A stretch of 34,528 nucleotides of DNA from Acidimicrobiia bacterium (lineage in GTDB: Bacteria > Actinomycetota > Acidimicrobiia > IMCC26256 > DASPTH01): contig JBBDHW010000039.1 in the NCBI GenBank assembly GCA_040880805.1, forward strand, positions 8,817-43,344, read 5' to 3'. Positions 1 through 34,528 of the stretch are shown in pieces (the stretch's first letter is position 1; each line of letters begins with the position of its first letter). A program made the translations under genes and the position numbers. Under the pieces are notes generated by a model. The model did no database searches, had not been told where the DNA came from, and worked only from the letters and a program-made list of their open reading frames with translations.

Positions 1-120
1 AGGTTCGCGAGCCGAAGGCAGCACAACCGAGAGTGGAGCGACCGATGGATGTAGGAGCGCAACGGAGGTTCGCGAGCCGAAGGCAGCACAACCGAGAGTG
101 GAGCGACCGATGGATGTAGG
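1..120. repeat. 65-bp tandem duplication (two 55-bp identical copies) upstream of bcp
   Basis: Bases 1-55 are repeated exactly at 66-120, separated by a 10-bp spacer at 56-65, giving a period of 65 bp. The second copy carries the ribosome site (GGAG at 100-103) and ATG (110-112) of the bcp gene, so the first copy is a duplicate of that initiation region. The window begins on the first base of a copy, so the array may continue to the left. Whether it is a true genomic repeat or an assembly effect at a contig end cannot be decided here. Confidence 0.9.
45..119 (+). other. Possible 24-codon upstream ORF created by the duplication
   Basis: The duplicated initiation region gives an ATG at 45-47 with a GGAG ribosome site a few bases upstream. 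It is followed by 24 open codons and a TAG at 117-119. Because the repeat period (65) is not a multiple of three, this frame differs from bcp and stops seven bases past the bcp ATG (110). Such an arrangement could couple translation of bcp to the small ORF. Its existence follows directly from the sequence; that it is translated is inference. Confidence 0.3.
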
Positions 121-565
121 TGACGTCGCACCGAACTTCGAGCTGGCGGACGAGGACGGCAAGCAACGGCGACTGTCCGACGAGCTCACCAAGGGACCGG
201 TCGTGCTCTTCTTCTACCCCAAGGCGTTGACCGGCGGGTGTACGAAGGAGAGCTGCCACTTCCGCGATCTGGCGGGAGAGTTCGCAGCGGTGGGGGCGCA
301 GCGCATCGGGATCAGTGCCGACCCGGTCGAGCGCCAGAAGAAGTTCAGCGAGAAGCACTCGTTCGACTTCCCGCTGTTGTCGGATCCCGACCGCGCCGTC
401 GCCAAGCAGCTGGGGGCGAAACGACCCGGGCCGATCATGAACAAGCGGGTCACGTTCGTCATCGACACCGACCGCCGCATCCTCGCCATCATCAACAGCG
501 AGACGAACATGGACAAGCACGCCGACGAGGCACTGGCCGCCTTGTCGAAGCGCGCTGCCGCGTAG
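110..565 (+). CDS. bcp: Thioredoxin-dependent peroxiredoxin, Bcp/PrxQ type
   Basis: This 151-residue protein belongs to the AhpC/TSA superfamily and reduces hydrogen peroxide and organic hydroperoxides in the cytoplasm, using thioredoxin-like donors. The active-site stretch FYPKALTGGCTKESC (residues 35-49) gives a catalytic Thr41, peroxidatic Cys44 and, five residues on, Cys49, the resolving cysteine of the alpha2 Bcp class. The usual TPGC motif reads TGGC here. Length is normal for the family. I chose ATG at 110 because GGAG lies six bases upstream and the protein then begins like other Bcp proteins; an in-frame GTG at 98 would add four residues. It is the first plus-strand gene and ends 15 bp from the convergent gene at 581. 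The initiation region lies inside a 65-bp tandem duplication. Confidence 0.93.
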   Translation: MDVGDVAPNFELADEDGKQRRLSDELTKGPVVLFFYPKALTGGCTKESCHFRDLAGEFAAVGAQRIGISADPVERQKKFSEKHSFDFPLLSDPDRAVAKQLGAKRPGPIMNKRVTFVIDTDRRILAIINSETNMDKHADEALAALSKRAAA

Positions 566-580
566 AGGCGCTGCGGCGGG

Positions 581-1306
581 TCAGCCCGGCTGGCGGTGTT
601 GTTCGTAGTCGAACGGTTGCAGTGACACGAACGGCGCCGCGAACGCGGGAGTGATCGCCGCACCCTCCCACCGATCGGCGAGCACGCTACCGATCGGCTT
701 CGCGACTCTCACCGGATCCTGGTCGAGATACAACACCGAAACGCTGTATCCGCTCTTGCTGAACTCGTCAGGCCGCAACGTGGTGGGCGCGAACGACCAG
801 AGTCCCGCGACACCGTCGATCGCGAGCAGTGCTCGAACGTGGACTGGCGACCACCGCCCGCCTTCGTTCGCCGCGTCGACCCGCTCGATGACCAGATAGG
901 CGCCGCGGTTCGGCCGGTACGGCACCACGTCGGCGGTGACGAGCGCGCTGGTCGCGGCGTGGGCTTCGACGGGTTCGCCACCGGAGACCAACCGATTGGG
1001 GAGACGCTCGGGGAACCGACCGATCTCGATCAGGTGGTCCCGAAGGGCGAAGAAGTCGTCGACGACCTGGGCGACGGGTTCGCCGAACAGGTAGTGCACC
1101 ACGTGGTTGACCGGTTCGAAGCGTTCGGACTGCACCGCGCGGGTAGCGCGGCACTCGGGCGTGGACACCCAGCGCTGGCCAAAGAGCATTCCCGGGATCT
1201 CGTACTGCTGCGGCAAGTGGTCGAGGTGATGCCAGCGCAGGTAGCGCGAGTCGTCGCCGTCGGCCGAGCTCGCCGACAGCGAGAACACCCCGAGCTTCAC
1301 GTTCAC
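581..1306 (-). CDS. Unrecognised 241-residue protein, possibly EthD-like fold
   Basis: I do not recognise this protein securely. The N-terminal third has a stretch RYLRWHHLDHLPQQYEIPGM near residues 21-40, which resembles the substrate-side motif of EthD/dimeric alpha-beta-barrel proteins in which a short beta strand leads into a WH..DH helix; this is only a resemblance. There is no signal peptide or membrane segment, and composition matches its neighbours. Translation probably starts at GTG 1304-1306, with GGAG about nine bases upstream; a second GTG lies two codons on. It is the last gene of an apparent operon (PPOx, mobA-like, coxG, this gene), 15 bp after coxG, and it converges with bcp. 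The context suggests a role near molybdoenzyme or oxidoreductase maturation, but nothing in the protein itself shows this. Confidence 0.75.
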   Translation of the reverse strand: MNVKLGVFSLSASSADGDDSRYLRWHHLDHLPQQYEIPGMLFGQRWVSTPECRATRAVQSERFEPVNHVVHYLFGEPVAQVVDDFFALRDHLIEIGRFPERLPNRLVSGGEPVEAHAATSALVTADVVPYRPNRGAYLVIERVDAANEGGRWSPVHVRALLAIDGVAGLWSFAPTTLRPDEFSKSGYSVSVLYLDQDPVRVAKPIGSVLADRWEGAAITPAFAAPFVSLQPFDYEQHRQPG

Positions 1307-1321
1307 GACTGTCGCTCCGCT

Positions 1322-1996
1322 CTACGCGGCGCGCTGCCGCTTCTTGCGCTTGCGGCGCTTGCGGAGCGAGCGGAGGGTGAGGAGCGCAACGAGCACGATC
1401 AGGATCGGCACGACGCGCTTCGCCACCGCGTTGCCCGCCGTGTCGAGGAGGTCGACCGGCTGGGCCTCCGGCGAGTCGATCCTTCGGGGGCCCTCGGCCG
1501 AGGCCTCGGGTTGCGCCGCGTCCTCCGCGGGCGTGACCGGCGTTGCGCCGTTGCCGCTCAGTACGTCGCGCTCGAGGTTCGACGCGAACTGACCGAGCAG
1601 CTTTCCCGACACATCGGCCATCACTCCGCGACCGAACTGCGCGACCTTTCCGGTGATGTTGAGATCGGTGTCGATGTGCACGACCGTGCCACCGCCGTCG
1701 GGAGTGAGTGTGGCAGTGACGGTGGCCGAGGCGTTGCCCTGGCCGCGAGTGTCGCGACCTTCGGCCTTCAGCACCACCGTGTGGGACGACTCGTCGGCCT
1801 CCACGATGCGCGCGGCACCCTTGTACTGCGCGGTGATCGGCCCGACCTTCACTTTCACGATGCCGCGGTACTCGTCGCCCTCGATCTCCTGCAACTGCGC
1901 GCCCGGCATACACGGCGCGATGCGCTCGACGTCGAGCAGCACCTTCCACGCCTGGTCGACCGGCACGTCGACGCGGAACTCGTCCTCGATCTTCAC
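1322..1996 (-). CDS. coxG: CoxG-like SRPBCC protein with C-terminal membrane anchor
   Basis: The first ~145 residues are a START/SRPBCC domain of the CO-dehydrogenase subunit G type: an opening EDEFRVDVPVDQAWKVLLD, then CMPGAQL, typical of CoxG. Residues ~150-190 form a linker rich in Ala, Glu and Pro. A single hydrophobic helix at ~193-210 is followed by a very basic tail (RKRRKRKKRQR), so the protein should sit on the inner face of the membrane. In carboxydotrophs CoxG is reported to recruit CO dehydrogenase to the membrane; related copies serve other molybdenum hydroxylases. The start is GTG 1994-1996, overlapping the stop of the upstream mobA-like gene in a GTGA junction. No CoxL, CoxM or CoxS gene is in the window, so the partner enzyme is unknown. 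Confidence 0.82.
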   Translation of the reverse strand: MKIEDEFRVDVPVDQAWKVLLDVERIAPCMPGAQLQEIEGDEYRGIVKVKVGPITAQYKGAARIVEADESSHTVVLKAEGRDTRGQGNASATVTATLTPDGGGTVVHIDTDLNITGKVAQFGRGVMADVSGKLLGQFASNLERDVLSGNGATPVTPAEDAAQPEASAEGPRRIDSPEAQPVDLLDTAGNAVAKRVVPILIVLVALLTLRSLRKRRKRKKRQRAA

Positions 1997-2589
1997 TGGG
2001 GCTCCTCGTTGAGTTGTTCGAGATCCTCGGCAGTATCGACGTCGACGGCACTCCCGGTGTCCTCGCAGGGCACCTCGACCACGTCGTGCCGCTGCATCAG
2101 CCGGCGCGCTCCGACGTCACCTTCGAGTTCGTTGGCTTCGGCCCAGAGGCTACGCGCCAGGAGCACAGGATTGCCCCGCACTCCTGCATAGGTCGCGACC
2201 GCAAGCTGCGCGCCGTCCGCGTGAGCGGCGGCAAGGCGCCGGTAGGCCTCGGGCCCGACGCGAGGTTGGTCGGCCAGCCCGATGCAGACCGCGCTGACCT
2301 CTGCGTACGGTGCGATCGCTCCGAGCGCGGTGCGGAGGCTCGATGCGATCCCGGCGCGCCAGTGGCGGTTGTGCACCACGTCCACTCCCTGCGGCGCCGC
2401 GGCGGCGACGTGTCTCCCCTCGTATCCGGTGACGAGCCACACCGGATGCAGCCCCGACGCAACGGCTGCGTCGAGCGCCCACGAGACCAGCGGGCGATCG
2501 TGCAGCCGCGCCAGTGGCTTCACGGCGTCACCGAGCCGTGACCCGCGGCCGGCCGCGAGGATCGCGATCGCGACCCCGGGTCCGCTCAC
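1993..2589 (-). CDS. MobA-like nucleotidyltransferase (molybdenum cofactor cytidylyl/guanylyltransferase family)
   Basis: This 198-residue protein has the nucleotidyltransferase signature LAAGRGSRLG (residues ~10-19) followed by a conserved Lys and PLV in the next 20 residues, and a later ADQP motif near the metal site. It fits the MobA/MocA/CoxI-associated NTP_transf_3 family that attaches CMP or GMP to molybdopterin before insertion into molybdoenzymes. The next gene is coxG, which supports a MocA-like role for a xanthine-oxidase-family enzyme; the nucleotide used cannot be read from sequence. The start is GTG 2587-2589: it makes a GTGA overlap with the PPOx stop, and residues upstream of it in the open frame are arginine-rich read-through with no homology. 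Its own stop overlaps the coxG start in the same way. Confidence 0.82.
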   Translation of the reverse strand: MSGPGVAIAILAAGRGSRLGDAVKPLARLHDRPLVSWALDAAVASGLHPVWLVTGYEGRHVAAAAPQGVDVVHNRHWRAGIASSLRTALGAIAPYAEVSAVCIGLADQPRVGPEAYRRLAAAHADGAQLAVATYAGVRGNPVLLARSLWAEANELEGDVGARRLMQRHDVVEVPCEDTGSAVDVDTAEDLEQLNEEPQ

Positions 2590-2999
2590 CCGTGGACGTC
2601 GGGGCCGGCGCGCTCGATGGTGACGCGGATCAGCACGCGTCGCTCGCGTTCCATCGCGGCTCGGTAGTCGTCCCAGTCGGGATGCTCGCCCGCAGTGCTG
2701 CGGTAATAGTCGACCAGCGGCTCCATCGCCTCCGGGAGCACGAGAATCTCGGCGGTGCCGTCGATCTGTATCCACTGCCCTGCCCAGCCGTCGTCGGGCA
2801 GGATGCACAACGAGACGCGCGGGTCGCGCCGTACGTTCTTGGTCTTGGCCGCCGTCTCGCGCGTGCTCACGATCGCGCGTCCGTCGTTGTCGACGTTGCA
2901 GGCCACGATCGACATCTGCGGCGCCCCGTCGGCGCGGCGGGTGGCCATCACCGCGCGGTGATGCTCGCCGATGAACGCGCGTGCGTCGTCGAGGTCCAT
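2586..2999 (-). CDS. PPOx-class split-barrel protein, probably F420- or FMN-binding
   Basis: This 137-residue protein has the pyridoxamine-5'-phosphate oxidase-like split beta-barrel pattern: MATRRADGAPQMSIV near the start, then STRETAAKTKNVRRDPRVSL, where the Lys/Arg pair binds the cofactor phosphate, and GTAEIL in the following strand. In actinobacteria this short form (TIGR03618-like, Rv1155-like) includes F420-dependent reductases; the same window encodes NpdG, so F420 is probably present. True PNP oxidases are longer, so a role in B6 oxidation beside pdxS/pdxT is possible but not favoured. The start is ATG 2997-2999, ten bases after the yebC stop. Its stop overlaps the mobA-like start (GTGA). 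Confidence 0.82.
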   Translation of the reverse strand: MDLDDARAFIGEHHRAVMATRRADGAPQMSIVACNVDNDGRAIVSTRETAAKTKNVRRDPRVSLCILPDDGWAGQWIQIDGTAEILVLPEAMEPLVDYYRSTAGEHPDWDDYRAAMERERRVLIRVTIERAGPDVHG

Positions 3000-3009
3000 C
3001 AGGCAGACA

Positions 3010-3762
3010 TCAGGCGTAGACCGCCTGGAGCACGTCGTCGGGGATGTCGAAGTTGGCGTAGACGTTCTGCACGTCGTCATGCTCCTCGAGCGCGTCGATG
3101 ACGCGCAGCACCGACTTGGCGTGCGGCGCGTCGCCGAGTGCCACCGTGCTGGACGGCAGCATCGTGAGGTCGGCGCTCGTCACCGCGATCCCTGCTTCGT
3201 CGAGCGCGGTGCGTACCGCGTGCAGATCGGTGGAACCAGTGGTGATCTGCCAGGTGTCGCCCTGGTCCTCGATGTCCTCCGCGCCCGCGTCGAGCGCGGC
3301 AAGCATGAGGTCGTCCTCCGACGCAGCGGACTTCTCGAGGATGACCACACCCTTGCGCTCGAACTGCCACGCGACCGCCCCCGGCTCGGCCAGCGAGCCG
3401 CCGTTGCGCGTGAAGATGTTCTTGATGTCGGCTCCCGTGCGGTTGCGATTGTCGGTGAGCACCTCGACGTACACCGCGACACCATTGGTGGCATAGCCCT
3501 CGTAGTTGATGGTCTCGTAGGTGACGCCTTCGAGCTCGCCCGTGCCGCGCTTGATCGCGCGCTCGATGTTGTCCTTGGGCATCGACGCGTCGCGCGCCTT
3601 CTGGATCATCGTGCGTAGCGTGGGATTCGCCTCGGCGTCACCCCCGCCGTCGCGCGCCGCAACCTCGATCTGGCGAGCGAGGCGCGCGAAGGCCTTGCCG
3701 CGCGCCGCGTCGGCCGCGCCTTTCGCGTGCTTGATCGAATGCCATTTGCTGTGACCACTCAC
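3010..3762 (-). CDS. YebC/PmpR-family protein (TACO1 family)
   Basis: The 250-residue protein begins SGHSKWHSIKHAKGAADAAR, the hallmark N-terminus of the YebC family, and keeps the family length and the acidic second and third domains (GAEDIED near residue 145). Members have been described both as DNA-binding regulators and as ribosome-associated factors that help translate difficult stretches such as polyproline; sequence alone does not decide between these. The start is GTG 3760-3762, overlapping the pdxT stop (GTGA), so it is translated with the PLP-synthase genes. The order pdxS-pdxT-yebC matches the mycobacterial arrangement (Rv2606c, Rv2604c, Rv2603c, without tesB). In mycobacteria the yebC gene is followed by ruvCAB; here a PPOx gene follows instead. 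Confidence 0.93.
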   Translation of the reverse strand: MSGHSKWHSIKHAKGAADAARGKAFARLARQIEVAARDGGGDAEANPTLRTMIQKARDASMPKDNIERAIKRGTGELEGVTYETINYEGYATNGVAVYVEVLTDNRNRTGADIKNIFTRNGGSLAEPGAVAWQFERKGVVILEKSAASEDDLMLAALDAGAEDIEDQGDTWQITTGSTDLHAVRTALDEAGIAVTSADLTMLPSSTVALGDAPHAKSVLRVIDALEEHDDVQNVYANFDIPDDVLQAVYA

Positions 3763-4334
3763 GAGGCCACCTCCTCGAGGAACAGCTGATGGAGTCGGAG
3801 ATCACCCGACAGCTCCGGGTGGAAGCTCGAGACCCACACTGGGCCCGAGCGCAACAGGACCGGGACGCCGTCGTGCGACGACAGCACGTCAGTGCCGGGT
3901 CCCACCGATTCGACGAGCGGCGCACGGATGAACACGCCCGGGAACGGTCCCCCGGCGAGGCCGATCACGTCAAGCTGCGCTTCGAACGAGTCGCGCTGTC
4001 GCCCGTAGCCGTTGCGCCGCACCGCAATGTCGATCGCTCCGAACGACTGTTGGTCGGGACGACCGTCGAGCACCTCGGTGGCGAGCAGGATCATCCCGGC
4101 GCACGTGCCGAGCACCGGGAGCTCGTCGGCGAGCAGCGCGCTGAGCGACGCGCGCAGCTCCGACGAGTCGAGCAGCTTGCTCATCGTGGTGGACTCACCG
4201 CCGGGCAGGACCAACGCGTCGAGCGCGCCGAGCTCTTCGGGCGTACGCACAGCGACTGCTTCGACGCCGAGCGCGTCGAGGACCTCACGATGCTCGCGAA
4301 ACGCCCCCTGCAGCGCGAGGACGCCGACTTTCAC
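3759..4334 (-). CDS. pdxT: Pyridoxal 5'-phosphate synthase glutaminase subunit PdxT
   Basis: PdxT hydrolyses glutamine and channels ammonia to PdxS. This 191-residue protein has the class-I amidotransferase elements in order: PGGEST at residues 44-49, the nucleophile Cys78 in GTCAGM, and the His172/Glu174 pair in FHPELSGD. It begins KVGVLALQGAFREH, typical for the family. GTG 4332-4334 is chosen because it gives exactly this N-terminus and has GAGG about eight bases upstream; the longer open frame adds 40 arginine- and serine-rich residues without homology. It lies 19 bp behind pdxS, and its stop overlaps the yebC start. Confidence 0.95.
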   Translation of the reverse strand: MKVGVLALQGAFREHREVLDALGVEAVAVRTPEELGALDALVLPGGESTTMSKLLDSSELRASLSALLADELPVLGTCAGMILLATEVLDGRPDQQSFGAIDIAVRRNGYGRQRDSFEAQLDVIGLAGGPFPGVFIRAPLVESVGPGTDVLSSHDGVPVLLRSGPVWVSSFHPELSGDLRLHQLFLEEVAS

Positions 4335-4353
4335 CTGGAGGCCTCGCAGCCAT

Positions 4354-5241
<888 letters not shown>

Positions 5242-5305
5242 GCGCCCCACTGTACCGGGCGGCCTCCGTCTTCCCGGTGGGTTCGCCGTGGCCGCCGGCT
5301 CAGGG

Positions 5306-6391
5306 TCATCCCGGCGCGGGCGACTCCACGTCGACCGCGTAGCCGACGGGCAGGATCTCCACCCAGGTACGGCCCGGGCGCAGGAGGATGGGCTGACCGT
5401 TCGCGTCGACGTAGTGCGCGGGCTGCTCCCGGTCGGGCCGGATCCAGCGTCCCGTGCGCACCCGGCCGTCGGTGAAGACCCACACATCACCCTCACCCAC
5501 GGTCTGTCCGTTCGCCACGCCGTCGTACTGCGTGAACTGCACCACGACGTTCGTCGGCGCGACCTGATTGCCGCCGACGACGAGGTGCGGCTGGCCGTGC
5601 TGGAACCGCTTCCACGTACCCGAGTCGGCATCCCAGTTGTACGACACGTCGAACTCGCCGAGGAACCCGACGCGCATGCTCGCGACCGGCTGACCGAGGT
5701 CCGAGTCGGGCGGCGGTGGCACTCCCGTTGGTGCGTACTGGAACAACGGAGGCGGCGGCTTCGGGTCACCGTCGAGCGCGAAGAGCTGCGGGCCGTGGCC
5801 GTACAGGTTGTGCGGCGATTGGCGCGGCGGCTGCCCAGGGGCGTCGCGCTCCATCGCCGCGGCACCGTTCGCGACGGCGGCGTTGTTGTCGACGGCGTGT
5901 ACCGGCGCGGCGTTGATCGCGGCAACCGGATCGGCGGCGCCACCCGAATAGGCGAAGATGCCGTGGATCGGCCAGACGATGTCGGGATCCTGCAGTCGCA
6001 CCGAACGCACCGGGCCGATGGTCTCGGGCGCGGTCGAGTTGAAGATGGCGACGAAACGCGTGATGTTACCCTCGACCTCTTCCTCGTAGACCACGTCGGC
6101 CTGATCGAGCGCGGCTTGCGGTCGCGCGTCCGGATGGTTCTCGACCTTCACCGCGAGCGCGGGGCGCCGCTGGCTGTCGCCCGAGGGATCCGGCAGCCCG
6201 GTGAGCGGCGCGATCGGCGGAGGCGGCGCGGTGCTCGGCACGACCGTGGTACCGGCGCCCCGAGTTGTGGATGTGGCGGCGGCCTTCGACTCACTGCCGC
6301 CTCCGCCCGCGAGCGCCACACCGATGGCGGCGCCGCCGACCACGAGCAGCGCAACGACGACGACGATCGCCACCTTGCCTCGTTGCGTCAC
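5306..6391 (-). CDS. DUF3048 (YerB-like) membrane-anchored extracytoplasmic protein
   Basis: Residues ~7-29 are a hydrophobic signal anchor, followed by a Ser/Thr/Pro-rich linker (to ~62). The rest matches DUF3048: [17 protein letters not shown], then [19 protein letters not shown], then [10 protein letters not shown], with the C-terminal half containing [15 protein letters not shown]. The family's biochemical role is not established; members are lipoproteins or anchored proteins facing the wall. No lipobox cysteine is seen. It starts at GTG 6389-6391, directly abutting the htpX stop (no spacer), so it is translated with the LemA/HtpX pair. A proline-rich loop ([10 protein letters not shown] and GVPPPPDSD) near residues 215-235 looks specific to this homologue. 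Confidence 0.87.
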
Positions 6392-7306
6392 CTACATCTC
6401 CTGGAGCCGCTTGATCCGGTCCTCGAGCGGCGGGTGCGTGTCGAACAGGTTGTTGAAGCGCGAGCGTGCGTCCTTCTTGTCTCCGCCTGGCTCCAGCGGC
6501 TGCTCGATCCACATCTGGGCGGTGGCCTTCGTCGCGTGGTGTACGACCGCCTGGTCGCCGCGCAACTTCTCGAGCGCGGAGATCAGCCCCGGTGGATAGC
6601 GCGTGAGCTGCACGCCGCTCGCGTCGGCGAGGTACTCACGGTTCCGGCTCATCGCGAACTGCATCGCGTAGCCGACGAACGGCGCGAGCACGAGGAGCGC
6701 CAGCGAGAGCAGCGCGAGGATGCCCCCGAGGCCACCGGAGTCGTTGCTGTCGCGCCGCGAACCACTGAGCCCACCCCAGAACGCGAAGCGCAAGCCGATG
6801 TCGGCGATGAGTGCGATCGCCCCCACCGCGATGACGGCGACGGTCGTGACCAGGATGTCGTAGTTCTTGACGTGCGACAGTTCGTGGGCGAGCACGCCCT
6901 CGAGCTCGACGCGGTTCATCTTCTCGAGCAGGCCGGTGGTGACGGCAACCGCCGCGTGCTTGGGGTTCCGGCCGGTCGCGAACGCGTTCGGCGCGGGGTC
7001 GTCGACCACGTAGAGCCGCGGTTTCGGGAGCCCGGCGGCGATGCACAGGCCCTCGACGAGATTGTGGTACCGGCGGTACTCGGTCTCGTCGGCCGGCTTG
7101 GCATGGCTCGCGGCAAGGGCGACCTTGTCGGAGTTGTAGTACGAGAAGAGCGCCATCGCGGCGGCGATGATCACGATGATCACGAGGCCGGCCACCCCAC
7201 CGCCGAACAGGATGTTGAACGCGACCGCGACCGCCATCACGAGCCCGACGAACCCGAACAGGATCACGAACGTTCGGCGCTTGTTGCGCGCGATCTGCTC
7301 ATACAT
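6392..7306 (-). CDS. htpX: HtpX-like membrane zinc metalloprotease
   Basis: HtpX is an M48 peptidase that degrades damaged membrane proteins. This 304-residue protein has two N-terminal membrane helices (~12-32 and ~38-57), the zinc site HELSH (with the preceding GVLA, near residue 140), two further helices (~155-175 and ~195-220), and the third zinc ligand in SRNREYLADASGVQLT. Length and topology are normal. It starts with ATG 7304-7306. It follows lemA by 49 bp; lemA and htpX are a frequent pair in bacteria. A 6-bp GC stem (7326-7340) sits in the spacer. Confidence 0.95.
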   Translation of the reverse strand: MYEQIARNKRRTFVILFGFVGLVMAVAVAFNILFGGGVAGLVIIVIIAAAMALFSYYNSDKVALAASHAKPADETEYRRYHNLVEGLCIAAGLPKPRLYVVDDPAPNAFATGRNPKHAAVAVTTGLLEKMNRVELEGVLAHELSHVKNYDILVTTVAVIAVGAIALIADIGLRFAFWGGLSGSRRDSNDSGGLGGILALLSLALLVLAPFVGYAMQFAMSRNREYLADASGVQLTRYPPGLISALEKLRGDQAVVHHATKATAQMWIEQPLEPGGDKKDARSRFNNLFDTHPPLEDRIKRLQEM

Positions 7307-7325
7307 GGGGTATCCGACCGGAGGC

Positions 7326-7340
7326 GCGGCGGGGCGCCGC
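7326..7340 (-). other. Small GC hairpin between lemA and htpX
   Basis: GCGGCG at 7326-7331 and CGCCGC at 7335-7340 form a perfect 6-bp stem with a 3-base loop in the 49-bp lemA-htpX spacer, about 20 bases upstream of the htpX ATG. It has no T-run. It may limit read-through or htpX translation, but a 6-bp GC stem is easily found by chance at this base composition. Confidence 0.3.
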
Positions 7341-7355
7341 TACAACTTCATCTGG

Positions 7356-7910
7356 CTAGAACTGCACCTGGACCGGCTCGGTGTCCTCGGGCGCAGCGTC
7401 GAAGAGCTCGCGCCGGTCGAAGTTGAAGGTGTTGGCGAGGATCACCGTGGGGAACTGCTGGATCTTCGTGTTGTAGCTCACGACGCTGTCGTTGTAGAAC
7501 TGCCGCGCGTAGGCGATGCGGTCCTCCGTGGACGTGAGCTCCTCCTGCAAGTTGAGGAAGTTCTGGTTGGCCTTGAGGTCGGGGTACGCCTCCGCCACCG
7601 CGAACAGGCTCTTGAGCGCGCCGCTGAGCACGTTCTCCGCCTGGGCCTGCTGCCCGGGTCCCTGCGCGTTGATCGCGTTGGCGCGGGCGTTGGTGACGGC
7701 TTCGAACGTGCCCCGCTCGTGGGCGGCGTAGCCCTTCACCGTCTCGACCAGGTTTGGGATGAGGTCGTGGCGGCGCTTGAGCTGCACGTCGATCTGCGAC
7801 CAGGCGCCGTCGACCCGGTTCCGCCGCTTGACCAGGCCGTTGTACCCGAGCATGAGCCACAACAGCGCCAGGACGACGAGCACGCCGATCACGATCCAGA
7901 CGACGGTCAT
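7356..7910 (-). CDS. lemA: LemA family membrane protein
   Basis: The 184-residue protein has one N-terminal membrane helix (~4-22) then the LemA signature: [39 protein letters not shown], a helical region with [20 protein letters not shown], and [18 protein letters not shown]. The known fold is a long helical bundle on the cell surface or periplasmic side. Function is not settled; it is often linked to HtpX, as here. The start ATG 7908-7910 overlaps the stop of the phosphatase gene (ATGA), so its synthesis is coupled to the PIM-cluster genes upstream. Confidence 0.95.
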
Positions 7911-8896
7911 AGCCCGATGATAGGACCCGGCTCGCGGCCGACTGCGTCACGGAGACGGTCAATTCCGCGATCGACGGCGGCGAGCAGCAACGCGTGCAGC
8001 TCCCGGCTCGCCGCCCCGAGCACCGCGAGGCCGTGGGCCCGTGACGACCCGATGGCGGGATGGTCGTCGAGTGGGCGGCCGTCGGCATGGGTCACCACGC
8101 CACCCGCCTCCTGCACGATCAGCGTCGCCGCCGCCACGTCATACGGGAAGTTCGTGCAGACCGAGCCCTCCCCCACTGCGAGAAACGCCGCCTCGGTCGA
8201 CGGCACCTCGTCGGCGATGCGGCGGCCGACGTCGACGTAGGCGTCGAGCTGACCGGTCGCGATGCGCGTGAGATTGAACGCGGCCGAGCCCAGGTCGAAA
8301 TACCCGCCGCCCATGCTCGAACCGTCGACGAGCTCCTCGAGCACCACGCTGGTCGGGACCAGTGGACGACCCCGCAAGCCCGCGGTCCAGAACAGCGCGC
8401 CGAGCTCGGTGTTGGCCGACGGTGCGAGCGGCACTGCCGATCCGGTCGAGGTCTCACCGCGCGCGCCACCGTCGCGCGAGGCGAAGAACCGCGCGCCCGT
8501 CTTGAGCTCGTGCACGACACCGAACGAGACGTCACCGAGACGCGCGTCTTCCGACGGCGGCACGACCGCGATCGACACGCAGCACGACTCGAGCCCGGCC
8601 GCCGCGGGGCGGGTGCCGTCGATCGGGTCGATCACGAAGAAAGCCCGCGGCTGACCGAACGTGACGAGCCCGCGATCCTCCGAGTAGAAGCCCACGTCGC
8701 CGGCAGCCTCGAGCTGCTGCTCCACCACACGCTCGGCAATCTCGTCGATGTGCAGCGTGGCATCACCGCCCGGGGCACGGCCAACGCGCAACCGCGCGAC
8801 CGCGGTACCGAGGAGCTGATACACCGCGTCGCGTACCGACGACGCCACCGACGCGGCGAGCGCGTCAAGGTCGCCGAGCTCGGGAGCGGGGCTCAC
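7907..8896 (-). CDS. Inositol-monophosphatase-fold enzyme coupled to pimA
   Basis: This 329-residue protein has the three metal-site motifs of the IMPase/FBPase superfamily: Glu73-Asp74 in YSEDRG, the DPIDGT motif (Asp90, Asp93) and the late [17 protein letters not shown] with its Asp. The residues after DPIDGT are RPAAAG instead of the NF.RG common in inositol monophosphatases, so the substrate pocket is atypical. No membrane segment is seen. The start GTG 8894-8896 overlaps the pimA stop (GTGA), and its own stop overlaps lemA. Mycobacterial PgsA makes phosphatidylinositol phosphate, which needs a phosphatase that I know of no assigned gene for; a phosphatase coupled to pimA is a natural candidate. 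Alternatives are free inositol phosphate, fructose bisphosphate or PAP as substrate. Confidence 0.8.
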
Positions 8897-9990
8897 GACA
8901 CTCGGTCGAGCGCGTCGGGATCGGCGAGCGCCCGCTCGTAGATCCCGACGAACTGCTGCGCGATCCGGTCCATCGAGAACTCGTCCGCGCGTGTGCGCCC
9001 CGCTGCGACCAGCATCTCGCGGCGCGGCCGGTCGTCGAGCACGGCCCTCAGCGCGCGGGCGAGGTCGTCGGCGTCTCCCGGCTTCACGAGGAGCGCCTCG
9101 CGCTCGTGACGCGCGACGTCGCGGTAGCCGTCGATATCGGACGCGACCACCGTCGCGCCGGCCGCCATCGCCTCCAGCAGGACGATGCCGAACGACTCGC
9201 CTTCGATCGCAGGGAAGCACGCCACCGTCGCGCTGCGGAGTCGGGTCGCCTTCTCGTCGTCGGAGATGCGACCCAGCCACTCGACGGACGGAACGCCCCG
9301 CGCGCTCAGCTTCTCGCGCTGCGGACCGTCACCGCCGATCCAGAGCACCGCGTCCCGGTCGAGCTCCGCAAACGCGTCGATCAGCGCCGGTACCCCCTTT
9401 CGCGGCTCGAGGCGGCCGACGAAGAAGATCGCGGGTCGAGTGGGGAGGAGCGTGTCACCCTTCGCGAAGCGGTCGACCTCTACACCGTTGGGCACGATCT
9501 CGCACTCGGTGCCGAACGTGAGCGCGACTTGTCGCGCGGCCTGGTCGGAGACCGCGGTCGCGAGCGTGAGCCGGCGCATGAGCGGACGCAGTGGAGAGCG
9601 CAGCGTCTGGTACCAGGGATTTCGTCCCGCCCGCGCCGAGTGGAACGTGCCGACCGCGGGGATCGTGGTGCCCACGAGCGCGGCGTGGTTCGCGCCGGGC
9701 GAGAAGGGCTCGTGCAGGTGTACGACGTCGGGCTCGAAGCTGCGCAGCGCTTCGATCGTGCGCCGCGCGACGGCGCGCCCCGCGGCCACCGGAGCGACCG
9801 AACCGTTGCTCGGGAAACGTGTGCTCGGCCCGACCGTGGTGATGCCCGGCTCGGGAGGTGGGCCGTCGCACGGCGCAATGATCCGGGCGTCCACGCCCAG
9901 CGCGCGCAGCGCGCGCGCCAGGCCGAGGACCTGGGCCTGCACCCCGCCGAACAACGACAGCGAGTACGGGCACGACAGCATCACGCGCAC
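8893..9990 (-). CDS. pimA: Phosphatidylinositol alpha-mannosyltransferase PimA (GT4)
   Basis: PimA transfers the first mannose from GDP-mannose to the 2-position of phosphatidylinositol at the cytoplasmic face of the membrane. The 365-residue protein follows the mycobacterial enzyme closely in motif order: CPYSLSLFGGVQAQVLGLA at the start (PimA: CPYSFDVPGGVQSHVLQLA), NGSVA near residue 62, DVVHLHEPFSP, FHSA, AVSDQAARQ, EIVPNGVEVDRFA, and the GT-B donor site GESFGIVLLEAMAAG near residue 265. Start GTG 9988-9990 with GGGAGGG eight bases upstream; an in-frame ATG three codons later is possible. It is separated from patA by the TasA/SipW cassette, whereas in mycobacteria patA and pimA are adjacent. 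Confidence 0.88.
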   Translation of the reverse strand: MRVMLSCPYSLSLFGGVQAQVLGLARALRALGVDARIIAPCDGPPPEPGITTVGPSTRFPSNGSVAPVAAGRAVARRTIEALRSFEPDVVHLHEPFSPGANHAALVGTTIPAVGTFHSARAGRNPWYQTLRSPLRPLMRRLTLATAVSDQAARQVALTFGTECEIVPNGVEVDRFAKGDTLLPTRPAIFFVGRLEPRKGVPALIDAFAELDRDAVLWIGGDGPQREKLSARGVPSVEWLGRISDDEKATRLRSATVACFPAIEGESFGIVLLEAMAAGATVVASDIDGYRDVARHEREALLVKPGDADDLARALRAVLDDRPRREMLVAAGRTRADEFSMDRIAQQFVGIYERALADPDALDRVS

Positions 9991-10061
9991 GCGCGCATCC
10001 CTCCCATGGGCAGATCATCGCATCGGAGTCGGTGCGCGCGCACTTACCGGTCGCACTACGG

Positions 10062-11621
10062 CTACGAGGTGCCGTCCTTGAGCGCGAGGTAATGGTAGGT
10101 GGCGTTGAGGGTGTTGACCTGGGCGTTCGTGCCGATCTGGAACCCGTCGCCCTCGAGCGCCTGGATGCGGTCGGCGTTGCTGGCCGTTGCACCCCAGAAC
10201 AAGGACACGTCGCCGGTCGCGGAGGCGGGCCGCCAGGTCGCCTGGTTTGAGGTGTCGCGCTTGACCCACACGAGAGCGGGCCCGAACCCGACTCCGGGGA
10301 TCGATCGGTTGTCGCTCGCGTCCCCGAGGTAGGTGCCTTGCTTCACGTTGGTTCCTGCCTTCCACGCCAGGTAGTGGAACGTGGTCCCGGACTCGTTCGT
10401 CGCGGCGTTCGACCCGATCTGGAAGCCGTCCGACTCGAGGGCCTGGATACGGTTGGTGAACTGGGAGGTCCCGTCGAGCGGGAACGACGCGTCGCCCGCC
10501 AAGCTGCTCGGCCGCACCGTGGAGTCGTTACCGTCGCCGATCGTGAGGACCCAGGCCGGCGCGAACCCGACTCCTGTGATGGAGCGGTTATCGGTGCCGT
10601 CCCCGAGGTAGGACCCGACTTTGAAGTCGCTGCCGGTCTGCAGCGCGACCCAGTGATAGGTGCGGCTCGATCCGCCGTTCACCTTGGTGTCCGTTCCCAG
10701 CGTGAAGCCGTCGGCGTCGAGCGACTGCACGCCGTCCGACATCAGGGCGCTGGTAGCACCGAGCACCTTCGACGCGTCGCCGACCATCGTGCTCGTCCTC
10801 CCCATGCCTGCGAGACCACACGTGCACTTGACGAAGACTGCGTCGGGCCGGAACCCGACCCCAGTGATGGCGCGGTTGTCGTTGGCGTCACCGACGTACG
10901 TCCCGGTCGCGAGTCGCATGACGAAGACCGCACTCGCCGTCCACGCGTTGCCGCTGTTGCCGGTAGTCGCCGTGAAGAGCGCACCCGCGGTGAGTGGTAT
11001 GGCGGCGACCGTGCCGATGATCGTCAGCACGACGACAAGGGGAAGAACCGGGCGCATGCGCCGGAGTCGGGCTTGTGCTCCGGCGCGCGGCCGCCTTGGC
11101 GGATCGTCATCGTGTCGCAGCGCGAACCGCGCGCACCACAGGGCAAGCGCGAGACCGAGCGCGAGGAGCGCGAGTTTGCTCCATTCGCCGGCCCGAGCCC
11201 ACGCCGTCGGGAGACCGGCCAGGGGCACGATCATGCGGCCCACACCGACGACCTGCGCCTTGCGGAGCGGCGTCGAGTCCGCGTTGGGGTTGGCGTCCCC
11301 CGCCGTCAGGTATGTGCTGTCGGCGGACCGGGACCGCACGCGATGGGCGATGAGCCCGGGCCCCGATGGGTTCCGGAACACCACGATCGCCCCCGCTTCC
11401 AGCCTGGAGCCGTCGAAGGGGGCCGCGACGACCAGGTCGCCGGCTCGTATCGAAGGCTGCATCGATCCCGAGGTAACCGCGACGGCCTTCCACCCGAGCA
11501 CGACGGGGGGACCGACAGCGAGCACGGCCAGCCACGTCACTGTGAAGACGACGAAGAGACCGACGTGGCCGAGACACAAGCGAAGCCGTGTTGCCTGCAC
11601 GCTCCTCACCTTGACGGCCAA
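10062..11621 (-). CDS. SipW/ER-type signal peptidase fused to a TasA-like signal segment and three surface repeats
   Basis: The 519-residue protein has four parts. Residues ~13-42 are a membrane helix. Residues ~44-130 are a signal-peptidase I domain of the archaeal/ER type: catalytic Ser53 in SGSMQPSIRAGDLVV, His93 in GLIAHRV where bacterial LepB has Lys, and Asp109/Asp115 in TAGDANPNADSTPL. A helix at ~149-168 follows. From Met189 there is a second signal-like segment (RPVLPLVVVLTIIGTVAA) ending in ALFTATTGNSGNAWTA, which matches the start of the neighbouring TasA-like protein. Residues 240-519 are three ~93-residue repeats opening with G(T/S)Y(V/L)GD..DNR(A/S)I.GVGF. I chose TTG 11619-11621 because AGGAG lies six bases upstream; GTG 11607-11609 has none. 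An internal start at ATG 11055-11057 would give a separate 331-residue secreted protein. It is 53 bp behind the TasA-like gene. Confidence 0.8.
   Translation of the reverse strand: MAVKVRSVQATRLRLCLGHVGLFVVFTVTWLAVLAVGPPVVLGWKAVAVTSGSMQPSIRAGDLVVAAPFDGSRLEAGAIVVFRNPSGPGLIAHRVRSRSADSTYLTAGDANPNADSTPLRKAQVVGVGRMIVPLAGLPTAWARAGEWSKLALLALGLALALWCARFALRHDDDPPRRPRAGAQARLRRMRPVLPLVVVLTIIGTVAAIPLTAGALFTATTGNSGNAWTASAVFVMRLATGTYVGDANDNRAITGVGFRPDAVFVKCTCGLAGMGRTSTMVGDASKVLGATSALMSDGVQSLDADGFTLGTDTKVNGGSSRTYHWVALQTGSDFKVGSYLGDGTDNRSITGVGFAPAWVLTIGDGNDSTVRPSSLAGDASFPLDGTSQFTNRIQALESDGFQIGSNAATNESGTTFHYLAWKAGTNVKQGTYLGDASDNRSIPGVGFGPALVWVKRDTSNQATWRPASATGDVSLFWGATASNADRIQALEGDGFQIGTNAQVNTLNATYHYLALKDGTS
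10065..10904 (-). repeat. Three degenerate ~280-bp repeats encoding surface domains
   Basis: Within the signal-peptidase fusion gene, residues 240-335 (10617-10904), 336-428 (10338-10616) and 429-519 (10065-10337) are homologous units. Each begins G(T/S)Y(V/L)GD, then DNR(A/S)I(T/P)GVGF.P, has a central TGD or AGD plus SL/F segment, and ends with (L/E).(S/G/A)DGF.(L/I)G....N....(T)(Y/F)H(Y/W)(L/V)A. Units 2 and 3 are closest. The pattern recalls beta-rich repeats (DUF7483-like) of exported and phage-related proteins; that assignment is from memory of the motif. Confidence 0.85.
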
Positions 11622-11674
11622 CGTGATCTCCTGTGGACGGTGAGGCCGGCCCCGGCCCCACTGACGCGAACGTG

Positions 11675-12307
11675 CTAGTTGTTCTGCGCTTCCCAGGTAA
11701 AGGTCGCCGTGGCGGTCTTGCTCTGCGCGGAGTTGTTGTCCTGCAACGTGACGGTGAAGCGATAGCTCTTCGTGGTGGGGTTCGTCGCCCCCGCGAAGCC
11801 GCCAAGACCCGTGCTGAAGTCTGTGTAGGACGTCCCGAAGCTCGCGAGCGTGCTGTTGAACAGGTTCGACGAGAGCGAAAAACCGGTGCAACTCGCCGTG
11901 GCCCCACCCGTCGTGCCGGTGCCGATGTCGACCGTCGTGTTCAGATAGGTGGCGAGGCCGGTTCCGGCGATCGACCCGTAGAGTTTGACGTCCGCGGTCA
12001 GGCTGCCGGTGTACGTGACGTTGATGCACTTCGTTGCCGTGTCGCCGGGCGTCATGTTCGACACGTTGAACATGACGCTCGCGCTGTCGTCGTCAGCGAG
12101 CGCCACCGAGCCCGCCGACCACGAGTTCGGCCCGTTGGTCGTGCTCGCGTTGAAGGCCGCCTGGGAGCTCACGATCACGAGTCCACCCACCACCGCGAGG
12201 GCCGCCAGCAGGCTGACGAGGCGGGCGATGCTCGAGCCGCCCGAAGGGAGGCGCGGGAGGCCCCGCGGGCCGGCAACCGACGAACCGGAAGCCACCAATC
12301 TGGACAT
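11675..12307 (-). CDS. TasA/camelysin-like exported protein with SipW-type signal
   Basis: The 210-residue protein has an N-terminal extension, a hydrophobic helix at ~29-46 and a cleavage region VSSQAAF, followed by NASTTNGPNSWSAGSV. This is the SipW-cognate signal pattern (TIGR04088-like): a small residue, F, A/S, T-T/N-N, then W.AG. The mature part is Ser/Thr/Gly-rich and beta-like, with MTPGDTATKCINVTYTGSL, which matches TasA/CalY proteins (PGD then an I.V.N/Y.G strand). It has two cysteines (about residues 86 and 137) that could form a disulphide. TasA forms biofilm fibres in Bacillus; that this protein does so is inference. The start ATG 12305-12307 has AGGAGG seven bases upstream, which rules out the longer frame. 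The likely processing enzyme is the next gene. Confidence 0.82.
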   Translation of the reverse strand: MSRLVASGSSVAGPRGLPRLPSGGSSIARLVSLLAALAVVGGLVIVSSQAAFNASTTNGPNSWSAGSVALADDDSASVMFNVSNMTPGDTATKCINVTYTGSLTADVKLYGSIAGTGLATYLNTTVDIGTGTTGGATASCTGFSLSSNLFNSTLASFGTSYTDFSTGLGGFAGATNPTTKSYRFTVTLQDNNSAQSKTATATFTWEAQNN

Positions 12308-12474
12308 TTCGGTACCTCCTGGGCAACTCGCAAACGACTCGACGCAACTCTTCGACGCCCTGAGGGCCCGACTGAAGACAAAGTCGGGACGGTCCGACGC
12401 CCTGCGAGGGCCCACGGGCGCACGAGGTTGGACTGCCGCCTCAACCCCAAGCGTGCGGCAGCGGCCCGATGCGC
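12308..12474 (-). other. Structured 167-bp spacer upstream of the TasA-like gene
   Basis: This spacer holds three stem-loops: GCCCT-G-AGGGC (12357-12367), CCCGACT-8 nt-AGTCGGG (12367-12388) and GCCCT-GCG-AGGGC (12399-12411). The first and third belong to near-identical direct repeats (12353-12369 and 12395-12413, sharing GACGCCCTG and AGGGCCC). None is followed by a T-run. They could end the patA transcript, protect its 3' end, or control the TasA-like gene. I could not match the region to a known riboswitch, and no convincing -35/-10 pair is visible. Confidence 0.45.
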
Positions 12475-13377
12475 CTACAGGTGGTCGCCCGATGTCCGAT
12501 CACTGGGCCAGTTGGGTTGCATGAGGTGCCAGTGCTCGGGCTCGGCGCGGATGAGCGTTTCGAAGCGGTGCGCGACCTCCTGGGTCACGCGGGCGACGTC
12601 GGCACGGAAGCGGCCGGTGCGCGCGGTGTCGATCGGAGCGAGGATCCGAATCTCGTGGTTGCCATGCGGGCGGAAGTAGCACCCCGCGGGACAGAGCGGC
12701 GCGCCGGCCCGCAGCGCGAGCGCAGCCGGTCCCGCGGGGAGCGTGGTGCGCTCGCCGAGGAACTCCACCTCGACGCCGTCGCCCGTGAGGTCGCGATCAC
12801 ACAGGAGGCACACCGCCTCGTTGGCGCGCAGTGCGCGCAGCACCTCAGCTCCTGCGGTCGGTGACAGCGGGATGACGCGCATACCGAGCCGGCGACGCGT
12901 CTCGACGAACCAGTCGAAGAGCTGCGGTGGGTCGAGGGGCTCGGCGACGACGGTGACCGTGTAGCCCTGCCCGGCGAGCCACGCGCCCGCGAAGTCCCAG
13001 TTGCCGAGGTGCGGCAGCGCGAGCACCAGGCCGTTGCCCGCCGCCATTGCGGCGGCGATGTGCTCCCTGCCCGTGAAGTGCGTGTGCGCGTCGATCCACG
13101 CCTTCGGCGTGCCCGGGAGCCGGAAGAGCTCGTAGTAGTAGCGCCCGTACGAGTCGAACGTCGCGGCCACCGCGCGGCGGAGCGCGAGACCGCCGAAACC
13201 AGGCCCGTACGCGCGCCGGAGATTGCGCTCGACCTGCTTCGTGCGCGCTCCCATGAACCCCACGCCCACGAGTTGCGCGAGACCACGCGCCATGGGGGCA
13301 CCGACCGGCTGCGGAATCCGTCGTGCTACCTCGGCTCCGGCTCGGTACGCGAGGTATGCGCCGCGCGCGGCCGCCAC
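12475..13377 (-). CDS. PatA-like phosphatidylinositol mannoside acyltransferase (LpxL/HtrB family)
   Basis: The ~300-residue protein belongs to the lysophospholipid acyltransferase family that includes LpxL and mycobacterial PatA (Rv2611c), which acylates the mannose placed by PimA. The catalytic motif is LPHLGNWDFAG (His and Asp of HX4D) near residue 120, followed by FVETRRRLGMRVIPLS and the RDLTGDGVEVEFLGERTTLPAGPA block typical of this family. An N-terminal amphipathic or membrane-proximal segment is expected but weak. The start GTG 13375-13377 lies two bases after the pgsA stop, so the two are coupled. The open frame continues far upstream on the antisense strand of the EF-G2 gene, but that is high-GC read-through. 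Its order pgsA-patA matches mycobacteria. Confidence 0.88.
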   Translation of the reverse strand: MAAARGAYLAYRAGAEVARRIPQPVGAPMARGLAQLVGVGFMGARTKQVERNLRRAYGPGFGGLALRRAVAATFDSYGRYYYELFRLPGTPKAWIDAHTHFTGREHIAAAMAAGNGLVLALPHLGNWDFAGAWLAGQGYTVTVVAEPLDPPQLFDWFVETRRRLGMRVIPLSPTAGAEVLRALRANEAVCLLCDRDLTGDGVEVEFLGERTTLPAGPAALALRAGAPLCPAGCYFRPHGNHEIRILAPIDTARTGRFRADVARVTQEVAHRFETLIRAEPEHWHLMQPNWPSDRTSGDHL

Positions 13378-13379
13378 CG

Positions 13380-14096
13380 TCAGGTGCGAGGCGTGGCGGA
13401 GCCGCGGCGGTCGCCGCGCGCTTCGAGGCGTGGCCGGCGCGCGGCCCACCACTGGGCGAGCGTCCCGGCCCGCGGCTCGTCGCCGCTCGACGCGCGCAGG
13501 TGCCGCGCGCGCCGAGTGGGTTCGGGCGATGCCTGCCGCCAGACCTTCACGAAGCGCTGCACTGCGGTGACCGCCGTGAGCGCGAGCATCAGCCACAGCA
13601 CCGGGACGAGGATGTTGAGGGCGAGGCCGACGCCGAGCAGCACCATCCGTTCGGCGCGCTCCATGAGGCCGCCACGGGCGACGAAGCCGAGCGACTCCGC
13701 CCTCGCCCGCTCGTAGGTGATGAGCATCGACAGCGCGAGCACCGCCATCACCAGCACCGGCAGCCGAGGATCCTCGTCGGCGAGGTACCAGGCGACGCCC
13801 ACGAAGATCGCGGCGTCCGCGACGCGGTCGCACACGGAGTCGAAGAACGCCCCGCGCGGACCGGCGCGACCGCTGCTGCGGGCGACCGACCCGTCGAGGA
13901 TGTCGGGGACGCCGGTGAGGATCACCCCGATCACACCGAGCACGAGATGGCCGTCGGCGATCGCGAAGGCAGTGGCGACTGCGAGGACGAGACCGATGAT
14001 GGTGAGGCCGTCGGCGCTGATGCCGACACGATGGAGACCCTGACCGACCGGTTCGAGCCCTCGCTCGACCTTGGCGCGCCAGCGTCCGTCGAGCAT
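13380..14096 (-). CDS. pgsA: Phosphatidylinositol phosphate synthase PgsA-type CDP-alcohol phosphatidyltransferase
   Basis: The enzyme joins CDP-diacylglycerol to inositol 1(3)-phosphate, the first step of PI and PIM synthesis. The 238-residue protein carries the full CDP-alcohol phosphatidyltransferase motif: DILDGSVARSSGRAGPRG then AFFDSVCD (D-x2-DG-x2-AR-x8-G-x3-D-x3-D), within about six membrane helices. The basic C-terminal tail of ~45 residues is cytoplasmic. The identity as the inositol enzyme rather than PG-phosphate synthase rests on the patA/pimA context. Start ATG 14094-14096 begins MLDGRWRAKVERGLEP, usual for the actinobacterial group. It is divergent from EF-G2, with 163 bp between. 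Confidence 0.9.
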   Translation of the reverse strand: MLDGRWRAKVERGLEPVGQGLHRVGISADGLTIIGLVLAVATAFAIADGHLVLGVIGVILTGVPDILDGSVARSSGRAGPRGAFFDSVCDRVADAAIFVGVAWYLADEDPRLPVLVMAVLALSMLITYERARAESLGFVARGGLMERAERMVLLGVGLALNILVPVLWLMLALTAVTAVQRFVKVWRQASPEPTRRARHLRASSGDEPRAGTLAQWWAARRPRLEARGDRRGSATPRT

Positions 14097-14259
14097 GGGA
14101 TCGAGGGTACCACCAGCCCTCTACCACGACGGCCCTCCCGCCGGCGCTGCCGCTCGACGACGGAGGCCCACTCGACGAACCCCATGGCCCGGCGACACCG
14201 GAAGGGGGCCCGCGTAGACTCTGCAGCCATTCACCATCGCTCCGGGTGGTGGCGACTCT
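14097..14259. promoter_or_regulatory. Divergent intergenic region between pgsA and EF-G2
   Basis: These 163 bp must hold promoters for pgsA (leftward) and the EF-G2 gene (rightward). For the rightward direction TAGACT at 14215-14220 is a possible -10 element about 40 bases before the GTG start, but I see no good -35. Nothing comparable stands out leftward. No operator-like palindrome is evident. Confidence 0.35.
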
Positions 14260-16299
14260 GTGGGGGTGGCGGTGCCGGCCAAGACGTACCCGACGGACAA
14301 GCTTCGCAACGTCGCTCTGGTGGGCCACGGCGGATCGGGAAAGACGTCGCTCACGGAGGCGTTGTTGTTCGTCACCGGCACGATCCCTCGCCAGGGCCGG
14401 GTCGAGGACGGTACCACCACCACCGACTTCGACCCCGAGGAAGCCCGCCGCCGGATCTCGGTCTCGCTCGGGATCGCTCCCTTCGAGCACGAGGGCTGCA
14501 AGATCAACGTGCTCGACGCGCCGGGATACGCCGACTTCGTGAGCGACGTCGCCGCCGCGCTGCGCGCAGCCGACCTTGTGATCTTCGTCGTGTCGGCGGT
14601 CGAGGGTGTCGAAGTGCAGACCGAGGTGGTCTGGCGCATGGCGGGCGAGCTCGGACTCCCCCGCGCATTCTTCGTGAACAAGCTCGACCGCGAGCGCGCG
14701 TCGTTCTCCCGCACCCTCGACCAGCTCAAGGACAAGTTCGGCGCGGGCGTCGCGCCACTGCAACTCCCGATCGGCGAGGAAGCCGACTTCCACGGGATCG
14801 TCGAGCTGCTCGACGACACCGCGGTGCTCTACTCCGACAGCAGTGGCAAGGGCACGAGCGGTCCGGTTCCGCCCGAGATGGAAACGGAGGAGCACAGCAT
14901 CCACGACGCGCTCGTCGAAGGCATCGTCGTCGGTGACGACGACCTCATGGAGCGCTACCTCTCCGACGAGCCGATCGACACGACCGAGCTCGCGGGCGCG
15001 CTCGCGCTGGGGGTCGCTTCGGGATCCGTGTACCCGGTGCTCTGCGGAAGCGCGACGAAGGCCATCGGTGTCGACCGTCTCGCGCACTTCATCGCAACCG
15101 AGGGCCCGCCGCCGCAAGCGGACGAGGGTCAACCCGTCGCGTTCGTGTTCAAAACGATCGTCGATCCGTACGTCGGGCGGGTGAACCTGTTCAAGGTGCT
15201 CCAGGGCACGGTGAAGGCGGACGCGTCGCTGGTGAACGGGCGCACGATGGCGGAGGAACGGCTCCATCAGCTCACGCTCATGCGCGGCAAGGAGCAAGAA
15301 CCGGTGTCCGGGGTGACCGCCGGCGACATCGCCGCGGTTGCGAAGCTCAACGACACGACCACCGGCGACGTGCTCGGCGCGCGCGGTGCCGAGCTCGAGG
15401 TCGCGCCGTTCGACGCGCCGCAGCCGGTGCTCGCGGTTGCGATCCGCGCGAAGTCGAAGGGCGACGAGGACAAGCTCGCGAACGCGCTGCATCGCCTGCT
15501 CGACGAAGACCCCGCGCTGCAACTCGAGCGCAACGCGGAGACCCACCAGACGTTGCTGTGGGCGATGGGCGAGACGCACCTCGGGATCGCGATCGAGCGG
15601 CTCCAGCGCAAGTTCGGCGTGGAGGTCGAGAGCGAAGCCGTGAAGGTCGCCTACCGAGAGACGATCACGAGCAACGCGGAAGCCGAAGGTAGGTACAAGA
15701 AGCAGACCGGCGGGCACGGACAGTTCGGCGTCGCGTTCGTGCGCGTCGAGCCGCTCGAGCGCGGAGCCGGATTCGAGTTCGACGACAAGATCGTGGGTGG
15801 CGCGATCCCCCGCCAGTTCATCCCCGCGGTCGAGAAGGGCGTGCACGAGACGATGGACCAGGGCGGCGTGTTCGGCTTCCCCGTCGTCGACGTGAGGGTC
15901 ACGTGCTTCGACGGCAAGTACCACGCGGTCGACTCGTCGGAGATGAGCTTCAAGATGGCCGGCTCGCTCGGGTTCAAGGAGGCGATGGCGAAAGCGTCCC
16001 CGATCCTGCTCGAGCCCGTGAGCGAGCTCGTCGTGATCGCACCCGAAGCGAACCAGGGCGACATCATGGGCGACCTCAACTCGAAGCGCGGGCGCATCCA
16101 GGGATCGGCCGCGATGGGCAAGGGCGAGGTCGAGATCGTGGCGCTCGTGCCAACGTCGGAGATCCTGCGCTACGCGATCGACCTGCGCTCGATGACCGGC
16201 GGGCGTGGCCGGTTCTCGATGCAGCACTCGCACTACGACCCCGTGCCCGCCCACCTCGTCGACAAGCTCAAGCCGAAGGCAGACACGGCAAAGGTCTGA
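14260..16299 (+). CDS. EF-G2-type translational GTPase paralogue
   Basis: The 679-residue protein has the five-domain EF-G architecture: G1 GHGGSGKT (residues 22-29) in place of the AHIDAGKT of canonical EF-G, a switch-I region RRRISVSLGIAPFE instead of the canonical RGITI, G3 DAPGYADF, G4 NKLDRE, then the domain IV/V pattern TGGHGQFGVAFVRVEP and RGRIQGSAAMGKGEVEIVALVP. These traits define the EF-G2/FusA2 subgroup, related to mycobacterial fusA2, whose cellular role is not settled. It is not the main EF-G, which is normally next to rpsG. GTG codons at 14260, 14266 and 14272 are all possible starts; the ribosome site is unclear. It interrupts the thrS-HIT-pgsA order on the opposite strand. Confidence 0.92.
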   Translation: MGVAVPAKTYPTDKLRNVALVGHGGSGKTSLTEALLFVTGTIPRQGRVEDGTTTTDFDPEEARRRISVSLGIAPFEHEGCKINVLDAPGYADFVSDVAAALRAADLVIFVVSAVEGVEVQTEVVWRMAGELGLPRAFFVNKLDRERASFSRTLDQLKDKFGAGVAPLQLPIGEEADFHGIVELLDDTAVLYSDSSGKGTSGPVPPEMETEEHSIHDALVEGIVVGDDDLMERYLSDEPIDTTELAGALALGVASGSVYPVLCGSATKAIGVDRLAHFIATEGPPPQADEGQPVAFVFKTIVDPYVGRVNLFKVLQGTVKADASLVNGRTMAEERLHQLTLMRGKEQEPVSGVTAGDIAAVAKLNDTTTGDVLGARGAELEVAPFDAPQPVLAVAIRAKSKGDEDKLANALHRLLDEDPALQLERNAETHQTLLWAMGETHLGIAIERLQRKFGVEVESEAVKVAYRETITSNAEAEGRYKKQTGGHGQFGVAFVRVEPLERGAGFEFDDKIVGGAIPRQFIPAVEKGVHETMDQGGVFGFPVVDVRVTCFDGKYHAVDSSEMSFKMAGSLGFKEAMAKASPILLEPVSELVVIAPEANQGDIMGDLNSKRGRIQGSAAMGKGEVEIVALVPTSEILRYAIDLRSMTGGRGRFSMQHSHYDPVPAHLVDKLKPKADTAKV

Positions 16300-16372
16300 G
16301 CCTCGACCGCCCCTTCGCGCGATCCGGCGACCCTGCTTCCGGGGTTCGGCGCGTACCTGCTCACCCGGGGTC

Positions 16373-18367
16373 TCACCGACCTATCGCCGGATCGTCGGAC
16401 GCGCGTTCGCTTCGGTCTCGCAGCGCCTGCTCCCGTAACCGCCGAACCCCCGCGGGGCCCAGCCGCTCCGACAGGTCGCGCGCGTAGGGGCGGAGATCCC
16501 AGAACGCGAGCTCGCCGTCACGGCTCACGACCGGCTGCTCCCCGAGCTCGGCCGCGATGTCGTCGGGCGACGGCTCGCCCGATCGGAACGTGCTGCCGAG
16601 GTCGTACACGAGGCCGCCGAAGCCGACCGCGGCGACCCGGTCGAGCATCGGGCCGACCGACAACCGTGCGGTGCTCGGCTGCCAGTCGGCTTCGCGTCCG
16701 AGCACCCCGCCCCAGCTCCACCGCAACGAGTCACTGTGCACGTAGCCGCGAACGAGGTCGTACGGACCCAGGTTGCCGGTGAGTGGCGCTTCGGGGAAAT
16801 ACCGGTACGGGAGTTCGAAGACGGCGGCTCCCGCCGGCAGCGCACGTTCCACGCGCGCGACGAAGGCAGCGTCACTGACCCAGCGCGCCGCGGTCGCGTC
16901 GTAGTCGGGGATCGCCGCCGGCGACACCTGGTCGAGTATCCCGAACACGAGGATCACACCGAGCCCGAGCGCGACCACCGGTACCCGCCACGGGCGATCG
17001 GGCACGCGCCGACAGATCCAGTCGAGCCCGTACGCGACGGCGGTGAACGCGAAGAAGGCGAGAAACACCGAGATGCGGTTCCACGAGCGGAGCTCACGGA
17101 TACCGATCCCGAACACGAGCAACGAGAAGCCGCTGATCACTCCCATGACGATCGCGGTGACGGTGAGAACCCCCATGCTGCGGATCGCGTCCGCAGGCGG
17201 CGGGACCGGGCCCGCAGCATCGGCGTCGTTCGCGGCGGCGCCCTCCGGGTCGCTGCGGCGATCGCGACGGATGTTGACGAGCAACGCCACGAGCACTCCG
17301 GCGAAACCCACCGCGCCGATGATGCCGAGCTGCTGGCCCCGTTCACTGGTCGTCGGGGTCTTCTTGGTGCTCTGCGCCTGCACGTCGGCGAGCGCCTCCA
17401 CCCGGTGTCGTTCGACCGGCAGGGCGAGCTGTGCGAGCTTCAGCCCTTCGAACTCGGTCTCGCTCGCACTGCGATGGACAACCGCGGTGTCCTGACCGTG
17501 CACCACCGTGTACACGAGCGTCGGGGCGAGATTGAACAAGCCGACGACCGCGATCGCAGCGACCGCGATCGCGCCGGATACGAGGACCTGGCGCCGGCGG
17601 CGCGCGATGAAGTCGACCAGGGCCAGGACGACGAGAAGGAGGAGAGTGAACCCCGCGTAGTACGCGCCCGACGACGCGGTGACGACGCACGCGAGCAACC
17701 ACAGCAGTCCGGAGCGGTCACCGAGCCGCACGCGCCAGCCCGAGCCGTCGTCGCGCTCCGCGACGAACGGGGGCCGCGCCGACACGACCCGCAGCACGAG
17801 ATACCCGGCTAATGGTACGACCCAGTACGCGGAGAGAAAGAGGTGCGGGACGCCGCGCGCGAAATGGTAGGGCAGGTAGGAATAGAGGAGGGCGACGACC
17901 GCCGCGACCCCCCGGGACACTCCGAGCGCGCGCAACACCAGCAACATCGACACCGCGACCGCGAGAAAGGTGAGGACGTAGAAGATGTTCACCGTCGCGC
18001 CGACGCTGCCGGTCACCGTGCCGAGCACCTTGAGCCCGACGAGGTTGAGGTTGTCGAGGCCCACCGGGAAGTCGAAGAGCTGCTGGTCGAACGGCGCGCC
18101 GAGGTCGGGGTTCGTGATGAACCACGCGTGGTCGATCCCGCCCTTCGCGAGCATCTGATAGAAGGGCGCGTCGGGCTCGAAGGAGTAAATGGCGCGATCG
18201 CCGCGCACATACGCGAGAGGAACGTCGACGTCGGCGTTCCACAGCTCGAGCACCGGCACGAGGATCGCGAGCGCAGCGACGGCTACGAGCACCGCGTCGA
18301 GCAGCAGGATACGGCCTCGGCTCGTTCCTTCCGGCCGGTTCACGAGGGCACAGTAATCGTCTCGCAT
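16373..18367 (-). CDS. Large polytopic membrane protein, probable GT-C-fold glycosyltransferase-like
   Basis: The 664-residue protein has about eleven hydrophobic helices (first at ~20-40) and a soluble C-terminal part from ~480. After helix 1 comes an extracytoplasmic loop with FYQMLAKGG then GAPFDQQLFDFPVGLDNLN, and a segment SYLPYHFARGVPHLFLSAYW later. This layout, with a conserved acidic/aromatic first loop and 11 or so helices, is seen in GT-C membrane glycosyltransferases and YfhO-like proteins that use polyprenyl-linked sugars. The exact family and substrate are not recognised. It is the last gene of the thrS-side cluster, 44 bp after the small membrane protein gene, and converges with EF-G2 (73-bp gap with no clear terminator). 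Confidence 0.72.
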   Translation of the reverse strand: MRDDYCALVNRPEGTSRGRILLLDAVLVAVAALAILVPVLELWNADVDVPLAYVRGDRAIYSFEPDAPFYQMLAKGGIDHAWFITNPDLGAPFDQQLFDFPVGLDNLNLVGLKVLGTVTGSVGATVNIFYVLTFLAVAVSMLLVLRALGVSRGVAAVVALLYSYLPYHFARGVPHLFLSAYWVVPLAGYLVLRVVSARPPFVAERDDGSGWRVRLGDRSGLLWLLACVVTASSGAYYAGFTLLLLVVLALVDFIARRRRQVLVSGAIAVAAIAVVGLFNLAPTLVYTVVHGQDTAVVHRSASETEFEGLKLAQLALPVERHRVEALADVQAQSTKKTPTTSERGQQLGIIGAVGFAGVLVALLVNIRRDRRSDPEGAAANDADAAGPVPPPADAIRSMGVLTVTAIVMGVISGFSLLVFGIGIRELRSWNRISVFLAFFAFTAVAYGLDWICRRVPDRPWRVPVVALGLGVILVFGILDQVSPAAIPDYDATAARWVSDAAFVARVERALPAGAAVFELPYRYFPEAPLTGNLGPYDLVRGYVHSDSLRWSWGGVLGREADWQPSTARLSVGPMLDRVAAVGFGGLVYDLGSTFRSGEPSPDDIAAELGEQPVVSRDGELAFWDLRPYARDLSERLGPAGVRRLREQALRDRSERASDDPAIGR

Positions 18368-18411
18368 GACGCGGTCGCGTCACGCGATGCGGAGCGTCAG
18401 GTGGCCAGATC

Positions 18412-18936
18412 TCAGGTGATAGGCGCGTCGAGTCCGAACGCCGACCAGTCCTCCGGGTTCGGCTCGGTGTACTCGCCGAGCACGTGGCCGTCGACGCCGT
18501 CGAGCTCGACGAGGCCGCGCATCGACGGCGGCTCGTCGGCGCTGTAGAGCAGGATCCGCCAGGCGGGACGCGAGAGGAGGCCCCGCCACGCAAGCTGCGC
18601 GCTGGAGTGCCCGACGGGGAAACCGACCGTACGCGTCGCGATCAGCAGCGCCTCGGTCTGATCGATCGAGAGGGGCCACGCGGTGACGAAGTGGTAGCTC
18701 GCGACGAGCGCCAGGAAGACCGCGCCGGCGAGCAGGCCACCGTTGTCACTCGCGACCCAGCCGAGGAGGCAGAGGAGCGCTAGGACGGAATAGATAGTGG
18801 CCGCAATGCGGCGGCGACGGGTGCTCGGGAACAGGTAGGGGCCGACGTAGGCAGTGACATCCAGCTCGTCGGGCAGGTCGTCGCCGTCGTGCGCGGTCGC
18901 GTCGCCCGGCGGAGTGGTGTTGGTCACGGCGTGCAC
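18412..18936 (-). CDS. Unrecognised small protein with two membrane helices
   Basis: The 174-residue protein has an acidic N-terminus, two close hydrophobic helices (~45-63 and ~67-86), then a ~85-residue soluble C-terminal part with SIDQTEALLIATRTVGFPVGH and WRILLYSADEPPSMRGLVEL. The C-terminal part looks like a compact beta-rich cytoplasmic domain. I do not recognise the family. GTG at 18934-18936 or three codons later are possible starts; no clear ribosome site is visible. It sits 32 bp after the HIT gene and 44 bp before the GT-C-like gene, so it is probably co-transcribed with thrS-HIT. Confidence 0.7.
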   Translation of the reverse strand: MHAVTNTTPPGDATAHDGDDLPDELDVTAYVGPYLFPSTRRRRIAATIYSVLALLCLLGWVASDNGGLLAGAVFLALVASYHFVTAWPLSIDQTEALLIATRTVGFPVGHSSAQLAWRGLLSRPAWRILLYSADEPPSMRGLVELDGVDGHVLGEYTEPNPEDWSAFGLDAPIT

Positions 18937-18968
18937 GGTACTGCGAGGGCTTCGCCGTTACGGGATCG

Positions 18969-19475
18969 CTAATGGCGTGCCTGCGGCCACCCGGCCCGCA
19001 GCTTCTCCCAGCTCGCGGTCAACGGTTCGGGCAGGACGCGCGCCTCCGCCACGGCGCTCATGAAGTTGGTGTCGCCGACCCATCGCGGGAGCGCGTGCAT
19101 GTGCACGTGACCGGGAATGCCGGCGCCCGCGGCGCGCCCGAGGTTCGCACCGACGTTCACGCCGTCGGGCGAGTACGCGCGGTCGAGCGCGACGGTGGCG
19201 TCTTGGGTCATCGCCATCAGCGCGCTCGCTTCTTCTGGCGACAGCCCCGACAGCGTCCCCTCGTGCCGTACCGGCGCGACCATGAGGTGACCCGACGTGT
19301 ACGGATACGCGTTCATCACCGCAAACACGTAGTCGTTTCGCGCGAGGACGAGCGCCTCGTCCGGGTCGGCGACGAGCAGCGCGCAGAAGACGCACTCGCC
19401 GTCGACAGGACTTTGTGTCGCGACTTCATCGATGTAGGACGAGCGCCAGCCCGCCCAGAGCCGATCGAGGGTCAT
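18969..19475 (-). CDS. HIT-family dinucleoside polyphosphate phosphorylase/hydrolase
   Basis: The 168-residue protein has the HIT motif GHVHMHALPRW (His123, His125, His127) and a likely zinc site, CVFC (Cys28, Cys31) with His71. Its neighbour in mycobacteria, Rv2613c, is an Ap4A phosphorylase, and the position beside thrS is the same here. Ap4A is produced by aminoacyl-tRNA synthetases, so the pairing with ThrRS makes sense, but the substrate is inferred from the orthologue. Start ATG 19473-19475 overlaps the thrS stop (ATGA). Confidence 0.9.
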   Translation of the reverse strand: MTLDRLWAGWRSSYIDEVATQSPVDGECVFCALLVADPDEALVLARNDYVFAVMNAYPYTSGHLMVAPVRHEGTLSGLSPEEASALMAMTQDATVALDRAYSPDGVNVGANLGRAAGAGIPGHVHMHALPRWVGDTNFMSAVAEARVLPEPLTASWEKLRAGWPQARH

Positions 19476-21448
19476 ACGTTGGCGCGCGTGTCGACGGCCG
19501 TATGCAAGCGATCGACGAACAGATCGAGTGGCACGCCGCGTTCGGGCTCGTCACTGCCGCGCGAGTTCACGCCGACCGTGCCGTGCTCGAGGTCGTCGTC
19601 GCCGACGACGAGCACGTACGGGACCTTCTCGAGCTTCGATCGGCGGACGCGCGCGCCGAGGGTGTCGGCGTGAGCGTCGACCGTCTCGGCGCGAAAGCCG
19701 GCGTCGCGAAGCCGCTCGACGAGCTTCTCGGCGTACTCGTCGTGACGGTCGGCGACGGGCAGCACGGTGACCTGCACCGGCGCCAGCCATGCCGGAAACG
19801 CGCCGGCGTAGTGCTCGACGAGCAGCGCGAAGAAGCGCTCGATCGTCCCGAACAGAGCGCGGTGGATCATGATCGGCGTGTGGCGCTCGTTGTCGGCGCC
19901 GACGTACTCGATGCCGAAGCGCTGCGGGGTTTGGAAGTCGAGCTGGATGGTCGAGAGCTGCCACGTGCGGCCGATCGCGTCGCGTGCCTGCACCGAGATC
20001 TTCGGGCCATAGAACGCGCCGCCACCCTCGTCGAACACCAACTCCAAGCCCATGTCGAGCGCGGCCGCGTTCAGGGATTCGGTTGCCTCGTCCCACTCGG
20101 CGTCGGTGCCGGCGGCCTTGCCCTCGGGCTTCGTGGAGAGCTCCAGGTAGAAGTCGTCGAGGCCGTACTCTCGGAGCACGTCGAGGACGAAGACGAGCAG
20201 TGAACGTATCTCGTCGGCCATCTGCTCCTTCGTGCAGAAGATGTGCGCGTCGTCCTGGGTCATGCCGCGGACGCGCGTGAGCCCGTGCACGACACCCGAC
20301 TTCTCGTAGCGGTACACAGTGCCGAACTCGAACATGCGCAGCGGCAGCTCGCGGTACGAGCGCATCCTGCTCTTGAAGATCAGGATGTGGAACGGGCAGC
20401 TCATCGGCTTGAGGTAGTAGTTGCCACCGTCGAGCTCCAACGGCGGGAACATTCCCTCGGCGAACCACTCCAGGTGACCCGACGTCTGGAAGAGCCCTTC
20501 CTTCGAGATGTGCGGGCTGTTCACGAACTGGTAGTCGGCGGCCTCGTGACGCGCGCGTGAGTAGTCCTCCATGATCTTGCGGACGAGCCCGCCCTTCGGG
20601 TGCCAGACCGCGAGCCCCGAGCCGATCTCCTCGGGAAACGAGTAGAGGTCGAGCTCGACCCCGAGCTTGCGGTGGTCGCGCTTCTCGGCTTCCGCGAGGC
20701 GGTGAAGGTAGTCGTCGAGCGCGGCCTTCGACTCCCACGCAGTGCCGTAGATGCGCTGGAGCATCGGGCGCTTCTCGTCGCCGCGCCAGTACGCGCCCGC
20801 GACCTTCGTGAGCTTGAACGCGCCGAGCCGTTTGGTGCTCGGGACGTGGGGGCCGCGACAGAGGTCGACGAACTCGGTTCCGTCGGGACGCGCGTTCTTG
20901 TAGAGCGAGATGACCGGTCCCTCGCCCACCTCTCCCGTGTCGTCGGGGTCGACGCGCTCGATGATCTCGCGCTTGTACTGCTGCTTCTGGAATACCGCAA
21001 GTGCCGTGTCGCGATCGACTTCTTGCCGCTCGAACGGCTCGTCGGCCTTCACGATCTCGCGCATCCGCGCCTCGATGCGCGCGAGATCGTCCTCCGAGAA
21101 GTGCTCGCCGCCCGGAAGCGAGAAGTCGTAGTAGAAGCCGTCTTCGATCGCCGGCCCGATCGCGTACTCCGCGCCGGGGTACAGATCGGTGACCGCCTGG
21201 GCCATCACGTGCGCCGTGGAGTGGCGCAGCACCTCGCGGCCGTCGGCGGTGTCGGGCGTGACGATCGCGACCCGGGCGTCGTGGTCGATCGGCCGGGTGA
21301 GGTCGACCCATCCTCCGTCGACCTTGGCTGCGAGCGCGGCCCTGGCGAGGCCCTTCCCGATGGACTCGGCGACGGCGCCGGCCGTGGTGCCGCTGGCGTA
21401 CTCACGCGTGCTGCCGTCGGGAAGCGTGATCGTGATGTCAGGGGGCAT
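19472..21448 (-). CDS. thrS: Threonyl-tRNA synthetase
   Basis: The 658-residue class II synthetase begins with a TGS domain (residues ~3-62, ITITLPDGSTREY), then the editing domain with HSTAHVMAQAV (the conserved HxxxH), and the catalytic domain with MSCPFHILIF (zinc Cys), motif 2 RYEKSGVVHGLTRVRGMTQDD and motif 3 in the ALFGTIERFFALL segment. The C-terminal anticodon-binding domain ends ...FVDRLHTAVDTRANV. Length is normal. Start ATG 21446-21448 follows the mshC stop by 22 bp. No T-box leader is visible in that short gap, so any control is likely at the operon level. Confidence 0.97.
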   Translation of the reverse strand: MPPDITITLPDGSTREYASGTTAGAVAESIGKGLARAALAAKVDGGWVDLTRPIDHDARVAIVTPDTADGREVLRHSTAHVMAQAVTDLYPGAEYAIGPAIEDGFYYDFSLPGGEHFSEDDLARIEARMREIVKADEPFERQEVDRDTALAVFQKQQYKREIIERVDPDDTGEVGEGPVISLYKNARPDGTEFVDLCRGPHVPSTKRLGAFKLTKVAGAYWRGDEKRPMLQRIYGTAWESKAALDDYLHRLAEAEKRDHRKLGVELDLYSFPEEIGSGLAVWHPKGGLVRKIMEDYSRARHEAADYQFVNSPHISKEGLFQTSGHLEWFAEGMFPPLELDGGNYYLKPMSCPFHILIFKSRMRSYRELPLRMFEFGTVYRYEKSGVVHGLTRVRGMTQDDAHIFCTKEQMADEIRSLLVFVLDVLREYGLDDFYLELSTKPEGKAAGTDAEWDEATESLNAAALDMGLELVFDEGGGAFYGPKISVQARDAIGRTWQLSTIQLDFQTPQRFGIEYVGADNERHTPIMIHRALFGTIERFFALLVEHYAGAFPAWLAPVQVTVLPVADRHDEYAEKLVERLRDAGFRAETVDAHADTLGARVRRSKLEKVPYVLVVGDDDLEHGTVGVNSRGSDEPERGVPLDLFVDRLHTAVDTRANV

Positions 21449-21470
21449 CAGTGGAAATTACCAGTGGCTC

Positions 21471-22670
21471 TCAGCCGCCCGTGCCGGATTCGAGCGGGCG
21501 GGTCAGATCGATGCCGAGCAGCGAACCGAGCTCGCGCAGCGCGGCGGGTGCCGACGCCTCCGTGCCACCCGACAGCACAGCGCTCGCAAGATCGTCGAGT
21601 GCTTCGAGCGCCTTCGGCGCGTCGAGGTCGTCGTCGATTGCGGCGCGTACTCGTTCGGCGAACGGGCGCGGATCGGTGCCGCCGGCACACTCGGCCGCGG
21701 CGAGCAGACGGTGCAGCAGTGCAGTGCCCTCTTCGAGGTCGGTGTCGTGCCACTCGAACCCCGTTCGGTAGTGGTGCCGCATGAGTGCGAGGCGAATTGC
21801 GCGTGGGTCGGCAATCTTGAGGAGGTCGCTGACGAACACGAGGTTGCCGAGCGACTTCGACATCTTCTCGCCCTCGTAGCGAACCATCGCGGAGTGGACC
21901 CAGTAACGCGAGAACGGCTCGTGGGTGCAGCTCTCGCTCTGCGCGATTTCGCACTCGTGATGCGGGAAGATGAGGTCGGTCCCGCCACCGTGCAGATCGA
22001 GCGTGCTGGTGTGGAGCTCGTTCATCGACATCACCGAGCACTCGATGTGCCACCCCGGCCGACCGGTGCCGAACGGCGCCGCCCACGTCGGCTCGTCGGG
22101 GAGCGACGGCTGCCAGAGCACGAAGTCGAGCGGATCGCGACGGTGCGGATCGTCGGGGTTGCCGCCGCTCTCCCGTGCGATCCGGATCATCTCGTCGCGC
22201 GAGTACCGGGACAAGTCGCCGTAGCGGGGAAAGCTCTTGACGTCGAAGTACGTCGTGCCGTGCGCTTCATAGGCGTGGCCGGTTTCGATGAGCTTGGCCA
22301 CCATGTCGATCATGCCGTCGATCGACTCCGTGGCGAGCGGCTCCGCGATTGCCGGACGCAAGGCGAGCGCGTCCATGTCGGCGCGGAAACGAGCGAGCTC
22401 GGCTTCCGCGAGCTCGAGGAACGGCACACCGAGCTCGCGCGCCTTCGGCAGGATCGAGTCGTCGACATCGGTGACGTTGCGCACCATGCGCACATCGTGG
22501 CCGAGCTCCTCGAGGCGGCGGATCAGCAGGTCGTAGGTGAGAAACGTGGCCGCGTGGCCGACGTGCGTGGCGTCGTACGGCGTGATGCCGCACACGTACA
22601 TGCGCACGATCGGCCCGACCTCGAACGGCACGATCGCGAGCTGCGCGGTGTCGTAGATCTGGATCGTCAT
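21471..22670 (-). CDS. mshC: Cysteine:GlcN-inositol ligase of mycothiol synthesis
   Basis: MshC couples cysteine to GlcN-Ins by ATP-dependent adenylation, a step of mycothiol synthesis. The 399-residue protein is a CysRS relative, but the motif MYVCGITPYDATHVGHA (Cys27, residues 24-40) is that of MshC, not the CGPTVYD..HIGHAR of cysteinyl-tRNA synthetase. The zinc site continues in WHIECS and FPHHECE, and KMSKSLGNLVFVS is the class I loop. It is shorter than CysRS (~460) and lacks the anticodon-binding domain expected for the tRNA enzyme. Start ATG 22668-22670 overlaps the npdG stop (ATGA). Its presence supports an actinobacterial host. Confidence 0.92.
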   Translation of the reverse strand: MTIQIYDTAQLAIVPFEVGPIVRMYVCGITPYDATHVGHAATFLTYDLLIRRLEELGHDVRMVRNVTDVDDSILPKARELGVPFLELAEAELARFRADMDALALRPAIAEPLATESIDGMIDMVAKLIETGHAYEAHGTTYFDVKSFPRYGDLSRYSRDEMIRIARESGGNPDDPHRRDPLDFVLWQPSLPDEPTWAAPFGTGRPGWHIECSVMSMNELHTSTLDLHGGGTDLIFPHHECEIAQSESCTHEPFSRYWVHSAMVRYEGEKMSKSLGNLVFVSDLLKIADPRAIRLALMRHHYRTGFEWHDTDLEEGTALLHRLLAAAECAGGTDPRPFAERVRAAIDDDLDAPKALEALDDLASAVLSGGTEASAPAALRELGSLLGIDLTRPLESGTGG

Positions 22671-23332
22671 CGCCGCCGCTCCCCCGCGCCGGTGATGCGG
22701 AGTGTCGCTTGGCCCTTGTGCCGGAGGTTGATGGTGAGCAGCGGTGCGGCGACTGCCTCGATGCCGTGCGCGTTCGCGAGCGATCCCGCGTCGAAGGCCC
22801 GGAGGCCGGGGATGCTGTCGATCAGGTCGAGCACCGTAGTGCGGGCGTCGTCGTCGTCACCGGCAACGAGCACGTCGCTCTCGAGGTCGCGGTCGAGGTC
22901 GCCGAGGGCGGCCGCCGGAACGTGCTGGAGCGCCGCGACGACCTTCGCGCCGGGGGCGGCAGCCTGGATCGCCTCGGCGATCGATCCCTCGTCGGGCAGC
23001 ACGACCCGGAACTCGCGACCCCGCTTCTCGAGCCTGTTCGCCATCGCGATGACGACCTTGCCCTCGAGCTTGTCGGCGAGATAGCGGGCGGTGGGGACGG
23101 CCGCGTCCGCCACCGTGGCGATCACGACGACCTCCGTCTCGGCCGCTTGCGGGTTGGTGCCGGGCTCGAGGGTCTTGACGCGGTCACCCCAGCGGGCGCG
23201 GAGCTCGCCGACGATGCCTTCGGCGCGGTCGAGGTCGCGCGAGCCCAGGATCACGTCGTGACCCAGCGTTGCGAGGCGCGCCGCGACGCCCTGCCCTGCG
23301 GGCCCCGTCCCCCCCAGTACACCGATCCGCAT
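22667..23332 (-). CDS. npdG: F420-dependent NADP reductase (F420H2:NADP oxidoreductase)
   Basis: The 221-residue protein has the Rossmann start MRIGVLGGTGPAGQGVAARL (GGTGxxGxG, as in archaeal Fno), the segment VILGSRDLDRAEGI for the NADP ribose-phosphate, and a C-terminal helix pair with AFDAGSLANAHGIEAVAAP typical of NpdG/Fno. The enzyme moves electrons between NADPH and coenzyme F420. ATG 23330-23332 is chosen because the protein then begins exactly at the Rossmann strand; an ATG/GTG-type start six codons earlier is possible. It opens the npdG-mshC-thrS-HIT unit, and its promoter must lie in the 124-bp spacer after dnaE. Confidence 0.9.
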   Translation of the reverse strand: MRIGVLGGTGPAGQGVAARLATLGHDVILGSRDLDRAEGIVGELRARWGDRVKTLEPGTNPQAAETEVVVIATVADAAVPTARYLADKLEGKVVIAMANRLEKRGREFRVVLPDEGSIAEAIQAAAPGAKVVAALQHVPAAALGDLDRDLESDVLVAGDDDDARTTVLDLIDSIPGLRAFDAGSLANAHGIEAVAAPLLTINLRHKGQATLRITGAGERRR

Positions 23333-23419
23333 CCCGAGAGCTTCGCACACGGTGCCCGACGCAGACGCGGTGACGAGCGAGCGGAGCGAGTCGAGTCACT
23401 CGCCAGCGAGCGAACGCCC

Positions 23420-23442
23420 GCGAGCCGGGTATCCCGGCTCGC
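23420..23442 (-). terminator. GC hairpin downstream of dnaE
   Basis: GCGAGCCGGG (23420-23429) and CCCGGCTCGC (23433-23442) form a perfect 10-bp stem with a 3-base loop, 14 bases after the dnaE stop. There is no T-run, as is common for actinobacterial terminators. The surrounding spacer (23333-23456) is made of GAGCGAGC-like short repeats, including CGAGTCACTCG. The hairpin could equally be a repeat element. Confidence 0.45.
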
Positions 23443-23456
23443 AGAGAGCGAGCGAA

Positions 23457-26400
23457 TCAGGCGATGCAGTCGGCGCCGAGGAGGACGCGGAGCTCGGCGA
23501 AGAGGCCGTTGCCCGGGTCGACGAGGAGGTCGTCGGCGAGGCGGAGCACCGTGGTCTTCTCGGGCGCTTCGAGGTGCACGAACACCGGGCTGTCGCCGGG
23601 GTGCTCGGCGAGGATCCCCTTGAGGCGCGCGGCCTTGTCGTCGGTGAGCGCGTGCAGCTTCACCTTGATCCGGACGGGCGGGCCGCCGTCGATCTCGATC
23701 TCGGGGCGGATGACCTCCATCGCCACGAGCTTCGGCGTGTCGTCGCGCAGGTCGACGCGTCCCTTCACGACGACGATGGCGTCGTCTTCGAGGACGTGCC
23801 CGAAGTCGGCCATCGTCTTCGGGAACACCATCACTTCGAGCACACCCGCGAGATCCTCGAGCACGAACGTGCCCATGAGGTCGCCACGCCGCGTGTACTT
23901 CCGCTGAAGCGACGTGACGATGCCGCCGACGGTGCGCAACTCACCCTCACGCGCTTCCCGCAGCTCCGACAGCGTGGAGTCGACGTGCCGGCGCAGCGAC
24001 CGCTCCGCACCCATCAACGGGTGCTCGCTCACGTAGAGCCCGAGCATCTCCTTCTCGAACGCGAGGCGCTGCGACTTCGGGAACTCGGTGTCGGGGATCT
24101 CGACGCGATGCCCCACCACCGCCTCGACCTCGGCCTCACCGGCCGCGGAGAAGAGGTCGAACTGCCCTTCGGCCTCGTTGCGGCGTCGGTCGATCACGGT
24201 GTCGACGATCGTCTCGAACACGTGGACGAGCCCTTGGCGCGGGTGACCGAGCGAGTCGAAGCCACCGGCCTTCACCAGCGACTCGATCGTGCGCTTGTTG
24301 AGCACGGACGGGTCGACGCGATCGCAGAAGCCGTAGAAGTCGACGAACGGACCGGCTGCCTCGCGCGCGGCGATGATCTGCGCGACCACCCCCTCACCGA
24401 CGTTGCGAACGGCCGACATGCCGAACCGGATCGCCGCGTCCTCGGTGGAACCATCGGGGGCGCGGTGCACCGAGAAGTCGGACTCCGACTCGTTGACGTC
24501 GGGCACGAGCACCGCGATGCCCATCTGGCGGCACTCGTTGAGGAAGACCGCGGTCTGGTCCTTGTTGGCTTTGACGCTCGTGAGCAGCGCGGCGAGGTAC
24601 TCGACCGGATAGTTCGCCTTCAGGTAGGCGGTCTGGTACGCGATGAGGCCGTAACCGGTGGCATGCGCCTTGGGGAACGAGTAGTCGGCGAACGGCTCGA
24701 TGGTGTCGAAGATGCGCGTCGCGAACTCGCGGGTGTGCCCCTGCGCGAGGCAGCCCTCGAGGAACTTCGAGCGCTCCTGCGCCATGAGGTCGCGCTGCTT
24801 TTTCGCCGCGGCCTCGCGCAGCGTGTCGGCCTCGCCGAGCGAGTAGCCGGCAAGCCGCTGCGCGACCTGCATGATCTGCTCCTGGTAGATCATCAGGCCG
24901 TAGGTGGGGGCGAGCACCTCTTCGACGTCGGGGTGGTAATACGTGACCGGCTTGCGGCCGTTCTTGCGGTCGGCGTAGTCGGTGTGCATGTTGGTGCCCA
25001 TCGGGCCGGGCCGGTACAGGGCGACGAGCGCGGCGATGTCTTCGAAGCGCGTGGGACCGAGCGAGCGCAACAGCGAGCGCACCGGACCGCCTTCGAGCTG
25101 GAACACGCCCACGGTGTCGCCCCGGCGCAGCATCTCGAAGGTCTTCTCGTCATCGAGCGCCACGTCGTCGATGTCGAACCGCTCTCCGGTCGAGCGTTCG
25201 ATCAGGTCGAGGGTGATCTCGAGCACGTCGAGGTTGCGCAGACCGAGGAAGTCCATCTTGAGGAGCCCGAGCGCTTCGACGCCGTGCATCTCGTACTGCG
25301 TGACGATCGGCGCGTCGTCGACGTTGCCGCCGGCTTCCGGCTTGCGCTGGATCGGGAGGTACTCGGTGAGCGGCTCGCGCGCGATCACAACCGCGGCGGC
25401 GTGGATGCCGTCTTGGCGGCGGAGCCCTTCGAGCCCGCCCGCGACGTCGATCACGCGTTTCGCGTCGGGATCCGTGTCGTAGAGCACGCGCAGCTCGGAC
25501 GCCATCTTGAAGCCGGAGCTGTAACCCTCGACCTCCTCGAGGCAGGCCCGCAACGGCGTATCACGACCCATCACGAGCGGCGGCATCAGCTTGGCGATCT
25601 TGTCGCCGACCGCGTACGGGTAGCCGAGCACGCGCGCCGAGTCGCGCACCGCGGCCCGCGCCTTGATCGTGGAGAACGTGATGACCTGCGCCACGTGGTC
25701 CCAGCCGTAACGCTCGGCGGCGTAACGGATCATCTCGCCGCGGTAGCGGGAGTCGAAGTCCATGTCGATATCGGGCATCTTTTTTCGGCCCGGGTTGAGC
25801 ATGCGCTCGAACAGCAGGTCGTACTTGATGGGATCGACGTTGGTGATGCGCAGGCAGTAGGCGACACACGAACCGGCGGTGCTCCCCCGCCCCGGGCCGA
25901 CTCGGATGCTGCGCGAGCGAGCGTGCCGGTAGAGATCCCAGACGACGAGGAAGTACGCCGAGAAGCCCATCGTCTTGATCACGCCGAGCTCGTAGTCGAG
26001 TCGTTGCAGCACGTCGGGGCCGGGCGACGCGCCATAGCGCTCGGTCGCGCCCTGCAACGTGAGCTCACGGAGGTACGAGTCGTCGTCGTGGCCGGCGGGG
26101 GTGGAGAACGCGGGGAGCCACGAGTTGCCGAACTCGATCTCGACGTTGGCGCGCTCTGCGATGAGCAGCGTGTTGTCGCACGCTTCCTCGTAATCGGCGA
26201 AGAGCCCGCGCATCTCCGCCGCGGTCTTCAAGTAGAACTCGTCGGCGTCGAACTTGAAGCGTTTCGGGTCGTCGAGTGTGGAGCCGGTCTGCACGCAGAG
26301 CAGCGCCGCGTGCGCTTCGGCGTCGTGTCGGTGGGTGTAGTGGCTGTCGTTCGTCGCGAGTAGCGGCGCGCGCAGGTCGCGTGCGAGCTTGATGAGCTGT

Positions 26401-26966
26401 GGGTTGACGAGGGCTTGTTCCGGAAGACCGTGGTCTTGGAGCTCGACGAAGAACGAGTCGCGCCCGAAGATCGACTGGAAGCGATCGACGAGCTCGCGCG
26501 CACCGGTGTAGTCATCGGCGAGCAACGCCTGCGACACGGCGCCACCGAGACAACCCGTTGTCGCGACCAACCCGGAGGCGTGTTGCTCGAGCAGATCGAA
26601 GTCGACGCGCGGCTTGTAGTAGTAGCCGTCGAGGTAGGCGTGCGACGCGACCTTGATGAGGTTGCGGTAACCGTCGTTCGACTCGGCCAACACCGTGAGG
26701 TGGTAGATGTCGTGATCCTCGCGGCGCGGCCGGTCGAACCGGCTCGTGGTGACCATGTAGGCCTCGGTACCGATCACGGGGTTGAGACCCGCTTCGCGTG
26801 CGGCGCGGTAGAAGTCGATGACGCCGTACATGTTCCCGTGGTCGGTGATGCCGATCGCCGGTTGACCGTCGGCTGCCGCGGTGGCCACGACGTCTTGCAC
26901 GCGGGCCGCGCCGTCGAGCATCGAGTACTCGGTGTGCAGATGGAGGTGCACGAACGACTTGGCCAA
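23457..26966 (-). CDS. dnaE: DNA polymerase III alpha subunit, DnaE1 type
   Basis: This is the replicative polymerase subunit, about 1169 residues. It opens with the PHP domain (FVHLHLHTEYSMLDGA), has the catalytic PDIDMDFDSRYRGEM with two Asp near residues 398 and 400, the KRVIDVAGGLEGL... and PLTEYLPIQ palm/finger region, helix-hairpin-helix, and a C-terminal OB domain (GIVTSLQRKYTRRGDLMGTF near 985). The length fits DnaE1 rather than the mutasome DnaE2. I favour TTG 26964-26966 because AAGGGGG lies four bases upstream; GTG 26979-26981 would add five residues but has no ribosome site and falls inside the hairpin. No SOS box is seen upstream, as expected for DnaE1. Confidence 0.96.
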   Translation of the reverse strand: MAKSFVHLHLHTEYSMLDGAARVQDVVATAAADGQPAIGITDHGNMYGVIDFYRAAREAGLNPVIGTEAYMVTTSRFDRPRREDHDIYHLTVLAESNDGYRNLIKVASHAYLDGYYYKPRVDFDLLEQHASGLVATTGCLGGAVSQALLADDYTGARELVDRFQSIFGRDSFFVELQDHGLPEQALVNPQLIKLARDLRAPLLATNDSHYTHRHDAEAHAALLCVQTGSTLDDPKRFKFDADEFYLKTAAEMRGLFADYEEACDNTLLIAERANVEIEFGNSWLPAFSTPAGHDDDSYLRELTLQGATERYGASPGPDVLQRLDYELGVIKTMGFSAYFLVVWDLYRHARSRSIRVGPGRGSTAGSCVAYCLRITNVDPIKYDLLFERMLNPGRKKMPDIDMDFDSRYRGEMIRYAAERYGWDHVAQVITFSTIKARAAVRDSARVLGYPYAVGDKIAKLMPPLVMGRDTPLRACLEEVEGYSSGFKMASELRVLYDTDPDAKRVIDVAGGLEGLRRQDGIHAAAVVIAREPLTEYLPIQRKPEAGGNVDDAPIVTQYEMHGVEALGLLKMDFLGLRNLDVLEITLDLIERSTGERFDIDDVALDDEKTFEMLRRGDTVGVFQLEGGPVRSLLRSLGPTRFEDIAALVALYRPGPMGTNMHTDYADRKNGRKPVTYYHPDVEEVLAPTYGLMIYQEQIMQVAQRLAGYSLGEADTLREAAAKKQRDLMAQERSKFLEGCLAQGHTREFATRIFDTIEPFADYSFPKAHATGYGLIAYQTAYLKANYPVEYLAALLTSVKANKDQTAVFLNECRQMGIAVLVPDVNESESDFSVHRAPDGSTEDAAIRFGMSAVRNVGEGVVAQIIAAREAAGPFVDFYGFCDRVDPSVLNKRTIESLVKAGGFDSLGHPRQGLVHVFETIVDTVIDRRRNEAEGQFDLFSAAGEAEVEAVVGHRVEIPDTEFPKSQRLAFEKEMLGLYVSEHPLMGAERSLRRHVDSTLSELREAREGELRTVGGIVTSLQRKYTRRGDLMGTFVLEDLAGVLEVMVFPKTMADFGHVLEDDAIVVVKGRVDLRDDTPKLVAMEVIRPEIEIDGGPPVRIKVKLHALTDDKAARLKGILAEHPGDSPVFVHLEAPEKTTVLRLADDLLVDPGNGLFAELRVLLGADCIA

Positions 26967-26977
26967 CTCGCCCCCTT

Positions 26978-27007
26978 CCACAGGGATGGGGAAATCCCTG
27001 TGGATAA
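26978..27007 (-). promoter_or_regulatory. dnaE leader hairpin overlapping a perfect DnaA box
   Basis: A 10-bp perfect inverted repeat, CCACAGGGAT (26978-26987) and ATCCCTGTGG (26994-27003) with a 6-base loop, lies directly before the dnaE ribosome site. On the minus strand the bases 27007-26999 read TTATCCACA, an exact DnaA box. The loop on the transcript is TTCCCC, which could pair with the GGGGG of the ribosome site. Whether DnaA or an RNA structure acts here is not known. Confidence 0.5.
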
Positions 27008-27055
27008 ATCACACTGATGTAGTTCAACGAACTTAGCGCACGGCGCGCACGGGTG

Positions 27056-28138
27056 TCAGGAGCGTCCGCGACCTGCCAGGAGCGGCACCTCCATCTCGGC
27101 TGCCGTGAGCGAACCATGGGCCGAACGGAGGCCCGTCTCGCGAGCGAACGTGGGGTCGACGAAGCCGACCGCTTCGCGGGCCGCGAGCACCACGTCGCCC
27201 ACGCGTCGGCGCGCCGGACCGGCCGGTGCCGGGCCCATCCAGCCTTCGTCGAAGAGCCGCTCGCGCGGGAAGACCCACGCGTGCGCGCCCGCGACCTGCT
27301 CGGCGGCCGCGCACAGGTCCCCCGCCGCGCCGTCGCGCGCGTGGAGATAGCGGAACCGCGCGTCGCCCGCGTACACCGCGACCATGCCGTCGAGGGCGCC
27401 CAGCCCGATCCACGACTCGGGACCCAGGTTCACCTGCCCATGGTCGGCGGTGACGAGCAACACCGCATCGTCGGGCAGCGCATCGCGGACAGCACCGACG
27501 AGTCGATCGGCGGCCACGAGCTCGCCCACGTAAAAGGGCCCCTCGATGCCATACGCGTGCGCGACCTCGTCGACCCCCGGGTAATAGGCGTACACGAACG
27601 GCGCGCCGCCGGTGACGAGTGCGCGCACGTGCTCGACGAGGACCGCGGTGGTCTGCCAGCCGTGGAACTCGGTGCCGCGCAGGTGCACACCCGTAAACCC
27701 GCTGGTACGGAACTCGGACTTGGTGACCACCGGTACCGGGCGGCCGGCGAAGACCGCCTGCCGTTGCACCGATGCGGGATCGGGCGGACGCTTGCCGTTC
27801 TCCTGCTGCCAGCGGACGGCGTTCACCACCGCCTTGTCGAGCAGAATGCGGAACCCGGTGACCCCGTGCTTTCCGGGCGGGACCCCGGTGGTGATCGACG
27901 TGAGCGCCGCCGGGGTGGTGGACGGGACGACCGTGGTGATGACGCGGCCCTCGAGCGCCGAGAGCTCCGGGAGCCGGGCCCCATGACGTGTACGTGCCTC
28001 CCAGCCGAGCCCGTCGAGGACGAGAAGGACGACCGCCCGCGCCCCCGCGACCGTTTCCGGAAGCCAGTCGACGGGCCGGACCCCGAGGAGCGCGGGGACC
28101 ACGTTCATCACGTTCGGTCCTGCATAGTCGGGCTTCAC
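27056..28138 (-). CDS. Alkaline-phosphatase-superfamily phosphodiesterase/pyrophosphatase
   Basis: The ~360-residue protein has the type I phosphodiesterase/nucleotide pyrophosphatase metal and nucleophile motifs in order: LLVLDGLGW (Asp), TTVVPSTTPAALTSITTG (nucleophile Thr), YYPGVDEVAHAYG (Asp and His) and LVTADHGQVN (Asp, His). No signal peptide is seen, so it is probably cytoplasmic. The substrate cannot be told; relatives act on nucleotide diesters or phosphonate-type substrates. I favour GTG 28136-28138, which has GGTGGAG a few bases upstream; another start is possible at ATG 28108. It lies 89 bp upstream of dnaE and is divergent from the rrf2 gene. Confidence 0.82.
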   Translation of the reverse strand: MKPDYAGPNVMNVVPALLGVRPVDWLPETVAGARAVVLLVLDGLGWEARTRHGARLPELSALEGRVITTVVPSTTPAALTSITTGVPPGKHGVTGFRILLDKAVVNAVRWQQENGKRPPDPASVQRQAVFAGRPVPVVTKSEFRTSGFTGVHLRGTEFHGWQTTAVLVEHVRALVTGGAPFVYAYYPGVDEVAHAYGIEGPFYVGELVAADRLVGAVRDALPDDAVLLVTADHGQVNLGPESWIGLGALDGMVAVYAGDARFRYLHARDGAAGDLCAAAEQVAGAHAWVFPRERLFDEGWMGPAPAGPARRRVGDVVLAAREAVGFVDPTFARETGLRSAHGSLTAAEMEVPLLAGRGRS

Positions 28139-28241
28139 CGGCTCCACCCGGCTCAGATTACGTGGCAACCTGCTACGACGAGGGCGAAGCGCCCGAAGCG
28201 GCGCCCCGACGCGCGACCATGTTGGACATGCACGCGGGCAC
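28139..28241. promoter_or_regulatory. Divergent spacer between phosphodiesterase and rrf2 genes
   Basis: About 100 bp that must carry two outward promoters. I could not identify convincing -10/-35 elements or an Rrf2-type palindrome. If the Rrf2 protein starts at GTG 28266 the spacer is 24 bp longer. Confidence 0.3.
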
Positions 28242-28688
28242 ATGGCGAGCGGCAGCGAGCCCAGAGTGAAGGTCTCGACGCGGGGCGATTACGCGGCGCG
28301 AGCGCTGCTGTCGCTCGCGTTACACGGCTCCGACCGGCCGACGTCGGTGAAGGAGATCGCCGAGCGGACCGCGCTCCCGCAGCCCTACCTCGAGCAGATC
28401 CTCCTCGCGGTCAAGGGCGCGGGGCTCGTGCGCTCGAAGCGCGGCGTGGGCGGCGGGTACGTGCTCGCTCGGCGGCCCACGGAGATCACGCTGGCCGACA
28501 TCCTCGCCGCGGTCGACGGCCCACTCACGACCCTGATGGGCGAGCACGATCACTGCGAAGGGCATTGCGTGCTCCAGGAGGTGTGGGTCGGAGTATCCGA
28601 CGAGACCCGTCAGATCCTCGAGCGCTTCACCCTGCAGGACCTCGTCGTTCGAACGCGGATCGGTCACCCCGACGTGGTCGAGAGCTGA
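28242..28688 (+). CDS. Rrf2-family transcription regulator
   Basis: The ~148-residue protein has the Rrf2 winged-helix domain: VSTRGDYAARALLSLALH (residues 11-28), then the recognition region IAERTALPQPYLEQILLAVKGAGLVRSKRGVGGGY. IscR and NsrR ligate an Fe-S cluster with three cysteines in the following loop; here the loop reads HDHCEGHC (Cys105 and Cys109) with nearby histidines, so a cluster, if any, would be unusual. GTG 28266 (VKVSTRGDY) is an alternative start and would fit the family better; no ribosome site decides. Its 3' end overlaps that of the histidine kinase by 25 bp on the opposite strand. Targets are unknown. Confidence 0.88.
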   Translation: MASGSEPRVKVSTRGDYAARALLSLALHGSDRPTSVKEIAERTALPQPYLEQILLAVKGAGLVRSKRGVGGGYVLARRPTEITLADILAAVDGPLTTLMGEHDHCEGHCVLQEVWVGVSDETRQILERFTLQDLVVRTRIGHPDVVES

Positions 28689-30127
28689 CGCGCCCTGGGC
28701 GGGTCGCGCGGCTCTTCGGCATGCTCGGCGCGCCGCATCCGCACGATCACCTCGAGCCCTCCGGAGGACGACGGCTCGAGATGCACTTCACCACCGTCGG
28801 CGACGACCAGCTCGCGCACGATCGCGAGCCCCAGCCCGAAGTGGCCGTTCGGACGCCCGTCGCGCCGGGCAGCCGCCGACTGCCAGAACCGGTCGAACGC
28901 GCGGGCGCGCTCTTCGTCGCTCATGCCCGGTCCCTCGTCGCTGACGCGCAGCTCCACCCAGTTGCCGCGATCGAGCGCCGCCAGCCGCACCGCGCTCCCT
29001 TCGGGCGCGACCTCGAGCGCGTTGTTGAGCAGGTTGTCGACAACCTGCTCGAGCCGACCCGGAGTTGCGCGCACGTAGCGCGCGCCGCGCACCGACGACT
29101 CGATCCTCACGTTCCGCTCGGCGGCGAACGCCTCCCACGCGTCACCTCGCCCGTCGAGGAGCTCGTCCACCGAGATCGCGGTCGGCGTCGCCGTCGACTG
29201 CTCCGCGCGCGTGAGCGCGAGCAGCCCGTCGACGAGTCGAGAGAGCCGTCGAACCTCGGCGAGCGCGCCGTCGAGATCATCCGCCGCGTGTCCGCTGACG
29301 TCGGCCTCGAGGTTCTCGAGCCGGAGCCGGAGCGCGGCGAGCGGAGTGCGCAACTGGTGCGAGGCGTCGGCCACGAAGGCGCGCTGCGCGCCCACGAGCT
29401 GTTCGAGCCGCGCCGCCGTCGCGTTGAACGACTCCGCAAGCACCCTCACTTCGTCGGGCCCCTTTGGCACGTCGGCGCGCACCGCGAGGTCGCCGGAACC
29501 AAGCGCCTCGCCAGCGCGCTCGAGCTCGGCGAGCGGTCGTGTGACCGACCGCGCCAGCAACAGGCTCGCGAGGAAGACGATGCCGAGCACGACCCCACCG
29601 GTCGCGACGAGCAGCAGCCAGATATGCCGGATTCGATCGTCGACCACGGACGCCGGGTACGTGATGCGGATCGCACCCTGGATGCCCTGCGCCGAGCCGA
29701 CGGGCAGCGCCACGTACAACAGCTCCTTGGAAAGCGGGTGCGACGCGCGGATACCGCTCGCCTCCGCGCCATCGAGCGCGTCCCTGATCTCGGGTCGCGA
29801 CGAGAAGTCGCGCAACGGGTCTGACGCGCGGGCACGATCCGAGTCTGCGATCGCCATGCCGTTCGGGTCGACGACGACGACTCGCCCGCCGGCGTCGGCG
29901 CGATAGTCGTCGGCGAGCGCTTGCAGCTCCGAACGCGATGTCGCACTCGTCGCAACCGTGTCGATCGGCTCCTGCGCGCGGATCGCAAGCGCGAACGCGT
30001 CGTGCTGAATGTCGCTGGTCAGCCGGCGTTCTACCGAGTTGGCGTACGACACGCCGAACGGGATCTCGAGGACCAACAACACGAACGCCGTGATCGACAG
30101 GTAACTGAGGAGCAGACGCCGTTTCAT
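28664..30127 (-). CDS. Two-component sensor histidine kinase
   Basis: The 487-residue protein has TM1 at ~5-25, a ~140-residue extracytoplasmic sensor region, TM2 at ~168-190, a HAMP domain (ARSVTRPLAELERAGEAL), a HisKA domain with phospho-acceptor His257 in FVADASHQLRTPLAALR, and an HATPase domain with NLLNNALEVAPE (N box), DEGPGM (G1), FDRFWQ (F) and GLGLAIVREL (G2). The sensor region contains a DPNGMAIADSDRA segment resembling a dCache/PhoQ-like fold; the signal is not known. ATG 30125-30127 overlaps the regulator's stop (ATGA), so the pair is one operon. It looks like an orthodox OmpR/EnvZ-class system. Confidence 0.94.
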   Translation of the reverse strand: MKRRLLLSYLSITAFVLLVLEIPFGVSYANSVERRLTSDIQHDAFALAIRAQEPIDTVATSATSRSELQALADDYRADAGGRVVVVDPNGMAIADSDRARASDPLRDFSSRPEIRDALDGAEASGIRASHPLSKELLYVALPVGSAQGIQGAIRITYPASVVDDRIRHIWLLLVATGGVVLGIVFLASLLLARSVTRPLAELERAGEALGSGDLAVRADVPKGPDEVRVLAESFNATAARLEQLVGAQRAFVADASHQLRTPLAALRLRLENLEADVSGHAADDLDGALAEVRRLSRLVDGLLALTRAEQSTATPTAISVDELLDGRGDAWEAFAAERNVRIESSVRGARYVRATPGRLEQVVDNLLNNALEVAPEGSAVRLAALDRGNWVELRVSDEGPGMSDEERARAFDRFWQSAAARRDGRPNGHFGLGLAIVRELVVADGGEVHLEPSSSGGLEVIVRMRRAEHAEEPRDPPRARQLSTTSG

Positions 30128-30804
30128 CGCGCGCCGTCGCTCGGCGTGCGCAGCCGGAAGCCGACACCGCGAACGGTCTCGATCCAACGCGAATCACCGA
30201 GCTTCTTGCGCAGCGACGCAACGTGCACATCGAGCGTCTTGGTGGGTCCGTACCAGTGCGGATCCCAGACTTCCTCCAGTACCTGCTGACGGCTACACAC
30301 CGCGCCGGGATCTTCGGCGAGGAACGCGAGGAGGTCGAACTCCTTGGGGGTGAGCGCGACCTCGCTACCCTCGACGATGACGCGCCGCGTCCGGCGATCG
30401 ATCGCGAGTCCCGCGAGCTCGGTGGAACTGGTGTGCGCGAGCGGAGTCGGTCGACGGCGCGCGACGGCGCGGATGCGCGCAACGAGCTCGCGGAAGCCGA
30501 AGGGCTTCACGATGTAGTCGTCGGCACCCAGTTCGAGTCCGACTACGCGGTCGACCTCTTCGGACCGCGCGGTGACCACGATGATGGGGACGTCGGATGT
30601 CGCCCGAAGCTCGCGACACACGTCGAACCCGTCGCGGTCGGGCAGCCCCAGGTCGAGGAGCACGACGTCGAAGGCGCACTCGGCGGCGCGTCCGAGCGCG
30701 GCTTCACCGGTCTCGACACAGTCGACGTCGAGACCCTCTCGTTCGAGACCCTTCGCGAGTGGTCTCGCGATGGCGTCGTCGTCTTCGACGATCAGCACTC
30801 GCAT
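30124..30804 (-). CDS. OmpR/PhoB-family response regulator
   Basis: The 226-residue protein has a receiver domain with phospho-acceptor Asp51 (LLDLGLP), the acidic pair Asp8/Asp9, Thr78 and Lys100 (DDYIVKPFG), and a C-terminal winged helix (LTPKEFDLLAFLAEDPGAV, then VWDPHW and DVHVASLRKKLG) ending in VRGVGFRL. The start ATG 30802-30804 has AGGAG seven bases upstream; the longer open frame adds 35 residues with no homology. The kinase gene follows in the same operon. The promoter should lie in the 135-bp spacer up to 30939, where nothing stands out. Confidence 0.96.
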   Translation of the reverse strand: MRVLIVEDDDAIARPLAKGLEREGLDVDCVETGEAALGRAAECAFDVVLLDLGLPDRDGFDVCRELRATSDVPIIVVTARSEEVDRVVGLELGADDYIVKPFGFRELVARIRAVARRRPTPLAHTSSTELAGLAIDRRTRRVIVEGSEVALTPKEFDLLAFLAEDPGAVCSRQQVLEEVWDPHWYGPTKTLDVHVASLRKKLGDSRWIETVRGVGFRLRTPSDGAR

Positions 30805-30939
30805 GCGGCAGCTCCTGCCACAGAGCGTCGGCACATACTCCGGGGCCCTTGAAGGCTTTGGCGAGGTAGTTGGCCATACGGCCTTCATTTCGCGACCGCC
30901 GGATGCCAATACTGCGGTTGATCTCAGCGTCGAGCGGTG

Positions 30940-32289
30940 TCATGGAGCTTGCGCGGGTCGGCATGCGGCTGCGAGTTCGTAGTTGGCGAAGCCGGGGTCG
31001 CGTAGGGAGAGCAGGGCGGTGATGGCGTGGTCGAGGTCGAGTGAGTCGCCGTACCAGCGCGGGATGGCGGTCATCTCGTCGATGGTGATCCCGCGTGCCT
31101 GGTTGCGTTGCGGGAGGCCGGCTTCGTCGGCGCTGATCACATAGGAGGGTGGCGCGCCGAGCAGTTGGCCGTTGGGGTCGAGGATGTGCAACGACCCGTC
31201 GGGACGGATCGCCAGCGTCCAGCCGCCTTCGTGGACGAGGAAATGATGGTGCCAGCACAGGTGCACGAGGTTGGGCAGCTTGGTGGGGCCGAAGTGCGAC
31301 CAATGGATGCCGTGATGCCCGTCGAGGTATCGGGCTTCGTCACATCCGGGCCAGCGGCACGTGGTGTCGCGGGTGCGCAGCGCCCGTTTGATCGCGGGCG
31401 GGATGGTGCGGGTCTTGCGGCCGATGTCGAGGACCTCGCCGGTGGGGCCGCGCACCATCAGCACCGCGGACGCGTCGCACGACAAGCGCCGGACGGTCTC
31501 GGGTGCGAGCGCGGGACCGTTGTGCAGTTCACATTCGCCGTCGGTGTCGAACGCCAACACGTCGGCATCGACGCTGACCACCACCTGGTAGCGGTCGCCG
31601 CTGGTGCGGGCCGCGGGCCCGTTGGCGAGGAACGACTCCGCCATCACCAACAACGCGTCCGCGAACGACACGCCGTACCCGGCGTCGGGGTTCGACGCGC
31701 GGACCTCTTCCGCGGCGGCGTCAACGGCAGACATGAACACCCCACCGTCTTCGGGCGTGAGCTTGTAGTGACCGGTCAGGAAATCGTCGTCGTCCCAGTC
31801 GAAATGGTGGCAGCGGTTCGCGCGTCGTGTGACCGCGGCCACTGTCTCCTCTTCGCGGCTCAACACGCCCCGATAGGCGCGCACCACCGACTCGACATGC
31901 GCGGCGGTGGCGTGCAACGCAAGGTCGAGGAGCGCTTCTTCGTTCTCCGGCGTCGCGATGCGCGTGATCGCACGCACCTTCGAGTAGCTCAGCGTCCCTG
32001 CCGCGAACGCTTCCGTGACCAAGGGCAGTTCCTCGAGTGCGTGAGCGACGCGCAGCTTCTCCTGCGCGGAGCGGCGGTCGAGGCCGCATTTCCAGCTCAG
32101 CCAGAACGCGCACGTGCGACAGCCCCAGTGCAGCCATGCCTCCCGCCGATCGAACTCCGCCACCAGCTGGAGCCATCGACACTCCGCCGCCGACAGGTGC
32201 GCCGCCAGGGTCGTGATCTCCGCCTCGAGGCGCTCGGTCACGAACGCCTCCGGCGCCATCTCTTCCGTGACCGCTTCCCGCTCATCCAT
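30940..32289 (-). CDS. DUF222 and HNH-domain protein (13E12 repeat family)
   Basis: The 449-residue protein has an N-terminal DUF222 region (residues ~20-260; CRWLQLVAEFDRREAW, WLSWKCGLDRRSAQEKLRVA) and a C-terminal HNH endonuclease motif: CRWPGCDEARYLDGHHGIHW then LVHLCWHHHFLVHEGGW, with two zinc cysteines, the paired His and the final His. This is the actinobacterial 13E12/REP13E12-type family; some M. tuberculosis members are reported as LexA-regulated. Nuclease activity is inferred. Start ATG 32287-32289 has GGGAGG about five bases upstream. The gene stands alone behind a promoter with a LexA box at its transcription start, between rluD and the response regulator. Confidence 0.93.
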   Translation of the reverse strand: MDEREAVTEEMAPEAFVTERLEAEITTLAAHLSAAECRWLQLVAEFDRREAWLHWGCRTCAFWLSWKCGLDRRSAQEKLRVAHALEELPLVTEAFAAGTLSYSKVRAITRIATPENEEALLDLALHATAAHVESVVRAYRGVLSREEETVAAVTRRANRCHHFDWDDDDFLTGHYKLTPEDGGVFMSAVDAAAEEVRASNPDAGYGVSFADALLVMAESFLANGPAARTSGDRYQVVVSVDADVLAFDTDGECELHNGPALAPETVRRLSCDASAVLMVRGPTGEVLDIGRKTRTIPPAIKRALRTRDTTCRWPGCDEARYLDGHHGIHWSHFGPTKLPNLVHLCWHHHFLVHEGGWTLAIRPDGSLHILDPNGQLLGAPPSYVISADEAGLPQRNQARGITIDEMTAIPRWYGDSLDLDHAITALLSLRDPGFANYELAAACRPAQAP

Positions 32290-32322
32290 CCGTGCCTCCC
32301 AGGCCCGATACGGGGAAGTGAC

Positions 32323-32365
32323 CGAACATCTGTTCGATTCTACCCCCGCGATCGTTGCGGCACAA
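32323..32365 (-). promoter_or_regulatory. SOS-type promoter with LexA box for the HNH gene
   Basis: On the minus strand the -35 TTGTGC (32365-32360), a 17-base spacer and the -10 TAGAAT (32342-32337) are followed at once by CGAACAGATGTTCG (32336-32323). This 14-mer matches the Gram-positive LexA consensus CGAACRNRYGTTYG at every position and the mycobacterial TCGAAC-N4-GTTCGA with one mismatch. A repressor there would cover the start site, and the HNH gene begins 34 bases downstream. Confidence 0.8.
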
Positions 32366-32373
32366 GGCGTCGA

Positions 32374-32391
32374 TGCGTTCCGCGGAACGCA
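32374..32391. promoter_or_regulatory. 18-bp perfect palindrome near the SOS promoter
   Basis: TGCGTTCCGCGGAACGCA reads the same on both strands. It lies nine bases upstream of the HNH -35 element and 60 bases past the end of rluD. It could be an operator, or a poor terminator for rluD; it has no T-run. A second imperfect palindrome, GGGAATCTG-T-CAGATCCC, follows at 32400-32417. Confidence 0.45.
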
Positions 32392-32451
32392 AACCTGACG
32401 GGAATCTGTCAGATCCCAGGCCGGGGATCAGGGGCTTCGCCCGATGACGAC

Positions 32452-33360
32452 CTACCTGAGCCGGTCGAGCACGGCGGCCAGCTCGGCGGGTAGCGGCTCG
32501 TCGACCGTGATCAGCTCCCCGGTGACCGGGTGCGCGAACGAGACGGCGGTCGCGTGCAGGAACGGCCGCCCGACGTCGAGCGGGAGACGCGCCCCGCCGT
32601 AGCTCGCGTCGCCGACGACCGGGTGACCGATCGCCTGGAGATGGACGCGGATCTGATGCGTGCGTCCGGTCTCGAGCGTGCACTCGAGCAGCGACACCAC
32701 CGGATCGTCGTGCTCCTCGCGCACGACGTACGACGTGCGCGCGCTCCGGCCACCCTCACGCACGGCCATACGCGTGGGGCGCCGGATCGAGCGCCCGATC
32801 GGCGCGTCGATCACGCCGCGCGGTGCGTCGAGGTGACCCCAGACCAGCGTCAGGTAGCGCCGTTCCACCTCGTGCGCGGTCATCATCCGCACGAGCGCTT
32901 CGTACGCGCGCTGCGACCGCGCCACGATGAGCACACCGCTCGTATCGCGGTCGAGCCGGTGCACGATTCCCGGCCTCGACTCGTCACCCACTCGGGCAAG
33001 CTCCGGGTAGCGCGCGAGCAGGCCGTTGACGAGTGTGCCGTCGGCGTGGCCGGCGCCCGGGTGCACGACGAGCCCCGCGGGCTTCGCGATCACGAGCACG
33101 TCGGCATCCTCGTAGCGAACATCGGGAAGAACCGCGAGATCAGGTTGCGGCAGACCGGCCACACTGGGCTCGTCGAGGAGCTCGATCAACTCACCGGCTT
33201 CGAGTCGGCGGCTCTTCGCCACCGGCTCCCCGTCGACGAGGACCGAGCCGCTCGCGACGAGCTCTTGCACCTCGCTGCGCGTCCACCCCGTGAGCAATGC
33301 GACGGCTCGATCGACGCGCTCCCCCGCCAGCGACTCGGGCACCGCGAGCTCTTCATCCAT
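32452..33360 (-). CDS. rluD: Large-subunit pseudouridine synthase RluD-like
   Basis: The 302-residue protein has an S4 RNA-binding domain (residues ~10-60, RVDRAVALLTGWTRSEVQEL) and the RluA/RluD catalytic domain with GIVHRLDRDTSGVLIVA, catalytic Asp137, and the later RTHQIRVHL motif. RluD-type enzymes modify helix 69 of 23S rRNA; the exact target here is inferred. ATG 33358-33360 overlaps the lspA stop by eight bases. The frame stays open upstream through the 15-bp repeats, but those residues are repeat read-through. It is the last gene of the dksA/traR-lspA-rluD unit. Confidence 0.93.
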   Translation of the reverse strand: MDEELAVPESLAGERVDRAVALLTGWTRSEVQELVASGSVLVDGEPVAKSRRLEAGELIELLDEPSVAGLPQPDLAVLPDVRYEDADVLVIAKPAGLVVHPGAGHADGTLVNGLLARYPELARVGDESRPGIVHRLDRDTSGVLIVARSQRAYEALVRMMTAHEVERRYLTLVWGHLDAPRGVIDAPIGRSIRRPTRMAVREGGRSARTSYVVREEHDDPVVSLLECTLETGRTHQIRVHLQAIGHPVVGDASYGGARLPLDVGRPFLHATAVSFAHPVTGELITVDEPLPAELAAVLDRLR

Positions 33361-33970
33361 CTCTCTCTTCTCCGGCTCTCTGTTCTCCGGCTCTCTGTTC
33401 TCCGGCTCTCTCTTCTCCGGCTCTCTCTTCTCCGGCTCTCTCTTCTCCGGCTCTCTCTTCTCCGGCTCTCTGTTCTCCGGCTCGGCGCTCGCGCGCGGTG
33501 GTGCGCACCGACCACACGACGACGAGGATCGCACCGATCGTGATCGCGGAGTCGGCGACGTTGAAGGTGGGCCATGCGCCGACGTGCACGAAGTCGATGA
33601 CGGCGCCGCGGAGGAACCCGGGCGTTCGGAACACGCGGTCGAGCAGGTTCCCGATGGCGCCACCGAGGACGAGCGAGAGCGCGACGACAAGCAAGGTGTC
33701 GTGCGTCCGGCGAACCGTGCGAACGAGGAAATACGTGACCACTCCGGCGACGATCGCGAGCACCGGGGTGAACGCTTGGAACACACTGAATGCACCGCCC
33801 GTGTTGCGAGCGAGTCGCAAGTCGACGGTGTTGCCCACGATCTCGACCGGACCGTCGGCCAGGTCGTGCACCGCCCAGGTCTTGGTGATCAGATCGAGCG
33901 CGACGATCGCAAACACGATCCCCGCCGCGAGCACCGGCCGGGTGCGCGTGCTATCGGCGTCGCTCGGCAC
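33353..33970 (-). CDS. lspA: Lipoprotein signal peptidase II with a repetitive C-terminal tail
   Basis: LspA removes signal peptides of prolipoproteins in the membrane. The 205-residue protein has four helices (~13-33, ~68-84, ~93-110, ~141-155), ARNTGGAFSVF, GNLLDR with catalytic Asp111, and FNVADS with catalytic Asp140. After residue ~163 comes an unusual tail of eight copies of RAGE(E/Q), encoded by 15-bp repeats. Start GTG 33968-33970 is chosen over the upstream ATG because the core then begins normally; it overlaps the dksA/traR end by 20 bases. The tail is highly charged and on the cytoplasmic side by topology. Confidence 0.9.
   Translation of the reverse strand: MPSDADSTRTRPVLAAGIVFAIVALDLITKTWAVHDLADGPVEIVGNTVDLRLARNTGGAFSVFQAFTPVLAIVAGVVTYFLVRTVRRTHDTLLVVALSLVLGGAIGNLLDRVFRTPGFLRGAVIDFVHVGAWPTFNVADSAITIGAILVVVWSVRTTARERRAGEQRAGEERAGEERAGEERAGEERAGEQRAGEQRAGEERDG
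33361..33480 (-). repeat. Eight 15-bp tandem repeats encoding RAGE(E/Q)
   Basis: Eight back-to-back units of CTCTCT(C/G)TTCTCCGG run from 33361 to 33480. The only variation is C or G at the seventh base, giving Glu or Gln at the fifth residue. Because the unit is a multiple of three, all frames stay open. The array ends one base before the rluD ATG, so copy-number change would alter LspA length only. Confidence 0.95.
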
Positions 33971-34528
33971 GCGCCTTGCAGTCGACGCAGGTCTCCGCGT
34001 AAGGAAGTGCTTCGAGGCGCTCCAGCGAGATTCGGCGCCCCGCGGGAACGCACAGGCCATACGTGCGGCTTTTGATCCGCTCGAGCGCGCGGTCGATCTC
34101 CTCGACGGTCTGGCGCGCCGATGCCGACAGCATCAGGTCGCGCTCGCGCTCGACGCTGATCGTGTCGCCCTCGCCGCCTTCCTCGTCGAACTGCGTGTCG
34201 CCCTCGTCGCGATCGAGTGCGAGTTGTTGCGCCTCCGCCGCCAGCTGGTCGGCCTGCGCGAGATGGCGCTCTCGCTCGTCGAGGAGCTTGACCCGGAGGC
34301 GCTCGACGGTGCTCGGCGCGAGGTTGGGCTTGTCGGGCTTCACCTCGAACCCCGACAGCGGACAGGTCACCGTGCTCTTGCGCGGCGGCGCCTTCTTGAT
34401 CGCCGGCTCCGTGCCGGAACGGGCGGCTGGTGCCTTCTTGACGATTGCGGGCTTGGCGACCTTCTTGACGGGCGCGACCTTCTTGACGGGCGCGACCTTC
34501 TTGACGGGCGCGACCTTCTTGACGGGCG
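33951..34528 (-). CDS. DksA/TraR-family zinc-finger-like protein, 5' end missing
   Basis: The gene runs off the window, leaving about 192 codons. The visible N-terminal part is lysine/alanine/valine/proline-rich, with repeated VAPVKK units. Then comes a coiled-coil region (VERLRVKLLDERERHLAQADQ to about DRDEGDTQFDEE) and a C-terminal finger region TYGLCVPAGRRISLERLEALPYAETCVDC. In DksA/TraR proteins this is C-x2-C-x17-C-x2-C; here the second cysteine is Ala (CVPA), so only three cysteines remain. The first GTG downstream of the repeats (34368-34370) is internal, not the start. These proteins bind RNA polymerase's secondary channel in E. coli; in actinobacteria the role is less clear. It overlaps lspA by 20 bases. 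Confidence 0.88.
   Translation of the reverse strand, partial: PVKKVAPVKKVAPVKKVAPVKKVAKPAIVKKAPAARSGTEPAIKKAPPRKSTVTCPLSGFEVKPDKPNLAPSTVERLRVKLLDERERHLAQADQLAAEAQQLALDRDEGDTQFDEEGGEGDTISVERERDLMLSASARQTVEEIDRALERIKSRTYGLCVPAGRRISLERLEALPYAETCVDCKARAERRR
34467..34528 (-). repeat. 18-bp tandem repeats encoding VAPVKK at the window end
   Basis: Three full copies of GACGGGCGCGACCTTCTT (34467-34484, 34485-34502, 34503-34520) and eight bases of a fourth reach the window edge. They encode the hexapeptide unit VAPVKK in the N-terminal tail of the DksA/TraR-like protein. The array may go on beyond the window. Confidence 0.93.

Follow-up and report, generated by a model that had tools for sequence, protein, structure and literature searches.

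The window, a stretch of 34,528 nt from an Acidimicrobiia bacterium, carries on its reverse strand a gene in which a SipW-type signal peptidase is fused in frame to a candidate SipW-type substrate. Directly upstream lies a gene for a TasA-like fibre subunit, which ends 53 bp before the fusion gene and is absent from the initial annotation. The features of the locus, all on the minus strand, are as follows, with arrows marking predicted cleavage positions.

12315–12320 (-): Shine-Dalgarno sequence AGGAGG, 7 nt 5′ of the ATG of the TasA-like gene (sequence)
11675–12307 (-): TasA/camelysin-like fibre-subunit gene, 210 aa, with signal site SSQA50↓AFNASTTNGPNSWSAG (PF12389, AF2)
11628–11632 (-): Shine-Dalgarno-like AGGAG, 6 nt 5′ of the TTG of the fusion gene (sequence)
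10062–11621 (-): fusion gene, SipW-type signal peptidase plus TM3/internal signal peptide plus DUF7483; 519 aa, TTG start
11154–11552 (-): signal peptidase domain, archaeal/ER type, residues 24–156 (TIGR02228, SEC11 likeness)
11465–11463, 11345–11343 and 11279–11277 (-): catalytic residues Ser53, His93 and Asp115
11106–11183 (-): TM2, residues 147–172, out to in (hydrophobicity; AF2 helix 147–172)
11049–11105 (-): basic loop, residues 173–191, predicted cytosolic, n-region of the internal signal peptide (sequence)
10980–11048 (-): TM3, residues 192–214, in to out, h-/c-region ending A212-G213-A214 (AF2, conservation)
10926–10979 (-): predicted cleavage position A214↓L215 and post-cleavage SipW-type motif LFTATTGNSGNAWTASAV, with P2′ Phe216
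10065–10913 (-): DUF7483 unit with three internal repeats (PF24299, 5e-20; phrog_19943, phrog_24898)
10626–10913, 10347–10625 and 10065–10346 (-): the three repeats, residues 237–332, 333–425 and 426–519

The initial annotation described one frame joining a Ser53/His93 peptidase to a second hydrophobic segment and repeats, and this is what is found: the 519 codons at 11621–10062 (-) are open throughout, with no internal stops, and encode an ER-type peptidase, then a cytosolic loop leading into a third membrane helix, and after the site AGA↓LFTATTGNSGNAW a single DUF7483 unit. GC3 is 0.72–0.97 in each 40-codon block and stays high in all blocks at the junction (codons 161–240), so that no frame switch is hidden there. 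The copy of the gene in the whole-genome assembly is identical to the window sequence. The source is a single draft assembly of 69 contigs, and DUF7483 is limited to 2 of 296 genomes of the class, both of which would fit a biologically meaningless chimera created by an assembly error or by a stop lost in one strain. This explanation is nevertheless very hard to credit, since the coding signal is even across the junction and the arrangement of peptidase, TM3 and site occurs in about 30 other genomes as well as in complete Arthrobacter plasmids; the recurrence in itself makes an assembly error at the fusion unlikely. A frameshift or assembly artefact was rejected on these two grounds, uniform GC3 and recurrence of the architecture.

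The peptidase half belongs to family S26B by its TIGR02228 score (residues 24–156; 68.3 bits against a curated cut-off of 51.85, E = 6.6e-19). It contains the boxes SGSMQPS with Ser53, GLIAHRV with His93, and GDANPN followed by Asp115, and its catalytic pair is Ser-His rather than Ser-Lys, set in the SGSM, HR and GDAN..D boxes of that family. All three residues are invariant in an alignment with 20 fused relatives. The closest solved chains are the human signal peptidase complex (SPC) subunits SEC11C and SEC11A, both by sequence and by the fold of the AF2 model. The match to the Bacillus SipW equivalog profile NF046067 reaches only 45.7 bits against a cut-off of 190; judged by sequence, the fused peptidase is a SipW-like member of the ER-type family and no SipW ortholog.

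Hydrophobicity and charge predict a topology with the N-terminus inside, the catalytic domain outside, the basic loop inside and DUF7483 outside. The loop, which differs in length among relatives, is followed by TM3 (about 192–214) and the site A214↓LFTATTGNSGNAWTA. An AF2 helix at 192–217 spans TM3, with confidence dropping beyond residue 205; the model has low confidence at residues 205–231 and a pLDDT below 50 in the site region. The TapA profile TIGR04087 did not match the fused C-terminal part, of which the N-terminal motif alone is TapA-like.

The C-terminal part had been described as three repeats. These are indeed present, with lengths of 96, 93 and 94 residues and 39–44% identity to the first, but together they make up a single DUF7483 unit, a phage virion/tail-fibre domain: PF24299 scores 72.3 bits on the tail, in three stretches, against a gathering threshold of 27. 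Three independent repeat duplications were considered and rejected, as the repeats form one unit in viral proteins as well. The AF2 model of this region has a pLDDT mostly above 90 and matches phage structures in BFVD with E-values down to 8.5e-22; a comparison of the predicted fold with solved structures gave no clear match. DUF7483 proteins occur on viral contigs, with up to 53% identity per repeat, and usually have three repeats, the environmental-virus examples on contigs L167–L183 among them. In its three repeats and predicted fold the tail resembles the DUF7483 (PF24299) proteins that marine and environmental phages encode; it differs from them in being part of a secreted bacterial protein, placed after a signal peptidase, rather than of a virion protein, and in being very rare in its class. 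A search for a separate-gene counterpart of the DUF7483 tail found none.

The upstream protein carries its own SipW-type signal site, SSQA↓AFNASTTNGPNSW, with Phe at P2′ (SSQA↓AF). Its similarity to PF12389 is weak (25.5 bits against a gathering threshold of 22.5, 1.4e-5), and NF046066, the TasA equivalog profile, gives 21.6 against a cut-off of 450. For its AF2 model (mean pLDDT 74), the best PDB match is the TasA fibre 8aur (E = 1.2e-5, prob 1.00, TM about 0.5), followed by FimA pilins, and the model has the donor-strand jelly-roll fold of TasA fibres. FimA pilins also use donor-strand exchange. By these measures the gene falls below the TasA equivalog cut-off, while its product weakly resembles the wider camelysin family and has a predicted fold like that of TasA. 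A search of the window’s genome found no further TasA-like copies, and the signal motif, run across the genome as a DNA pattern, matched the TasA-like gene alone. A canonical LepB is encoded elsewhere in the same genome. A second, weak signal-peptidase-like (S26-like) gene lies at G000:C56:11729-12214 (L002, L136), and no TasA-like neighbour was found beside it.

A search for the same fused architecture across actinobacterial genomes, as proposed in the initial annotation, showed that it is recurrent and not a one-off: about 30 similar fusions were found, spread over the class and phylum (at least 15 families) and on Arthrobacter plasmids. Of the domain order proposed there, the succession of peptidase, TM3, site and tail recurs, while DUF7483 as the tail is rare (2 of 296 genomes). 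A profile of peptidase, TM3 and site matched 96 of 395 class genomes at E ≤ 1e-12 and 66 of 396 phylum genomes at E ≤ 1e-20, counts that give no estimate of fusion frequency, since fused proteins were the basis of the profile and long frames the criterion for choosing several of the loci. Among 73 peptidases at E < 1e-22, 32 are fused to TM3, a site and a secreted tail (some of these tails were assigned by eye, where the site had escaped the automatic call or been wrongly placed by it), 15 are followed by a separate gene bearing a like signal site, and 22 have neither; the remainder are two at contig edges and two fusions to GGDEF-EAL. Named records of close relatives come from Acidimicrobiaceae, Ilumatobacteraceae, Acidimicrobiales and the Arthrobacter/Pseudarthrobacter plasmids. 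The fused tails are mutually unrelated, and include Big_7 Ig, GH26, Laminin_G_3 (LamG), CBM96, RCC1, WD40, NHL, Rax2-like propeller, Gly-rich and DUF2341 modules. In most systems, fused and separate, a TasA-like gene lies directly upstream. A contig scan with a single protein as query returned no relatives, and a viral scan of that kind was unsuccessful.

Some of these loci have features of their own. Plasmids of Arthrobacter sp. TMP15, A. alpinus and Pseudarthrobacter (L021, L022, L023) carry a tasA-like gene and a peptidase fusion with Ig-like or GH26 tails; the Arthrobacter plasmids with the fusion are complete sequences. A second TasA-like gene lies near the fusion in L072, L143 and L147, which suggests several fibre subunits per locus. 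In L084 (G313:C7) and L089 (G222:C22), a SipW-type peptidase is followed by several membrane helices and then by GGDEF and EAL, so that a c-di-GMP enzyme is joined to a matrix signal peptidase, and TasA-like genes flank both sides.

Conservation of the predicted cleavage site bears on whether the tail is released. Where the profile called the site in fused proteins, P1 was Ala in 25 of 25 and P2′ was Phe in 24 and Tyr in one, a count that is partly circular because part of the fused set went into training the profile. Independent of that training are a shuffle test and the separate homologues. The motif [ASTGV]xAx[FYW]..[ST] is found in 25 of the 32 fused regions, well above chance: in shuffles of the same regions it turns up in 5.9 of 32 on average, with a maximum of 13 over 500 shuffles. 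The sites of separate substrates have Ala at P1 in 15 of 17 and Phe or Trp at P2′ in 15 of 17, and resemble both the fused and the TasA-like sites. Across the 20-sequence alignment of fused proteins, whose tails come from unrelated families, Ala214 is as invariant as Ser53 and His93. A P2′ Phe site such as that of TasA is refractory to LepB and used by SipW, and is the hallmark of SipW substrates (PMC10269814). The proposal that the fused part is a SipW-type substrate is borne out by its site, which agrees with those in free substrates and in the TasA-like protein upstream, and by two tail families that also exist in sister genomes as separate genes with SipW-type signals.

The initial annotation had allowed for permanent display of the repeats at the cell surface. 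DUF7483 would then never be released, the peptidase would serve as its membrane anchor, and the site would be a relic of a separate gene. The predicted topology places DUF7483 outside in either case, some fused tails clearly derive from separately existing proteins, and homology of the site segment with free signal peptides could outlast its use for a while. We nonetheless consider such display unlikely, because a relic site should drift, whereas Ala at P1 and Phe or Tyr at P2′ persist in essentially all fusions, over unrelated tails and several fusion gains or losses, and the enzyme that recognises such sites sits in the same molecule.

Had the two halves always been separate genes in homologues, the reading of the initial annotation would have been refuted; relatives instead show a mix of fused and separate forms. 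The fused tail of L069 aligns over about 400 residues, at 39–53% identity, with the separate downstream genes of L071, L076, L077, L078, L079, L081 and L083; for the fused tails of L096 and L059, identity to the separate genes of L152, L154 and L157 is 41–48%. Most separate downstream genes start on the peptidase stop codon or a few bases from it, often in an ATGA overlap, so that a small frame change is enough to fuse or split the pair. The peptidase nearest to that of the window (L062, 52% identity) is of the separate type, and the protein encoded after it is not a DUF7483 protein. Descent of all fusions from a single ancient one was rejected: on a quick tree, the fused rows as one clade have an AU p of 2e-57, and fusion therefore arose or was lost several times. 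On that tree, the fused label requires at least 17 changes, of which starred branches force three.

We think it probable that this is a matrix locus of SipW/TasA type, and that it encodes the peptidase and an accessory substrate as a single polyprotein that would be cut at Ala214↓Leu215. The N-terminal ER-type peptidase would span the membrane by TM1 and TM2, with its Ser-His(-Asp) site outside, and the basic cytosolic loop and TM3 together would serve as an internal signal peptide of SipW type. Cleavage after Ala214 would be the work of the peptidase, either the molecule’s own copy or a neighbour’s, and would leave a three-helix membrane enzyme that could also process the upstream TasA-like subunit. 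The cut would free a DUF7483 protein with a TasA/TapA-like N-terminus (LFTATTGNSGNAW...). This new N-terminus is probably a donor strand, by which DUF7483 may ride on or start the TasA-like fibre as an adhesive accessory subunit; by analogy with TapA of B. subtilis, the released protein could initiate the fibre or cap it. SipW processes TapA, the tapA stop overlaps the sipW start, and the N-terminus of TapA resembles the TasA donor strand, its first residues being enough to support biofilm formation (PMC9674648, PMC10151520). A strand fitted to its groove would lead one to expect matching N-termini in the TasA-like and fused proteins of one locus; their within-locus similarity has p 0.004 for all pairs but loses significance (p 0.09) when two near-duplicate pairs are left out, and is thus not robust.

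Cleavage might instead occur in trans only, with the fusion protein as substrate of LepB, of the S26-like product of G000:C56 or of another fusion copy. The genome does encode LepB and the weak S26-like gene, and separate-gene systems necessarily work in trans. We regard this as quite improbable, since LepB is poor on P2′ Phe sites (PMC10269814) and the fused enzyme retains its catalytic residues intact. Self-processing by that enzyme may take place in cis or between molecules.

The arrangement resembles the tapA-sipW-tasA and sipW-tasA-calY operons of Bacillus in several respects: an ER-type peptidase lies beside TasA-like substrates, the sites are of SipW type (P2′ Phe), the TasA-like fold is present, and accessory and peptidase genes overlap. 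It differs from those operons in its in-frame fusion of the accessory substrate to the C-terminal side of the peptidase, in having DUF7483 and not TapA as the tail, and in its gene order, tasA-like followed by peptidase::substrate. The site shares the form [AST]xA↓xF.[AD][ST]T.N..N with SipW-dependent signal peptides (NCBIfam TIGR04088/TIGR04087), which are N-terminal whereas that of the fusion is internal. Neighbours L184 and L188 reach 17–18 bits against the TIGR04088 cut-off of 19, and a TIGR04088 search of the window’s own proteins gave no match. Self-processing polyproteins such as viral protease precursors likewise combine a protease with the site that it cuts in a single chain; here the protease is a signal peptidase, the site belongs to an internal signal peptide, the system is a cell-encoded surface system, and the cut is predicted.

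Signal peptidases are textbook trans-acting enzymes. A recurrent arrangement in which the peptidase comes with its substrate attached beyond an internal cleavage site would be an unusual, self-processing way of secreting a protein. A literature search that left most subscription papers outside its reach returned no SipW-substrate fusion, which does not prove that none has been described. The locus would bring Acidimicrobiia-type and other actinobacteria into TasA/SipW-type fibre biology, and would illustrate how such a system takes up surface modules, a phage virion domain included. As a possible and more tentative generalisation, Actinomycetota may possess a modular self-processing surface-fibre system, in which a polyprotein of peptidase and exchangeable adhesin or enzyme is cut in cis at an internal SipW-type site and the released N-terminus serves as a donor strand that caps or starts TasA-like fibres; the slot would have taken Ig, LamG, RCC1, WD40, NHL, GH26, CBM96 and phage DUF7483 modules. 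The natural occurrence of fused and separate pairs makes the choice between cis and trans directly testable. For annotation, plasmid records name the fusions by their tails only (“Ig-like domain-containing protein”, “glycosyl hydrolase”), and the peptidase half is overlooked. Finally, MAGs of Bacilli, Tenericutes and Eubacteriales (L189–L192, L196, L197 and L199) encode ER-type signal peptidases of about 380–400 residues, about 250 of which form a multi-helix N-terminal half.

Follow-up and report, generated by a model that had tools for sequence, protein, structure and literature searches.

In mycobacteria McdR has so far been linked to division and drug response, inverted DnaA boxes in the dnaA promoter serve autoregulation, and the control of the amount of replicative polymerase in bacteria is, to our knowledge, little explored. 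McdR/ResR (Rv1830) is a cell-division regulator of the MerR family in mycobacteria and recognises the motif AATnACAnnnnTGTnATT (PMC9040748, in excerpt). The same excerpts place this motif around the transcription start of whiB2, as shown by EMSA and mutants, describe repression of whiB2 by McdR, and state that mutation of a half-site or of the spacer length abolishes the effect of the motif (PMC9040748). Excerpts of a second paper give the motif again and report some tolerance of mismatches (PMC10336103). In the accessible text of the two McdR papers (PMC9040748 and PMC10336103) the term dnaE1 is absent. For DnaA of E. coli, the accessible part of PMC11317965 describes a preference for pairs of boxes 2-3 bp apart.

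The main new point of the present work is a predicted McdR-type operator at dnaE and its fusion to DnaA boxes; no earlier report of a fused McdR-DnaA operator of dnaE was found in the part of the open-access literature covered. The locus lies in what we call the window, the whole analysed stretch of 34,528 nucleotides, and carries the following features.

23457-26966, minus strand: dnaE, DNA polymerase III alpha subunit (DnaE domains by Pfam)
26964-26966, minus strand: dnaE start codon TTG (MAKSFVHLHLHTEYSMLDG), from comparison with the starts of relatives
26971-26979, minus strand: Shine-Dalgarno-like GGAAGGGGG of dnaE, read from the sequence
26974-26982, plus strand: second, imperfect DnaA-type box CCTTCCACA, inverted with respect to the first, core TCCACA at 26977-26982
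26977-26987, minus strand: 3' arm of an 11-bp inverted repeat, in dnaE-strand reading
26994-27004, minus strand: 5' arm of the same inverted repeat, in dnaE-strand reading
26999-27007, minus strand: exact DnaA box TTATCCACA, base 27007 being common to box and palindrome
27007-27024, no strand: McdR-type palindrome AACTACATCAGTGTGATT, 18 bp, one mismatch to AATNACA-N4-TGTNATT
27030-27035, minus strand: probable -10 hexamer TAAGTT, 5 nt before the palindrome

A GTG at 26979-26981 falls inside the inverted repeat of the leader, and the TTG was preferred as the start of dnaE. A short inverted repeat, AGTTC-GTT-GAACT, is present at 27024-27036; it covers the -10-like hexamer and shares one base, the first, with the palindrome. 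For comparison no second genome was available from the genus or the family of the source. At the level of the order the DnaE protein was matched in 56 of 58 genomes, source genome included, and fifty dnaE leaders of up to 300 nt each, again with that of the source, were read.

The original prediction had described a perfect 10-bp hairpin directly before the ribosome site of dnaE, overlapping an exact DnaA box. The overlapping box was confirmed, and the inverted repeat is real, with a stem of 11 bp and not 10; its 6-nt loop is TTCCCC, and the claimed complementarity of the loop to the ribosome site holds by inspection for CCCC and the GGGGG of the Shine-Dalgarno sequence. The palindrome, which is the main element, had been missed; it starts at the last base (27007) of the interval then noted. 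The exact sequence TTATCCACA occurs three times in the 3.49-Mb assembly and its reversed pattern not at all, while within the window, with up to one mismatch, there is one match against 0.82 expected, which is unremarkable alone. Inverted repeats with arms of at least 11 and loops of 3-10 number two in the window, against none or one in each of ten Markov controls, and the predicted RNA fold of the leader is unexceptional (z -1.78 over 141 nt, z -1.29 over 61 nt). Taken singly, repeat and box are not far above chance in the window, and the RNA fold is ordinary; conservation must decide, and it is conservation, not the statistics within the window, that marks the dnaE leader as a region that matters.

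The two DnaA-type 9-mers of the window, the exact one and the weak CCTTCCACA, are 16 bp apart, against the 2-3 bp favoured by DnaA of E. coli, with their cores 22 bp apart. The dnaA-dnaN region of the source carries the same type of box (TTGTCCACA and TTATCCACT), and the exact TTATCCACA at dnaE belongs to this type. Another exact site of the TTATCCACA type with an inverted partner is present elsewhere in the source genome (L032:1480-1510), flanked, as judged by eye, by genes for a secreted coiled-coil/glucosaminidase-like protein and an acyl-CoA-ligase-like protein.

The consensus AATNACA-N4-TGTNATT was obtained from a profile refined on the 50 dnaE leaders of the order, before the published McdR motif was seen, and it equals that motif at all defined positions; the published pattern is found in the window with one mismatch. 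In a count independent of the profile, 46 of the 50 leaders carry the palindrome with at most two mismatches (15 exact, 21 with one, 10 with two), a 93-nt leader whose palindrome is cut by the contig end (L050) being scored as a miss. The same was true of 0.3% of Markov-shuffled leaders, and the reversed pattern never came below three mismatches. Genome-wide, at up to one mismatch and outside the AT-rich family f11, 53 of 55 genomes of the order have 1-13 sites and two have none, while the reversed pattern gave no site in 51 of them and one site in four. Within the AT-rich family not every genome has more palindromes than its control (in G023 there are 20, against 29), and a looser pattern, TCACA-N4-TGTGA, proved of little use (19 sites in the source genome against 11 in the control). 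A candidate McdR was identified in a single-contig genome of the order, G007, where a MerR-type protein matches a McdR core used as query with an E value of 1e-36. Its gene lies in a context of FHA, FtsR-type MerR, bifunctional nuclease (BFN), MerR and, by eye, gcvT; the cluster FHA-ftsR-BFN-mcdR, without gcvT, is described in print for Corynebacterium. The mcdR signature had no match in the fetched loci of the order that were scanned.

DnaA-type boxes accompany the palindrome in 35 of the 46 leaders, following it in 28 and preceding it, as an inverted module, in 7; the remaining 11 have none nearby. Where boxes follow, the first TCCACA core begins 1-2 nt downstream of the palindrome in 26 of 28 cases, and in all seven inverted modules the nearest core ends 1-2 nt before it, so that the first one or two bases of the 9-mer DnaA box are also bases of the palindrome. 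The two orientations occur even within one genus (G026 and G027). At least two TCCACA/TGTGGA cores are present in 34 of the 50 leaders, against 0.56% of shuffled leaders, and 30 of the 50 contain convergent pairs. Consecutive cores are spaced by 9-12 or 20-24 bp in 55 of 57 instances, the other two being 32 and 34, and in 27 of the 57 the core starts are 11-12 bp apart. Of the 39 leaders with boxes after the palindrome or without boxes, 33 have a TANNNT hexamer 0-12 nt upstream of it (control 3.9%); none of the seven inverted ones does, and several of these show, by eye, a -10-like sequence after the module and before the start codon. From this arrangement we infer that the palindrome sits near the expected transcription start of dnaE, behind a -10-like hexamer; for the window this would put the start near 27023. 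The whole-turn spacing of the boxes and the fixed geometry fit proteins bound to one face of the DNA, not a conserved RNA hairpin, and the control of the polymerase gene by DnaA, one of two possibilities raised at the outset, is backed by the conserved multiple cores, their helical phase and the fixed geometry in the leaders of the order.

Our model starts from what the sequences show: the elements, how they are conserved and arranged, where they lie with respect to the -10-like hexamer, and an mcdR orthologue in a single genome of the order. In this model binding by McdR and DnaA, the sign of each effect and their competition are deduced from sequence. At the dnaE promoter the feature probably forms a composite operator on the DNA, made of a McdR/ResR-type site for repression and an adjoining pair of DnaA boxes. 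A MerR regulator of the McdR/ResR type would bind the palindrome around the transcription start and repress dnaE, as McdR does whiB2 in mycobacteria. DnaA would bind the adjoining inverted pair of boxes, the first of which overlaps the palindrome by 1-2 bp, and the two proteins would either compete for this position or affect each other there. DnaA on the fused boxes may alter the hold of McdR on the palindrome; as the sites have bases in common, exclusion is likelier than cooperation. That box and palindrome keep a constant spacing in either orientation suggests that DnaA would act by way of McdR and not on RNA polymerase itself.

Sixty-five further leaders were taken from named records, mostly labelled as Acidimicrobiia, Acidimicrobiales or Actinomycetes MAGs, this set excluding six duplicates of the order set, three loci without a usable start and six loci of other actinobacteria. 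The palindrome is present with at most two mismatches in 44 and absent in 21, and a TCCACA core follows it by 0-4 nt in 18 of the 44, which makes the palindrome the wider element. The six leaders of Asanoa, Rhodococcus, Streptomyces and Nocardia have no palindrome (4-6 mismatches). In a sample of the phylum an exact copy was found in 104 of 296 genomes. Twenty of these exact sites were fetched and judged by eye: five lie upstream of whiB-like genes, two upstream of Rv0996-like genes and 13 beside other neighbours. The whiB-like genes are a type of McdR target named in the published excerpts. Rv0996-like genes are another published target type.

Within the source genome, two sites have at most one mismatch, at dnaE and between nrdR and nrdJ; at most two mismatches are found at 12 sites, against none in the control, which include a whiB2-like gene and the crgA region and several of which are inside coding genes. 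Between nrdR and nrdJ the palindrome is present with up to two mismatches in 29 of 30 regions. In these intergenic regions (L130-L159) it is often doubled, with a shift of 14 bp between the two imperfect copies, and the same 14-bp tandem is seen in three whiB2-like leaders (L111, L113, L117). A whiB2-like gene was confirmed downstream of the palindrome in all 15 loci of that group, source included (14 by signature, one by Pfam). Other sites lie upstream of recA (four sites in three genomes of the order), recO (three genomes), dnaB (two copies in one genome only, G050), and mreB-like and bldC-like genes (two genomes each); the identity of RecA, RecO, DnaB, MreB and CrgA was checked in one representative each, and the BldC model matched below its cut-off. 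The survey of neighbourhoods covered 101 distinct sites of the order, AT-rich loci being left out, and not all are near such genes, many being at genes unlinked to replication or division. Palindromes also recur past the 3' end of Ku genes (L128, L161, L172), and as the palindrome lay beyond the Ku 3' end in the five loci checked, Ku, which its neighbourhood had suggested as a target, was removed from the list of targets. At one site of the source genome (L349:1501-1535, contig C21) a two-mismatch palindrome directly adjoins a LexA-type GAACGCACGTTC. The occurrence of the palindrome at dnaE, nrdJ, whiB2-like genes and some recA, recO and dnaB genes suggests a regulon of replication and division.

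It is unlikely, but has to be weighed, that the McdR-type site alone regulates dnaE and that the boxes titrate DnaA or mark the locus with no effect on transcription. Boxes are found less widely than the palindrome, which occurs in 46 leaders of the order, 35 of them with boxes, and in 44 leaders of the further set, 18 of them with an adjoining core; the 11 boxless leaders of the order and the low share of adjoining cores in the further set indicate that DnaA is not essential to the role of the palindrome. Moreover, box cores within 60 bp of a palindrome are found at all ten sites of the crgA neighbourhood (CrgA signature in nine), and in the six distinct loci with both stops recognised (L351:1501-1560 on contig C26 of the source genome, L103, L104, L106, L169 and L173) this composite is flanked by the stops of two convergent genes, the partner of crgA being a small gene, with no obvious promoter. 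The composite is therefore not always a promoter element, and that at crgA is possibly a reservoir for DnaA. In G007 the crgA-locus palindrome is about 37 kb from dnaA. Against boxes without effect at dnaE stand their constant distance of 1-2 nt from the palindrome in both orientations and their rarity within 60 bp of the palindrome elsewhere (recA 0/4, whiB2-like 1/14, nrdJ 3/30), with both dnaB copies of G050 as a further place of co-occurrence.

The second possibility raised by the original prediction, that the hairpin works at the RNA level, as a translational switch or stability element in the dnaE mRNA whose loop pairs with the Shine-Dalgarno sequence, is very unlikely and was rejected on geometry, module inversion and lack of conservation of the stem. 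The 11-bp stem does adjoin the Shine-Dalgarno sequence, and the centroid of the fold contains it. Complementarity immediately inside and outside the cores is also mildly above expectation (15/30 against 9.3 expected and 20/44 against 12.4), at two of nine positions and with permutation fractions of 0.011 and 0.006, uncorrected for the number of positions or for relatedness; this extra complementarity beside the cores could reflect the symmetry of protein sites. However, the stem of the convergent pairs (44, in 30 leaders) varies from 6 to 13 bp and their unpaired middle from 0 to 28 nt, some pairs thus being loopless, leaders with cores have from one to seven of them, helically spaced, and in seven leaders the inverted module lies before the inferred -10; the fold z-scores given above are weak. 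Across the relatives no conserved stem with compensatory changes was seen: stem, loop and number of boxes all differ, leaving a weak, uncorrected signal of symmetry. The hairpin most likely arises incidentally, from two DnaA-type boxes that stand in opposite orientation.

That another regulator binds the palindrome, for example an orthologue of BldD, is scarcely probable. A BldD-like protein is present in 51 of 58 genomes of the order, some matches being weak, that of the source has PF21179 and resembles PDB 2ewt, and the half-site TNAC/GTNA is common to the BldD box and the palindrome; yet the box TNAC-N5-GTNA has a 5-bp spacer against 6 in the dnaE palindrome, none of 30 bldD leaders (330 nt scanned) has the palindrome even with three mismatches, and the McdR motif is, by contrast, identical at every defined position, so BldD was rejected as the binder. 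NrdR palindromes are a known feature near nrd genes. Also rejected were LexA (27 of 27 recognised lexA leaders, from 30 loci, with GAAC-N4-GTTC and none with the palindrome at up to two mismatches), the NrdR box (a different NrdR-like palindrome also being visible by eye between nrdR and nrdJ in L130-L132) and FtsR (whose motif in print differs from the palindrome).

Going beyond the composite operator itself, we put forward tentatively that in Acidimicrobiia the fused operator might serve as a transcriptional checkpoint that makes the supply of polymerase depend on the division regulator as well as on the initiator, with DnaA and McdR mutually exclusive at a site of about 45 bp, and that the composite at crgA might be a DnaA reservoir, not a promoter. 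If the composite operator is read correctly, dnaE and the ribonucleotide reductase gene would have the most regular McdR sites of the order, McdR would share the dnaE site with DnaA, and initiation, dNTP supply, polymerase supply and division would be joined in one regulon.

The boxes at dnaE have a counterpart in the dnaA upstream regions of the order (L070-L099), where convergent TCCACA...TGTGGA pairs are present in 24 of 26; the gaps are 2-3 and 14-15 nt at dnaA and 3-6 and 13-18 at dnaE. Unlike dnaE, 24 of these 26 regions lack the palindrome at up to two mismatches. Like the E. coli double boxes described in the excerpts of PMC11317965, the dnaE cores of the order are in helical phase; unlike those tandem boxes, the window has one convergent pair with cores 22 bp apart. 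The palindrome itself resembles the McdR/ResR operator of mycobacterial whiB2, with 18 bp and a 4-bp spacer and a place there at the transcription start, and as in mycobacteria the whiB2-like genes of the order also carry it. In distinction to the mycobacterial McdR operator, sites in the order are found at dnaE and nrdJ, with recA, recO and dnaB added in some genomes, and, unlike the operator of mycobacterial whiB2, the palindrome at dnaE is fused to DnaA-type boxes.
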